DNA from: Gammaproteobacteria bacterium
GTDB taxonomy: Bacteria; Pseudomonadota; Gammaproteobacteria; Steroidobacterales; Rariloculaceae
Direction: 5' to 3'
NCBI GenBank assembly: GCA_003155415.1
Contig: PMCP01000137.1
Coordinates: forward strand, 4,527-62,481
Length of the DNA: 57,955 bases
A program made the translations under genes and the position numbers. This document shows, one piece after another, positions 1 through 57,955 of this stretch (within the stretch, counting starts at the first letter, position 1; each line of letters opens with the position of its first letter). The notes beneath the pieces were generated by a model. It did not search any database. It was given only the letters and a program-made list of their open reading frames with translations, and had not been told where the DNA came from.

Positions 1-212
1 TACTCCATGGCGCCGCGGGGCACGGCATCGATCGCTGCGTCGTTCGCGAACAGCTCGCCGAACGTAGCCGGCATGTTCTTGTTGACGGGCCAACAAACGC
101 GCGCCTCGCGACCGAGTCGCATCGCCGAAGCCCACGACTTCAAGCGATTGCCGAGCCCAGCGGTCTCGGCGGATACCACGAGCGACGGCGAGGAACTCGG
201 AACTATGATCAT
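1..212 (-). CDS. Glycosyltransferase-like protein, N-terminal 70 residues only
   Basis: An open frame without stops enters from the left edge and begins at an ATG at 212-210, so only the first 70 codons are present. The product has a short hydrophobic start followed by SAETAGLGNRLKSWASAMRLG and then WPVNKNMPATFGELF (both seen in the translation). A GLGNR motif with a following helix near the N-terminus is typical of nucleotide-sugar-binding fucosyltransferase-like proteins, including GT11 and GT37 relatives, but I cannot assign a substrate. It faces away from the ABC exporter gene at 307, with 94 bases between them for divergent promoters. The plus-strand frame over the same bases is its shadow. 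A GTG at 257-255 is an alternative start. Existence of the gene is fairly well supported; function is tentative. Confidence 0.6.
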   Translation of the reverse strand, partial: MIIVPSSSPSLVVSAETAGLGNRLKSWASAMRLGREARVCWPVNKNMPATFGELFANDAAIDAVPRGAME

Positions 213-306
213 CGACCGACTGGCGACTGGCCTGAAATAGGATTCTACACGCGCCACTATCGCACCTCCGCACGGTGCACAAACCTTCCGTACCACTCGG
301 GGTCTT

Positions 307-2172
307 TTGTGGCAGACTTCGAAGCCGCTCATGAATCTCCCGGCACCGCCCAACGACGCGCGCCGCACTCCCGAATGGGGTGCGCTGCGTGACCTCGCGC
401 CCCACCTCTGGCCCGCCGGCGACTTCGCCGTCCGCGGACGCGTTCTCCTGGCGTTGGCACTCCTCGCCGGCAGCAAATTCGCGACGGTCTACGTCCCGCT
501 GCTGTTCAAGCGGCTCGTGGACCTTTTCGCCACGCCGCATAACACGCCGATCGTGCTGCCGCTCAGCCTCGTGGTCGGCTACGGCCTGCTGCGGATCGCG
601 ACCATCGCGTTCGCCGAGTTACGCGATGCGGTGTTCGCCAAGGTGGCCCAGCGCGCGATTCGCACGGTGGCACTGAAGACGTTCCGGCATCTGCACAGCC
701 TTTCACTCGCGTTTCATCTGGAGCGCCAGACCGGCGGGCTGTCGCGCGCGATCGAGCGCGGCACGAACGGCATCGACACGCTGCTCACGTTCATGCTGTT
801 CAACATCGTGCCGACGTTGATCGAGATCGTGTTGGTCTGCGGAATCCTGTGGGCGTTCTTCGACGTCTGGTACGCCGTCGTCACGATGGCCTGCGTGATC
901 GGCTACATCGGCTACACGCTCACGGTCACGGAGTGGCGCATCAAGTACCGCCGCCAGATGAACGAGACTGATCAGGAAGCGAGCACACGCGCGATCGACA
1001 GCCTGCTGAACTACGAGACTGTGAAGTACTTCGGCAATGAGCAGTACGAGGCGAATCGGTTCGACCAGGCGTTGGCGCGTTACGAAAGCGCTTCCGTCGC
1101 GAGCAAGAGCTCGTTGTCGCTGCTGAACATCGGCCAGTCCACGATCATCGGCGTCGGCCTCGCCGTGCTGATGCTGATGGCCGGACGCGGCGTGATCGCG
1201 GGCAAGCTCACGGTGGGCGACTTCGTGCTCGTGAACACCTATCTGATCCAGCTCTACATCCCGCTGAACTTCCTGGGCTTCGTGTATCGCGAGATCAAGC
1301 AATCGTTGACCGACATGGAGTCGATGTTCCGGCTGATGAACGTGAGCGCCGACGTCAAGGACGCCCCCGGGGCCGCCCCACTGCGTCCAGGTGCCGGCGC
1401 GGTCGAATTCGATCACGTGACCTTCGCCTACGATCCGCGGCGCACGATCCTTCACGAGGTGTCGTTCCGAGTTCCGGCGGGCGCCAAGGTTGCGATCGTT
1501 GGCGCAAGCGGCGCCGGCAAATCCACGATCTCGCGGCTGTTGTTCCGCTTTTACGACGTCAGCGCCGGCGCCGTGCGCATCGACGGTCAGGACATTCGCG
1601 ACGTGACGCAAGCCAGCGTGCGCGGCTCGATCGGCATCGTCCCGCAGGACACCGTGCTCTTCAACGACACGATTTACTACAACATTGCCTACGGACGGCC
1701 CGGCGCATCGCCCGCCGAAGTCGAGGAAGCCGCGCGCCTCGCACGCATTCACGATTTCATCATGGCTTCGCCCGACGGCTACCAGACCATGGTCGGCGAA
1801 CGCGGACTGAAGCTCTCAGGCGGCGAAAAACAACGCGTGGCGATTGCCCGCACGATACTCAAACGGCCGCGGATTCTGCTATTCGACGAGGCCACTTCCG
1901 CGCTCGATACGCGCACGGAACGTGAGATCCAGAGCTCGTTGCGCGAGGTATCGCGCGGCCACACGACACTCGTGATCGCGCATCGATTGTCGACGATCGT
2001 CGATGCCGACGAGATCATCGTGCTGGCCGAGGGGCGTATCGCCGAGCGCGGTACTCACACGGCCCTACTTGCGCGCGGCGGCCTGTACGCCGCGATGTGG
2101 CAGCGTCAATTGCTAACGCCCGACGAAGCCTCTGCCGACATTCGCGTCGACGAAGCTCTCGCGGCGCACTGA
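307..2172 (+). CDS. Atm1/HMT1-type ABC exporter, fused permease and ATPase
   Basis: A 621-residue half-transporter: six predicted membrane segments in the first ~330 residues, then a nucleotide-binding domain. Visible motifs are Walker A GASGAGKST (about residues 399-407), signature LSGGEKQRVAIARTIL (from about 503) and Walker B LLFDEATSALD (Asp/Glu about 527/528). The N-terminal pattern (SKFATVYVPLLFKRLVD, ETVKYFGNE) is that of the Atm1 group, which exports glutathione-linked sulfur or metal conjugates from the cytoplasm across the inner membrane as a homodimer. The longest frame starts with TTG at 307; an in-frame ATG at 331 is an equally possible start, and neither has a strong ribosome-binding site. 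The gene stands alone, convergent with the NUDIX gene. Confidence 0.9.
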   Translation: MWQTSKPLMNLPAPPNDARRTPEWGALRDLAPHLWPAGDFAVRGRVLLALALLAGSKFATVYVPLLFKRLVDLFATPHNTPIVLPLSLVVGYGLLRIATIAFAELRDAVFAKVAQRAIRTVALKTFRHLHSLSLAFHLERQTGGLSRAIERGTNGIDTLLTFMLFNIVPTLIEIVLVCGILWAFFDVWYAVVTMACVIGYIGYTLTVTEWRIKYRRQMNETDQEASTRAIDSLLNYETVKYFGNEQYEANRFDQALARYESASVASKSSLSLLNIGQSTIIGVGLAVLMLMAGRGVIAGKLTVGDFVLVNTYLIQLYIPLNFLGFVYREIKQSLTDMESMFRLMNVSADVKDAPGAAPLRPGAGAVEFDHVTFAYDPRRTILHEVSFRVPAGAKVAIVGASGAGKSTISRLLFRFYDVSAGAVRIDGQDIRDVTQASVRGSIGIVPQDTVLFNDTIYYNIAYGRPGASPAEVEEAARLARIHDFIMASPDGYQTMVGERGLKLSGGEKQRVAIARTILKRPRILLFDEATSALDTRTEREIQSSLREVSRGHTTLVIAHRLSTIVDADEIIVLAEGRIAERGTHTALLARGGLYAAMWQRQLLTPDEASADIRVDEALAAH

Positions 2173-2216
2173 ACCAGCATGATCGGGCGACGTGCCGCGC
2201 GGCGCGTTGATCAGCG

Positions 2217-2783
2217 TCAGCGCGAGCCGTGCAGGTAGAGGTAGCGCCAGAGGGTTTGTGCGACGAGCGCGTGATCGATCTCGCCGGAGACGAGCATGTC
2301 GGGAAGATCGCTCAGTGACACGAGAACCGGCTCGGTGATTTCGGTGCCGGTGTTTTTCACCGCGCCCTCCCGCTCGACGCCCGTGGCGAAGTAGCCGTAC
2401 AACCGGTTGGCGAACAATGCGGGGTTCGGATTTACGACGCCGAGCGACTCCGCGTGGCGGGCACGGAAGCCCGTCTCCTCGAGGCACTCGCGCAGCGCGG
2501 CTTCCGCCGGATCTTCGCCGGGATCCACGAGACCGCCGGGAATTTCGAGCGTGACGCGCTGCGTGCCGTGCCGGTACTGGCGAATCATGACGACGCGCCC
2601 GTCGGCGGTAATCGGCACGATCTGCGTCCAGTTTTGCGACTGGATGCGATGAAACGTGCGCGGCTGCCCATCGACCGGCGACTGCGCGACTGAACGCTCG
2701 ACGGTGAAAATACGGTAGTCGCCCACGGTCTCGCGCGAAATTTCGCGCCAGTCCATCGCGGCGTCTTGCGGCGTCTTGCTCAT
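2217..2783 (-). CDS. NUDIX hydrolase, ADP-ribose pyrophosphatase type
   Basis: A 188-residue protein with a complete Nudix box at residues 84-106: G84, E90, then RECLEETGF with the REUXEEXGU pattern intact (R98, E99, E102, E103). These residues bind Mg2+ for hydrolysis of a nucleoside diphosphate linked to another moiety. The upstream segment (VVMIRQYRHGTQRVTLEIPGG) matches the ADP-ribose pyrophosphatase/NudF-like subgroup, so ADP-ribose or a sugar nucleotide is the likely substrate. It starts at ATG 2783, 7 bases after the feoB stop, so it is probably the last gene of a feoA-feoB-NUDIX transcript. A functional link to iron is not evident from the sequence. Confidence 0.85.
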   Translation of the reverse strand: MSKTPQDAAMDWREISRETVGDYRIFTVERSVAQSPVDGQPRTFHRIQSQNWTQIVPITADGRVVMIRQYRHGTQRVTLEIPGGLVDPGEDPAEAALRECLEETGFRARHAESLGVVNPNPALFANRLYGYFATGVEREGAVKNTGTEITEPVLVSLSDLPDMLVSGEIDHALVAQTLWRYLYLHGSR

Positions 2784-2790
2784 GAAGGCA

Positions 2791-4965
2791 CTAGCTTCCG
2801 AGTTGATAGATCAGCAGCGCGCCCGTGTAACCGAGCGCGGTCATGTAAGTCCACGCGAACACCGGCCAGCCCCAACTGTTGGTCTCGCGCCGGATCACCG
2901 CCAGCGTCGCGGCACACTGCAAACACCAGGCATAGAACAGCAGCAGCCCGAGCACCATCGGTAACGTGAACACGAGGCTGCCATCCGGGTGCCGCGCCGC
3001 CGTGAGCTGACCGGCCAGCGTTTGCTCGTCCGCATCGCCGCCTACCGCGTAGATCGTGCCGAGCACGGCGACCACCACCTCACGGGCGGGGAATCCGGCG
3101 ATGACGGCCGCGGACACGCGCCAATCCCAGCCGAGCGGACGAAACACGGGTTCCACGACGTGCCCCGCCCGGCCGAGCCAGCTCTGCGCCAGGTGCTCGG
3201 CCGATGCCTCGTTGTCGATCGCGGCGTACCGCTTCGTGAGCTCAGCGCCCGTCAGAGTCGCTGCCGCCACGGTGCGCGCCTGCGTGCGGTGCTCGTCGAC
3301 GGCCGCCGAGCGCGGGAAGTACGCGAGCGCCCACACGACGACGGCAACCGCGAAGATCACCGTGCCGGCACGTTTCAGGAACACGCGCACGCGATCGAGC
3401 AGCTTGAGCCCCACCGTTTGCAGGTTTGGCATGCGGAACTCGGGCAACGCCAGGATGAACGTCGGGTTCTCGCCGCGCAGCACGGATCGCCGCAGCAGCA
3501 GCGCAGTGCCTACACCGCCCAGGATACCGATCACGTACAACCCGAATAGCACGAGCCCCTGGAGATTGAAAATGCCCACGGGGCGCACGGGCACGAACGC
3601 CGCGATCAACAACGCGTACACCGGCAAACGCGCCGAGCACGTCATGAACGGTGCGGCGAGGATCGTGGCGATGCGGTCGCGGCGATTCGGAATGACACGC
3701 GTGGCCATGATCGCCGGCACGGCGCACGCAAAGCTCGACAGTAACGGAATCACGGACTGCCCCGATAAGCCCACCACGCGCATCGCGCGATCGACGAGAA
3801 ATGCGGCGCGCGCGAGATAGCCCGTGTCTTCCATCACAATGATGAAGAGAAACAGGATCAGGATCTGCGGCAGAAACACGATGACGCTACCGACGCCCGC
3901 GATCGCGCCGTCGACGACGAAGCTATTCAGCGCTCCGGGCGGCAGCCACGCACCGATCGCGGCGCCAATAGCCGAAATCCCTGCGTCGATCAGGTCCATG
4001 AACGGTTTGGCCCACGCGAACACCGCCTGGAACACCAGCGCCATCGTCAAGACGAACAGGGCTGTGGCCGGCCAGGGCCTGTTGATCCACTCGAGCAGCG
4101 CGGCGCCCCGGCTGACCACCAGCGAACCGGGAGTTTCGACGCGCGCGAGCGTGGCGCGAACCCACGCGTAGCGGCGGCGGGCTTCGACGGCCAAGGGAGG
4201 CGCACCGCCGAACAGCTGCTTGCGCGCAGCCGCCAGATCCTCCTGCAGCTGCGTACCGGCCGTCTGCGTGCCAGCATCGATGAGCAGCCGTTCAACCTCG
4301 ATCGGGTGCAAATCCACGCCGCCGACATGCCAGCGTTCCGCGAGCTGCGCGGCGACCTTGCGCAGCTCCGCCCAATGCTCAACTACCCGCGGCGCGGGCG
4401 TCTCGAGCAACCGCCCGAGCGCTTCGTTCAACGCCGGAAAGCCGCGTCCCGTCGTGGCCACCACCGGATACACCGGCACGCCGCCAAGCGCTTCCTGCAG
4501 CGCGGCATAGTCGATTCGCAGCCCTTGGCGCTGCGCGGCGTCCGTCATCGTTAGCGCAACGATCATGGGCCGACCGAGCTCGACCAGCTGCTGCAACAGA
4601 TACAGGCCCTGATACAGACGGGTCGCATCGATGACCGCGAGCAGCGCCTCGGGCCTACGTGTACCGGTCACTCGCCCGAACAGCACATCGACCGCAATGC
4701 GCTCGTCGGTGGAGTTCGGACTCAGAGAGTAAGTTCCAGGAAGATCAACGAGATCCAGAGATGTCTTGCCGAACACCCCGCGCCCCACGCGCCGCTCGAC
4801 GGTCACCCCGGGGTAGTTGGCCGTGCTTTGCCGGAGCCCGGTGAGTCGATTGAACACAGAGCTCTTGCCGGCATTCGGGTTGCCGACCACGGCGACAGTC
4901 CCCGCCGCCCGGCGGTGGATGGTCACCGAATCGACCGAGACCGCCGTTTCAACCCGGGTTGCCAT
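2791..4965 (-). CDS. feoB: Ferrous iron transporter FeoB
   Basis: A 724-residue inner-membrane Fe2+ permease with a cytoplasmic N-terminal G domain and a C-terminal multi-helix channel region. G1 is GNPNAGKS (28-35) and G3 is DLPG (74-77). The G4 position, normally NxxD, reads TMTD (139-142), so the base-recognition Asn is Thr. The membrane domain keeps the conserved Cys region FMTCSARLPVY and ends with CLQCAATLAVI, as in FeoBs of systems lacking FeoC. No feoC-like gene follows. The ATG at 4965 lies inside the end of feoA (17-base overlap), giving translational coupling. Transcription presumably comes from the feoA promoter with its Fur-box-like operator. Confidence 0.95.
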   Translation of the reverse strand: MATRVETAVSVDSVTIHRRAAGTVAVVGNPNAGKSSVFNRLTGLRQSTANYPGVTVERRVGRGVFGKTSLDLVDLPGTYSLSPNSTDERIAVDVLFGRVTGTRRPEALLAVIDATRLYQGLYLLQQLVELGRPMIVALTMTDAAQRQGLRIDYAALQEALGGVPVYPVVATTGRGFPALNEALGRLLETPAPRVVEHWAELRKVAAQLAERWHVGGVDLHPIEVERLLIDAGTQTAGTQLQEDLAAARKQLFGGAPPLAVEARRRYAWVRATLARVETPGSLVVSRGAALLEWINRPWPATALFVLTMALVFQAVFAWAKPFMDLIDAGISAIGAAIGAWLPPGALNSFVVDGAIAGVGSVIVFLPQILILFLFIIVMEDTGYLARAAFLVDRAMRVVGLSGQSVIPLLSSFACAVPAIMATRVIPNRRDRIATILAAPFMTCSARLPVYALLIAAFVPVRPVGIFNLQGLVLFGLYVIGILGGVGTALLLRRSVLRGENPTFILALPEFRMPNLQTVGLKLLDRVRVFLKRAGTVIFAVAVVVWALAYFPRSAAVDEHRTQARTVAAATLTGAELTKRYAAIDNEASAEHLAQSWLGRAGHVVEPVFRPLGWDWRVSAAVIAGFPAREVVVAVLGTIYAVGGDADEQTLAGQLTAARHPDGSLVFTLPMVLGLLLFYAWCLQCAATLAVIRRETNSWGWPVFAWTYMTALGYTGALLIYQLGS

Positions 4966-5188
4966 GGGCCCCCAACTGACTCACATGAAAGTGCTGCGCC
5001 TGCGCGCGTCGCAACGAGATCGACGCGCCATAGATACGAAACTCGAGCGGATCACCGCCGAGCGAGCTGCGCAGAAACTTGAGCTCCGCCCCCTCAACGA
5101 GGCCAAGCACCATCAGGCGTTGCACCGCCGGATCGGCAGTGTCGATCGTATCGATGCGGACGCGGTCGCCGGGCTTTAGGTCGGACAA
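4949..5188 (-). CDS. feoA: FeoA, small SH3-like partner of FeoB
   Basis: A 79-residue cytoplasmic protein with the FeoA pattern: LKPGDRVRI near the start, a central RLMVLGLVEGAEL segment and the closing ISLRRAQAQHFHV. FeoA is a small beta-barrel protein needed for FeoB-dependent Fe2+ uptake. The start is read as TTG at 5188-5186; no in-frame ATG lies nearby and the TTG places the N-terminus (MSDLKPGD) where the family begins. It overlaps feoB by 17 bases. Its 5' region carries a perfect TATAAT and a 19-base palindrome of Fur-box type, so iron-dependent repression is expected. Confidence 0.9.
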   Translation of the reverse strand: MSDLKPGDRVRIDTIDTADPAVQRLMVLGLVEGAELKFLRSSLGGDPLEFRIYGASISLRRAQAQHFHVSQLGAHGNPG

Positions 5189-5219
5189 TGTCAGGGTCGG
5201 GCTCCGCGTCGGGCGCGCG

Positions 5220-5241
5220 AATAGGAATCGTTCCTATTATA
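5220..5241 (-). promoter_or_regulatory. feoA promoter with Fur-box-like operator
   Basis: Positions 5220-5238 form a 19-base palindrome, AATAGGAATCGTTCCTATT, with eight-base arms around TCG. It agrees at 13 of 19 positions with the Fur-box form AATGAGAATGATTCTCATT as I remember it. On the minus strand a perfect -10 hexamer, TATAAT, occupies 5241-5236 and overlaps the palindrome by three bases, so a bound repressor would block the promoter. The predicted transcript starts about 40 bases before feoA. A -35 box is not clear; it would fall inside the end of purA. Confidence 0.65.
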
Positions 5242-5245
5242 GCCC

Positions 5246-6732
<1,487 letters not shown>

Positions 6733-6768
6733 CGCCTCAAGCCTCCGTGAATGTGAGCTAACGATGGT

Positions 6769-7647
6769 CTACTTGGTCGACGTGCCGAGCTGATTCTGCA
6801 AGAACTTGAAGAACTCGCTGTCCGGCTGGAGTACGAGCACGTCTTGCTCGCGGCCAATGGACTGCCGGTACGCTTGCAGGCTGCGGTAGAACGCGTAGAA
6901 GTCGCGGTCCTTCGAATACGCTTCCGCGTAAATCTCGGACGCCCGCGCATCACCCGCACCGCGAATCCGCTCCGCGTCGCGATAGGCTTCCGATAGGATC
7001 ACCGTGCGTTGGCGGTCGGCGTCTGCTCGGATCCGTTCGAACTCCTCGTCGCCTTCCGCGCGAAGCTGCGACGCTACCCGCTGGCGCTCCTGGCGCATGC
7101 GGTTATAGACGGATTCACTGACTTCTTCCGCAAGTTCGATACGCTTGACTCGTACGTCGACGATCTGGATTCCGATCTCCGGCGTGCGCTCGCGCGCGGC
7201 CTTCAGCATCTCTTCCATGAGCTCCGACCGTTCCGCGGACACTACTTGCTGGACGGTGCGCTGGCTGATCGCAGCCTTGATGCCTTCCTTGATGATCGCC
7301 GCCAACCGCTCGACGGCCAGAGTCTCGTCGCCTCGTACCGCGCGGTAGTACTGTGCCGGGTCGATGATCCGCCACATCACGAAGTAGTCGACGATCAGAT
7401 TCTTCTTCTCGCCGGTCAGGAACTTCTCTGCCGCAGGCTTGAGGTTCATGATCCGCTTCGGATACACCTCGATGTTCTGCACGAACGGCACCTTGAAGTG
7501 CAGCCCCGGCTTGTAGTCGGCCTGGACGATCTCGCGGAACTGGAATTTGACCGCGTAGTCGCGCTGATCGACCGTGAACACCGACATGCGAGCCAGGATG
7601 ACGATCACCACCGCGGTGACCAAGAGCAGATTCAAACGTGGACTCAC
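6769..7647 (-). CDS. hflC: Protease modulator HflC
   Basis: A 292-residue SPFH/band-7 protein anchored by one N-terminal membrane helix (residues 4-22) with the rest in the periplasm. FTVDQRDYAVKFQFREIV and the long charged helix with RMRQERQRVASQLRAEG are characteristic. HflC assembles with HflK into the large cage that encloses the FtsH protease and limits its action on membrane proteins. The GTG start at 7647 is preceded by AGGAG at about the right distance. It follows hflK by 21 bases in the same transcript. Confidence 0.95.
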   Translation of the reverse strand: MSPRLNLLLVTAVVIVILARMSVFTVDQRDYAVKFQFREIVQADYKPGLHFKVPFVQNIEVYPKRIMNLKPAAEKFLTGEKKNLIVDYFVMWRIIDPAQYYRAVRGDETLAVERLAAIIKEGIKAAISQRTVQQVVSAERSELMEEMLKAARERTPEIGIQIVDVRVKRIELAEEVSESVYNRMRQERQRVASQLRAEGDEEFERIRADADRQRTVILSEAYRDAERIRGAGDARASEIYAEAYSKDRDFYAFYRSLQAYRQSIGREQDVLVLQPDSEFFKFLQNQLGTSTK

Positions 7648-7668
7648 GACGGAATGCTCCTTGCCCGC

Positions 7669-8793
7669 TCAGCGCGTCTCGCGCTCGCGAGAGCGCGGTA
7701 TGACATTGGGAGACGGGGCAACTGCCGTTACGCCAGGCGAAGTTTCCACGCCGCGCTCGCCTGCGGCCCGGCGCTGCATGAGCTGCTCCAGCGGCAGATA
7801 TAAGAGGTTGTTGGTGCCCTTGGTATCGATGATCACCTTCGTGGAGCTCGCGAAAACCGCCTCGACCGTTTCGAGGTACATGCGCTCGCGAGTGACGACC
7901 GGCGCCTTCTGATATTGCGCGAGGATCGACGTGAAACGGTCCGATTCGCCCTCGGCGTTGGCGACGACCTGCCCGCGATACGCTTCAGCCCCCTGCCGAC
8001 GCACCGCCGCTTCACCGCGCGCCCGCGGCAAAATTTCGTTCGAATACGACTGCGCCTCTAGGATCCGCCGCTCGCGGTCCTCGCGAGCTTTGATCGAATC
8101 CTGCACGCTGCTCTCGACCTCGCGCGGGAAATTCGCGTCCTGCATGTTGACCTCGTACACCGTGATGCCGGCGCCGTAGGAGTCGAGCGTGGCTTGCAGC
8201 AATTCCTGCGTCTCGCGCGCAACCTCGGTTCGGCCTTCGGTCAGGACGAAATCGAGCACATTGCGCCCTACCACCTCACGGATCGCGCTAGCCGTCGCGT
8301 CGATGAGCGTGGCCTCGGGCTCGCGGGTGTTGAACATGAACTTCTGTGCGTCCGTGCGCCGAAACTGCACGCGCAGATCGACATTCACGATGTTCTCGTC
8401 GCGCGTCAGCATGCTGCCGGAGTAAGGGAGCTGCTCCGTCGCGTTGATGTTGACGCGCTCGACGCTCTCGATCGGCCAGGGCAGGTGCCAACGCAAGCCC
8501 GGCTGCGTGAGTTCTTGAAATGCTCCAAAACGCAACACGACGCCGCGTTGCGCCTCGTCGACGACGTATACACCGGTCAGCGCCCAGATCGCGGCAACGA
8601 GGACGGCCGCGCTCGCGAAAAAACCGGAGCTCAACGGTTGATCGCTGGGGCCGCGGCCACCACCGCCGCGCCCGCCACGGAACAAACCGGCGAGCCTGCG
8701 TTGCAGATCGCGTACTACGGCGTCCAGGTCCACGGGACCTTTATCCTTATCGGAGCGCCACGGATTCTTTTTTTCGCCGTCGTCCCAAGCCAT
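7669..8793 (-). CDS. hflK: Protease modulator HflK
   Basis: A 374-residue partner of HflC. The N-terminus MAWDDGEKKNPW with a Gly-rich cytoplasmic stretch (GGRGGGGRGPSD), then one membrane helix and the SPFH domain (VDEAQRGVVLRFGAF), is typical of HflK. The longer frame from 8832 adds 13 residues; the ATG at 8793 was chosen because it gives the family N-terminus and because hflX stops at 8801. HflK and HflC form a hetero-oligomer that sequesters FtsH at the inner membrane. Confidence 0.95.
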   Translation of the reverse strand: MAWDDGEKKNPWRSDKDKGPVDLDAVVRDLQRRLAGLFRGGRGGGGRGPSDQPLSSGFFASAAVLVAAIWALTGVYVVDEAQRGVVLRFGAFQELTQPGLRWHLPWPIESVERVNINATEQLPYSGSMLTRDENIVNVDLRVQFRRTDAQKFMFNTREPEATLIDATASAIREVVGRNVLDFVLTEGRTEVARETQELLQATLDSYGAGITVYEVNMQDANFPREVESSVQDSIKAREDRERRILEAQSYSNEILPRARGEAAVRRQGAEAYRGQVVANAEGESDRFTSILAQYQKAPVVTRERMYLETVEAVFASSTKVIIDTKGTNNLLYLPLEQLMQRRAAGERGVETSPGVTAVAPSPNVIPRSRERETR

Positions 8794-8800
8794 TGCCCAC

Positions 8801-10084
8801 TCACGCTTTACGTCCAAACTCTTCGGCCGCAAGGCCCTCCTGGTCGCGTAGCTGCCGCCAGCGCTGCGCCGGTAGCTCTACGGCCATTGTCCAGCCGCCA
8901 TCCGGATCGGCGGTTTCGCCGCGAACGGCGTGCCACTCGAACAATTTCGCCCGCACCCGGCTTTGCTGCGGCCCCAAGTGGAGCTCGCCAACGAACCGTT
9001 CACCGCTGACCCGCGCCACAATGGCAGCGCGCAACTCCGCGAGGCCGCTGCCCGTCACGGCCGAAACGCAGTACCTATTGGGCAAAGGCCCTTCCGGCTC
9101 GCAGAGGAAGTCCGCACCGGCCCTATCAATCTTATTGTACACCGGGAGACATGGAACCTCGGCAGCTCCGATCTCGTTCAGCACCGTTTCGACCTGCCGT
9201 CGCCGGTCCTCATGGTGGGGATCGCTGGCATCAATGACGTGCACCAACAGCGCGGCTTCCCGGGTCTCGGTAAGGGTGGCACGAAATGCGGCCACGAGCT
9301 CGTGCGGCAGGTCGCGTACGAACCCCACGGTATCGGCGATCAGTACCTCTTCGCTGCCGTCCAGGGGCAGCCGGCGGATCGTGGGGTCCAGCGTGGCGAA
9401 TAACTGGTCTTTGGTCAGCAGGTGCGCTCCCGAAAGAGCATTGAATAGCGTGGTTTTGCCGGCGTTCGTGTAGCCGACCAGCGCGACAGTGGGTACTTCC
9501 GCCCGCTGCCGTTCCTTGCGGCTCGCCTCGCGCTGGCGTTCCACGCGTTCCAGGCGCTCGCGAAGGTGGCGAATGCGCCGACTCACCAGTCGACGGTCAG
9601 TCTCGAGCTGGGTTTCTCCTGGTCCCCGCAGACCTATACCGCCCTTCTGCCGTTCGAGATGCGTCCAGCCGCGGACCAACCGGGTGGCCAAGTGCTCGTG
9701 CTGCGCGAGTTCGACTTGAAGCTTGCCCTCGAAGGTGGCTGCACGCTGCGCGAAGATGTCGAGAATCAGGCCGTTTCGATCGAGGACGCGTGTGTTCAGC
9801 GCTTTTTCCAGGTTACGTTCCTGGCCCGGCCTTAGGGGCTGATTGACAAGGATCAACTCGGCGCGGGAGTCGCGCACCTGTGCCGCGATCTCTTCGACCT
9901 TACCGCTGCCGATATAGAACTTCGGATCCGGGCGGTCACGCCGCGCAGTCATCTCCGCAACGACAGTCGCGCCAGCCGATTCGGCCAGCGCATGAAACTC
10001 CTGGATCTCATCGTCGAAGCACGGCCTTTTCAGGCCTACATGCAGAAGCAGCGCGCGTTCACCGCTGCGTGGGCGATCGAGCAA
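8801..10084 (-). CDS. hflX: Ribosome-associated GTPase HflX
   Basis: A 427-residue GTPase of the Obg-HflX class, with an N-terminal glycine-rich HflX domain and a central G domain: G1 GYTNAGKTT, G3 DTVG and G4 NKID. HflX binds the 50S subunit and splits stalled or hibernating 70S ribosomes under stress. The start is TTG at 10084, supported by a strong Shine-Dalgarno GGAGGGAAGG just before it and by a product beginning near ERALLLHVGL, as relatives do. It follows hfq by 29 bases. Confidence 0.95.
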   Translation of the reverse strand: MLDRPRSGERALLLHVGLKRPCFDDEIQEFHALAESAGATVVAEMTARRDRPDPKFYIGSGKVEEIAAQVRDSRAELILVNQPLRPGQERNLEKALNTRVLDRNGLILDIFAQRAATFEGKLQVELAQHEHLATRLVRGWTHLERQKGGIGLRGPGETQLETDRRLVSRRIRHLRERLERVERQREASRKERQRAEVPTVALVGYTNAGKTTLFNALSGAHLLTKDQLFATLDPTIRRLPLDGSEEVLIADTVGFVRDLPHELVAAFRATLTETREAALLVHVIDASDPHHEDRRRQVETVLNEIGAAEVPCLPVYNKIDRAGADFLCEPEGPLPNRYCVSAVTGSGLAELRAAIVARVSGERFVGELHLGPQQSRVRAKLFEWHAVRGETADPDGGWTMAVELPAQRWRQLRDQEGLAAEEFGRKA

Positions 10085-10113
10085 CCTTCCCTCCGTGTGC
10101 CGGAGAACGGCAC

Positions 10114-10356
10114 TCAGTCTTCAGTCTCTTCCTCATCCATGGCCGGTACGCGGACGTTGCGTGCCGGGACGACCGTCGAGATGGCGTGCTTGTAGACCAT
10201 TTGGCTAACGCTGTTGCGCAGCAGAACGACGAACTGATCGAAGGAGTCGATCTGGCCTTGAAGTTTAATACCGTTTACGAGGTAGATCGAAACGGGGACC
10301 TTTTCCTTCCGCAAGGCGTTCAGAAACGGGTCCTGAAGCGACTGACCTTTGGCCAT
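10114..10356 (-). CDS. hfq: RNA chaperone Hfq
   Basis: An 80-residue Sm-like protein. Sm1 ([21 protein letters not shown]) and Sm2 ([10 protein letters not shown]) are intact, including the proximal-face residues QSLQDPFLN and the YKH motif. The acidic tail is short (MDEEETED). Hfq hexamers pair small RNAs with mRNAs. A strong AGAGGAGA site precedes ATG 10356. Hfq sits in the usual miaA-hfq-hflX order; 147 bases separate it from miaA, leaving room for its own promoter. Confidence 0.98.
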
Positions 10357-10447
10357 GACTATCTCCTCTTATTATTTTTCGCATCGACGAGATTCGGTCG
10401 GCCAGAGTCGCCCAGGCACGACGCACTATCTGAAATCCCGCTGATCG

Positions 10448-10467
10448 CTGTGCCGTGCGAGGCACAG
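10448..10467. repeat. Inverted repeat between miaA and hfq
   Basis: CTGTGCC (10448-10454) and GGCACAG (10461-10467) form a perfect seven-base stem with a six-base loop in the miaA-hfq spacer. Neither strand shows a T-run after it, so it is not a convincing intrinsic terminator. It could be an RNA stem in the transcript between the two genes or a protein-binding site for the hfq promoter. Confidence 0.4.
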
Positions 10468-10503
10468 TAGTTACTCCCACGCCGCTAATGCTAGCACAGC
10501 ATC

Positions 10504-11451
10504 TTAAGAAGTCGCGTCGATCATGCCGCCAAGTGTCAGGTGCCTGACACAGCGGCTGATTAAATCCGGTGCAAACGCGGGCCACACCTCGCAATGGGTA
10601 TCGCCGCGTAGCCATGTGAGTTGACGCTTCGCGTACTGCCGCGTCGCAACGATTGCGCGGCGACGCGCTTCTTCCCATTCGTAGCTCTTGTTTAGGTAGC
10701 CCCAGATCTGCCGGTAACCGACCGCCCGCATCGATGGCATTTCCGGAGCGAGGTCACCGCGCGCGTACAAGCGTTCCACTTCCGCGACCAGCCCGCTGGC
10801 GACCATCGCATCGAAACGGCGCTCGATGCGTTCCGCAAGGTCCGCGCGCTGCGCGGGAACGAGCGCAATCGTTTGCACATGAAGAGCCGGCGCCACTTTT
10901 GCTTCGCGTTGCAATTGCGACAGAGGCTGCCCCGTCAGCACATACACTTCGAGGGCGCGCTGAATTCGCTGGCGATCGGCTGGTGAGATGCGCGCCGCCG
11001 CCTCCGGATCTATCGCGCGCAGACGGTCGTGCTGAATCGCCCACGACGTCGCAGCTGCGTCCGCATCGAGCTGCCGCCGCACGGAATCGTCAGCGTGCGG
11101 AAGCGATGCGAGCCCGTCGCGCAGCGCGCGCAAATAGAGGAGCGTGCCACCGACCAGCAAGGGTAAACGCCCGCGCGCCGCAATCGCGTCAATGGCCGCG
11201 GCCGCATCGCGCGCGAAACGCCCCGCCGAGTACGCTTCGCTCGGGTCGAGGATGTCGATGAGATGGTGCGGCACGCTAGCTCGCACAGCGGCCGATGGTT
11301 TCGCAGTGCCGATGTCGAGACCGCGATACACCATCGCGGAATCCATGCTGACGATCTCGAGCGGTATTCGTTCCGCAAGCGCGAGCGCGAGGTCGGTCTT
11401 GCCGCACGCCGTGGGGCCCGTGAGACAAATACACCGCAGACCTGCGTTCAC
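10504..11451 (-). CDS. miaA: tRNA dimethylallyltransferase MiaA
   Basis: A 315-residue cytosolic enzyme that transfers dimethylallyl to N6 of A37 in tRNAs reading UNN codons. Visible: P-loop GPTACGKTD, SMDSAMVYRGLDIGTAKPS, the DILDP segment and RQYAKRQLTWLRGD near the C-terminus. The GTG at 11451 is the start. The last ~20 residues after the conserved end are encoded partly by an 18-base palindrome (10533-10550), so the tail looks locally altered. It lies 7 bases after mutL in the same transcript. Confidence 0.96.
   Translation of the reverse strand: MNAGLRCICLTGPTACGKTDLALALAERIPLEIVSMDSAMVYRGLDIGTAKPSAAVRASVPHHLIDILDPSEAYSAGRFARDAAAAIDAIAARGRLPLLVGGTLLYLRALRDGLASLPHADDSVRRQLDADAAATSWAIQHDRLRAIDPEAAARISPADRQRIQRALEVYVLTGQPLSQLQREAKVAPALHVQTIALVPAQRADLAERIERRFDAMVASGLVAEVERLYARGDLAPEMPSMRAVGYRQIWGYLNKSYEWEEARRRAIVATRQYAKRQLTWLRGDTHCEVWPAFAPDLISRCVRHLTLGGMIDATS
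10533..10550. repeat. REP-like palindrome inside the miaA 3' end
   Basis: GTGTCAGGTGCCTGACAC is a perfect eight-base inverted repeat around TG. On the minus strand it supplies the codons for VRHLT in the miaA tail. I recall close variants of this sequence as dispersed short palindromes in many proteobacterial genomes, some near REP-associated transposases, but only one copy is visible here. Confidence 0.5.
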
Positions 11452-11458
11452 GCGTCTA

Positions 11459-13246
11459 CTACTGACCGCGCAAAAACAACCGATCGAGATCCGCCATCGT
11501 GACCTGCGTCCAGGTGGGCCGACCGTGATTGCACGCTTCGCTCCGCTCAGTTCGCTCCATCTCCCGCAGCAGCGCGTTCATCTCCTCGATCGTCAAACGG
11601 CGATTGGCGCGCACTGCGGCGTGGCAGGCCATTGTTGCGAGCAGCTCGTTGACGACAGACTCGATTCGCCCCGCGCCTTGATTCGTCGCGAGATCGCTGA
11701 GCAGATCGCGCACGAGCGGTTCTACTTCGCCCGCATCGAGGAGTAATGGCAACGCGAGCACGGAGATCTGCCTCGGACCACGTCGCAGAAGATCGAAGCC
11801 AAGCGCGTGCAGCTCGGCTACTGCTTCCTCGGCTAAATCGGCCTCCCGTTCCGTGACGTCGAGTGTCACCGGCACGAGAAGCGCTTGCGATTTCAGTTTA
11901 TCGGCGCCGAGCGCGTTCTTGAGCCGCTCGTACATGACACGTTCGTGAGCGGCGTGCATGTCGATAATGATCAGGCCGGAGCGGTTTTCGGCCAGCACGT
12001 AGACTCCCGACAGCTGCGCCAGCGCGTAACCAAGCGGCGGAACCGTCGGATCGTCAGCCACAGAGGAATGCAAACCGACATTTGAGTGCAGGCGCTCGAA
12101 CAGCGGCACGTACTCCCGCACCTGACTGCCACGCAGCTCGAGCGGTGCCTGTAATGTCGGTGCACTCGGGAACGTCGGCGTGCGTAGAGTCGCCCCACGC
12201 TCCGCCAGCGTGGCGCCCTGCACCGGCGCGGCGGGCTGTTCGGCTGACGCAATCGTGCCCGCAAGCACGGTCTCGACCGTGCGGAACACGAAGTCGTGGA
12301 CGAGACGCGAATCGCGAAACCTGATCTCGAGCTTGGCAGGGTGCGCATTGACGTCGACGCGGCGCGGATCGATATCGAGGTACAACACGAATGCAGGTTG
12401 TCGCGATCCGAACAGCACGTCCTGATAACCCAGTCGAACCGCGTGGCGCAGCAGCTTGTCGCGCACGAAGCGGCTGTTCACGAACGTGAACTGCATGTCG
12501 GCCTGGCTGCGCGAGAACGCCGGCGCGGCGAGCCAGCCCGCGAGACGTAATCCCTCTATTTCGCGTTCGAAGTAACGAGCGTTCGCGAGAAACTCTTCGC
12601 CGCAGAGCTCGGCCAGACGCGCTTCCTGCTCCACCCTGGCCGTGGCGATCGGTGCGTGCCACACCGCTCGGCCGTTGTTCAGCAGGCGAAACTCTACGTC
12701 GAATCGCGCGAGCGCGAGGCTCTTCAATATGGAGTCGACGTGTCCCGTCTCGGTTTTTTCCGAGCGCTGAAACTTGCGTCGCGCCGGCGTATTGAAAAAC
12801 AGATCACGCACTTCGATCGTGGTGCCGGCCGCGTGCGCGGCGGGCTTCGGCGCGCCAATGTCGCCGCCGTCGCCGGTGATACGCCATGCGTGCTCTGCCG
12901 CTGCTGTTCGCGATGTCAACGTCATGCGCGACACCGAGCTGATGCTGGGCAATGCCTCACCGCGAAATCCCATCGAGGTGAGCGCTTCGAGATCGTCGAG
13001 CGTGCCGATCTTGCTCGTCGCGTGGCGCGACAGTGCAAGCGCGATCTCGTCGGCTGGAATGCCGTGCCCATTATCGGCGACGCGAATCAGCATGGAGCCG
13101 CCCGCTTCGATCGCAACTTCTATCGAGCGCGCGCCGGCATCGAGCGAATTCTCGACGAGCTCCTTGACCACGGACGCAGGCCGCTCGACGACCTCGCCGG
13201 CGGCAATCTGGTCGATCAGCTGCGAAGGCAGAATTCGGATGGTCAC
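11459..13246 (-). CDS. mutL: DNA mismatch repair protein MutL, endonuclease type
   Basis: A 595-residue GHKL ATPase that links MutS mismatch recognition to strand incision. N-terminal motifs: ENSLDAGA, DNGHGI and GFRGEALPSI. The C-terminal half carries DMHAAHERVMYE, matching the nuclease metal-binding pattern DQHA(X)2E(X)4E with Met at the Gln position, plus ACHAAVRANRR and CNHGRPT. This marks the self-nicking MutL class found where MutH/Dam are absent. GTG 13246 gives the usual MTIRILP N-terminus; TTG 13252 would add two residues. It lies between amiC and miaA. Confidence 0.95.
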   Translation of the reverse strand: MTIRILPSQLIDQIAAGEVVERPASVVKELVENSLDAGARSIEVAIEAGGSMLIRVADNGHGIPADEIALALSRHATSKIGTLDDLEALTSMGFRGEALPSISSVSRMTLTSRTAAAEHAWRITGDGGDIGAPKPAAHAAGTTIEVRDLFFNTPARRKFQRSEKTETGHVDSILKSLALARFDVEFRLLNNGRAVWHAPIATARVEQEARLAELCGEEFLANARYFEREIEGLRLAGWLAAPAFSRSQADMQFTFVNSRFVRDKLLRHAVRLGYQDVLFGSRQPAFVLYLDIDPRRVDVNAHPAKLEIRFRDSRLVHDFVFRTVETVLAGTIASAEQPAAPVQGATLAERGATLRTPTFPSAPTLQAPLELRGSQVREYVPLFERLHSNVGLHSSVADDPTVPPLGYALAQLSGVYVLAENRSGLIIIDMHAAHERVMYERLKNALGADKLKSQALLVPVTLDVTEREADLAEEAVAELHALGFDLLRRGPRQISVLALPLLLDAGEVEPLVRDLLSDLATNQGAGRIESVVNELLATMACHAAVRANRRLTIEEMNALLREMERTERSEACNHGRPTWTQVTMADLDRLFLRGQ

Positions 13247-13323
13247 GCGCAACCCTTGGCGCGTGGCGGCACGCGCGGGGCGAGTGTACCTCAGGCGTCA
13301 GCGACGAACGTCGCCGCGAGGGG

Positions 13324-14646
13324 TCAGCCGGGCGGGATCGTCAGCACCTGACCGACGCGTACCACATCGGTCTTCATACTATTGGAGCGACGAATGCTGG
13401 CGGAGGTCACGCGATAGCGCTCGGCAACGGCCGACAGCGTCTCGCCGCGCGCAACGACGTGGCGAACCGGCTCACCTGTGGTTGTGCTCGGCGACGATGG
13501 CGCGGCGAAGTAGCTGCCTTGCGGCGGGTTCGCGGTGAAGTAGTCCACAATCCCCTGCCGCAGCGCGGTCGCGAGCGTGGCCTGGTAACCGGGGTTGCGC
13601 AGCGACGATTCCTCGCGCGGATTCGAGATGTACGCCGTCTCGACGAGCACCGACGGAATGTCAGGAGATTTCAGCACGAGGAACGGCGCCTGCTGAACCT
13701 GCAAGCGTCGCATCGAAGTGACCGTAGACATCCGGCGTATGAGGCGCTGCCCGGCCGCAGTGCTTGCGCTAAGAGCGGCGCTCTGCGACAGATCGAGCAG
13801 CACGCGCGCCAGCAATTGATCCTTGTCGGCGAGTGAAACGCCACCGATCAGGTCAGACGCGTTCTCGCGCTGCGCCAAGAGCAACGACTGCTCGTCGCTT
13901 GCGGCTTTGTCCGACAGCACGTACACCGTCGCGCCCTTCGCATCACGGTCTCGATATGAATCGGCGTGAATCGACATGAAAAAATCGGCTTGTGTCTGAT
14001 GCGCGAGCTCCGTGCGTTTGCGCAGCGGCACGAAGTAATCACCGCCGCGCGTCAAAACGGCGCGCATTCCAGGAGTCGAGTTGATTTCCTCTGCGACTCG
14101 ACGCGCGATCGCGAGCACGACTTCCTTCTCCTCGACCCCCGCCCGCCCGCTGGCCCCAGGATCTTCCCCGCCGTGGCCGGCGTCTATCGCGACGACGACA
14201 TCGCGCCCCCGCTCGACAGCCGCGGGCGCGCGCCGCACGACAGGCGTCGCCTCTGCAGCCGGCAGATCGACGACAAGACGATGGCCGTACTGCTCCGTCG
14301 GCGCGAGCAGGAAAGTTTTCGGCTTCGAGGCGCCATTCAGCTCGAGCACGACGCGCAGATCACCGCCGGCGCGGGGGCCCGTGCGAACCGACGCCACGAC
14401 TCCGCGGCCGTCGGGTAGCGCGAGCGAGCTCGCGGTAGAAGTATTCGGTAAATCGATCACGACGCGATCCGGGTCGGACAGCGCGAAAACCCGGTGCTCG
14501 ACGGGACCGGTGAGCTCGAAGACGGCGCGGGTACCCTCCGGGCCGGACCAGAGGCGAATGCCATTGACGGTGGCGCCGGCCGCGACGCGACCCAGCAGCA
14601 GCAGTGCGAGCAACGTTGCAGCTCGCAGCCAACCCCCTTCCGACAC
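13324..14646 (-). CDS. amiC: N-acetylmuramoyl-L-alanine amidase, AMIN-Amidase_3-LysM
   Basis: A 440-residue periplasmic enzyme that cuts the amide bond between MurNAc and the stem peptide during daughter-cell separation. Order: signal peptide (about residues 1-24), AMIN targeting domain (VNGIRLWSGPEGTRAVFEL), zinc amidase with VAIDAGHGGEDPG, SIHADS and the catalytic Glu region VETAYISN, then a C-terminal LysM (VVARGETLSAVAERYRV ... GQVLTIPP). The LysM is an extra peptidoglycan-binding module compared with E. coli AmiC. Start is GTG 14646. It follows tsaE by 71 bases. Confidence 0.93.
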   Translation of the reverse strand: MSEGGWLRAATLLALLLLGRVAAGATVNGIRLWSGPEGTRAVFELTGPVEHRVFALSDPDRVVIDLPNTSTASSLALPDGRGVVASVRTGPRAGGDLRVVLELNGASKPKTFLLAPTEQYGHRLVVDLPAAEATPVVRRAPAAVERGRDVVVAIDAGHGGEDPGASGRAGVEEKEVVLAIARRVAEEINSTPGMRAVLTRGGDYFVPLRKRTELAHQTQADFFMSIHADSYRDRDAKGATVYVLSDKAASDEQSLLLAQRENASDLIGGVSLADKDQLLARVLLDLSQSAALSASTAAGQRLIRRMSTVTSMRRLQVQQAPFLVLKSPDIPSVLVETAYISNPREESSLRNPGYQATLATALRQGIVDYFTANPPQGSYFAAPSSPSTTTGEPVRHVVARGETLSAVAERYRVTSASIRRSNSMKTDVVRVGQVLTIPPG

Positions 14647-14717
14647 CCGACCGCTCTCCCGTGATGCGACACCTTATGTTTACGCGTTTCGTCGCCTTTT
14701 TCAATGTTTTCTGCGGA

Positions 14718-15224
14718 TTAGCGTTCGTTGTTAATGCCCGTCTGATAACTACGCTCCAAGGCCTCGATTCCGGCTCGAGTTGTGCCACGTAAGGTGACCC
14801 GTCGGCGGTTGTCACCCGTATCGTCGAACTCGAGCATCAGATCGCAACGCGCGGCGAGCGCGGGCGCCCGCTCCGGCCACTCGAACACGACCCACGTGTT
14901 CGGATCGGCCAGCCAGTCGCGCACCCCGAGGTTCTCGAGTTCCTCGTCGCCACTCAGTCGGTAGAGATCGAGATGCACGAGAGTCAGACCACCGAGATCA
15001 TAGTGCTCGAGTAGCGTGTACGTGGGCGAAGGCACGCGGCCGTGATAGTCGAGACCGCGCAGCATCGCGCGGGCCCACGTGGTCTTACCGCTGCCGAGCG
15101 TGCCGGCGAGACCGATCACGAGCGGCCTGCAACCGGCCGAACGCAGACGCTGAGCGAACTGCCCAGCAGAATCAATGAGCTCCGCTTCTGAGCGGAAGCT
15201 CTTTATTAGCTCGGATTGGCCCAT
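14718..15224 (-). CDS. tsaE: tRNA t6A modification ATPase TsaE
   Basis: A 168-residue P-loop ATPase (GTLGSGKTTWARAML) with SPTYTLL and LVHLDLYRLSG. It works with TsaB and TsaD to place threonylcarbamoyl on A37 of ANN-decoding tRNAs. The ATG at 15224 was chosen: the open frame continues upstream to 15428, but that part is out-of-frame nnr sequence. The nnr stop (15206) overlaps the tsaE start by 19 bases, so translation is coupled. This nnr-tsaE-amiC-mutL-miaA order is the common gammaproteobacterial one. Confidence 0.95.
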   Translation of the reverse strand: MGQSELIKSFRSEAELIDSAGQFAQRLRSAGCRPLVIGLAGTLGSGKTTWARAMLRGLDYHGRVPSPTYTLLEHYDLGGLTLVHLDLYRLSGDEELENLGVRDWLADPNTWVVFEWPERAPALAARCDLMLEFDDTGDNRRRVTLRGTTRAGIEALERSYQTGINNER

Positions 15225-16705
15225 CGTCGCAGGTGTGGAAAGAGGTCGCTGGCTAACATGCCGCGCTCTCCCTCGCTGGCGGCAGAGTCGCCGGCGAGCG
15301 CGTGCAGCAGCACCGCGGCGCGCACGCTGCCCGTCAGGCTGCGGGTCTGAACGAGCAAGGAGCCGATCACGCCCGCGAGCACGTCGCCCATACCCCCGGT
15401 GGCCATGCCGGGGTTGCCACGATCGCACACACGGGGCACGTCGTCCGCCTCGGCCACACCCACCAGGGTGTTGGCGCCCTTGAGAACGGCCGCGCCCCCG
15501 TACCGGCGCAGCAGCTCACGCAGCGCACCGCTTCGATCTTGCTGAACTACTGCCGTACTTCTGCCCAGTAGCCGAGCCGCCTCGCCGGGATGCGGCGTCA
15601 ATACCCAGTTGCCGCGGCGGGACGGGGTGACCGCCAGCAAATTCAGACCGTCGGCGTCGACGACGAGCGGCAGCTCCGTCGCGAGCAGCCGTTCGTGCAG
15701 CGCCCTCGCCCATGGCGTCTGCCCAAGGCCTGGTCCTACTACGACCGCATCGACCATCGTCAGCAGCTCGTCAACATCGCGGGCGGTGGTGACGCCGTGG
15801 CAGATGATTTCCGGCCGGCCGGTCAGCACTGCCGTGACGTTGTCGGGATGCGTCGCCACGTAAACGAGGCCGGCGCCAACGCGCAAGGCGGCCTCAGCGG
15901 CAAGGCGAATGGCACCCCCCATTCCGGGACCGCCGCCAACCAGCAGCACGCGGCCGTTCGACCCCTTGTGCGCCGAGCGGGCGCGCCGCGGAAGAACACG
16001 ATCGAGATCCGTCGTCGTGAGCCGAATGAGCCGCGGCCGCATGCCCGCAGCGAGCGCGGGCGGCACGTCGAGGGCGGCCAATTCGAGCGCTCCGAGGTAA
16101 TCGACCGCCGCGCCGAGAAACAGTCCCTGCTTCAAAGCGATGAACGTGACGGTCACAGTGGCATTCACAGCCGCACCCCGTGGCGCGCCCGTGTCGGCGT
16201 CTACGCCGCTCGGAACGTCCAGCGCCAGAATCGGCCGGCGCGCGGCATTCATGGCCTCGATCGCGTCCAGGAATTCGCCCGCCACCGGGCGATTGATGCC
16301 GATCCCCAATATTCCGTCGACGATAACATCGGCACCGGTGAGCCCTGGCGCTGAGAAAGGTTCGATTCGTACTCCAGCGGCTGCGCAATCCGCCGCCGCC
16401 CGGCTGGCATCACCATGCCAGCTGTCGCTCGGCACAACAGCGAGCACCCGCACAGAGAAACCCGCGGCCGCCGCAAGCCTGGCCACCACCAGGCCGTCCC
16501 CTGCGTTGTTGCCGACGCCGCACACGATCGCTAGAGACCTTGCGGTCGGCCACCGTCGTTGCACTACGGCGAGCGCCGCGGCGCCGGCGCGGCACATCAA
16601 GTCGTAGCTCGGAATTCCGCCGCGCTCGCTTGCGAGCCGTTCGAGCGCGCGCACATCGGCGACGCTATAGACGTGCCCGGGTAAGTCTTCGACAGGACCG
16701 CTCAT
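15206..16705 (-). CDS. nnr: Bifunctional NAD(P)H-hydrate epimerase/dehydratase
   Basis: A 499-residue fusion that repairs hydrated NAD(P)H. The N-terminal YjeF_N epimerase (residues ~1-215; CGVGNNAGDGLVVAR, DGILGIGINRP, LALDVPSGVDADTG) interconverts R and S hydrates; the C-terminal carbohydrate-kinase-like half dehydrates the S form using ADP (AHKGSNGRVLLVGGGPGMGG, LTPHPGEAARLL, GNPGMATGGMGDVLAG). The ATG at 16705 begins MSGPVEDL; the open frame upstream to 17566 is antisense to queG and is not protein-like. A minus-strand TATAAT ends seven bases before the ATG, so the mRNA may have no leader. Confidence 0.95.
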   Translation of the reverse strand: MSGPVEDLPGHVYSVADVRALERLASERGGIPSYDLMCRAGAAALAVVQRRWPTARSLAIVCGVGNNAGDGLVVARLAAAAGFSVRVLAVVPSDSWHGDASRAAADCAAAGVRIEPFSAPGLTGADVIVDGILGIGINRPVAGEFLDAIEAMNAARRPILALDVPSGVDADTGAPRGAAVNATVTVTFIALKQGLFLGAAVDYLGALELAALDVPPALAAGMRPRLIRLTTTDLDRVLPRRARSAHKGSNGRVLLVGGGPGMGGAIRLAAEAALRVGAGLVYVATHPDNVTAVLTGRPEIICHGVTTARDVDELLTMVDAVVVGPGLGQTPWARALHERLLATELPLVVDADGLNLLAVTPSRRGNWVLTPHPGEAARLLGRSTAVVQQDRSGALRELLRRYGGAAVLKGANTLVGVAEADDVPRVCDRGNPGMATGGMGDVLAGVIGSLLVQTRSLTGSVRAAVLLHALAGDSAASEGERGMLASDLFPHLRRWANPS

Positions 16706-16712
16706 CGCCACG

Positions 16713-16720
16713 ATTATACT
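16713..16720. promoter_or_regulatory. Shared -10 element between nnr and queG
   Basis: The 42-base divergent spacer contains ATTATACT. Read on minus, 16718-16713 is TATAAT; read on plus, 16715-16720 is TATACT. The same bases can therefore serve as -10 for nnr and for queG. No good -35 is found at 16-18 bases on either side (CTGACA and TCGACA lie at 20-22 bases). The minus start point would fall at or one base before the nnr ATG. Confidence 0.5.
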
Positions 16721-16747
16721 GAGCCCAGCGCACCTGCCGATGTCAGC

Positions 16748-17821
16748 GTGACCAAACTCACTGCAACACAACTCGACGAGCTTGCCGCCTCCATCAAAGA
16801 GCTGGGACGCAATCTCGGCTTCTCCAGGCTCGGCATCGCCGACACCTCGCTCGTAGAGGAAGAAGGGCTGCTCGCGGGCTGGCTCGCGGCCGGCAGGCAC
16901 GGCGAGATGGCGTACATGGAACGCCACGGCACGAAGCGCAGCCGCCCTGGCGAGCTCCTGCCGGGCACCGTGCGCGTAATCTCCGCTCGCATGGACTACT
17001 GGCGCGCCGAGTCTCGCGATGCCCGCAGCACGCTCGGCGACTCCCGCACGGGCTACGTCGCGCGCTACGCCCTTGGCCGCGACTATCACAAGGTACTGCG
17101 CTCGCGCCTGCAACGACTGGCGGACGCGATCGGGGAGCGTATCGGCGATTTCGGCTATCGCGTGTTTGTCGACAGCGCACCGGTGCTCGAAAAGGCGCTC
17201 GCCCGCAAGGCCGGGCTCGGTTGGATCGGCAAGCACACGAACCTGCTCGACCGCGACGGCTCGTGGTTTCTGCTGGGTGAGATCTACACGGATCTGCCGC
17301 TGCCGCTCGACGCACCGGTCACCGAGCACTGCGGCTCGTGTCATGCGTGCATCGACGTGTGCCCCACGGGCGCAATCGTTGCGCCGTACGAGCTCGACGC
17401 GCGCCGTTGTATTTCGTATCTCACGATTGAGCTGCGTGGCTCGATACCCGAGGCGTTGCGCGCGCCGATCGGCAACCGGATCTTCGGCTGTGACGACTGC
17501 CAGCTGTTCTGCCCGTGGAACAAGTTCGCGCACGCAAGCGAGGTCGACGATTTCGCACCGCGACACGCCCTCGACGGCAGCGGCCTCGTGGAGCTATTCG
17601 GCTGGTCCGAAGCCGACTGGCAAGCTCGCACCGCCGGCAGCGCGATCCGTCGCGCGGGTTACGAAGGCTGGCTGCGAAATGTTGCCGTGGCACTCGGCAA
17701 CGCGCCGTGCGAGCCCGCCATCGTCGGCGCACTCAATGCGCGCCGCGACGATCCTTCTGCCGTCGTTCGCGAGCACGTTGCTTGGGCACTGCGGCAGCAC
17801 GCACAGCGCTCGAATTCTTAA
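16748..17821 (+). CDS. queG: Epoxyqueuosine reductase QueG
   Basis: A 357-residue cobalamin-dependent enzyme that reduces epoxyqueuosine to queuosine in the anticodon of Tyr, His, Asn and Asp tRNAs. Two ferredoxin-type [4Fe-4S] motifs are seen: CGSCHACIDVCPTGAI (about residues 195-210) and CDDCQLFCPWN (about 250). The N-terminal DUF1730 region carries GYVARYALGRDYHK. A C-terminal HEAT-like stretch covers the last ~50 residues. Start is GTG 16748, divergent from nnr. ppk2 follows 13 bases after the stop. Confidence 0.96.
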   Translation: MTKLTATQLDELAASIKELGRNLGFSRLGIADTSLVEEEGLLAGWLAAGRHGEMAYMERHGTKRSRPGELLPGTVRVISARMDYWRAESRDARSTLGDSRTGYVARYALGRDYHKVLRSRLQRLADAIGERIGDFGYRVFVDSAPVLEKALARKAGLGWIGKHTNLLDRDGSWFLLGEIYTDLPLPLDAPVTEHCGSCHACIDVCPTGAIVAPYELDARRCISYLTIELRGSIPEALRAPIGNRIFGCDDCQLFCPWNKFAHASEVDDFAPRHALDGSGLVELFGWSEADWQARTAGSAIRRAGYEGWLRNVAVALGNAPCEPAIVGALNARRDDPSAVVREHVAWALRQHAQRSNS

Positions 17822-17834
17822 ACGAGAGGCCATC

Positions 17835-18704
17835 ATGTTCACTGCCAAACCGCACCCGCTGCTCGTGCCCTACGACGGCGGCTTCGACGCTCGCCACGCG
17901 CCCACGGTGCCGGAGAAAGACAACAAGAAGCCGGATCACTGGAAGGATCTGCTAGCGACGGAAGCGGAAGCACTCGGTAACGCGCAGTATCGTCTGTACG
18001 CCGACGGGCGTTATGCGTTGCTGCTTGTCTTCCAGGCGCTCGACGCCGCGGGCAAGGACAGCACAATTCGCCACGTGTTCTCCGGGGTGAACCCGTGTGG
18101 TCTCGACGTAACTCCGTTCAAACAACCAAGCCGAGCGGAAGTGGCGCACGACTTCTTGTGGCGCACGGCCGTCCGCCTGCCGGAGCGCGGCAACGTCGCT
18201 GTGTTCAATCGCAGCTATTACGAGGAAGTCATCGTCGTACGTGTGCATCCGCAGTTCCTAGCGGCGCAACACCAGCCCGTAAATCCCACCCCGGAGTTCT
18301 GGGCGGATCGATGCCGCGCCATCGTGGATCACGAACGGCATCTCGCGACTGAAGGCACCGTGATCCTGAAATTCTGGCTTAACATCTCCAGGGACGAGCA
18401 GCGCGACCGCCTGCTCGATCGGATCGACGATCCCGTCAAGAATTGGAAATTCAACCCCGGCGATCTCGACGAGCGCGACCGATGGGACGATTACCAGGCC
18501 GCCTATCACGAGTGTCTGAACGCCACATCGCGACCGTGGGCCCCGTGGTATGCAATACCGGCCGATAACAAGCACTACGCCCGCTGGCAGGTGGCCAGGG
18601 TAGTCAACGAAGCCCTGGCGCAGCTCGGCCTGGATTTCCCCCGCCCCAACGGGGCGGCCCTGGGCACGCTGGCACAGTGCAGAGCGCGGCTCCTCGCGTC
18701 CTGA
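17835..18704 (+). CDS. ppk2: PPK2-family polyphosphate:nucleotide phosphotransferase
   Basis: A 289-residue cytosolic kinase that moves phosphate between polyphosphate and nucleotides. Visible are the Walker-A-like DAAGKDSTIRHV, the Walker-B-like VFNRSYYEEV and the lid/base region RVHPQFL. The overall form (YDGGFD N-terminus, WKFNPGDLDERDRW, PWAPWYAIPADNKHYAR) resembles the subgroup acting on AMP and ADP, so it may regenerate ATP from polyphosphate, but substrate preference cannot be read from the sequence. The longer frame from 17019 is a shadow of queG; ATG 17835 has GAGAGGC five bases upstream. Confidence 0.93.
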   Translation: MFTAKPHPLLVPYDGGFDARHAPTVPEKDNKKPDHWKDLLATEAEALGNAQYRLYADGRYALLLVFQALDAAGKDSTIRHVFSGVNPCGLDVTPFKQPSRAEVAHDFLWRTAVRLPERGNVAVFNRSYYEEVIVVRVHPQFLAAQHQPVNPTPEFWADRCRAIVDHERHLATEGTVILKFWLNISRDEQRDRLLDRIDDPVKNWKFNPGDLDERDRWDDYQAAYHECLNATSRPWAPWYAIPADNKHYARWQVARVVNEALAQLGLDFPRPNGAALGTLAQCRARLLAS

Positions 18705-18735
18705 CCGGCGCTGGCGTAGTGCCAACTCCGTCACG

Positions 18736-18762
18736 TTGACGTCATGAACGGGCCGTTACGAT
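18736..18762 (+). promoter_or_regulatory. Promoter of the diguanylate cyclase gene
   Basis: TTGACG at 18736-18741 and TACGAT at 18757-18762 are separated by 15 bases, slightly short for sigma-70. The -10 ends six bases before ATG 18769, so the predicted start point coincides with the A of the ATG and the mRNA could be leaderless. No Shine-Dalgarno is visible between the -10 and the ATG. Confidence 0.4.
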
Positions 18763-18768
18763 GCCGTC

Positions 18769-19752
18769 ATGAGCACCGCTAACCTTCAGTCGTTGGCGTA
18801 CGAAATCGACACGGATTTCCGCCGTTCTTTGCTCCAAAGCATCGCGCTGTTTCGCGGCGTCGGCCCGGACTCGCTTGGCGACTTGCTGCCGCAGTGCGCA
18901 CGCATCGACGTCAACGAGGGCGAGGTGGTGCTGTCGCCGGAACGACCGAATCGCTGCGTGTACGTAGTCTTGAGCGGCAGACTCAGCGTGCACCTCGGCG
19001 CGCTCGATACGCCGCGGATTGCGGACCTCGGCCCCGGCACCTGCGCGGGCGAGATGTCATTGATCGAGGATAAAGATCCTTCCGCATGGGTCGTCGCGGC
19101 CGAGCACTCGCACTTGATGGTCATTAGCCACCACCTGCTGTGGCAGATGGCGGATCGCTCCCATGTGTTCTGCAAGAACCTGCTGGTCGTGCTGTCTGAG
19201 CGCGTGCGTTCCGACAACGAGTTCATCGCGAGCAGCCTCGGCGTGCTGCGGCAAGCCGAGCGCAATGCGCACACCGATGCCTTGACGGGGCTCGGTAACC
19301 GCCACTGGATGCACGTGATGTTCGAGCGCGAAGTCACGCGCGCACAGCACTCGGAAAAAACGCTGTGCCTGATGATGGTCGATGTCGACAACTTCAAACT
19401 CTTCAACGATCAATACGGCCACATTGCTGGCGACCGCGTGCTGGTCGCGGTCGGCGACACGCTGCGCGAATACCTGCGACCCACGGATTTGACCGCCCGA
19501 TTCGGCGGCGACGAATTCGCCATCTTGTTGCCCGAGCTCACACTCGAACAGGCGCGGCAGACCGCAGAGCGACTACGCGAGCAGATAAACGCCCTGTCCC
19601 CTGCGAGTCTGACGCCTGCAATCACGATTTCCGTCGGCATCGCCTGCCTCGAGGGCGGGGAAGACGTTGCTGCGCTCATACAGCGCGCCGACGCCGCGAT
19701 GTACGACGCCAAAGAACGCGGCCGCAATCGCGTCGCGATCAGCGAAGACTAA
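18769..19752 (+). CDS. Diguanylate cyclase with cyclic-nucleotide-binding-type sensor
   Basis: A 327-residue soluble protein. Residues ~20-140 form a CNB/cupin-like domain (GEVVLSPERPNRCVYVVLSGRL, GTCAGEMSLIED), and residues ~165-327 a GGDEF domain with the catalytic GGDEF at 246-250. An RPTD inhibitory site lies at 237-240, exactly five residues before GGDEF, so feedback inhibition by c-di-GMP is expected. The CNB part lacks the usual cAMP-binding Arg pattern as far as I can judge, so the ligand is open. Output is synthesis of c-di-GMP from two GTP. Its stop overlaps the panC stop on the other strand. Confidence 0.92.
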   Translation: MSTANLQSLAYEIDTDFRRSLLQSIALFRGVGPDSLGDLLPQCARIDVNEGEVVLSPERPNRCVYVVLSGRLSVHLGALDTPRIADLGPGTCAGEMSLIEDKDPSAWVVAAEHSHLMVISHHLLWQMADRSHVFCKNLLVVLSERVRSDNEFIASSLGVLRQAERNAHTDALTGLGNRHWMHVMFEREVTRAQHSEKTLCLMMVDVDNFKLFNDQYGHIAGDRVLVAVGDTLREYLRPTDLTARFGGDEFAILLPELTLEQARQTAERLREQINALSPASLTPAITISVGIACLEGGEDVAALIQRADAAMYDAKERGRNRVAISED

Positions 19753-20648
19753 ACGAGCAGATTGTCGATCAGCCGCGCTCGGCCGAGCCAGGCGGCGCCG
19801 ATGACCACACGCGCTTCCCTTCCGTCCGCGGCGTTCGACGCCGCGAGATCGGCGGCGCGTCGCACTTCGACATAGTCCGGTTTGAACCCGGCGCTTTCGA
19901 GATCTTGTTTGGCTGCAGCGCCAAGGTCTGCGAAATTCGTCGCACCACCACGCACCGCATCGCGCACGCGGGCGAGCGCGGCCTGCAGCGCCGGCGCCCT
20001 GGCCCTCTGGTCCGCGTCGAGGTAGCGATTTCTCGAGCTCATCGCGAGCCCATCCGGCTCGCGATGCGTTGGCCCCATGCGCAGCACCACGGGCAAGTGG
20101 AGATCCGCGATCATGCGCTGCATCAAGATGAACTGCTGGTAGTCCTTCTGGCCAAGCATCAGCACATCGGGCGTGACGATGTTCAAAAGCCGCGTCACGA
20201 CCGATGCGACGCCGTCGAAGTGCCCCGGGCGACTCGCGCCGTCGAGCTCGCGGCCAAGCTCGGGCACCGATACGCGCGCGGCGGAGTTCAGGCCGAACGG
20301 GTAGATGTCGGCCGCCTCGGGCGCGAATAACAGATCCACCGTGCCGGCCGCCGTGACGAGCGCGGTATCTTCGGTGAGCGTACGCGGATAGGCAGCGAAA
20401 TCCTCACCGGGGCCAAATTGCGTGGGATTCACGAAGATGCTCATGACTACGCGCGTTCGCGGCTCAGCGACGAGCCGCGCGAGACTCAGATGCCCCGCAT
20501 GCAGGTTGCCCATCGTCGGCACGAAGGCAATCGACTCGCCGGCCGCGCGCCACTCGGAGATGGCCTCGCGCACCGCACGGACGGTTCGCACTGTGCGCGG
20601 GCTGCGCGCCGCGGCCTTCGTTCGCAACGAATCGCCGGAGCGACTCAT
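19749..20648 (-). CDS. panC: Pantoate-beta-alanine ligase PanC
   Basis: A 299-residue enzyme that makes pantothenate from pantoate and beta-alanine with ATP. The HIGH-type motif reads GNLHAGHL, followed by SIFVNPTQFGPGEDF; LMLGQKDYQQF and the KMSKS-like MSSRN are seen. The ATG at 20648 overlaps the panB stop as ATGA, and the frame extending to 20897 is panB in another frame. With panB it completes the pantoate branch of coenzyme A synthesis; panD is not in the window. Confidence 0.96.
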   Translation of the reverse strand: MSRSGDSLRTKAAARSPRTVRTVRAVREAISEWRAAGESIAFVPTMGNLHAGHLSLARLVAEPRTRVVMSIFVNPTQFGPGEDFAAYPRTLTEDTALVTAAGTVDLLFAPEAADIYPFGLNSAARVSVPELGRELDGASRPGHFDGVASVVTRLLNIVTPDVLMLGQKDYQQFILMQRMIADLHLPVVLRMGPTHREPDGLAMSSRNRYLDADQRARAPALQAALARVRDAVRGGATNFADLGAAAKQDLESAGFKPDYVEVRRAADLAASNAADGREARVVIGAAWLGRARLIDNLLV

Positions 20649-21475
20649 GAGAACGTGTGCTCCGGAGCCGGATACGCTCGCGTCTTGACGGCGTGCACGT
20701 ACGCACGCAAAGCTTCGAGCGGATCGTCGCGGCCGCGCATGAAGTTCTGCACGAAGCGCGGCATGCGGCCCTGCGTGATGCCGAGCACGTCGTAGAGCAC
20801 GAGGATCTGCCCATCGACGCCAGGACCGGCTCCGATGCCTATGACGGGCACGTGCAACGCATCGCGGATGGCAGCCCCTAAGCTCGTCGGCACGCATTCA
20901 AGTAATACGAGATCGGCGCCGGCACTCTCTAGCGCCCGTGCTTCATCGATCATTCGGTGCGCAGCCTGCTCCTCGCGACCTTGCACCTTGAAGCCGCCGA
21001 TCTTGTGCACGGACTGCGGCTTCAGCCCGAGGTGCGCGCACACAGGAACATCGTGTTGCGCGAGATGCTCGACGATCGCCACCTGCCCCTGGCCGCCCTC
21101 GAGCTTCACCATCATGGCGCCGCCCTCCTGCATGAGCCGCACGGAGTTGTCGAGCGCCTGCGTAGATGTGGTGTAGCTCATGAACGGCATGTCGACGATC
21201 AAGAACGCGCGGCGCAAGCCACGCGCTACGCAACGCGCGTGATACACCATGTCGTTCACGGTGACCGGCACCGTGGTATCGAGCCCCTGGATGACCATGC
21301 CGAGCGAATCGCCGACGAGCACCACGTCGGCGCCTGAAAAATCCACGAGCTGCGCGAAGCTCGCGTCGTAGGCTGTCAGACAGGCGATCGGCTCGCGCGC
21401 CCGTTTCATGTCGCGCAACATGCCGACGTTGACCGGCGGCGAGTCCATGCCCCGTTGCTCGAGCTGCTTATACAT
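20645..21475 (-). CDS. panB: 3-methyl-2-oxobutanoate hydroxymethyltransferase PanB
   Basis: A 276-residue enzyme that transfers a hydroxymethyl group from methylenetetrahydrofolate to 2-oxoisovalerate, giving ketopantoate. Metal- and substrate-binding segments are visible: VLVGDSLGMVIQG, DMPFMSY and VKLEGG, and the C-terminal GIGAGPGVDGQILV. Length matches the family. The stop overlaps the panC start, and the gene follows the deoxynucleoside kinase by 18 bases. Confidence 0.97.
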   Translation of the reverse strand: MYKQLEQRGMDSPPVNVGMLRDMKRAREPIACLTAYDASFAQLVDFSGADVVLVGDSLGMVIQGLDTTVPVTVNDMVYHARCVARGLRRAFLIVDMPFMSYTTSTQALDNSVRLMQEGGAMMVKLEGGQGQVAIVEHLAQHDVPVCAHLGLKPQSVHKIGGFKVQGREEQAAHRMIDEARALESAGADLVLLECVPTSLGAAIRDALHVPVIGIGAGPGVDGQILVLYDVLGITQGRMPRFVQNFMRGRDDPLEALRAYVHAVKTRAYPAPEHTFS

Positions 21476-21493
21476 GCCGATCTCCAGCAGAGC

Positions 21494-22252
21494 TCAGGCG
21501 AGTGACGCGCCGGCGGGGTTAAAGAAGTGCCGCCCGTGTTTGACGCGCAGAATCATGTGCAGCAGCTCCTGATAGTCCTGCTCGCGGTGAATCGGGTCAA
21601 TCGTGGCTGCATTCACGATCAGGAGCGGCGCTGCATCGTAATCGTGGAAGAACCGCGCATACGCTTCGCCGAGCCGCTCGAGATACTCGGACTCGATCTG
21701 TTGCTCGTAGGAAATGCCGCGCATTGCGACGCGCTTCAGCAGCACTTCCGCCGGAGCCTGCAAATAGACGACGAGATCGGGTGTTGGCGGGTCGAGCTCG
21801 AGCGTTTCGGCCACCTGCTGATACAAACCGAGCTCGTGCGGATCGAGATTCAGCTCCGCGAACAGGCGGTCCTTCTGAAGCAGGAAGTCGGCAATGCGCA
21901 CCGGCGAAAACATGTCGCTCTGACGAATCTGCTCGATCTGTCGCGCGCGCTGAAGCAGGAAGAACAGCTGCGTCGGCAATGCCGACTGCCGGCGGTTGCG
22001 GTAGAAACGCTCGAGGAAGGGATTTTCGTCGGCCTGCTCGAGAATCAACTCGCTCGCGAAACTCTGCGCCAGGCGTTTCGCGAGGCTCGTCTTGCCGACG
22101 CCGATTGGCCCCTCGACCACGATGTAGCGTGGACCTTCAAGGCGAACGACTTCGCTACCGCTCGCGTTCGATGGGCCGGCAGCGGCAGGCCGCGCGGCCG
22201 CTTCGGGCGACGCCTTCGGTTGCTTCCGGCGCCCTGCCAAACTAACTGACAA
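21494..22252 (-). CDS. Deoxynucleoside kinase
   Basis: A 252-residue kinase of the dCK/dGK family that phosphorylates a deoxynucleoside for salvage. The P-loop is VVEGPIGVGKTSLAKRL; the catalytic/lid segments QKDRLFAELNL and RVAMRGISYEQQIESEYL follow. A 40-residue Ala/Pro-rich N-terminal extension precedes the core. The gene overlaps the end of pcnB by 11 bases and lies where many gammaproteobacteria have folK next to pcnB; no folK is present in the window. The deoxynucleoside preferred cannot be inferred. Confidence 0.85.
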   Translation of the reverse strand: MSVSLAGRRKQPKASPEAAARPAAAGPSNASGSEVVRLEGPRYIVVEGPIGVGKTSLAKRLAQSFASELILEQADENPFLERFYRNRRQSALPTQLFFLLQRARQIEQIRQSDMFSPVRIADFLLQKDRLFAELNLDPHELGLYQQVAETLELDPPTPDLVVYLQAPAEVLLKRVAMRGISYEQQIESEYLERLGEAYARFFHDYDAAPLLIVNAATIDPIHREQDYQELLHMILRVKHGRHFFNPAGASLA

Positions 22253-23633
22253 CGTCGGTGATCTCGGACTGAGCTCCGCGGCGACGGCCGCCGCGGCGAC
22301 GCCGACCGGAGCGCGGCTTGCCGCCGGTCATCTTGCCTTGCTCTTCCGGCGGCAAGTTCTGGATATCAGTCCACCACGCGACGGTTTCCTGATCCACCTC
22401 GCCGGCGGTGGCGCGCAGCAGAAGGAAATCGTACGCAGCGCGAAAGCGTTTGTGCTGCAGCATGCGCGCGGCACGAGGACCCTGGCGTTGTGTGAAACGC
22501 CACTGCATCGCAAGCAACTCCTTCATCGGGGAGCTGAAGCGACGTGGAAACGCCGTCTGCTGGCCCGCGACGATACGTTGACTCGCCTCGAGCATGGCCT
22601 GGCCACTTTGCCAACCATCGCGCTCGAGCTTGTCAGCCAACGCTTTGATCGGGAACCACAGGAATACCGCATACAGGAACGTGGGCGTAACCGGTTTATC
22701 CTCGCGAATCCGCGCGTCGGTATTCTCGAGACCGCGGCGAATGAAGGCGGCAATCTTCTCGCCTTCGGGCGTTTCGAGCGCGGCCTGCGTGTCGCGGAAC
22801 AAATACCGAAGCAGATCGTAGTGGCGCAGCACGTCGAAGCTGCGCGCGGCGTGACCGCCATGAAATAGCTTCAATAGTTCGTCGAACAAGCGTGCCGGGG
22901 GAACATCCTTGAGGAGGCCACCAAGCTCTTTGATCGGAGCTGCTGTATCGGGCGCTAGCGTGAAATCGAGCTTCGCCGAGAACCGCGCGGCGCGCAGCAT
23001 GCGAACCGGATCTTCGTGATAGCGAGTGACCGGGTCGCCGATCAGCCGCAACGTGCGCGAGCGCACGTCTTCGACGCCACCTACATAATCCCAAATGCTG
23101 AAGTCTGCGATGTTGTAATAGAGCGCGTTGATCGTGAAGTCGCGCCGCCACACATCCTCGTCGATCGTCCCGTAGACGTTGTCACGCAGGATGCGGCCGC
23201 TATCTGAATGCGAACGCTCATCGTCGGGCTCGGCGCCGGAGGCGCGAAACGTAGCGACTTCGACAATCTCACGCCCGAACCGTACGTGCGCGAGACGGAA
23301 GCGCCGGCCGATCAGCCGCGAGTTCCGAAACACATCTTGAATCTGGTCGGGATCTGCGTTCGTCGCAATGTCGAAGTCTTTGGGCCGGCGCTCGAGCAGC
23401 AGGTCGCGCACGCCGCCGCCGACGATGAACGCCTGGTAGCCAGCGTCTTTCAATCGATACAGGACTTTCAGGGCGCTCTGCGAGATGTTCGCCCGACTGA
23501 TATTGTGATCCGAACGCGAAACGATGACGGGGCCGAGCGACTTATGATCCGTGTCGTGCAAGAAGCTACCGTGCTGTGGTTTCAACGTGTCGGAAAGGCC
23601 GGTATCATAACAGCGCTCGCTTCGACGCGGCAC
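22242..23633 (-). CDS. pcnB: Poly(A) polymerase PcnB
   Basis: A class II nucleotidyltransferase (463 residues from the first possible start) that adds poly(A) tails marking RNAs for decay. The catalytic domain has FIVGGGVRDLLLERRPKDFD with the two Asp residues, then RRDFTINALYYN. A basic C-terminus rich in Arg and Gly (SGRRRRGGRRRG) fits RNA binding. The start is uncertain: GTG 23633 is five bases from the oppositely oriented tRNA-Glu, and homology begins only at about residue 40 (SRSDHNISRANIS). In-frame TTG codons lie between the two. It leads the pcnB-dNK-panB-panC transcript. Confidence 0.93.
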   Translation of the reverse strand: MPRRSERCYDTGLSDTLKPQHGSFLHDTDHKSLGPVIVSRSDHNISRANISQSALKVLYRLKDAGYQAFIVGGGVRDLLLERRPKDFDIATNADPDQIQDVFRNSRLIGRRFRLAHVRFGREIVEVATFRASGAEPDDERSHSDSGRILRDNVYGTIDEDVWRRDFTINALYYNIADFSIWDYVGGVEDVRSRTLRLIGDPVTRYHEDPVRMLRAARFSAKLDFTLAPDTAAPIKELGGLLKDVPPARLFDELLKLFHGGHAARSFDVLRHYDLLRYLFRDTQAALETPEGEKIAAFIRRGLENTDARIREDKPVTPTFLYAVFLWFPIKALADKLERDGWQSGQAMLEASQRIVAGQQTAFPRRFSSPMKELLAMQWRFTQRQGPRAARMLQHKRFRAAYDFLLLRATAGEVDQETVAWWTDIQNLPPEEQGKMTGGKPRSGRRRRGGRRRGAQSEITDVVS

Positions 23634-23637
23634 CCGC

Positions 23638-23712
23638 GCTCCCTTCGTCTAGCGGTTAGGACGTGGCCCTCTCAAGGCTAAAACGGGGGTTCGATTCCCC
23701 CAGGGAGCGCCA
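23638..23712 (+). tRNA. tRNA-Glu (anticodon CTC)
   Basis: A full cloverleaf is seen: acceptor GCTCCCT (23638-23644) with AGGGAGC (23702-23708), discriminator G, an encoded CCA (23710-23712) and a GGGGG/CCCCC T-stem around TTCGATT. The anticodon loop CTCTCAA (23669-23675) places CTC at 23671-23673, reading GAG. The TCGTCTAG stretch after the acceptor stem is typical of tRNA-Glu. A TTTTT run follows the CCA directly. Confidence 0.96.
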
Positions 23713-23777
23713 TTTTTCCCGCGCGGTGCCGCGCGAACCCTTGACACTTCTTGACCGCCTCACCGAAGTTCGAGCCC

Positions 23778-23865
23778 TATACTTCTGTTCGCTTTGAAGA
23801 TTTCCTCCCCGATTGGAGATCTTGAAGCCCCCTGAAGAGCTCGGCGCAAGTCGGGCTCTTTTTTT
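23778..23865 (+). ncRNA. Possible small RNA ending at a strong terminator
   Basis: Between tRNA-Glu and the DUF6152 gene is a stretch that could be transcribed as a separate RNA of about 75-80 bases. TATACT at 23778-23783 could be a -10; TTGACC (23751-23756) and TTGACA (23741-23746) lie upstream but at poor spacing (21 and 31 bases). The predicted RNA has a first imperfect hairpin (AAGAT, CTCC pairing with GGAG, ATCTT; about 23796-23824) and then the terminator stem. No reading frame of note is present. It could equally be read-through from the tRNA. Confidence 0.35.
23835..23865 (+). terminator. Intrinsic terminator with GCAA tetraloop
   Basis: AAGAGCTCGGC (23835-23845) pairs with GTCGGGCTCTT (23850-23860), an 11-base stem including two G-U pairs, closed by a GCAA loop (23846-23849). 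Seven Ts (23859-23865) follow on the plus strand. It ends transcription from tRNA-Glu or from a small RNA gene; the minus strand has no T-run. Confidence 0.85.
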
Positions 23866-23899
23866 GTCCGGCGGCTGCCGGGACGTGCTCGGACCGACG

Positions 23900-24262
23900 C
23901 TAAAACTCCGTCCCGTCCTTCAGGATGAAGTTCTTCACGTAACCGCCGTCCCCGCCCTCGCGGAGCGGCGCAATCTCGATATTGATCGTGTCACCCGGAT
24001 GAACCATCTCGGGCCGCCAGCCGCGCCGGTACACGTTGTTGCGGCTGTGGCCTTCGAACTCGACCACCCGCGCGCCCTTGGCATCCTTGACCTCGAGGAA
24101 CAACGCCGTGTGCGGGTTCGCGATACGGAGTTCTTTGACCACGCCCTGGATCTTCACTGTCTGGCCGAAATCGAATTGCGCGGCGGAATGGTGCGCCCAC
24201 GCCCCGCTCGCCACCGCCAACAGCACGACCGCAACCGCTACCGAAATCACTCTGCTTGCCAT
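23900..24262 (-). CDS. DUF6152 family secreted protein
   Basis: A 120-residue protein with a signal peptide (residues 1-~23, ending GAWAHH) and a small beta-rich domain: QFDFGQTVKIQGVVKELRIANPH near the front and VKNFILKDGTEF at the end. This is the DUF6152 pattern, a periplasmic or exported family of unknown function. A leading HH after the cleavage site may bind metal, which is inference. ATG 24262 was chosen over TTG 24277 because GGAGGA lies at the correct distance before it. The leader carries a terminator-like hairpin directly abutting this site. No neighbour shares its strand closely. Confidence 0.75.
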   Translation of the reverse strand: MASRVISVAVAVVLLAVASGAWAHHSAAQFDFGQTVKIQGVVKELRIANPHTALFLEVKDAKGARVVEFEGHSRNNVYRRGWRPEMVHPGDTINIEIAPLREGGDGGYVKNFILKDGTEF

Positions 24263-24283
24263 CAAGCGATCCTCCAAAAAGAA

Positions 24284-24316
24284 ACGCCGGCGTTGACTTT
24301 AGATCAACGCCGGCGT
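24284..24316 (-). terminator. Terminator-like hairpin in the DUF6152 leader
   Basis: Thirteen-base perfect arms, ACGCCGGCGTTGA (24284-24296) and its complement (24304-24316), enclose a seven-base loop. On the minus strand the stem runs straight into TTTCTTTTT and then the Shine-Dalgarno GGAGG of the DUF6152 gene. It therefore has all parts of an intrinsic terminator, placed inside the gene's own leader. Attenuation is inferred. Confidence 0.75.
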
Positions 24317-24760
24317 CCCACCCCCCCATTACTCAGGTGCGCGCACAGACTGTCGGCTCGAGAACCGACGCGCCACGCGCGCGAAATGCATTCGTAAAAT
24401 GATGTCGCGTCGAACCACGAACGCTCAGAGACATGCCAACGGCCTAATTGTTCTTTTTATAGCGCCGAAACTCAGCATACCGATTTCGATCCGCCCTCAC
24501 GCGCCCTGCCTCGGGCGACTGTTGTTAGCTCGTGGCGGCCGACGATGGCACACCCACGCTCTCATCCTTGAGGGAGGACCCGGCTCGCACCAAAAATGCG
24601 CGGCCTCAATGGTCTGACACCAAGGCTAACAGAAAGAACGCTGAATAGTTACACCCGAACCGGCTGGTCTCGCCGGATTTCCTCCAAGCACCTCACGGCG
24701 CGCACGGCGCACATCCGCTATCCTGGTTTTATCCATCTTTTTACATAGTCTTGAGCTCGG
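24317..24760. other. Gene-free spacer upstream of two divergent genes
   Basis: About 440 bases with no credible gene; short frames here have no family resemblance. It should hold the leader and promoter of the DUF6152 gene on minus (a TATAAA at 24461-24456 is one possible -10) and the promoter of the 24761 gene on plus (TACATA just before it). A C7 run sits at about 24320. A short CCGGC/GCCGG repeat near 24660-24676 has no T-run after it. Confidence 0.5.
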
Positions 24761-25120
24761 ATGTCCAAGACCACTACCAAAATCGATACGGTGAGCCTGA
24801 CTGGCAAGTCGGGGCAGCATTACGAATTCCGCGTGTATGTGTGGGAGACCAAGTTCAAAGCCGTGCCCGGCGTCTACCTCGTCGCGTCGCGTTCGGTGGA
24901 GCCAGGACAGAAGCCTGCCTACGTGCCGTTGTTCGTCGGTGCGGCTGCCGATCTGTCGAAGTCGCTGAAGAACCACGCGCGCGGCGAGTGCTTTCAGATG
25001 TACTACGCGAACGTGGTCGGCGTGCTGCGTGAGGAACGCGACGGCGAACGTGACCAGATAGTGGCCGATCTCGTCGACGGTCTTGCCCCGCCGTGCCACT
25101 CGAGCGAAGGCGAGTGGTGA
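24761..25120 (+). CDS. Small protein, degenerate GIY-YIG-like fold (tentative)
   Basis: A 119-residue soluble protein that I do not recognise as a named family. The sequence has HYEFRVYVWE, PGVYLVASR, YVPLFVGAAADLSKSLKNH and a polar C-terminus. The spacing of GVYLV, LFVGAAADL and a following His resembles the GIY-YIG nuclease core (GxYxx ... xYxGxTxdLxxRxxxH), but the second Tyr is Phe and the catalytic Arg is absent, so cleavage activity is not expected. The ATG at 24761 starts the frame. Its TGA stop overlaps the GTG of the next gene, so the two proteins are probably made together. Function unknown. Confidence 0.6.
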   Translation: MSKTTTKIDTVSLTGKSGQHYEFRVYVWETKFKAVPGVYLVASRSVEPGQKPAYVPLFVGAAADLSKSLKNHARGECFQMYYANVVGVLREERDGERDQIVADLVDGLAPPCHSSEGEW

Positions 25121-25413
25121 GCGGGCCGGCAGCTACTCCGCTCGACATTCAACACGAGGCCGCCGCGCACCGGTTCGTGGCACGGATCGGCGGCGTCGAG
25201 GCGGTGCTCGAATACGCAGCGGTGGACTTTAAGACGCTCGACTATCACCACACATTCGTGCCGCCGGCGCTGCGCGGCGGAGGCGTCGCGTCGCAGCTGA
25301 CGGAGTACGCGCTGCGTTACGCGCGGGACAACGGCTTCAAAGTGCGATCAACGTGCCCCTTTGTCGCACGCTATCTAACGAGACATCCCGAATTTCGGCC
25401 GCTGATCGGCTAG
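25117..25413 (+). CDS. GNAT-type N-acetyltransferase, YjdJ-like
   Basis: A 98-residue minimal GNAT protein. It shows FVARIGGVEAVLEYAAVD, the HHTFVPPALRGGGVASQL segment that corresponds to the acetyl-CoA pyrophosphate loop, and the C-terminal VRSTCPFVARYLTRHPEF with a conserved Cys. This is the short GNAT subgroup (E. coli YjdJ, plant At1g77540 type) with unknown acceptor. GTG 25117 overlaps the previous stop as GTGA and gives a normal length; an upstream ATG in the same frame would extend into the previous gene. It is convergent with the photolyase. Confidence 0.85.
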   Translation: MSGPAATPLDIQHEAAAHRFVARIGGVEAVLEYAAVDFKTLDYHHTFVPPALRGGGVASQLTEYALRYARDNGFKVRSTCPFVARYLTRHPEFRPLIG

Positions 25414-25422
25414 TCGGCGCCG

Positions 25423-26880
25423 CTATCGCGCGGAAGACCCATTTCCACGCGCGCGTGCGTAGGCCGCGAGTGCGCGGGCCCGAGCAGCCGAGTGCGCAAC
25501 GATCGGTACCGGATACGTCTGCCCGAGCACCACACTCGCGGTACGGAGCGCAGATTCCGGCGCCGCGCTCGGATCGTGCAGAAACTCTGTAGGTAAAGCG
25601 GAGAGCTCGGGGATCCAGCGGCGAACATAGTGGCCGTCCGGATCGAACTTTTGCGCCTGCAATAAAGGATTGAAGACTCGAAAATACGGCGCCGCGTCTG
25701 CGCCACTGCCTGCCACCCACTGCCAGCCGACGGCATTGTTCGCAAGATCCGCGTCGACGAGGGTGTCCCAGAACCAGCTCGCGCCTTGCTGCCACGGCAC
25801 AAGCAGATGCTTGACGAGGAACGAGGCGGCGACCATCCGCACACGGTTGTGCATCCAGCCCGTGTGCCAGAGCTCGCGCATGCCGGCATCGATCAGCGGA
25901 TAGCCCGTCTGCCCGCGCTGCCAACGTGCGAGCGCAGCCGCGTCGTCCCGCCACGGGAACCGCCTGAACTCCGCGCGGAACGACTCGTGCGGAAACCGTG
26001 GCCAATGCCACACGAGATGGCGCGCGAACTCGCGCCAGCCAAGCTCCCGCAGGAATGCGGCCTCGTTCTCGCCCCTATTCCGGCCCGCGGCCGCGGCCCA
26101 CGCCGCACGCGGGCTGACTTCGCCGAAGCTCAAATGCGGCGAGAGGCGCGACGAGCCTTCGCGATCCGGCCGATCGCGCTCCGCGCGGTATGCGTGCAAC
26201 GGCCCGGCCGCGAACGCCGCGAGCCGCGCGCGCGCTCCGGCTTCGCCCGGTGTCCAAGCCGCGCGAATATCCCCAGCCCAATCCGGCGACTTGGGCTCGA
26301 GCGCCCACGCATCGAGCGAATCGCCCGGGACCACGGAGCGCACGAACGGCAACTTCGACGGCACCGGCAACGGCGTGCCGACCGACCCGGACCGCACGCA
26401 CGCGTTCCAGAACGCCGTGAACACCTTTAGCGGCTGACCCGATCCACTGCGGATCTGCTCGGGATCGAACAGCGTATCGCCGGCGTGCAAGACGAGCTTG
26501 ATGCCGCGTGCAGCTAGCAGCTTCGCAAGCTCGGCTTCGGCGATCCGGCCGTTTGGCGTATGGCTCTTGAGGCAGTGGACCTCGGCCACCGCATTTGCGA
26601 CTGCGACCGACGCGACTTGCGCCGCCGCCTTCCCACGCCGCAGCAGCAGATCACCACCACGCTCAGCGATGTCCGTGCTCAGTGCGCGGAGACTGGCGTG
26701 CAACCACCACCTGCGAGCTCCGCCCGGAGCGTCATCCACCGTGTCGTCGTAGACATAGCACGTTACGATCGACAGGCCGTTGCGTGCGGCCGCCGTCAAC
26801 GCGACGTGATCGCTGAGCCGCAAGTCGTTTCGAAACCAAACGAGACAGCGGGGCTCCGCCGGCACCGCGCTCGAGGTCAT
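25423..26880 (-). CDS. phrB: Deoxyribodipyrimidine photolyase
   Basis: A 485-residue flavoprotein that splits cyclobutane pyrimidine dimers using blue light. The N-terminal antenna domain opens with LVWFRNDLRLSDH; the FAD domain carries SPHLSFGEVSPR, GWREFARHL, TGYPLIDAGMRELWHTGWMHN and NNAVGWQWVAGSGADA, including the Trp electron chain. This is class I CPD photolyase rather than a (6-4) enzyme, from overall pattern. It is the first gene of no obvious operon: the sulfotransferase stops 22 bases upstream on the same strand, so shared transcription is possible. Confidence 0.93.
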   Translation of the reverse strand: MTSSAVPAEPRCLVWFRNDLRLSDHVALTAAARNGLSIVTCYVYDDTVDDAPGGARRWWLHASLRALSTDIAERGGDLLLRRGKAAAQVASVAVANAVAEVHCLKSHTPNGRIAEAELAKLLAARGIKLVLHAGDTLFDPEQIRSGSGQPLKVFTAFWNACVRSGSVGTPLPVPSKLPFVRSVVPGDSLDAWALEPKSPDWAGDIRAAWTPGEAGARARLAAFAAGPLHAYRAERDRPDREGSSRLSPHLSFGEVSPRAAWAAAAGRNRGENEAAFLRELGWREFARHLVWHWPRFPHESFRAEFRRFPWRDDAAALARWQRGQTGYPLIDAGMRELWHTGWMHNRVRMVAASFLVKHLLVPWQQGASWFWDTLVDADLANNAVGWQWVAGSGADAAPYFRVFNPLLQAQKFDPDGHYVRRWIPELSALPTEFLHDPSAAPESALRTASVVLGQTYPVPIVAHSAARARALAAYARARGNGSSAR

Positions 26881-26902
26881 AGCCGTCGCCCCGGCACGAA
26901 CG

Positions 26903-28396
26903 TCACTCTAGCGGAATTCCGGCCGCGCGCAGCTGGGTGATCAGCGGTTCCATTTGCGCGGCATACCGGCGCCATCGCCCGACGGCCGTGCCGTATAGCG
27001 GCGCACGCACCTGCACCGAGCTCGCCGTTGCGACCGGCGCCGTGTTTGTGTGAAAGTCGAGACACTCCGCCTCCCACGGCAAGCCGCAAAACTCGAGCAG
27101 CGCACGCGTCGTCGGTTCCTGCTCGGCAACCAGATCCTCGTAGGAGACTTCGAGCACCTTGCCTGGCAAAACTTGCTGCCAATGCTCCAGGAGCCGGTGG
27201 AACAACACGTAGTAGCGCCCGATGTCGCCGAGATCGTACGTAAAGTTGTAGTACGAGAACGCAACCGCGAACAGCTGCCGATATAGGCTCAAGCAACTAT
27301 CGAGCGGTTGTCGCCGCAGGCACACGATCTTCGCATTCGGCAGCGCGAAATGGATGAAGCCGATATAGAAGAAGTTCATCGGCAGTTTGTCGACGAAATG
27401 CGGCGTCTTGCCCGTCAGCGGACGCGTGCTGTCGATGTAGCGCTGGCCGACGGCCGCGAGATCACAGCGGACGCCCTGCTCGATCGTCTGCGGGTCCAGC
27501 ACGCGGTTCGACGGCGTTGTCGCTGCGCGCTTCAACGCCACCCCGAAGTTCTGCAGCTCCCCGGCGGACTGCACTTGCGAGTGTGCAGACAGGATTCGCT
27601 CGACGAGCGTGGTACCCGAACGCGGCAAGCCCACGACGAAGATTGGCTCGCGGCTCGGGCACCCGGCCGGCGGAGCCGCGCACCGCCCCGCGTCGAACAC
27701 GCGCTCGAGCGTGGCGAACAGGGCCTCGTCGTTCGCGATCGAGTAGTCGAGGGTCTGCCGCTTTCGGCCCTTGCCAGCTGCTAAGTGTGCGAACGCGCTC
27801 GAGTACTCGCCCAGGTCCTCGAGCTCCTTCGCGAGCGCGTGCCGCACATGCAGTTCACCGTCGACGTCGTCGCCCACGCCGTCAAGCAACGCTTCGAGTC
27901 GCGCGACGTGGTTGTCTGCGGTGGTCTGCTTGCGCAGATCGGCAAGCGCCGAGTGCGCGCGATACACGCGTGGCGCCAGCTGGACTACGGCCTCGAGCTC
28001 GCGCTCCGCCTCAGAGAATCGTCCAAGGATTCGCAGCGAGGCTGCAAGGTTGTAGTGAAAGTCGGCATTGGACGGCGTCCGTGCCACCGCCCGCTCGAAC
28101 GCCGCGACCGCGCGCTCATGGTCGCCGAGGCGCGACCAAACTACACCGAGCGTGTCGAGTGTCAGCGCGTCACTTGGCGCCAAGAGCTCTGCACGGTCTG
28201 CGGCCGCGCGAGCCTCGTCATCGTGTTTTAGTAAAGCCAGGCAACGCGCGTGCTGCGCGTGATAGTCGGGACGAGCGGCATCGAGCGTCAGGGCACGCTC
28301 GATAGCTGTGCGGGCCTCGCCGAAACGTCGCGTCGAAGCCGCCACCATTCCCAGCAGGAAGTGCGCGTCGGCGTGCTCGGGAGCGAGCGCCAACAC
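26903..28396 (-). CDS. TPR-containing sulfotransferase
   Basis: At least 497 residues. The N-terminal ~200 are TPR repeats (for example ALTLDTLGVVWSRLGDHERA and AVARTPSNADFHYNLA); the C-terminal ~270 are a sulfotransferase domain with the PAPS 5'-phosphosulfate loop FVVGLPRSGTTLVERIL, the 3'-phosphate region CLRRQPLDSCLS and the closing FCGLPWEAECLDFH. It should transfer sulfate from PAPS to an unknown acceptor. The given GTG start is the first canonical one, but it cuts the first TPR: in-frame codons continue upstream (GARAACLEV) to the stop of the TonB receptor at 28514 with no ATG, GTG or TTG, so the true start is upstream and unusual. See findings. Confidence 0.85.
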   Translation of the reverse strand: MLALAPEHADAHFLLGMVAASTRRFGEARTAIERALTLDAARPDYHAQHARCLALLKHDDEARAAADRAELLAPSDALTLDTLGVVWSRLGDHERAVAAFERAVARTPSNADFHYNLAASLRILGRFSEAERELEAVVQLAPRVYRAHSALADLRKQTTADNHVARLEALLDGVGDDVDGELHVRHALAKELEDLGEYSSAFAHLAAGKGRKRQTLDYSIANDEALFATLERVFDAGRCAAPPAGCPSREPIFVVGLPRSGTTLVERILSAHSQVQSAGELQNFGVALKRAATTPSNRVLDPQTIEQGVRCDLAAVGQRYIDSTRPLTGKTPHFVDKLPMNFFYIGFIHFALPNAKIVCLRRQPLDSCLSLYRQLFAVAFSYYNFTYDLGDIGRYYVLFHRLLEHWQQVLPGKVLEVSYEDLVAEQEPTTRALLEFCGLPWEAECLDFHTNTAPVATASSVQVRAPLYGTAVGRWRRYAAQMEPLITQLRAAGIPLE

Positions 28397-28513
28397 TTCG
28401 AGACAGGCTGCGCGGGCGCCGACAAGGTCGGCGTCGTTCAGCCGCTGCTCAGCTGCGCGATGCCAGCGTTCTACTTCCAGTGCCGCGGTGCCGATCGACC
28501 TGTCCGCCCATGA

Positions 28514-30859
28514 TTAGATTTTGTAGCGGAATTCTATACCCATGCTGCGCGGTCGGATCACGTCGCGGTAGTAGCGCCGCAAATCAAACCCGTTGACGTT
28601 GCGGATATACGTGGGATCGAGACGCACGCCGGTCTCGGCGAACTTGTCGGTCAGATTGTCGATGTACAGGTTGGCCTGCCAACGCTCGTGGCCGACGCCC
28701 GCTGACAGGCTGTGCACGGCGTAACCGCCGAGCGTCTCGCCGTTGTTGCGCAGCCCCACCTTCGTGATGATGTTGCCTGAGTACGAGAGCCCGTAGCCTG
28801 CATTGATCTCATAGCCATTGCGCAGCGGCCGGTGATAGGCAGCGTAGAAGCTCGCCTGCTCCTCCGGTGACCCGGGTAGACGATCGCCAGGCTCGCCATC
28901 CGCGACGCCGTCGACGATGCCGGGCGCAAACGAGGTCAGCTCGGCTCTGTTGTGTGCGTACGTGCCCGTGAAGGACCAATGGTCGCCGCGCGACTGAAAC
29001 GACAGCTCGAGACCTTTGCTCTCAGCCTTGCCGCCGTTCACCGTAATCGGCAAAGCGCCGCTGACCGTAGTGCTCTGCGTCTGCACTTTGTCCCAGTCGA
29101 TGTGATACACGGCCGCATTGAACACAAACTTTCCGCCTTTCCACGCGCTGTGCATCCCCACCTCGAGGTTCGTCGTGGTGTCGGGCGCGATGTTGATTTC
29201 GTTCGGCGTGCCGCACGGGATCTGAGTGCCTCCTGGCGGTATCGCGGGGCACACGGCCACCGGGTTGGCGCCGCCATTGCGATAGCCTTCGCTCAAAGTG
29301 ATATAGCCCGTGACGTCTTTCGTGAAGTCATAGCCGGCGTTGAGTTTGCCCAGGAAACCTTCGTCGCTCGTAGCGCCCTTGTTCGCGTCGGAGAAGTCGA
29401 CCAGCGGCACCAGGATCGTCGACTGAGTGCCGAAGTCGTAGCTAAAGGAGCGCCCACCGATGTTGACTTGCAGCTTGTCCGTGAATCGATAGCCGACTTC
29501 GCCGAAGAAGGCCGTCTGATTGGTCGTCTGATGCGATGTCTGCCGGAACTCGAGGTCTCCCGTCGGCAGCGAAAGGCCAATGAAGGTATCGTATCCAGGC
29601 ACGAATTCGCTGCTGCTCGTGTTGAGGTCGTAGTCGTTGTAGAAGACGCCGGCGATCCACGAGAGCTTACCGGTGCCTTTCGACACGAGGCGTAGCTCCT
29701 CGTTAGTCCGCTTTTCTTTTGCGGTCTCCCGTGTGTACGCCGCGAACAACGGAAACGACTCGTAGCCATATCCAAGGTCGAGCAAAAGATCGGTTTGATC
29801 CCGCTGACCCACCTGATCGTAAGTTGAGAAGCCCGTGGCCGACACGAGCTGCGCGAAGCCGAGATCGGCAACGACCTCCACGCTGAATAGATCGCTCTTG
29901 CGGTCGTTCGGTTCGACGAACCGCGCCGCGGACTCGTACTTGCCCGTGTTGAAGGCGAACCGGTGATTCACCGTGCGCCCGCCGACATCCTGGTCCTGAT
30001 GGTAATAGTTGAACGTCACGTCCAAGTTGCTGGAGACGCTCCAGAGCAGCGCGAGACGGCTCGACAGCGTGTGCTCCCAATCGACGTCGTTCTGGCGATG
30101 CAGATTGGCGGCCACAGCGGCTGGGTCGTTGAGATCCGGCTGCGGATTCGAGACACCGGGTTGGTTCACCAGGTACGGGTAGTCGATGAAGCCCGGGTCG
30201 TGCGTGTAGCCGATCGCCGCGCGGAACGCGAGCTTGTCCTCGGCAATCGGCGCATTCACGACCACGTCGGCCTTGTAGCCTTCGGAGTCGCTGTGCGACA
30301 GGGCGTAAAGATTGCCGTGCGCTTCGAGACTGAAGTCCTTTGTGTTCGGCGCCTTGGGAATGTAGCGCACCGCACCGCCGAGCGTGCCCTCGCCGTAAAG
30401 TGTGCCTTGGGGCCCGATCAGCACCTCGACGCGATCGAGATCCTTCATCTTGAAATCGAGGTAAAGCGGAATCTCGCCCAAGTACGTCCCGACCGTGCCA
30501 CCGCTAGCGTTGTTCAGGAACTCGCTATCGTTGATCGACTGCACGTTGAGCCCGCGCACCGTCATCAAGCTCGCTCCGCGAGGGCCTTGGTCGATGACGC
30601 TTAAGCCCGGCACCCAGCGGCCGACCTCGGTAAGGCTCGTGAGGCGTTGCTCGTCGAGACGGTCGCCGCCGATCGCGGCTATGTTGAAGGGCAACTCCTG
30701 GATCGTCGTCTCGCGGCGGGACGCCGTGACGATGATCTCTTCGAGCGGCGCGCTCTGCGCGAGCGCCACACCGGCGTAGCTTCCGCCGAGGAGGGCTGCG
30801 ATGGCCGCCGCGAGAGGTTTGACGGCCACACGAGCCGCCGGTTTTCCTGTGCGTTTCAT
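28514..30859 (-). CDS. TonB-dependent outer-membrane receptor
   Basis: A 781-residue outer-membrane beta-barrel with a signal peptide (MKRTGKPAARVAVKPLAAA to about residue 34), a TonB box EEIIVTASRRE just after, a plug domain (LPFNIAAIGGDRLDEQRL, LMTVRGLN) and a C-terminal 22-strand barrel ending GIEFRYKI. It should import a ligand with energy from TonB-ExbBD; no substrate is evident, and the IVTASRRE form is common among receptors for organic ligands. ATG 30859 was chosen over longer frames because the signal peptide starts there and AAGGA precedes it. The TPR-sulfotransferase follows in the same frame immediately after the stop. Confidence 0.93.
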   Translation of the reverse strand: MKRTGKPAARVAVKPLAAAIAALLGGSYAGVALAQSAPLEEIIVTASRRETTIQELPFNIAAIGGDRLDEQRLTSLTEVGRWVPGLSVIDQGPRGASLMTVRGLNVQSINDSEFLNNASGGTVGTYLGEIPLYLDFKMKDLDRVEVLIGPQGTLYGEGTLGGAVRYIPKAPNTKDFSLEAHGNLYALSHSDSEGYKADVVVNAPIAEDKLAFRAAIGYTHDPGFIDYPYLVNQPGVSNPQPDLNDPAAVAANLHRQNDVDWEHTLSSRLALLWSVSSNLDVTFNYYHQDQDVGGRTVNHRFAFNTGKYESAARFVEPNDRKSDLFSVEVVADLGFAQLVSATGFSTYDQVGQRDQTDLLLDLGYGYESFPLFAAYTRETAKEKRTNEELRLVSKGTGKLSWIAGVFYNDYDLNTSSSEFVPGYDTFIGLSLPTGDLEFRQTSHQTTNQTAFFGEVGYRFTDKLQVNIGGRSFSYDFGTQSTILVPLVDFSDANKGATSDEGFLGKLNAGYDFTKDVTGYITLSEGYRNGGANPVAVCPAIPPGGTQIPCGTPNEINIAPDTTTNLEVGMHSAWKGGKFVFNAAVYHIDWDKVQTQSTTVSGALPITVNGGKAESKGLELSFQSRGDHWSFTGTYAHNRAELTSFAPGIVDGVADGEPGDRLPGSPEEQASFYAAYHRPLRNGYEINAGYGLSYSGNIITKVGLRNNGETLGGYAVHSLSAGVGHERWQANLYIDNLTDKFAETGVRLDPTYIRNVNGFDLRRYYRDVIRPRSMGIEFRYKI

Positions 30860-30924
30860 AGAAAAATCCTTTTCAATCAGTTCCGTATCGACGAAGGGTG
30901 CAGTGAATTCGTCAATTCCGCCGT

Positions 30925-30954
30925 TATGTAGCACAGGCTTCCCGAGAGCGGCAA
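30925..30954 (-). promoter_or_regulatory. Putative promoter of the TonB receptor
   Basis: On the minus strand TTGCCG (30954-30949) and TACATA (30930-30925) are 18 bases apart, and TGC directly precedes the -10, giving an extended -10. The predicted leader to ATG 30859 is about 60 bases. The match is moderate. Confidence 0.4.
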
Positions 30955-31048
30955 CGAAGACGTTCAGAGGTCGTGCGCCACGTCTCACATCAGGGATGGA
31001 GACTGGGCATTTGTTAGACTTTGTAGCCGTCTCCGACTCCCTCCAGCC

Positions 31049-31525
31049 GTGCTCACCGCCCACCTCAAGACCACGCCCTCGCTCGAGCCGGCTTCGCTCT
31101 TCAAGCGCTGCGCCGCGTTCGTTTACGACCTGCTACTGCTCGTCGGGTTGGTGGCCAGCTTTACGCTGCTCGCAGTGCTGCTGAACGGCGGGTCTATCAC
31201 GCCAGGCAGTCTGTGGTTTCAGTTCGCGCTGCTCGCGATCGTGGCCGTATTTTTCTGCGGCTTCTGGACGCACGGCGGCCAGACGCTAGGCATGCGGGCG
31301 TGGCGAATTCGGGTGGTAGGCCAGGACGGCACGCCGCTTTCGTGGCCGCGCGCGATGTTACGCTTCGCGGCCGGCCTACTCGCACTGCTGCCGCTCGGAC
31401 TCGGTCTCTGGTGGGGAATCTTCGACGCACAACGGCGGGGCTGGCACGATCGACTGACGAGCACTCGCGTGGTTCGCGTGCCGCCGCGAACTGCTACCTC
31501 GCCCGCGCCACTGCCACAATCGTAA
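31049..31525 (+). CDS. RDD family membrane protein
   Basis: A 158-residue inner-membrane protein with three hydrophobic segments (about residues 25-47, 57-75 and 100-124). The RDD pattern is seen as KRCAAFVYDLLLL near the start, GQTLGMRAWRIRVV in the middle and RRGWHDRLTSTRVV near the end. RDD proteins are of uncertain function; some act as Na+/H+ antiporters. The start is GTG 31049. It is divergent from the TonB receptor and its 3' end overlaps the lptG 3' end by 32 bases on the opposite strand. Confidence 0.85.
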   Translation: MLTAHLKTTPSLEPASLFKRCAAFVYDLLLLVGLVASFTLLAVLLNGGSITPGSLWFQFALLAIVAVFFCGFWTHGGQTLGMRAWRIRVVGQDGTPLSWPRAMLRFAAGLLALLPLGLGLWWGIFDAQRRGWHDRLTSTRVVRVPPRTATSPAPLPQS

Positions 31526-32561
31526 TCAGAAGCAGCACGGAACTCGGCGCCCAGGCCACGACAAGTGGCTGAAGGCCGTACACCTCGCCTCCGCTCGCGA
31601 GCACTTGACCGATCGCGTAGTACGACAAGCCCACGATCAGACCGACGAGCAATCGCGCGCCCGTGCCAGCCGAACGCAGCCCACCGAAGACGAACGGCAA
31701 CGCGAGAATCGTCATCAACACCACCGAGACGATGTCGGCCACACGCGTCCAGTACGCGATCAAGTAGCGACGGGCGTCGAGACCGTTATCCTCGAGATAA
31801 CGGATGTAGCGTTGCAGCGAGGGTGTATCCAGTAGGTTTTCGCGCACGATCGACAAAGCGAGCAGATCCGGGTTCAAGTCGTAGGTCTGCGTCGACTGCC
31901 GCTCGGTCCGCGAGGTGACGCCGTTGTCGAGAAACATCGTCTCACCGTAGTTCGACAACACCCAGCGCCCCGCCGAGTCGACGTCCGCGGTGTCGGCGCG
32001 CGCGATCTGTCGCAAAGCCTGGTCGGGGCCAAGCTCGAAAAGAAGCACGCCGCCGCGGTAGCCAGCCTCGCCAGTTTGGCGTCGCAGACTGAATATTCGG
32101 TCACCGTCCTTCAGCCAAGTGGCTTTACCCTCCGCCGTGCCGACGTCTTCGCGCATGGCTCGAGTCCGCATCTCGTCTGCGTACGCGCTCAACGACGGCG
32201 CGAGCGACTCGCCGAGCAACACCATGAGTACGGACAACGCGAAACCCGCGAGACCCACGGAGAGCAGCAGCTGCCACGAAGAGATCCCGCTGGCCCGCAT
32301 GACGATCAGTTCGCGGTGCACGGCCAGGTTACCGAGGGCAAGCAACGAGCCGATCAACGCAGCGGCCGGCAGCACGGAAAAGATCGTGCGGGGCATTCCA
32401 AGCACGACGTACAGGATGGCGCCACTGAGATCGTAGTTGCCCTTGATGTCGTTCAGCTGTGCGACGAGATCGAAGCCGGTCATGACGGCCACGAGCACCG
32501 CCAGCGCAAGCCCAACACCGCGGAGCACCGACACCACGATGTAGCCACGCAGCAGGATCAT
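31494..32561 (-). CDS. lptG: LPS export permease LptG
   Basis: A 355-residue YjgP/YjgQ-family protein with six membrane helices (three at each end) around a periplasmic beta-jellyroll. With LptF and the LptB2 ATPase it extracts LPS from the inner membrane and passes it to the LptC-A-D bridge. Seen: YIVVSVLRGVGLALAVLVAV at the start, VMRASGISSWQLL and a C-terminal GLSYYAIGQVLASGG. The ATG at 32561 overlaps the lptF stop (ATGA). lptB, lptA and lptC are not in the window. Confidence 0.93.
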   Translation of the reverse strand: MILLRGYIVVSVLRGVGLALAVLVAVMTGFDLVAQLNDIKGNYDLSGAILYVVLGMPRTIFSVLPAAALIGSLLALGNLAVHRELIVMRASGISSWQLLLSVGLAGFALSVLMVLLGESLAPSLSAYADEMRTRAMREDVGTAEGKATWLKDGDRIFSLRRQTGEAGYRGGVLLFELGPDQALRQIARADTADVDSAGRWVLSNYGETMFLDNGVTSRTERQSTQTYDLNPDLLALSIVRENLLDTPSLQRYIRYLEDNGLDARRYLIAYWTRVADIVSVVLMTILALPFVFGGLRSAGTGARLLVGLIVGLSYYAIGQVLASGGEVYGLQPLVVAWAPSSVLLLITIVAVARAR

Positions 32562-33655
32562 GTAGCCAACTCCGCGCGCGGCGCGCGGCTACGCAGCGTG
32601 AGCCAGCCGCTCTCCCGCGCCAACATCAACAGCGCAAGCAGCACCACCGCGCCATGGACCCACCACATGCCGAGCCACTCCGATATGACACCGCGCTGCA
32701 CCCAGACGCCGGCGATCGACATCATGTTCGCGTAGACGATATATATGAGTAGCCCGATGCCGAGCCGGGCGTAGCGGCCCTCGCGGGGCGACGAGCGGCT
32801 GAGCGGCACGGCGAGCAGACCGAGCACGATCAGAGACACCGGCAGCGAGATCCGCCACTGCAGCTCGGCGCGGTCCGCCAGGACGGACGACTCCAGCAAT
32901 GCCAGCGTCGACTTGCCCGCCGGCGCGGCTTTGAACTCATGTTCTTCCTTGCGACGCACGGGAATCCGCTGCTCGCCGAAATCGATGACCAAAAACTTGC
33001 CCTGCCCAGGGATGCCTTCGTAGCGGCGCCCGTCCTCCAACACGAAACCCAACTCGCCCGTGCTCGCGTCCACTAAACGACGGCCGCGCGCGGCGACGAT
33101 CGCAACTACACGGTCCCCTTGCTGCCGCTGCAGGAACACGTCCCTCAGCTCGTCGCCCACGACTTCGCGGGCATACACCACCGTGTCACCGGAGTCCGGC
33201 GACGTGAACCGACCGGGCTCGATGGCCGAGAGTTCGACGTGTTGGCCAGCCTCGAACCGGATCTCCTCGATCTGTCGCGTGGCGGCCGGCGTTAGCACCA
33301 GCGACAACCAGCCGGTACAGACGACCAGCAGCAAGGTGAGGACGCCTACCGGGGCGAGCATGCCGGCTGGCCCGAAGCCGCATGCAGCCAGCGCAGCCAT
33401 CTCGCCGTCGCGACTCAAGCGAGCGAGCGCGAGCATGATGCCCAGGAACAGAGCGATTGGTAGCAGTGTGGTGAGGTAACTCATCGCTGTGAGCCCGAAC
33501 ACCGCGGCTACCGCGTCGCGCGGCACCCGATCGGCGGCTGCGTCGCCGAAAATGTTGGCCAACGCGTTCGTCATCGTGATCAGGAACAGCGCGCCGAGAA
33601 CGATCAGGCAGGACGTGAACGCTTCGCGCAGGATGTAGCGGCTGATGAGGCTCAC
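32558..33655 (-). CDS. lptF: LPS export permease LptF
   Basis: A 365-residue YjgP/YjgQ protein, partner of LptG. Features: ISRYILREAFTSCLIVLGALF at the start, ALARLSRDGEMAALAACGFGP, a periplasmic domain (FTSPDSGDTVVYAREV) and PLSRSSPREGRYARLGIGLL before the last helices. The GTG at 33655 gives the family N-terminus MSLISRYILRE; the frame reaching to 34192 is antisense to pepA. It is divergent from pepA with a 153-base spacer, the classical gammaproteobacterial arrangement. Confidence 0.94.
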   Translation of the reverse strand: MSLISRYILREAFTSCLIVLGALFLITMTNALANIFGDAAADRVPRDAVAAVFGLTAMSYLTTLLPIALFLGIMLALARLSRDGEMAALAACGFGPAGMLAPVGVLTLLLVVCTGWLSLVLTPAATRQIEEIRFEAGQHVELSAIEPGRFTSPDSGDTVVYAREVVGDELRDVFLQRQQGDRVVAIVAARGRRLVDASTGELGFVLEDGRRYEGIPGQGKFLVIDFGEQRIPVRRKEEHEFKAAPAGKSTLALLESSVLADRAELQWRISLPVSLIVLGLLAVPLSRSSPREGRYARLGIGLLIYIVYANMMSIAGVWVQRGVISEWLGMWWVHGAVVLLALLMLARESGWLTLRSRAPRAELAT

Positions 33656-33808
33656 GCGACCATCCGGTGCCAGTACCTTCGAAGAAACGAATGCACTAAA
33701 CTGCGATTTTCCACGGTATTCCAACACGATAGCACGGCCCGGCGGCCACGACGTGCGCCGAATCGCAGCGCGAGCGAACTGCCGAGCGCGGAATAGAAGG
33801 AGTCGACG

Positions 33809-35299
33809 ATGGAGTTTCCCGTCAAGACCGGAGCGGCAGCGAGCCAACGCACCGAGTGTGCGATCTTGCCGGTGTTCGAAGATGGTCAGCTGCGTGGCGC
33901 CACTCGCGAGATCGACACGGCGGCGCGCGGCGTCATCAAGCAACTCGTGCGCAAAGGCGATGTTTCCGGCCGCCTCGGGGCCACGACGCTCATCCATCGC
34001 ACGCAGGGCACGGCCGCCACACGGTGGCTGCTCGTGGGCTGCGGCAAACATATCGAATTCGACACGCGCCGCCTCAGTTCGGCGCTCACGGCAGCCATTG
34101 CAGGATTGCGCAACAGCGGCACGAAAGAAGCCATCAGCTACCTGGCCTATGGTGTCGGCGACGGCCTGAATGCCGCGGAGGCGGCGCGCCACAGCGTCGA
34201 AGCCGCCCGCGCCAGCGTGTACCGCTTCGACGAGCTGAAGAGCCGCTCCGACCCGTCGCCGCGCCTCGCGCGGCTCGGCATCGCGGCAACGCGTGGCACG
34301 AATTCAGCGCCGCTGCGCGACGCAATCAAAGTTGGCACGGCGATCGCCAACGGCTCCGACCTCGCACGCGATCTCGGCAACCGCCCGCCCAACGTCTGTA
34401 CTCCGTCGCATCTGGCTGAAACGGCACGCACGCTCGCGCGGCGCTACCCGAAGCTCAAAGTCAAAGTGCTCGGTGAGCCAGAGATCCGCAAGCTCGGCAT
34501 GGGCGCGCTGCTGTGCGTGACGCAGGGGGCGGACGAGCCGCCGCGGCTGATCGTGATCGAGTATCGCAATGGCTCGCCCAAGGAGGCGCCGATCGCCCTC
34601 TGCGGCAAAGGTGTCACATTCGACACCGGCGGCATCTCGCTGAAGCCGCCGCCGAAGATGGACGAGATGAAGTACGACATGTCGGGCGCCGGCAGCGTGC
34701 TCGGCGCAATGTCCGCAATCGCCGAACTCGGCGCAGCCGTCAACGTCGTCGGCGTGATTCCGGCGTGCGAGAACATGCCGAGCGGTCGTGCCACGCGTCC
34801 TGGCGACATCATCAAGAGCATGTCTGGGCAAACCGTAGAGATCATCAACACGGACGCCGAAGGCCGTTTGATCCTGTGCGATGCGATTACTTATGCGCGC
34901 ACGTTCAAGCCGCGCTGCCTGATCGATATTGCTACGCTCACGGGCGCCTGCGTGATCGCGCTCGGCCACGTCTACACCGGCGTGTTCAGCAACGACGACA
35001 AACTCTCGGCCGACCTGATCGCAGCCGGTGACCGCGCGCTCGATCTCGCATGGCGCATGCCCGTGCACGAGGAATACGGTGAGTCGCTGCGCAGCAACTT
35101 CGCCGATTTCGCGAACTCGGGCGGCCGCGACGGCGGCGCAAGCGTCGGCGCGAACTTCCTGTCGCGGTTCGTCGACGGCGTGCCGTGGGCGCACCTCGAC
35201 ATCGCGGGCGTTGCCTGGCGCGCGAACTCACAGAAGGGCTCTACGGCGCGGCCGGTGCCGCTGCTGGTCGACTTCCTGTTGAATACCGAGCGGCAGTGA
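33809..35299 (+). CDS. pepA: Leucyl aminopeptidase PepA
   Basis: A 496-residue M17 aminopeptidase that removes N-terminal residues from peptides as a two-metal hexamer in the cytoplasm. The signature NTDAEGRL and the metal-binding GKGVTFDTGGISLKPP are seen, with the N-terminal regulatory domain before them. In some relatives PepA also binds DNA for site-specific recombination and pyrimidine gene control. AAGGAG at 33797-33802 is six bases before the ATG. holC follows with a GTGA overlap. Confidence 0.97.
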   Translation: MEFPVKTGAAASQRTECAILPVFEDGQLRGATREIDTAARGVIKQLVRKGDVSGRLGATTLIHRTQGTAATRWLLVGCGKHIEFDTRRLSSALTAAIAGLRNSGTKEAISYLAYGVGDGLNAAEAARHSVEAARASVYRFDELKSRSDPSPRLARLGIAATRGTNSAPLRDAIKVGTAIANGSDLARDLGNRPPNVCTPSHLAETARTLARRYPKLKVKVLGEPEIRKLGMGALLCVTQGADEPPRLIVIEYRNGSPKEAPIALCGKGVTFDTGGISLKPPPKMDEMKYDMSGAGSVLGAMSAIAELGAAVNVVGVIPACENMPSGRATRPGDIIKSMSGQTVEIINTDAEGRLILCDAITYARTFKPRCLIDIATLTGACVIALGHVYTGVFSNDDKLSADLIAAGDRALDLAWRMPVHEEYGESLRSNFADFANSGGRDGGASVGANFLSRFVDGVPWAHLDIAGVAWRANSQKGSTARPVPLLVDFLLNTERQ

Positions 35300-35730
35300 C
35301 GCAGGTCGACTTCTATATCCTCGAGGCCGATTCCGACGACGCGAGGCTCCGCCTCGCCTGCAAGATCGTCGATAAGGCCACGCAACTCGACCACCACGTC
35401 TTCATTCACTCCACTTCGGATGAAGAGGCGCGGAAGCTCGACGAGTTGTTGTGGACGTTCTCGCAGAACAGCTTCATCCCGCACCGCGTCGTGCGCGAGG
35501 CGCTCCCGGAGCCGCCACTCGAACCCGTGCTGATCGGCATCAATCAGCAGCCCGCACCGGGGCGGTGGGACGTCATGATCAACCTCGCCTTGGACGTGCC
35601 GGAGTTCTTTAGCCGTTACGAGCGCGTGGCCGAAGTCGTCGACGGCAACACTGCCCGCCGCGAGCACAGCCGCGAGCGCTATCGGTTCTACCGCGACCGC
35701 GGCTACAAGCTGAACACCCACCAGGTCTAA
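35296..35730 (+). CDS. holC: DNA polymerase III chi subunit HolC
   Basis: A 144-residue clamp-loader accessory protein that links the psi subunit and SSB to the polymerase III holoenzyme. It shows the N-terminal VDFYIL, AQL-like helix KATQLDHHVFIHS, LDELLWTFSQNSFIPH and PVLIG. GTG 35296 overlaps the pepA stop (GTGA) and gives a normal-length product; the upstream extension to 35185 is pepA in another frame. Its position between pepA and valS is conserved. Confidence 0.95.
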   Translation: MTQVDFYILEADSDDARLRLACKIVDKATQLDHHVFIHSTSDEEARKLDELLWTFSQNSFIPHRVVREALPEPPLEPVLIGINQQPAPGRWDVMINLALDVPEFFSRYERVAEVVDGNTARREHSRERYRFYRDRGYKLNTHQV

Positions 35731-35733
35731 TGC

Positions 35734-36021
35734 ATGCCATCTGAAGAGCCGCTCGAGATCATCGACACGAATATTCCAGTGCTCACCGACGTGATTCGCG
35801 GCACCGCGCTGCCCGCTTTGGACCGGGATTCTCTTATCGCCGAGCTGCAGACGAAGCTCGCCTCGCGAACCTTCGCACTCGCGGACGAGCTTCTGCGCTC
35901 GTCGTTCAACGCCATGGAAGCGACACTGTTCGAGCAAATCTCAGCACGGTTGCGAAGCGAGCTCCCGGAGCTCATCGATGGGACGCTGCGCGAGCATCTC
36001 CACGGCACGGACAACGATTAA
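35734..36021 (+). CDS. Small acidic protein between holC and valS
   Basis: A 95-residue acidic, helix-rich protein starting at ATG 35734, three bases after the holC stop and ending eight bases before valS. It opens with [19 protein letters not shown], and the IPVLTDVI segment recalls the short conserved motif of DUF2486-type proteins known from betaproteobacteria. The rest ([39 protein letters not shown]) looks like amphipathic helices. It must be co-transcribed with holC and valS. Function unknown; family link is from memory of the motif only. Confidence 0.7.
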
Positions 36022-36029
36022 GGAAGATC

Positions 36030-38792
36030 GTGAAGAAGGACTACAGCCCCACAGAGATCGAAGCTCGGCACTACGCACGCTGGGAGGCGGCCGGCTATTT
36101 CGCGCCCGCAGGCGACGGCGCGCCCTACTGCATCGTAATTCCGCCGCCCAACGTCACGGGCACGCTGCACATGGGCCACGCGCTGCAAGACACGATCATG
36201 GACGCCCTCACGCGCTACCACCGCATGCTGGGCCGGCGCACGCTGTGGCAGCCAGGCACCGACCACGCCGGCATCGCCACACAAATGGTGGTCGAACGGC
36301 TGCTCGAGCGCGAAGGCACGTCGCGCACGCAACTCGGTCGCGAGAAGTTCCTCGAACGCGTTTGGCAGTGGAAGGAACGCTCTGGCAATACGATCGCGCG
36401 ACAGATGCGCCGGCTCGGCACCTCCGTCGACTGGTCGCGTGACCGGTTCACGATGGACCCTGGGCTGTCGCGAGCTGTGCTCGAAGTGTTCGTGCGGCTG
36501 TATGACGAAGGCCTCATCTATCGCGGCAAGCGCCTCGTGAACTGGGACCCCGTTCTGCACACCGCGATCTCGGACCTCGAGGTCGTCAGCAGTGAAGAGC
36601 GCGGCAAGCTGTGGCACCTGCGCTACCCCGTCGTTGGCGATGCCGCCAATGCCGTCCTAATCGTGGCCACGACGCGACCGGAGACGATGCTCGGCGACAC
36701 TGCGGTCGCCGTGCACCCGGCAGACGAACGCTACCGCCACCTCGTCGGCAAGGAAGTCGAGCTGCCGCTCACGGGACGGCGAATTCCGATCATCGCCGAC
36801 GAGTACGTCGACCCCGAGTTCGGCACGGGCTGCGTGAAGATCACCCCGGCACACGACTTCAACGACTATGAGGTGGGCTTGCGGCATGCGCTGCCGATGA
36901 TCGGCGTGCTCGACGCGAGCGCGCGCATCAACGACAACGCACCGACGGCATATCGCGGCCTCGACCGCTTCGTTGCACGCAAGCGTGTGCTCGAGGATCT
37001 CACTGCACAGAATCTCCTCGAGAAGATCGACGAGCACACGTCGATGCTGCCACGCGGCGAGCGTAGCGGCGCGGTCGTCGAGCCGATGCTCACGGACCAG
37101 TGGTACGTGCGCGCGCAGCCGCTGGCGGAGCCCGCCATCGAAGCCGTCGAGCAAGGCCGCGTCCGCTTCATTCCAGAGACGTACGCGCGCGACTATTTCG
37201 ACTGGATGCACAAAATTCAGGACTGGTGCATCTCGCGACAGCTGTGGTGGGGCCACCGAATCCCCGCGTGGTACGACGACAAGGGCAACGTGTACGTCGC
37301 ACGCGACGAGGCAGAAGCGCGCAGCAAGCACAATATCGCCGCGAGCATCGCCCTGCGTCAGGACGAAGACGTGCTCGATACATGGTTCTCGTCGGCGCTG
37401 TGGCCGTTCTCCACGCTCGGCTGGCCCGACAAGACGCCGGAGCTCGCTGCGTTCTATCCCACGAGCGTGCTCGTCACGAGCTGGGACATCATCTTCTTCT
37501 GGGTCGCCCGCATGATCATGATGGGACTCAAGTTCGCGGGCGACGTGCCATTCCGCGACGTCTACATCTATTCGCTGATTCGCGACAGCGAAGGCCAGAA
37601 GATGTCGAAGAGCAAGGGCAACATCATCGACCCGATCGATCTGATCGACGGCGTCGATCTCGACACGCTACTCAAGAAGCGCATCGAGGGCCTGATGCAG
37701 CCGAACCTCCAGAAGGCCATCGAGCGCAACACCCGCAAGGAATTCCCGGAGGGAATTCCCGCGTTCGGTACCGACGCGCTGCGGCTCACGTTTGCATCGC
37801 TCGTGACTACGGGCCGTGACGTGCGCTTCGATATGTCGCGCGCCGAGGGCTATCACCGGTTCTGCAACAAACTCTGGAACGCAACGGCCTACGTGCTGAG
37901 CCAGCTGGATGGCATCGACGCAGGGCCCGCGCGACTCGGCACCGCCGACATTTGGATCCGCTCCCGGCTGCACGGCGTGATCGCCACGGTGCACGAGAAC
38001 TTCGCGGCGTATCGGCTCGACGTGGTGATCCAGACGCTATATGACTTCGCGTGGCACGAGTTCTGCGACTGGTATCTCGAGCTGACGAAAGCCGTGCTCA
38101 CGGCGCCCGATGCCGATCCGGCATTGAAGCGCGGTGCACAAAATACGCTCGCCGACGTGCTCTCAGCGCTGCTAAAGCTGTTGCACCCGCTGATGCCGTT
38201 CGTGACGGAGGAGCTGTGGCTCGAAATCGCAAAGCAGCGCGGCATCGCAAGTGAAACCCTGATGTTCGAGCGCTTTCCGGCAGCCGCGGACTTCGCCACC
38301 GATTCCGCGGTCGAGGACGAGATCGCGTGGCTCAAGGGCTTCGTCGTGGGTATTCGCCAGATCCGCGGGGAAGCGAATCTGCCACGGTCGAAGGCGCTGA
38401 CGGTGCGCATTGCCGATCCAAGCCCCTCCGATCGCGCACGACTCGCGACGCATCAACTGCATTTGCAAAAGCTCGCAGGCCTCGAACGTATCGAACTGCT
38501 TGAGCCCGGCGCGAACGTGCGCGGCGCGGCCACTGCATTACTCGGCGGCATGCGCATGCTGGTGCCGCTCGCGGGGCTGATCGACGTTTCGGCCGAGCGC
38601 GAACGCCTGAGCAAGCAACTCGCAAAAACGCGCGACGAGATCGAAAAAGCGCGACGCAAACTCTCGAACCAGAACTTCGTCGCCAATGCGCCACCCGAAA
38701 TTGTCGCGCAAGAGAATGCACGCATCGCCGACTTCGAGCAACGGGCCTCCCAGCTCGACGCCCAGATAGCGCGCCTCGCCGAACTCTCCTAG
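36030..38792 (+). CDS. valS: Valyl-tRNA synthetase ValS
   Basis: A 920-residue class I synthetase that charges tRNA-Val and edits misactivated threonine. The HIGH motif is HMGH (47-50, in [15 protein letters not shown]) and KMSKS is at 524-528. The CP1 editing domain lies between ([17 protein letters not shown]). The anticodon-binding domain and a C-terminal coiled coil ([21 protein letters not shown]) close the protein. The GTG start at 36030 has AGGAAG just before it. It is the last gene of pepA-holC-X-valS. Confidence 0.97.
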
Positions 38793-38900
38793 CCTCTTCC
38801 TCCCCCAAACCGACGCTGCGCGCGCCTACAGGGGCGATGCGCTTCACAGTTGGCGGAAGTCGCGTTGTCGCGAGCGCACGTTTTGGGCGAACATGCGGAC

Positions 38901-39860
38901 ATGGCTACACCTACGCTGATTGCGACGCGCGGCGCCACCGACCACCAGGCGCTGATCCGCCCCGTGCTCGAGGCCCTCGACCGCATCATCGTCGGCAAGC
39001 CCCGCCAGATCGCCCTCAGCGTCGCGTGCCTGCTCGCGCGAGGCCATCTCCTGATCGAGGACGTGCCCGGCGTCGGCAAAACCACGCTCGCCCACGCGCT
39101 CGCGCGTGCGCTTGGCCTCTCGTACCACCGAATTCAGTTCACGAGCGACCTGTTGCCTGCCGACGTCATCGGCGTATCGGTGTTTCACCGCGACAGCAGC
39201 CGGTTCGAGTTCCACAAAGGCCCAGTGTTTTCGCAGCTCGTGCTGGCGGACGAGATCAATCGCGCAACGCCAAAAGCCCAGAGCGCGCTGCTCGAGGCCA
39301 TGGAAGAGCGCCAGGTGACGGCCGACGGCACGACGTATTCCCTGCCCGCGCCGTTCTTCGTCGTCGCGACGCGCAATCCGGCAAACCAGATCGGCACATT
39401 CCCGCTGCCCGAGTCACAGCTCGACCGGTTCCTCATGCAGATCGAGCTCGGGTACCCGGCGCCGAGCGACGAACGCGCGTTGCTCGCGAACGGCGAGCGT
39501 CGCGCACTTGTCGAGCAACAGCACGCAGTGGTCTCACTCGACGCGCTGCTTCGCCTGCAGGACCAGGTCGGCAAGGTCCATGTGGCCGAGCCGCTGCTCG
39601 ACTACGTGCAGGCAATACTCGCGTACACTCGAGAGTCCGGCGAGTTCGTGGCGGGGCTCTCGCCGCGCGCCGGCATTGGCCTTCTACGCGCCGCGCAGGC
39701 GTGGGCGCTCGTGAACGGTCATGGCGGCGTGCACCCCGAGGACATTCAGGCCGTGCTCGGAAGTATCGTCGCGCACCGGCTGCAGCTCGCGCACGGCGGC
39801 TCGATCGAGCGCGGCGCGAATCTCGGCGCCGCGATCCTCGCCGCGGTACCTGTGCCTTGA
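38901..39860 (+). CDS. MoxR-family AAA+ ATPase
   Basis: A 319-residue AAA+ ATPase (MoxR/RavA group). Walker A GVGKTTLA (about residues 57-64), Walker B LVLADEINRATPKAQSALL and sensor 1 VVATRNPANQIGTFPLPESQ are clear, and the C-terminal lid domain follows. MoxR ATPases act as chaperone-like partners of the DUF58/VWA proteins encoded next to them. ATG 38901 was preferred to TTG 38850 as it gives the usual short N-terminus; ribosome-binding sites are weak for both. The DUF58 gene begins 23 bases after. Confidence 0.93.
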   Translation: MATPTLIATRGATDHQALIRPVLEALDRIIVGKPRQIALSVACLLARGHLLIEDVPGVGKTTLAHALARALGLSYHRIQFTSDLLPADVIGVSVFHRDSSRFEFHKGPVFSQLVLADEINRATPKAQSALLEAMEERQVTADGTTYSLPAPFFVVATRNPANQIGTFPLPESQLDRFLMQIELGYPAPSDERALLANGERRALVEQQHAVVSLDALLRLQDQVGKVHVAEPLLDYVQAILAYTRESGEFVAGLSPRAGIGLLRAAQAWALVNGHGGVHPEDIQAVLGSIVAHRLQLAHGGSIERGANLGAAILAAVPVP

Positions 39861-39883
39861 CGCCCGCCGTTCGGCACTGAGCG

Positions 39884-40852
39884 ATGCCAGCCACAGCTCG
39901 CGTCATGGAACGTTGGGCGGCCAATTGGGCGCGCCGACGTCAGGGCGGGGATTCTCACAGCGTCGCGTTGGCGCGGCGTCGCATCTACATTCTGCCGACC
40001 CGCTTCGGCGTCGTGTTCGCCGTCATGGTGTTCGCAATGCTGCTCGGCTCCATCAACTACGGAGCGAGCCTCGGCTTCGCGCTGACGTTCCTGCTCGCGG
40101 GCTTGGGGTTGGTGGTGATGCATCACTGCCACAACAACCTGCTCGGTGCCGAGATCAAGTTCCTCGGGGCCGCTCCGGTGTTCGCCGGCGAGCGCGCCGA
40201 ATTTCGGGTGGCGGTCCACAACGCCGGCACGGCGGCGCGCTACGAAATCGAGCTCGTGCAACGCGGTCACCGGGCGGGCCCCGTCGACGTCGCAGCGGGC
40301 GGCACGGAGATCCTGAGACTTGGCATCGACACCCAGCGGCGCGGCTGGACGACGCTCGATCGTTTCACAGTGGAGACGCGACACCCCGGGCGTCTGCTAC
40401 GCGCGTGGACCTGGATCCACATGGACGCACGCTGCCTCGTCTATCCGCAACTGGCCGCGCCGGGCCGGCCACTGCCCGAAACCGCGGGCTACGGCACCGC
40501 AGGCCGGCCGAGTCCGGGCGACGAAGACTTCGCGGGGCTGCGCGCGGCCGCGCCCGGCGATCCGCCTCAGCGCATCGCTTGGAAAGCCTATGCCCGTAAT
40601 GATCAACTGCTGCTGAAGCAGTTTGCCGCTGGCGATCGCGCACCGTGCGTGCTCGACTGGGATACGCTCGCAGAGCTCGATCTCGAAGCGCGGGTATCAC
40701 AGCTCGCGCGGTGGTGCATAGACGCCGATGCCGAAGGCCGCGCGCTCGGCCTCGTCCTGCCCGGCGTGCGTGTACCTCTCGGCGCCGGGGTGAAGCACCT
40801 CGCCTCGTGCCTTGAAGCCCTGGCCCTGTTCGACGCGGGCATGGATCGATGA
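39884..40852 (+). CDS. DUF58 domain protein
   Basis: A 322-residue protein with two membrane helices near the N-terminus (FGVVFAVMVFAMLLGS and ALTFLLAGLGLVVMHH), an Ig-like region and the DUF58 core: VYPQL, GDEDFAGLRAAAPGDPPQRIAWKAYAR. Such proteins sit between a MoxR ATPase and a transglutaminase-like protein in pseudomonads and relatives. The role is unknown, perhaps in assembly or folding of envelope proteins. The stop overlaps the tgpA start (ATGA). Confidence 0.9.
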   Translation: MPATARVMERWAANWARRRQGGDSHSVALARRRIYILPTRFGVVFAVMVFAMLLGSINYGASLGFALTFLLAGLGLVVMHHCHNNLLGAEIKFLGAAPVFAGERAEFRVAVHNAGTAARYEIELVQRGHRAGPVDVAAGGTEILRLGIDTQRRGWTTLDRFTVETRHPGRLLRAWTWIHMDARCLVYPQLAAPGRPLPETAGYGTAGRPSPGDEDFAGLRAAAPGDPPQRIAWKAYARNDQLLLKQFAAGDRAPCVLDWDTLAELDLEARVSQLARWCIDADAEGRALGLVLPGVRVPLGAGVKHLASCLEALALFDAGMDR

Positions 40853-42870
40853 CTGCGCTGGCGCTACCTCGCGGCCGGGAGCTTTCGGGCGACGCACAGC
40901 GCCTGCTATGGACAAGCGCAATCGTAGTAGGCGCAAGCCTGCCGCACTGGGGCGCGCTCGCGGGCTGGACGCTCGCATTGCTCGCGGGTGCCGTCGCGTG
41001 GCGCCTCGCAGTGGCCCTTTACGGGTGGCCCATGGCACCGCGGTTCGTGCGCCTCCCGCTGGCGTTCCTGTCGTTCTGCGCCGTGCTGTTCCAGTATCGG
41101 ACGCTAAACGGCTCTGAAGCCGGCACGGCGCTGCTCGTCGTGATGGTCGCTCTGAAGTTCCTGGAGTCGAGCAATCAACGCGACCAGCTCGTGTTGATTC
41201 TGATCTCGTATTTCATGATGTTTGCGAGCGTGCTGACGGAGCGCGGCCCGCTGACGGCGACCTATCTCGTCGCGCTCGTCTGGGTCACCACCGTAGCGTT
41301 GCTGCAGCTCGGTCGCCGCGGCCCCCTGCTGCCCGTCCGCGCGACCGCCGTGCTTGCCGCGCGGCTGTTGCTGTATTCAGTGCCGCTCATGATCGTGTTG
41401 TTCGTCTTGTTTCCGCGGCTGCCAGGGCCACTGTGGGCTCTGCCGGGCAGCACGAGCAGCGGCGCCTCGGGCTTGAGCGACACGATGAGCCCCGGCGACA
41501 TCACCAACCTCGGTTTGTCCGACGAAGTCGCGTTCCGCGCCGAGTTCATGTCGCGCCCGCCGCCCGCCGGCGCCTTGTACTGGCGCGGGCCAACGCTCAC
41601 GCATTTCAATGGCCGCACATGGTCGATGCAGCAAGGCGCACGCCGCGGCGAGCGCGTGGCCGACACGATTGAATACCGCGGCGAGCCCACTCGTTACCGT
41701 GTGATGCTGGAACCGAACGGCCGCAACTGGGCATTCGCGCTCGACATGCCCGAGAGCTGGTCGCGCGACCGCGGCCTGCGAATGGGCAGCGACTATCAGC
41801 TCGGCATGTTCTTCGGCGGGCAGCGGACGCGTGTGCTCGATTACGAGGTGACCTCCTACGTCGACTACAGCGCGCGCGAGCCCCTGACGGCGGGCGAGAT
41901 CGCAACGTTCACGAGCCTGCCGGAAGGCAGCAGCCCCCGAGCAAGGGCCCTGGCGGCAACCTGGATCACGGACGGACCGAGCCCGAGCACAGTGATCGAC
42001 CGCGCGATGGGTTATCTGCGCTCGCAGCCTTTTCAGTACACGCTGACTCCGCCTGCACTCGGCGCACAACCCGTTGACGAGTTTTTGTTCGAAACGCGTG
42101 AAGGCTTTTGTGAGCACTACGCATCGGCGCTTACGGTGCTGTTGCGCGCGGCTGGATTGCCCGCGCGTGTGGTCATGGGTTACCAGGGCGGCGAGCTGAA
42201 CTCGATCGGCAGCTACTACATCATTCGCGAGTCGGATGCCCACGCGTGGACGGAGGTCTGGCTAGAGGACCAGGGCTGGGTGCGCGTCGACGGCGTCGCC
42301 GCGGTGGCGCCTGAGCGGGTCGCCATCGGCTCCGGCCGCTGGTCGGGCGCGGCCAGAACGGCCGTTGACCGAGTACTGAATCTCGGCTGGCTCAAGCGCA
42401 CGGCGTTGGCCTGGGACGCCGTGAATACACGTTGGCACGCGTGGGTCGTAGGCTACGGCCCCGAGCTGCAACGTGCGTTGCTCGACTCGTTTGGTGTTCG
42501 AAACCTCGAACGCACCGAACGCTGGACGCTGTTGCTGAGCCTCGCCGTCATCGCAACGGTCGGTGTGCTGCTCGCGTTGCGGCTCTACGCCGCCTGGCGC
42601 GAACAAGGGCGCCGACCGATCGATCCTGCGGCGCGGGCATTCGCGACTTTCGCGCGCCAGCTGGCACGGCTCGACGTCGCGCCGCGAGCCCCGGGCGAGC
42701 CGCCAGCCGCCTACGCGGCGCGCGCGGCCAAAACGTTACCGCCTGCGGCGGCAGACATCGGCGCAATCGTGGCCGCCTACCTACGTGCGCGGTACGAGCC
42801 CGACCCAGAGCTCGTGGCGCTGGCGGAGCTGCGGCAGCGTGTAAGCGTGTTTCGCCCGCAACGTGCCTAG
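40849..42870 (+). CDS. tgpA: Transglutaminase-like membrane protein TgpA
   Basis: A 673-residue protein: six or so N-terminal membrane helices (DUF3488), a large periplasmic transglutaminase-like domain and a C-terminal membrane helix ([21 protein letters not shown]) with a DUF4129-like tail. The catalytic triad is visible: Cys421 in [10 protein letters not shown], His465 in [10 protein letters not shown] and Asp481 in RVDG. Pseudomonas TgpA is reported essential, but its substrate is not known. With the MoxR and DUF58 genes it forms a three-gene unit. Its stop shares CTAG with the convergent prfC stop. Confidence 0.93.
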
Positions 42871-44462
42871 CTCGAGCCAGCGGCCTCGGCCGAGAGCTCG
42901 CGGGTCGTGAAGAACTGCACTTTCGGCCAGCGCTCCTGCGTCAGTGACAGGCTCACCGTGCTCGGCGCGAGATACACAAGCTGGCCCTGGTGATCACGAG
43001 CGACGTTGCCGATGAGTTTCTTCGTGAACTCATCGAGGTGAGCAGCATCGTCGCAACGAACCCAGCGCGCGGCAACTACTGCGATGCTTTCGAACGCGGC
43101 GTCGACGCTGTACTCGTCGCGCAAACGGAATGCCGCGACCTCGAACTGCAAGGGCCCCACGGCCCCTAAGATCAGGTCGTTGCCGAGCAGCGGACGAAAC
43201 AGCTGCGTCGCCCCCTCCTCGCACAGCTGCGCAAGACCTTTCTGTAGCGCCTTCAACTTCAGTGGGTCGCGCAGCACCGCGCGGCGGAACAGCTCCGGCG
43301 CGAAGCTCGGAATCCCGGTGAAGGCCATCGATTCGCCCTGCGTGAAGCTGTCGCCGATGTTGATCGTGCCGTGGTTGTGCAAGCCGATGATGTCGCCCGC
43401 ATAGGCCTCTTCGACGTGTTGGCGATCGGCTGCCATGAACGTGATCGCATCACCGACACGGACCTCGCGCTGCAACCGCGTGTGGAACATGCGCATGCCC
43501 GGCTCGTACGCTCCCGAGCAAATGCGCAGGAACGCGATGCGGTCGCGGTGCGCAGGGTCCATGTTCGCCTGGATCTTGAAGACGAAGCCGCTGAAAGCCG
43601 GCTCGTCCGGGCTCACGATGCGCACGGTCGTGCTGCGTGGCTGCGGCGCCGGCGCGAGCTGCGCGAACGCATCGAGCAGCTCGCGCACACCGTAGTTATG
43701 GATGGCGGCCCCGAAAAACACGGGCGTCTGCCGCCCGGCGAGGTACTGTGCGTGATCGAACGTCTTCGTGGCACCACGCACGAGCTCCACATCGTCGCGG
43801 AGCTCTTTCACGACCGTCTCACCGAGCGCTGCGACGAGATCGCCGTTCGCAATGCCTTGCACACGGCGCACGTCCGGCAATCGACTGCCGTCGCGCCCCT
43901 GATACAGGAAGGCGCAATCCTCCGCCAGGTGGTAGATGCCGCGGAACTCGCGGCCCATGCCAATCGGCCACGTCATCGGCACACATTCGATGTGGAGCAC
44001 GGTCTCGATGTCGTCTAGCAGCTCTATAGGCAAGCGGCCGTCGCGATCGAGCTTGTTGATGAAGCTGATGATCGGCGTTGTCCGCAGCCGGCACACCTCC
44101 ATGAGCTTGATCGTTCGGTTCTCCACGCCTTTGGCGGCGTCGATGACCATCAGCGCACTGTCGACGGCCGTCAACGTCCTGTAGGTGTCCTCGGAGAAAT
44201 CCTCGTGGCCCGGAGTGTCGAGCAGATTGATCAGCGCGTCCCCATACGGGAATTGCATGACCGACGACGTCACAGAGATGCCGCGCTCCTGCTCGAGTCG
44301 CATCCAGTCCGATGTCGCATGCCGGGTGGCTTTACGCCCTTTGACGGTGCCTGCCATCTGAATCGCGCCGCCAAACAGCAGCAGCTTCTCCGTCAGAGTG
44401 GTCTTGCCGGCATCGGGATGCGAAATGATCGCAAACGTTCGCCTTTTCAGGTGCTCGTTCAT
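42867..44462 (-). CDS. prfC: Peptide chain release factor 3
   Basis: A 531-residue translational GTPase that removes RF1/RF2 from the ribosome after peptide release. G motifs: [22 protein letters not shown] and NKLDRD. RF3-specific [15 protein letters not shown] at the start and the domain II/III sequence ([18 protein letters not shown]) are present. It begins with ATG 44462 and follows rimI by 20 bases, so it may belong to the pssA-udg-rimI-prfC transcript. Confidence 0.96.
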
Positions 44463-44482
44463 GGGAGAAGAAGAGTTGTAAG

Positions 44483-44956
44483 TCAGTGGGACGGCGGCAG
44501 CATGAAAGCGAGGACGATGGCGTCCTCACGGCCGAATTCCGCTTGATAGTAGGCGGGGCGAATCCCGATTTGTTCGAACCCTACGGAACGATACAGCTGT
44601 TGCGCGACCGTGTTCGACGGGCGCACCTCTAGGAACACGCGCTCGGCCCCCGCCTCGTCGGCACGCTGCAGCAGATGACTCAGCAGCCGTCGGCCGTAGC
44701 CCAGGTGCTGAGCGTGCGGGTGCACACAGAGATTCAAGAGATGGGCCTCGCCGGACGCGACCGACATGATGCCGTAGCCCGTGACGCTACCCCCGACATC
44801 GAGAGCGAGGCAGTGATAGCCGGCCAGCAGGCAATCGCGAAAGATCCCGAGGCTCCACGGAAACTTGTACGCCGCACGTTCAACCGCCGCGACTGCTTTC
44901 AGATCTGCGGCCTGCATGAGCCTGACTTCGGTGCGTGGGTTGACAGCGGCGCTCAT
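44483..44956 (-). CDS. rimI: Ribosomal protein S18 alanine N-acetyltransferase RimI
   Basis: A 157-residue GNAT enzyme that acetylates the N-terminal Ala of ribosomal protein S18. The acetyl-CoA loop reads [15 protein letters not shown]; the C-terminal [26 protein letters not shown] is typical of RimI. ATG 44956 overlaps the udg stop (ATGA); a longer frame to 45001 would be udg in another frame. It lies between udg and prfC. Confidence 0.92.
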
Positions 44957-45702
44957 TGCGGTTTTCCGAGCAAGTCTTTGACGAGGCAAAGGTCGGTCCA
45001 AGCGGTTGCTTTGGCAAGCGGGCTGCGCAGCAGATACGCGGGGTGATACGTGATGACCAACGGAGTACCCGCTTCGCCGTACGGGACGACGCGGCCTCGC
45101 AGCCTACCGATGGGGGAATCCGTCTGCAACAACCACTGGGCGGCAATTCGGCCCACGGCAAGTATTGCGCGCGGATTCACGAGCGCGATCTGGCGCGCGA
45201 GATACGGCGTACACGTCTTGGCCTCGTCCGGCTGCGGATCACGATTGCCGGGCGGCCGGCACTTCAAGATGTTGGCGATATATACCTCGGAGCGCGGTAA
45301 GCCGATGGCCCGCAGCATTGAGTTCAGCAACTGGCCTGCGCGTCCGACGAAAGGCTCGCCTTGTCGATCTTCGTCGGCTCCGGGTGCTTCGCCGATCACG
45401 AGCAGGTCGGCATTGCGGCGACCGACGCCGAACACGGTCTGGGTGCGAGTCGCGTGCAGCGCGCACTGCGTGCACACGCGAACGGTCGCAGCCAACTCGT
45501 CCCATCCCATCGTCGCCGGAGAAGCGGATACGTCGGTGACCAACCGCGCCGCGACCACCTCGAGCGGACCTGCGGCGATGGATGCAGCGGCACTGACGGG
45601 CGCGGGCTCCGCGGCCGGCTGCACGGTCGTCGCAGACGCTGTCCGCAGCCTCCACACCGAAATGCCGAGAGCTTCGAGGTACCGCTCGCGTTGCTCGCTC
45701 AT
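44953..45702 (-). CDS. Uracil-DNA glycosylase, family 4 (Fe-S)
   Basis: A 249-residue glycosylase that removes uracil from DNA. The catalytic motif GEAPGADEDRQGEPFVGRAG and the second motif ITYHPAYLLRS are clear. Four Cys for a [4Fe-4S] cluster are visible: the pair in VRVCTQCALH, then ILKCRPPGNRDP and KTCTPYL. The first ~70 residues (RERYLEALGISVW, then Ala/Pro-rich) are a non-catalytic lead. ATG 45702 overlaps the pssA stop; the frame reaching 46182 is pssA shadow. The enzyme is of the thermophile-type UDGa group, common in proteobacteria without Ung. Confidence 0.93.
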   Translation of the reverse strand: MSEQRERYLEALGISVWRLRTASATTVQPAAEPAPVSAAASIAAGPLEVVAARLVTDVSASPATMGWDELAATVRVCTQCALHATRTQTVFGVGRRNADLLVIGEAPGADEDRQGEPFVGRAGQLLNSMLRAIGLPRSEVYIANILKCRPPGNRDPQPDEAKTCTPYLARQIALVNPRAILAVGRIAAQWLLQTDSPIGRLRGRVVPYGEAGTPLVITYHPAYLLRSPLAKATAWTDLCLVKDLLGKPQ

Positions 45703-46460
45703 GAGCTCGCTGCGTCTTGCCGCCTGCGGCGGCGCCACAACCAGACAGCGGGGCCGGACGCGGCGTACGCAAGGAACAGCACGAAAATCGTGAGCTGGGG
45801 CTCGACAGCGATGATCATCAGCACGAGCGGGATCAGCAACAGGTTCGCAAACCGCACGCGCCTGCCGGGACTGATGTCCTTGAAGCTCCAGTACGCAAAC
45901 CGGGACATCATCAGGAGCGCAGCGATCGCCGTCACCGTGACGCCGGCGACGAGAGCCTTCAAGCCGTCGATTCCGTAGTGACTCGTGAGCCACGCCATCG
46001 ACGCCACGACTGCCGCTGCCGCCGGACTCGCGAGCCCCTGGAAGAATCGCCGATCCTGCACGCCGACGTTCGTATTGAACCGTGCGAGACGAAACGCCGC
46101 CGCAGCCACGTACAGAAATGCGGTGAGCCAGCCGAGCCTGCCCCAAAGCGCGCCGTACTCTGCGAGCCGCTGTACGCCCCACTGATAAATCACGATAGCG
46201 GGCGCGAGACCGAAAGACACCATGTCGGAAAGGCTATCGAATTCTTTGCCGAACTCGCTGGACGTGCTCGTGAGACGCGCGACGCGCCCATCCAGCCCGT
46301 CGAACAGCATTGCGGCGAAGATCGCCAGCGCGGCGCGCTCGAAATTGCCGTCGATCGACGCCACGATCGAATAGAACCCGGCGAACAAACCGCAGGTGGT
46401 CAGCAGATTGGGCAAAAGATAAATGCCCCTACGGCGTGTGATGCTCGGCCGGCCGTCCAC
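45699..46460 (-). CDS. pssA: CDP-diacylglycerol-serine phosphatidyltransferase
   Basis: A 253-residue inner-membrane enzyme of the CDP-alcohol phosphatidyltransferase family that makes phosphatidylserine, precursor of phosphatidylethanolamine. The motif DGLDGRVARLTSTSSEFGKE ... D(SLS)D is complete. About eight membrane helices follow ITRRRGIYLLPNLLTTCGLF. This is the Bacillus-type (membrane) PssA rather than the E. coli PLD-type. ATG 46460 has AAGAGGAGG upstream. It leads pssA-udg-rimI(-prfC). Confidence 0.93.
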   Translation of the reverse strand: MDGRPSITRRRGIYLLPNLLTTCGLFAGFYSIVASIDGNFERAALAIFAAMLFDGLDGRVARLTSTSSEFGKEFDSLSDMVSFGLAPAIVIYQWGVQRLAEYGALWGRLGWLTAFLYVAAAAFRLARFNTNVGVQDRRFFQGLASPAAAAVVASMAWLTSHYGIDGLKALVAGVTVTAIAALLMMSRFAYWSFKDISPGRRVRFANLLLIPLVLMIIAVEPQLTIFVLFLAYAASGPAVWLWRRRRRQDAASS

Positions 46461-46496
46461 GACTGCTCCGCCTCCTCTTTAAGTACCCGACTCACA

Positions 46497-46517
46497 TTGG
46501 CCGCTGCCTGCGGCCAA
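46497..46517. repeat. Inverted repeat upstream of pssA
   Basis: TTGGCCGC (46497-46504) and GCGGCCAA (46510-46517) form a perfect eight-base stem with a five-base loop, 37 bases before the pssA start on minus. No T-run follows on either strand. It may be a leader stem or an operator. Confidence 0.45.
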
Positions 46518-46589
46518 GCCTGGCTTCCGTGCCGACCCGACCGCTAGAATCGGCCGTCGCCGGACCATGGCGCCACGAGTCGGGGGTCA

Positions 46590-46721
46590 ATGTACCTGAG
46601 TCCCGCCCTGCTGAACACGTTGCCGGCTGTGATCAACGTCATGGTCGGCGTAGGTCGCCCGCACCATGCTGAGCGTTGGAGCCTCGAGCGGACACCGCCG
46701 ACCCGCGACCGATTGCCATGA
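46590..46721 (+). CDS. Possible 43-residue upstream ORF
   Basis: ATG 46590 opens a 43-codon frame (MYLSPALLNTLPAVINVMVG, then a basic tail) whose TGA at 46719-46721 overlaps the ATG of the lytic transglycosylase as ATGA. A GGGGG run lies three bases before its ATG, rather close. The overlap type is the one used by real gene pairs in this window, so it could be a small coupled gene or a leader peptide; chance is also possible. No family is recognised. Confidence 0.25.
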   Translation: MYLSPALLNTLPAVINVMVGVGRPHHAERWSLERTPPTRDRLP

Positions 46722-47359
46722 CGAACGCGACGACCCCGAACCCCAGTCTTCACCGCAGGCAACGCCGCCATCTGCTCGGCCTCGCCGCTGCGCTGCTCGC
46801 GCCTGCCCTGTTGCGTCCCGCGGCCGCACAGCCGGCGCGACCCACCGACGCGCGCTCCGGTCCGGATCCGGAGCTTCGCAAAATCCTGATTGCCGCCGTA
46901 GCGGAAGCCGACAGCTTCACCGACCGATTCGATGCCGAGGTGTGGCTAACGGACATGTCGCACCGGCTCGCGAAGCAGGTATCGGACCCGAAGGAACGGC
47001 TGACGATCCTGAAAGCCGTTCACAAACACGCCACGCATGTGAACGTGCCCGCCGAGCTCGTGCTCGCGGTGATCGACGTCGAAAGCAACTTCGATCGCTT
47101 CGCGATCTCGTCCGTAAGCGCGCTCGGTCTCATGCAAGTCATGCCCTTCTGGATCAAAGAGCTCGGCTACAAGGACAAGAACGCATTGTTCAGCATCGAA
47201 ACGAACGTGCTGCTCGGTTGCCAGATACTCCGGTTTTATCTCGAGATGGAGCGCGGGAATCTGGTGCAGGGGCTCGCACGCTACAACGGCAGCGTCGGCC
47301 GACGCGGGTACTCGGACCGCGTGCTCGACCGAGTGCGCACGAAATGGTTTCGACAGTAG
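46718..47359 (+). CDS. Lytic transglycosylase, SLT domain
   Basis: A 213-residue envelope protein. The N-terminus RRQRRHLLGLAAALLAPALL looks like a signal peptide with a twin-arginine character (RRHLL). The catalytic domain has DVESNFDRFAISSVSALGLM with Glu of ESNFD, then QVMPFW, and LARYNGSVGRRGYSDRVL at the end. It cleaves peptidoglycan glycan strands with formation of anhydro-MurNAc. ATG 46718 was chosen over 46676 because the signal peptide then starts normally. It is convergent with acyP. Confidence 0.9.
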   Translation: MTNATTPNPSLHRRQRRHLLGLAAALLAPALLRPAAAQPARPTDARSGPDPELRKILIAAVAEADSFTDRFDAEVWLTDMSHRLAKQVSDPKERLTILKAVHKHATHVNVPAELVLAVIDVESNFDRFAISSVSALGLMQVMPFWIKELGYKDKNALFSIETNVLLGCQILRFYLEMERGNLVQGLARYNGSVGRRGYSDRVLDRVRTKWFRQ

Positions 47360-47364
47360 GCTGC

Positions 47365-47637
47365 TCAGGCCGCGACGACGAATCCTTCGTTCACGGTCTC
47401 GAGCCACTCCTCGATCTCCACGCCATCGACGCGCGCCGCGGGCGGACCGTGCCACAACCACGCAGCAAGCTCGCGCTGCGCGGTGTCATCGCCAGCAGCA
47501 ATGACCTCGACGCGGCCATCTGGCAGATTGCGAATGCTCCCGCGCAATTGCAGTTGTTGTGCTCGAGCGGCGGTCGCAGCACGGTAGTACACCCCTTGCA
47601 CGCGGCCAGCGATCACAAAGCGAATCGCGCGCGTCAC
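47365..47637 (-). CDS. acyP: Acylphosphatase
   Basis: A 90-residue enzyme that hydrolyses acyl phosphates. The catalytic pattern FVIAGRVQGVYYRAATAARA (Arg of VYYR) and the Asn of GSIRNLPDGRVEV are intact. GTG 47637 gives the usual length and N-terminus MTRAIRFVIAG; TTG 47661 would add eight residues and overlap the DUF4398 stop as TTGA, so it is a real alternative. It is downstream of the DUF4398 gene. Confidence 0.92.
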   Translation of the reverse strand: MTRAIRFVIAGRVQGVYYRAATAARAQQLQLRGSIRNLPDGRVEVIAAGDDTAQRELAAWLWHGPPAARVDGVEIEEWLETVNEGFVVAA

Positions 47638-47657
47638 GTTGCCTGAGCCCCCAGGGG

Positions 47658-47945
47658 TCAATTGTGCTCGTCGTTGCCTTTGCTCGAACGCAACGCGATC
47701 GTCGCTCGATTCTTGGCACGCACCGCGTTGAAACGAGCCGGGCCGTAAGCCTGTTGCTGAATTTGTTTCTCAGCGTCAGCCAGAAACCGACGCGCGTCCT
47801 GTAGCACCTCTGGCGCGAGTCGCGCAGCGTTGGCTACTTCCGCGGCCTTGATCGCCTGGCGAGCGTCGCTCATTTCCTGAACCGGTGGAGACGTGACGCA
47901 CCCTGCCAGGGCGAGCGCGGTAACCGTCAGCAGTACTCGCAACAT
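47658..47945 (-). CDS. DUF4398 lipoprotein
   Basis: A 95-residue lipoprotein: signal peptide MLRVLLTVTALALAGC with a lipobox (ALAGC, Cys16), then a helical DUF4398 domain (SDARQAIKAAEVANAARLAPEVL, DARRFLADAEKQI). Function unknown; the family is found in the periplasm, often with OmpA-like proteins. ATG 47945 was chosen because the signal peptide begins there. It is divergent from wrbA with 151 bases between. Confidence 0.85.
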   Translation of the reverse strand: MLRVLLTVTALALAGCVTSPPVQEMSDARQAIKAAEVANAARLAPEVLQDARRFLADAEKQIQQQAYGPARFNAVRAKNRATIALRSSKGNDEHN

Positions 47946-48096
47946 GCCATTTGTTCTCTTGTTATCGACGGCAGTATGCCGAAACGCTACAAGCGTCGCC
48001 CCGACGGCGTCAAGCAATCGACCGGCGCCGCCGTCCTGGCAAGCACTGCCTGACCTTCTTACACTGGTCGCCACGATCTTTTCAAGCTGGGCCCTC

Positions 48097-48699
48097 GTGA
48101 CGCAGCCATCGATTCTCATCCTGTACTACTCGCGTGGCGGCCGCACGGCGGCGCTTGCGCGGCAGGCCGCGCGCGGCGTCGAGAGCGCGGGCGGCATCGC
48201 CCACCTGCGAACCGTGCCTCCCGTCGCTCCGACGACGATGACGGCGACGCCGCCGGTGCCCGAAGACGGTGCGCCGTACGTCGAGATCGCCGATCTCGTC
48301 GCCGCAGACGCCTTGCTGCTGGGCAGCCCCACGCGGTTCGGCAACATGGCTGCACCCCTCAAGCATTTTCTCGATTCGACCAGCGAGCTCTGGTTGAAGG
48401 GCACACTCGTCGACAAGCCAGCCGGCGTATTCACATCGACGTCCTCACCGCACGGTGGCCAGGAGAGCACCCTGCTCAGCATGCAGTTGCCGCTGTTACA
48501 TCACGGCATGGTCGTGGTCGGCATACCGTACACGGAAGCCTCTCTGTTCGAGACGCGCACAGGCGGCTCGCCGTATGGCGCCACGCATCTCGCCACACCG
48601 TGGAACACTGCGTTGTCGAAGGACGAGAACGACGTCGCACGCGCGCTCGGCGCACGCGTCACGCGTCTCGCACGCGCGCTCGCAACTGCGCGCACGTAG
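48097..48699 (+). CDS. wrbA: NAD(P)H:quinone oxidoreductase WrbA
   Basis: A 200-residue flavodoxin-like enzyme that reduces quinones by two electrons using FMN. The FMN phosphate loop ILYYSRGGRTAALA and GSPTRFGNMAAPLKHFLD, STSSPHGGQESTLL and GIPYTEASLF are typical. The GTG at 48097 is the start; the longer frame to 47893 is the DUF4398 antisense. TACACT at about 48060 with CTGGCA 18 bases before may be its promoter. The DUF2069 gene follows two bases after the stop. Confidence 0.94.
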   Translation: MTQPSILILYYSRGGRTAALARQAARGVESAGGIAHLRTVPPVAPTTMTATPPVPEDGAPYVEIADLVAADALLLGSPTRFGNMAAPLKHFLDSTSELWLKGTLVDKPAGVFTSTSSPHGGQESTLLSMQLPLLHHGMVVVGIPYTEASLFETRTGGSPYGATHLATPWNTALSKDENDVARALGARVTRLARALATART

Positions 48700-48701
48700 C
48701 A

Positions 48702-49043
48702 ATGCCCCTCCACCGCTTTGCGCTCGCGTGTCACGTCGGGTTGATCCTGTTGCTCGCAACGGCAGCGTTGGCGGGCGGCATCACGCCCGCGTCGCTGTGC
48801 GTTGCTGCCGCGATCGTCGCACCGTTGCTGATCACTCTCCGTGGGCTTTTGACGCGCCGGGGCGGCGCCGAGCGTTGGCTCACGGTGCTGCTCGTGCCCT
48901 ACGCCGGCGCACTGAGCGTCGAAGTGGTCGCGCGGGCCGGCGCCGCGGCACTGCTGAGCGCCGCGCTCCTGATCGCTGTGCTCGAGCTCGGCGTTCTGCT
49001 CGCGCTCATTCGCTCGAGCCGCCCGTCAGCCGTTCGCGAATGA
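48702..49043 (+). CDS. DUF2069 membrane protein
   Basis: A 113-residue protein with four hydrophobic helices (about residues 8-26, 30-46, 60-78, 85-103). DUF2069 proteins follow wrbA in many gammaproteobacteria, as here, with no known function. ATG 48702 is two bases after wrbA. Its last 38 bases overlap the hda 3' end on the opposite strand. Confidence 0.8.
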   Translation: MPLHRFALACHVGLILLLATAALAGGITPASLCVAAAIVAPLLITLRGLLTRRGGAERWLTVLLVPYAGALSVEVVARAGAAALLSAALLIAVLELGVLLALIRSSRPSAVRE

Positions 49044-49695
49044 ACGGAATCGTAAGCCGACGCTGCTCGACCAACGAGTCGCGATCGAGCCGATCGAGCC
49101 AGGCGGTCAGTGCCCGCATGTCGCGGTCGACGCGCCGCAGCAGATAGTCCGCGGCAGCTGGGTCGAGCTCGAGCCCGCGCGCTTCGGCGTGCAAGCGCAC
49201 CGCGAGCGCGCGCTCGCGATCGCCGAGGGCCTTTAGCCGATAGGTGACGGCGCCTGCCGCACGCGAGCGCAAGTCGGCAAGCTCGAACCCCGCCGCAGCC
49301 GGACTCACTGCCGCCGCAAGTAACAAGCCACCGCGACGCGCGAGAAATTCGTTCAGGATGCCGAACAGCGGCGTTTCCCAATTGGCCTGGCCGGCAACCG
49401 TATCGATATCGTCGAGCGCAAGCAGGTCGAGGCTCTCGAGGCCGGCAAGGAGTTCAGGCTGCGCGCTGCCGAGCGCAACGTACATCGCCCGCAAGCCTTC
49501 CGCCGTCGCTACGCGACAGGCCGCTTGCAGCAGGTGCGACTTGCCGCAACCGCCTGCACCCCAAAGCCACAACGTCTCGCCCGCCCCGCCCGCTACCGCG
49601 CGCACGTGCTGCACCGCCGCCTCATTGTCCCCCGCGACAAACGTCGCGAGGCTGGCGTGATCGGCCAAGGTCAAGGCCAGGGGCAACTGCGCCAC
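49006..49695 (-). CDS. hda: DnaA regulatory inactivator Hda
   Basis: A 229-residue AAA+ protein related to DnaA domain III. N-terminal QLPLALTLADHASLATFVAG with the clamp-binding QL(S/P)L motif, Walker A WGAGGCGKSHLL, Walker B LLALDDIDTV and the C-terminal arginine-finger helix RRVDRDMRALTAWLDRLD are seen. With the beta clamp it promotes hydrolysis of DnaA-ATP after initiation. The GTG at 49695 with GGAGC before it gives the clamp motif at the N-terminus; the frame to 49884 is shadow. It follows the transferase gene by 14 bases. Confidence 0.92.
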   Translation of the reverse strand: MAQLPLALTLADHASLATFVAGDNEAAVQHVRAVAGGAGETLWLWGAGGCGKSHLLQAACRVATAEGLRAMYVALGSAQPELLAGLESLDLLALDDIDTVAGQANWETPLFGILNEFLARRGGLLLAAAVSPAAAGFELADLRSRAAGAVTYRLKALGDRERALAVRLHAEARGLELDPAAADYLLRRVDRDMRALTAWLDRLDRDSLVEQRRLTIPFIRERLTGGSSE

Positions 49696-49709
49696 GAAGG
49701 GAGCTCCGA

Positions 49710-50267
49710 CTAAGCGGCCTGATGCGCCACGCGCCACGCGCGCGTGCTCCACCGCAGCACGTAACTCAGCCCGCTCACGAGACTCGTGAACACGACCGCG
49801 GCGCCGAGCAACAGCAGAGCAGAAGGCGACGGCCAGCCATATGCCGCGAACGTCAGAGTGAGGATACCGAACGCGAGCTGGCACGCCGTATTCAGCTTGC
49901 TGATCACCGCCGGCTCACCTTGTAGCGGCGCGATGAACAACTGATAGCAGATCGCACCCGCGACTATCACGATGTCTCGACCGACGACGATCGCGACGAC
50001 ACCGCGCGGCATGGCGCCGACGTACGCGAGCGCCACGAACGTGCTGACCAGCAGCAGCTTGTCAGCGGCCGGATCCAAAAGACCGCCGAGCCGCGTGCGC
50101 CAATCGAACCGCTTCGCAAGAAACCCGTCGAGGCCATCGGACACTCCCGCGACCACGATCAACATGAGAGCAGTGGCATAGCGCCCGTCGATGATCGCCG
50201 CCACCAGCGGTGCAACCAGCAAGATCCGCAGGATGCAGATGGCGTTCGGCAGGAAGCTCAAGCTCAC
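49710..50267 (-). CDS. CDP-alcohol phosphatidyltransferase, PgsA-like
   Basis: A 185-residue inner-membrane enzyme. The family motif is seen as SDGLDGFLAKRFDWRTRLGG ... LLDPAADK: the usual DG(X)2AR reads DGFLAK, with Lys for Arg. About five membrane helices. PgsA makes phosphatidylglycerophosphate, but this gene lies in the hda-DUF2066 neighbourhood where a second CDP-alcohol transferase of unproven substrate is often found, so the exact product is open. GTG 50267 overlaps the DUF2066 stop. Confidence 0.88.
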   Translation of the reverse strand: MSLSFLPNAICILRILLVAPLVAAIIDGRYATALMLIVVAGVSDGLDGFLAKRFDWRTRLGGLLDPAADKLLLVSTFVALAYVGAMPRGVVAIVVGRDIVIVAGAICYQLFIAPLQGEPAVISKLNTACQLAFGILTLTFAAYGWPSPSALLLLGAAVVFTSLVSGLSYVLRWSTRAWRVAHQAA

Positions 50268-51349
50268 GGACCAGCCCCGTTGCGAGCGATCTCGAACACG
50301 AGGGCGCCAGCAGACCGGTCGCCAGCGGCCGGTTTGAGCACGCCACCGAGCGCGAGGATCCGCCCGAGCACGCCGGCATCGCCGCGGGCGGTCACGCGCA
50401 GATTCAGCACGCCGTTGTCGAAACTGTCGACATCGACCGACTGCAGCGCGCTCTGCTGTTCCAGGTAGCTCACGACACGGCCATAGTCCGCCGAGCTCTG
50501 GACGTTCAGCACGGTGATCGCCGCGGCACCGCCGCCCCCCACCGTCGCGAACTGCGACGCGAACCGATCACCGGCCGCATCGAGGCCGTCCCGCAACCCG
50601 AGACCCTGGAGCGCCTGCCGCTCCGCTCCGGTGACCAGCAGCCACTCGATCTCGTTGCCGATCACACCCGGCCGTACGCGGCCGATCAGCACCGCATCCG
50701 CGCGATAGCGCGCCGACGCGGCGGCGACGCGATCCTCGAAGCCGCCCCAAACATCGGCGAACGTGACCGCGTTGAGATCCTGCAGGTCGAGCAGCGGCAA
50801 CGTGACCGGCAAACCGCGCTCGTCCGCCACCGCGAGCAACTCCTTGCGCAAGGCCACGAGCCGCTCGGTCATCCCCGGAGGTGCCAGCTCGATCCCAAGC
50901 TGCGGTGTGTCATTGGCGCCGAGCAGTGCGCGGCCGCCGGCGCCGTCGTCAACCGCAATCCAGATCAGCGTCAATGGCCGTTCGGGCCCCCAAACCGGCT
51001 TCTGTAGCGCGGCGAGGGCCTGATCGACCTGGGTCGCGATGAACCCGACCTGAGCTTGCCCCTGCCGATCGAGACCGTACGAAGCCAGGTACTTGCCGGC
51101 ATCGGAAAGCATGGTCTGCAGCGCGGGGTCGAAGGGCGCGTTGCGATCGCCCGTGACGCGAATCAGTAGGCGCCCCATGGCAGCCTTGATCGCAGCCCCC
51201 CGTTGATCCGGCGCCGCGGCGTCCGGGACCACGCTCACTCGGTACAGGTTCGGCACAGTCACAGCAATGCCTTCCTGCGCGCACAGCGAGCCCACGAGCA
51301 CGGCGGTAGCCGTCATGCCACGCAACAGGGCCAGCAACCTAGACTCCAT
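50264..51349 (-). CDS. DUF2066 periplasmic protein
   Basis: A 361-residue exported protein. Signal peptide [25 protein letters not shown], then the DUF2066 pattern: [30 protein letters not shown], a middle [11 protein letters not shown] and the C-terminal [19 protein letters not shown]. Function unknown; the gene is a regular neighbour of purM and hda. ATG 51349 (preceded by AGGG nine bases upstream) was chosen; ATG 51358 would add three residues. It is divergent from purM with a shared -10. Confidence 0.85.
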
Positions 51350-51385
51350 AGAAAGCATCCCTGTCCACGACGGAACGACGTCGCT

Positions 51386-51392
51386 TATTATA
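51386..51392. promoter_or_regulatory. Shared -10 between DUF2066 gene and purM
   Basis: The spacer contains TATTATA. On minus 51392-51387 reads TATAAT (perfect -10 for the DUF2066 gene); on plus 51386-51391 reads TATTAT (possible -10 for purM). Predicted start points lie about 30 and 40 bases before the respective start codons. No convincing -35 at 17 bases is seen for either. Confidence 0.45.
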
Positions 51393-51437
51393 GCCACCAA
51401 CCTCTTTCCCATTTTTTATTCGTCCGGAGCCCCATCG

Positions 51438-52466
51438 ATGGCATCCACTGGACCCTTCACTTACAAAGACGCGGGCGTCGACATCGACGCTGGCGACGAG
51501 CTCGTCGAGCGGATCAAGCCGGCGGTCAAACGCACAGTTCGCCCGGAGGTCATCGGTGGCCTGGGCGGCTTCGGCGGCCTGTTCCGTGTGCCGACCGGCT
51601 ACCGCGAACCCGTGCTGGTCTCTGGCACTGACGGAGTAGGCACGAAACTCAAGCTCGCGATCGATCACGACGCGCACGACGAAGTGGGCATCGACCTCGT
51701 GGCCATGTGTGCGAACGATGTCGTCGTCGTCGGCGCAGAACCGCTGTTCTTCCTCGATTACTTCTCGACGCCGCGCCTCGACGTCGACGTCGCGGCGCGA
51801 GTGATCGCGGGTATCGCGCACGGCTGCGAGATCGCCGGCGCCACACTGATCGGCGGCGAAACGGCCGAGCACCCCGGCATGCACACGCCGGGCGAATACG
51901 ACTTGGCTGGGTTCTGTGTCGGCATCGTCGAGCGGGACAAGATCATCGATGGCTCGAACATCGTCGCCGGCGACACGGTGATCGGCATCGGCTCCTCGGG
52001 GTTGCACTCGAACGGTTTCTCGCTGATCCGGCACATCCTCAAGAGCCGACCGAACGCGGCGCGTGAGACGCTCGAAGGCCGGCCGCTGATCGAACACTTG
52101 CTGACGCCGACGAAGATCTACGCACGCCCCGTGCTGCGTCTCGCAAAGAATGTCGCGGTCAAAGGCTTCGCACACATCACGGGCGGCGGCCTGCTCGAGA
52201 ACATTCCGCGCGTGCTGCCTGCCGGGCTTGGGGTGGAGCTCAAAGCAGGCTCGTGGACCGCTCCGGCCGTTTACGGCTGGCTCGAGTCCGTGGGCGTCGC
52301 GCCGCGCGAAATGCACCGCACCTTCAACTGTGGCGTCGGCATGATCGCCGTCGTTGCTCCGGCGGACGCAGCCGCCGCGCTGGCCGAGCTCACCGCCGCA
52401 GGCGAACGAGCCACCGTCATCGGCGTTGTAGTTCCAGACGCCGAGCAGCTGGTGACGATCGTTTGA
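51438..52466 (+). CDS. purM: Phosphoribosylformylglycinamidine cyclo-ligase PurM
   Basis: A 342-residue enzyme that closes the imidazole ring to give AIR in purine synthesis, using ATP. Seen: [61 protein letters not shown] and [19 protein letters not shown] 51438 has CGGAG upstream; the frame to 51267 is DUF2066 antisense. purN follows with a TTGA overlap, making a purMN operon. Confidence 0.97.
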
Positions 52467-53110
52467 GCCGCGCCGCGCCGCGCGTCGCGGTCCTGATTTC
52501 TGGCGAGGGCAGCAACCTCCAGGCGCTGCTCGATGCGGCAAGTGCGGGCACGCTCGGCGCCGAAATCGCGGTAGTCGTCAGCAACCGCGCCGCGGCGCGT
52601 GGTTTGGTTCGTGCGCGTGACGCGGGTGTCGCGGCGCGGCACCTCGGCGGCAAGGACATCTCCCGGGAAGCGTACGACGACGCGCTAGCCTCGTTGCTCG
52701 CTGAGTACTCTCCGGATCTTCTGGTCTTGGCCGGGTTCATGCGGATCTTCTCCGCCAGCTTCATCGCTCGCTTTGCGGGCCGAATCTTGAACATCCATCC
52801 GTCCCTGCTGCCGGCCTATCCAGGGCTCGACACTCATCGCCGCGCGCTCGACGCCGGCGAACACTGGCACGGCGCCACCGTACATTTCGTTACAGTTGAG
52901 CTCGACGCCGGTCCCGCGGCCCTGCAGTACCGGCTCCGGGTTCGCGCTGGCGACACGGTCGAGTCGCTGACTGCTCGCGTGCATGTCGGCGAGCACTTAA
53001 TCCTCCCTCGCGCTGTCGAATGGTTCGTTGGCGGTCGCTTGCGACTGGAAAATGACTCGGTCATGCTTGATGGAAGGCGTTTGTCGCAGCCCGTGATCAT
53101 GGAGGAATGA
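52463..53110 (+). CDS. purN: Phosphoribosylglycinamide formyltransferase PurN
   Basis: A 215-residue enzyme that formylates GAR with 10-formyltetrahydrofolate. It shows [16 protein letters not shown] (usually SGxGSN), [15 protein letters not shown], the catalytic [20 protein letters not shown] and ELDAGPAA with Asp. The start is TTG 52463, overlapping the purM stop (TTGA); no ATG or GTG lies before the conserved N-terminus, so this rare start is well supported. The DUF3108 gene follows after three bases. Confidence 0.95.
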
Positions 53111-53113
53111 ATC

Positions 53114-53845
53114 GTGACAATGCGTGTCGTCTCGTCGCTGCTGCTCGTCGGACTCTGGTTGCCTGCGCTTGCTGCCCGTGCCGCCGACGACGTCCAGACC
53201 TACACTGCCACCTACAACGCCGAAGCCAAAGGCAAGGAAATCGGCGACTCGACGTTCAGCGTCCGCTACATCCCCGATCGCATGGTCTACGAGTTCAAAT
53301 CGGAGACGCACGCGAAAGGCATGGTGGTAAAACTCGCCGTCCCGAATCCGGTGATCCAGCGCAGCGAGTTCCGCGTAACCCCTACTGGTCTCCAGCCGCT
53401 CGAGTTCTGGTACGAGGACGGCAGCCGGAAGGGTGAAGGCAACATCCACATCGTGTTCGATTGGGATCGCAAAGTGGCGACCACCAGCAGCAAGAAGGGG
53501 CGCAAGGAGTTCGCGATCCAGCCAGGCGCCGTCGACGCCGGCACACTGCAGGTTGCGTTGATGCACGACCTCGCGACAACCGGCAAACCAGGGCACTATC
53601 TGCTGACGGACGAAGACTCCGTCACGGAGTACGTCTATCAGGACCAGGGCGATGCGCAGACCGCGACGGGCGTGGGCAAGCTCAAGACCCACGCATACAA
53701 CCAGCAGCGCCAAGGGTCGAATCGAGTCAACTGGATTTGGACGCTGCCGGACATGAAGTTCTTGCCCGCGCGAATCGAGCAGAAGAAGGACGGCGAGGTC
53801 AATTCGGCGTTCACGCTGAAAAACGTGACCGGTATTCCGAAGTAG
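53114..53845 (+). CDS. DUF3108 periplasmic protein
   Basis: A 243-residue exported protein. Signal peptide MTMRVVSSLLLVGLWLPALA, then beta-rich DUF3108 (YTATYNAEAKGKEIGDSTFSV, VNWIWTLPDMKFLPARIE). Members follow purN in many gammaproteobacteria; function unknown. GTG 53114 has GGAGGA ideally placed (53101-53106); ATG 53120 would drop two residues. It is convergent with dcd. Confidence 0.87.
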   Translation: MTMRVVSSLLLVGLWLPALAARAADDVQTYTATYNAEAKGKEIGDSTFSVRYIPDRMVYEFKSETHAKGMVVKLAVPNPVIQRSEFRVTPTGLQPLEFWYEDGSRKGEGNIHIVFDWDRKVATTSSKKGRKEFAIQPGAVDAGTLQVALMHDLATTGKPGHYLLTDEDSVTEYVYQDQGDAQTATGVGKLKTHAYNQQRQGSNRVNWIWTLPDMKFLPARIEQKKDGEVNSAFTLKNVTGIPK

Positions 53846-53854
53846 CAATCCCCT

Positions 53855-54421
53855 TCAGGTGCGCGGCAAGGTCACGCCGCGCTGGCCCTGATATTTCCCG
53901 CCACGATCCTTGTAGCTCGTCTCGCACACATCGTCGGACTCGAGAAACACCATCTGCGCGATGCCTTCGTTCGCGTAGATCTTCGCCGGCAGCGATGTGG
54001 TGTTCGAGAACTCGAGCGTCACGTGCCCTTCCCACTCCGGCTCGAGCGGCGTGACGTTCACGATGATGCCGCAACGCGCATATGTCGACTTGCCGAGGCA
54101 GATCGTCAGCACGCTACGTGGAATCCGGAAAAACTCCACGGTGCGCGCCAACGCGAATGAGTTCGGCGGGATGATGCACACCTTCCCCGACATATCGACG
54201 AAGCTCGACTCATCGAACTTCTTCGGATCGACGATCGCGGAGTTGATGTTAGTAAACACCTTGAACTCCGGCGCACAGCGAACGTCGTAGCCGTAGCTCG
54301 ACGTGCCGAACGAGATCACGCGCTCGCCATCCACGTGGCGAATCTGATCCGGCTCGAACGGCTCGATCATGCCTTGCTCTTTCGCCATGCGCCGGATCCA
54401 ACGATCGGACTTCACGCTCAT
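53855..54421 (-). CDS. dcd: dCTP deaminase
   Basis: A 188-residue trimeric enzyme that converts dCTP to dUTP, feeding dTTP synthesis. Conserved [16 protein letters not shown], the catalytic Glu region [20 protein letters not shown] and GIAQMVFLE are present. The N-terminal [21 protein letters not shown] is standard. ATG 54421 shares one base with the apbC stop, so the two are translationally linked. Confidence 0.96.
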
Positions 54422-55515
54422 CAGTCTTCCTCGACGGTGATATTCGGAAATAGCCGGCTGTAGTCCTTCGTGCGGGCGGCGAGCTCGCCCACAGCACGCA
54501 GTGCCGCGTCCGTGAACGCTCGCGCGAGAGGGCCGGTCGGGTCAGCGGCAACCGTTGGCTTGCCCTGATCCGTCTCTTCGCGAATCTGCCGGTCGAGCGG
54601 CAACGATCCAAGCACCGGCACGCCGTACTGGCTCGCCAGATCGGATCCGCCATGCTCGCCGAAAATGTGTTCTTCGTGCCCGCACCGGGAGCAGATGTGC
54701 AGGCTCATGTTTTCCACGACACCGAGCACCGGCACGTGGACCTTCTGGAACATCTCGAGCCCCTTGCGGGCGTCGGCCAGCGCGATGTCCTGGGGCGTCG
54801 TTACGATCACAGCGCCGCTGACCGGCACTCGCTGAGCCAGCGTCAATTGGATATCGCCGGTGCCGGGCGGCATGTCGACGACCAGGTAATCGAGATCGCC
54901 CCAACGGGTCTGCATCAGGAGCTGGTTCAGCGCGGAGGTGACCATGGGACCGCGCCAGGCCATGGGTTGCTGATCGTCGACGAGAAAGCCGATCGACATG
55001 ACCTCGATACCATGCGCGACGAGCGGCTCCAAAAGCTTGCCGTCGCGCGTTTCCGGGCGTCGCCCGAGCAATCCCAGCATGCGCGGCTGGCTCGGACCGT
55101 AGATGTCGGCGTCGAGCAACCCTACGCGCGCACCTTCCCCGGCTAACGCCAGCGCGAAATTCACGGCGACGGTCGACTTGCCGACGCCGCCTTTGCCAGA
55201 AGCAACGGCCAACAGATTCTTGACGCCCGGCAGAGGCTTCAACCCATGCTGGACGGAGTGGGCCACGATTTCGCTCGTAACCGTGAACTCGATGCGCCCC
55301 ACCCCCGCTAGCGCGGCGCAATGCACGCGGAGCGCTTCGATCAGGCGGTCGCCGGCACGGGCGGCCGGGAAACCGCAACGGACGGCCACCTGCCAACCGC
55401 CGGAACCGGCTGTCACAGCAAGCGTCGTTCCGGCGGTGCCCAAAGCGCGGCCGGTCTGGGGCACGACGAAGGTTGCGAGATGTCGCTCGAGGGCTTCTTG
55501 GCCGGTTTGTGTCAT
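54421..55515 (-). CDS. apbC: Iron-sulfur cluster carrier ApbC/Mrp
   Basis: A 364-residue P-loop ATPase that carries Fe-S clusters to target proteins. Deviant Walker [10 protein letters not shown], switch [31 protein letters not shown] and a CxxC motif in [14 protein letters not shown] that holds the shared cluster in the dimer. A degenerate DUF59/MIP18 domain occupies the first ~90 residues. The start is ATG 55515. dcd follows directly. Confidence 0.95.
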
Positions 55516-55637
55516 AGCGGAGGGCGCCGGAAAGGGCCGCGATTGTAACCTAATGCTGGAGCCCTGCCCGCCTCGCGAAAACGCTCGAGCGAGCGCTCCA
55601 AACCTGTGATCTACGTTACGTTTCCACGAAATCGGTG

Positions 55638-55646
55638 TGGCATAAT
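55638..55646 (+). promoter_or_regulatory. Putative extended -10 promoter of the HEAT-kinase gene
   Basis: TGG at 55638-55640 directly precedes CATAAT (55641-55646), an extended -10 form. A -35 at the right distance is not clear. The predicted leader is about 115 bases and includes a G9 tract. Confidence 0.35.
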
Positions 55647-55702
55647 TTCGAGCTACAGGTACCCATTATGTTCGATCCCCGGTCACGGGTGTTTGGGACC
55701 TC

Positions 55703-55711
55703 GGGGGGGGG
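55703..55711 (+). repeat. G9 homopolymer tract
   Basis: Nine consecutive G residues in the leader of the HEAT-kinase gene, 58 bases before its ATG. Tracts of this length are prone to slippage during replication. Confidence 0.8.
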
Positions 55712-55769
55712 CGAAGGGTCACTCTTTGCATTCGAGGGACGGAGCTCGGTTAGGTGATGCGCTAGGCCG

Positions 55770-57955
55770 ATGAACTTTCTAACCGCACTACAGGCCGATC
55801 GGCTCATCTCGCAGATTCGTGAGGAAGCCGACCCGACGTCGATCAACGCGAAGAAGGCATTCGCGAAGCTCGGCAAACTTGGCAACAGTGCGATCCCCAA
55901 AATCCTCGAAGCACTCGCTTCAGCGGACAAACGTCAGACCGTCGAGTACGTGGAGCTTTTGAGCAGCCTGATCACGGACAAGACGCTACCTCTAATCACG
56001 CGCGGCCTGGCCGACGGCGACCCCCGCACCGTTTCTGGGACCGCCTGGGCGCTATCGAGCAACAAACGCTACAACGTGAATCGCCTCGTCGACCTGCTCG
56101 GCGAGGACGACGTGTCAAAGCCCGCCGTGATCGAGGTACTGACGGCACACAAGGATCGCCTGAACGTACGCCAGCTGCTAGGCCAGATCTATTTCCTCCA
56201 GCCCAGCGAGAAAGCTGCGGTCTTCAAGCTCATCGACGACGTCGCGAACGAGGAAATGATTCCGGATCTGCTAACGCGCATGGACGGCAAGGATCCGCTG
56301 GTCAAGATGCACCTGATCAACGTGATCGCACGGTTCGACCGGCCCGACGTGAACAAGGCGCTCCAGGAGCAGCTGCGCGACGCGAACAAGCTCGTACGAC
56401 AAGCGGCGCTCGTCGGCATCTCGCGGTCGAAGACCAAGGTCGACGTGCAGCTCATCGCGAATCTGCTGCTCGACGCGGACCTCGATGTGATGAACAAGGC
56501 TGTCGACGTCATCGTGCAGCTGAATCATCCCGAAACGGCTAAGTACCTATTCCCCGCGCTGAAATCGGAAAATGAGTTCAGCCGTCGCGCGGCCGTCGAG
56601 ATCTTGAACGCGATCGGCACCACGCACAGCGTGAAGTCTTTGCTCGAAGCCGTCGCAGACGAAGACTGGTGGGTGCGCTCGCGCGCGTCCGACGCATTAG
56701 CACGAATCGGCGGGCCCCGCGTCGTCGACGCCGTGCTCGACCTGATACGCGACAAGGATGAGAACCTCCGCCGCGCCGCCATCGAGATTCTGGTTGTATG
56801 CCGCGACAAACGCGCCGTCGACAAGCTTATCGAGGCGTTGCGCGACAAAGACTGGTGGGTCAGCGAGCGCGCCGCGGACGCACTGGCGGAGCTCGGCGAT
56901 GCAAAAGCGCTGCCCGCGCTATTCGAAATGGTCGCCAAGAACAACCGCTCGCTGCCAGTCGCGCTGAATGCCATCGGCAAGCTCGGCAGCTACAAGGTTC
57001 TCGACAAAGTCCTGCCCTTTCTGCAGCGCACCGAGAAAGAGGTGCGGATCTCTGCGATCAATGCGGTCGCGCATCTTGCGGGCGAGCAGCAGGCCGAGGC
57101 CGTTCGCCCCTACATTCAGCAGGCCGCCCAGGGCGGTGACGAGACCGTGCTGAAAGCCGCTAACAAGGCGCTGCAGAAGATCGATGGCAAGCTCTCACCG
57201 AGCGGCCGCTTCATCGGCACTGGAACGCTGAGTGCCGGCACCATCGCAAGCTCGATGACTCCGCCACCGATGGCGACCACGAACAGCCGCGCGATGCCCC
57301 CGCCTGCCGCACGGACCTCGCCGCCCATGTCCTCGACGTCGACCGCACGCACTCTGCTGGTCGAAGGCCCGGACGACGCCGAGCCCACACCACCGCCGCC
57401 TGAAGCGCCATCGTTCGACTTGAGCGCATTGCAGGCAGGAGACATGATCGAGGGTCGCTACAAGTACATCCAGAAAATCGGCAAGGGCGCGTTCGGCACC
57501 GTAGTGCTCGTCGAGGATACGGTTGTCGAAGAGCGCCTGATCCTGAAGTTCTTGAACGCGAACGTTTCCTCGGACGAAGAGATGCTGAAACGCTTCGTGC
57601 ACGAGCTTCGATACTCGCGCCGAATCACGCACAAGAACGTCATCCGCATTTACGACTTCCTGTACATCGGCGGTGTTTACGCCATCTCGATGGAATACTT
57701 TCCGTCACACACGCTGGGTACCGAGATTGCGAACGAGAAACCGATGAGGCCGAAGAAGGCGGTTGCCTACTCGGTGGATATCTGCACCGGCATGAGTGTC
57801 GCGCACCAGCAAGGCATCATCCACCGCGACTTGAAGCCGGCGAACATCCTGATCAATGACGGTGGGCTCGTAAAGATCGTAGACTTCGGCGTCGCGGCGG
57901 CCGCAAAGAGCGGCGACACACAGCTGACGAAGACCGGTTACGTGATCGGCTCGCC
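55770..57955 (+). CDS. HEAT-repeat serine/threonine protein kinase, 3' end missing
   Basis: The frame begins at ATG 55770 (in-frame TGA at 55755) and is open for 728 codons to the window edge. Residues 1-~480 are HEAT-type helical repeats of about 31 residues; two blocks, DEDWWVRSRASDALARIG and DKDWWVSERAADALAELG, lie 62 residues apart. A Pro/Ser-rich linker (~485-560) follows, then a Hanks-type kinase: glycine loop IGKGAFGTV (about 569-577), ATP-binding Lys593 in LILKFL, HRDLKPANIL (HRD 685-687) and DFGV (from 705). It should phosphorylate Ser/Thr; the HEAT array probably recruits substrates. Anything after the kinase N-lobe and catalytic loop lies outside. No neighbouring phosphatase or FHA gene is seen. 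Confidence 0.9.
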   Translation, partial: MNFLTALQADRLISQIREEADPTSINAKKAFAKLGKLGNSAIPKILEALASADKRQTVEYVELLSSLITDKTLPLITRGLADGDPRTVSGTAWALSSNKRYNVNRLVDLLGEDDVSKPAVIEVLTAHKDRLNVRQLLGQIYFLQPSEKAAVFKLIDDVANEEMIPDLLTRMDGKDPLVKMHLINVIARFDRPDVNKALQEQLRDANKLVRQAALVGISRSKTKVDVQLIANLLLDADLDVMNKAVDVIVQLNHPETAKYLFPALKSENEFSRRAAVEILNAIGTTHSVKSLLEAVADEDWWVRSRASDALARIGGPRVVDAVLDLIRDKDENLRRAAIEILVVCRDKRAVDKLIEALRDKDWWVSERAADALAELGDAKALPALFEMVAKNNRSLPVALNAIGKLGSYKVLDKVLPFLQRTEKEVRISAINAVAHLAGEQQAEAVRPYIQQAAQGGDETVLKAANKALQKIDGKLSPSGRFIGTGTLSAGTIASSMTPPPMATTNSRAMPPPAARTSPPMSSTSTARTLLVEGPDDAEPTPPPPEAPSFDLSALQAGDMIEGRYKYIQKIGKGAFGTVVLVEDTVVEERLILKFLNANVSSDEEMLKRFVHELRYSRRITHKNVIRIYDFLYIGGVYAISMEYFPSHTLGTEIANEKPMRPKKAVAYSVDICTGMSVAHQQGIIHRDLKPANILINDGGLVKIVDFGVAAAAKSGDTQLTKTGYVIGS

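Follow-up and report, generated by a model that had tools for sequence, protein, structure and literature searches.

A predicted intrinsic terminator adjoining the Shine-Dalgarno sequence of one of about 68 DUF6152 genes in a Rariloculaceae genome

We report here the unusual placement of an intrinsic terminator in a 57,955-nucleotide stretch of a gammaproteobacterial genome (the window), where a perfect stem-loop and the T-tract that follows it run directly into the Shine-Dalgarno sequence of a gene coding for a DUF6152 protein. The minus-strand element at 24316-24276 is, as judged from its sequence, a genuine factor-independent terminator, and we regard it as a strong terminator of the ordinary kind whose location is unusual. 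We propose that it is constitutive and leaky and that the DUF6152 gene is weakly expressed by read-through, a reading to which we give a probability of about one half; termination in the cell, its non-conditional character and the start of the transcript are the parts of it that we infer. The features concerned are as follows.

23900..24262, minus strand: DUF6152 gene, 120 aa, with a signal-peptide-like N-terminus and its ATG at 24262-24260 (PF19649 match, ORF list)
24269-24263, minus strand: spacer TCGCTTG, 7 nt
24270..24275, minus strand: Shine-Dalgarno sequence GGAGGA, adjoining the T-tract (read directly)
24276-24283, minus strand: T-tract TTCTTTTT, directly 3' of the stem (read directly and terminator scan)
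24284..24316, minus strand: predicted terminator stem-loop ACGCCGGCGTTGA-TCTAAAG-TCAACGCCGGCGT, perfect 13 bp (read directly, folding and hairpin scans)
24316-24304, minus strand: 5' arm of the stem, ACGCCGGCGTTGA
24303-24297, minus strand: loop, TCTAAAG
24296-24284, minus strand: 3' arm of the stem, TCAACGCCGGCGT
24333..24434, minus strand: 33-codon ORF with a weak Shine-Dalgarno sequence, ending 16 nt before the hairpin (ORF scan)
24456..24461, minus strand: weak candidate -10 element TATAAA, with a poor -35 element TCGGTA (PWM)

The hairpin is as the initial annotation of this DNA had described it, with a perfect 13-base stem, a seven-base loop and a T-tract, and the coordinates and composition given there are correct; the 13 pairs are all Watson-Crick. 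The tract had been written as TTTCTTTTT, and although it is real, that count takes in the last T of the stem; the tract proper is TTCTTTTT, with T in seven of eight positions. The hairpin alone, with one inner pair, folds at -25.8 kcal/mol, and the terminator scan extends it to 17 pairs by adding outer G-U and G-C pairs. The leader of the DUF6152 gene folds with a z of -3.5, none of 200 shuffles being equally stable. The hairpin at 24316-24284 is the longest perfect one of the window, and the terminator ranks strongest in a census of 458 kb, about 12% of the genome, which relied on simple pattern matching and ORF criteria in place of a gene caller. When the window was Markov-shuffled 20 times, three of the shuffles contained a 12-13 bp stem by itself, but the chance expectation for a stem of 11 bp or more combined with at least six T in eight positions is about 0.07 per 458 kb. 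The stable GC-rich hairpin, the short loop and the U-rich tract directly after the stem are those of an intrinsic terminator, and because the T-tract is on the minus strand only, with none after the stem on the plus strand, the terminator would be directed only at the DUF6152 gene. We rejected a repeated or mobile palindrome, since the hairpin sequence occurs a single time in the 3.9-Mb genome and is absent from viral contigs; plasmid and phage searches gave no similarity to the region.

In a DNA-level model, a protein would instead bind the 33-bp inverted repeat as its operator, and the T-tract would be there by coincidence. No mismatch interrupts the repeat, and both arms carry the self-complementary ACGCCGGCGT, the two copies lying 23 bp apart. 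However, the 12-mer AACGCCGGCGTT is found at just one other place in the 3.9 Mb, apparently within coding sequence, so that there is no other intergenic half-site and thus no sign of a regulon, and a T-tract on exactly one side suits a terminator. We consider an operator highly improbable.

The form of the element is shared with intrinsic terminators in general (a GC-rich stem, a short loop and an immediate T-rich tract on one strand) and with those behind genes elsewhere in this genome. We checked the gene context of 12 of the 23 census matches outside the two strong ones of the window, and in 11 of the 12 a stop codon on the same strand precedes the terminator by 7-33 nt, while the twelfth is at a contig start; the form seen in the window is thus the ordinary terminator form of the genome. 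Some of these 12 closely precede another gene. At locus L130 (contig C135 of the same genome, 5979-5930, minus strand) a terminator follows another DUF6152 gene and stops 25 nt short of the ATG that starts a gene for citrate synthase (PF00285, 397 bits; Shine-Dalgarno sequence AAAGGA), and this is a second terminator-to-start junction with little promoter room. A terminator adjoining the next gene is therefore less remarkable in this genome than it looks, and such a junction with a Shine-Dalgarno sequence should not be equated with a riboswitch until the frequency of close gene packing in the genome concerned has been checked. The window terminator differs from the usual ones in that no same-strand gene ends nearby upstream, and the Shine-Dalgarno sequence of the next gene adjoins its T-tract. 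The nearest upstream same-strand ORF end is that of a photolyase gene (minus strand, 25423), 1,103 nt from the hairpin, and two plus-strand genes (a hypothetical and a GNAT gene) lie between, in agreement with the earlier statement that the next minus-strand gene is more than 1 kb away behind two plus-strand genes.

The DUF6152 gene is intact, and its product matches DUF6152 (PF19649) at 80.1 bits in a profile search with a cut-off of 27. The initial annotation had placed GGAGGA and the ATG together with no gap, and the Shine-Dalgarno sequence does adjoin the T-tract on its upstream side, but a normal 7-nt spacer precedes the ATG. The accompanying suggestion that the stem hides or exposes the ribosome-binding site fails on geometry, as GGAGGA lies outside the stem.

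The promoter search modelled sigma-70-like sites only, and none reaches nine of 12 matches. Neither that scan nor the PWM recognises a promoter between the hairpin and the Shine-Dalgarno sequence, and the transcript that carries the latter therefore most likely starts upstream and crosses the hairpin. Passage through the terminator had been presented as compulsory, where we hold it to be most likely. The best PWM match overlapping the hairpin (TTGATC-17-TTTCTT) would have its start inside the Shine-Dalgarno sequence. The parallel claim that no promoter fits holds for recognisable sigma-70-like promoters, but the lack of room is not special, as the citrate synthase gene illustrates. The gene may nevertheless have a promoter of its own, of a type other than sigma-70, that overlaps the hairpin. 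Farther upstream, the TATAAA candidate at 24456..24461 has about 130 equally good matches in the window; it would, as a weak prediction, give a minus-strand transcript of about 170 nt ending at the terminator.

These considerations bear on a second model. Here the terminator would close an independent small RNA gene within the gap at 24.3-24.76 kb, or would end antisense read-through, and the DUF6152 gene would be transcribed from a separate promoter that overlaps the hairpin DNA and initiates in the 3' arm. A transcript initiated there would have a hairpin-free leader of about 30 nt. Terminators of this strength are few here, and neither of the two in the window has a protein gene upstream of it, the second one being preceded by tRNA-Glu. 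However, no sigma-70-like promoter fits the required position, no Rfam RNA is found in the gap, and the gap DNA is not conserved among the 21 further family genomes, and we find this arrangement rather unlikely. 6S RNA was considered as the owner of the terminator and rejected, as it was not found anywhere in the assembly.

In the constitutive reading that we prefer, the terminator would stop most of the transcription that reaches it on the minus strand. The RNA concerned could be a short leader without coding function or a small RNA, initiated at about 24.33-24.8 kb, or else antisense RNA running on from the photolyase gene. Read-through would supply the mRNA for the DUF6152 protein, and the terminator would act as a constitutive attenuator or insulator that holds one of about 68 DUF6152 copies low. 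We favor this reading both because the stem with its T-tract is far beyond chance and the strongest in 458 kb, and because the terminator has the ordinary form, close spacing occurs elsewhere in the genome, and an antiterminator, an Rfam family and conservation were all sought and not found. Counting against it are the lack of an upstream same-strand gene end to mark, with the nearest 1.1 kb away, the weakness of the upstream candidate promoters, and the possible non-sigma-70 promoter over the hairpin.

The initial annotation had instead proposed conditional antitermination, in which an uncharacterised RNA switch, a leader peptide or a protein site opens the terminator on a signal. Leader attenuators and the expression platforms of transcriptional riboswitches do have their terminator at the same position, directly before the Shine-Dalgarno sequence of the regulated gene, and according to PMC7815308 premature 3' ends within 5' UTRs, mapped by term-seq, are common in E. 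coli, so that this kind of element is already known; the window terminator would likewise place a 3' end in a 5' UTR, here as a prediction. The present leader nevertheless differs from attenuators and riboswitches in that no antiterminator, no aptamer, no conservation in the 21 family genomes and no regulatory leader peptide was found. Pairing of the 5' arm with upstream sequence gains -5.3 kcal/mol, as against -25.8 kcal/mol for the stem, and 133 of 200 shuffled upstream sequences pair with it equally well; the competing upstream stem that the annotation proposed to look for is thus no better than chance. An Rfam scan at gathering and permissive thresholds placed only tRNA-Glu above its gathering score. 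The leader DNA has no match in plasmids or phages, or in the 21 other family genomes, although these include none of the same genus and non-conservation at such a distance is weak evidence when taken alone.

The 33-codon ORF is the other element that could speak for antitermination, with its weak Shine-Dalgarno sequence and its end 16 nt before the stem, a gap that resembles the gene-to-terminator distance elsewhere in the genome. Its GC3 is 0.53, however, versus 0.73-0.83 for the neighbouring genes, it has no homologue below an E of 0.09 outside its own locus, and it is probably non-coding. We rejected leader-peptide attenuation through this ORF on the grounds of this composition, the absence of a run of regulatory codons and the want of a convincing homologue. 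Conditional control is thus possible, with the position of the terminator as the single positive pointer to it, and we judge antitermination doubtful overall. If control were conditional, it would offer a handle on the signal and the role of one protein among the roughly 68 copies of a family of unknown function.

The DUF6152 family provides a further comparison. A profile search finds 68 PF19649 matches in the genome, a 3.9-Mb draft that is 82% complete, and none in 14 control genomes; the window protein has, among the matches listed, dozens in several relatives of the same family, but the order's other families have few or none. DUF6152, a family of unknown function, has thus undergone a large lineage-specific expansion, and no paper naming it was found in the open-access literature searched. 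Leaders could be read for 67 of the 68 copies, and many of the genes follow the end of a preceding ORF by about 50 nt or less, in an operon-like fashion. By a loose rule, three of the 67 leaders have a hairpin with T's, the window copy included; it has 17 pairs, and the other two are weak (6 and 9 pairs), each lying over 55 nt ahead of the start codon. Among these 67 leaders and about 30 from other genomes, only the window copy has a terminator at the Shine-Dalgarno sequence. The nearest homologues (up to 57-58% identity) are included in the 30, lack the terminator and have different neighbours. Conservation of the stem across homologous leaders, which the annotation had put forward as a check on its proposal, is therefore not observed, and together with the results on the leader this leaves conditional antitermination unsupported. 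A lineage-specific, uncharacterised leader RNA switch that conditionally opens the terminator, and so singles out one of about 68 paralogues for signal-dependent expression, is in our view quite improbable.

The DUF6152 gene is flanked by tRNA-Glu and pcnB on one side and by the plus-strand hypothetical/GNAT pair on the other. tRNA-Glu and pcnB adjoin each other in most family members checked, and the DNA beside them varies between genera with one possible exception (L085; genome G013, contig C386), in which the tRNA-Glu/pcnB flank in a different genus resembles, by eye, another DUF6152 gene. This site may have received DUF6152 copies more than once.

We also note an element on the plus strand at 23741-23865, between tRNA-Glu and the DUF6152 gene, which has a TTGACC-N-TATACT-like sequence, a CCTCCCC stretch and a strong terminator at 23834-23861. 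It has no counterpart in the relatives searched, and the Rfam suhB/mmgR models reach 20 bits on it, below the cut-off of 41. The element could encode a small RNA about 80 nt long, although 23834-23861 may simply be the terminator of the tRNA. Its TCCTCC is complementary to the GGAGGA of the adjacent DUF6152 gene.
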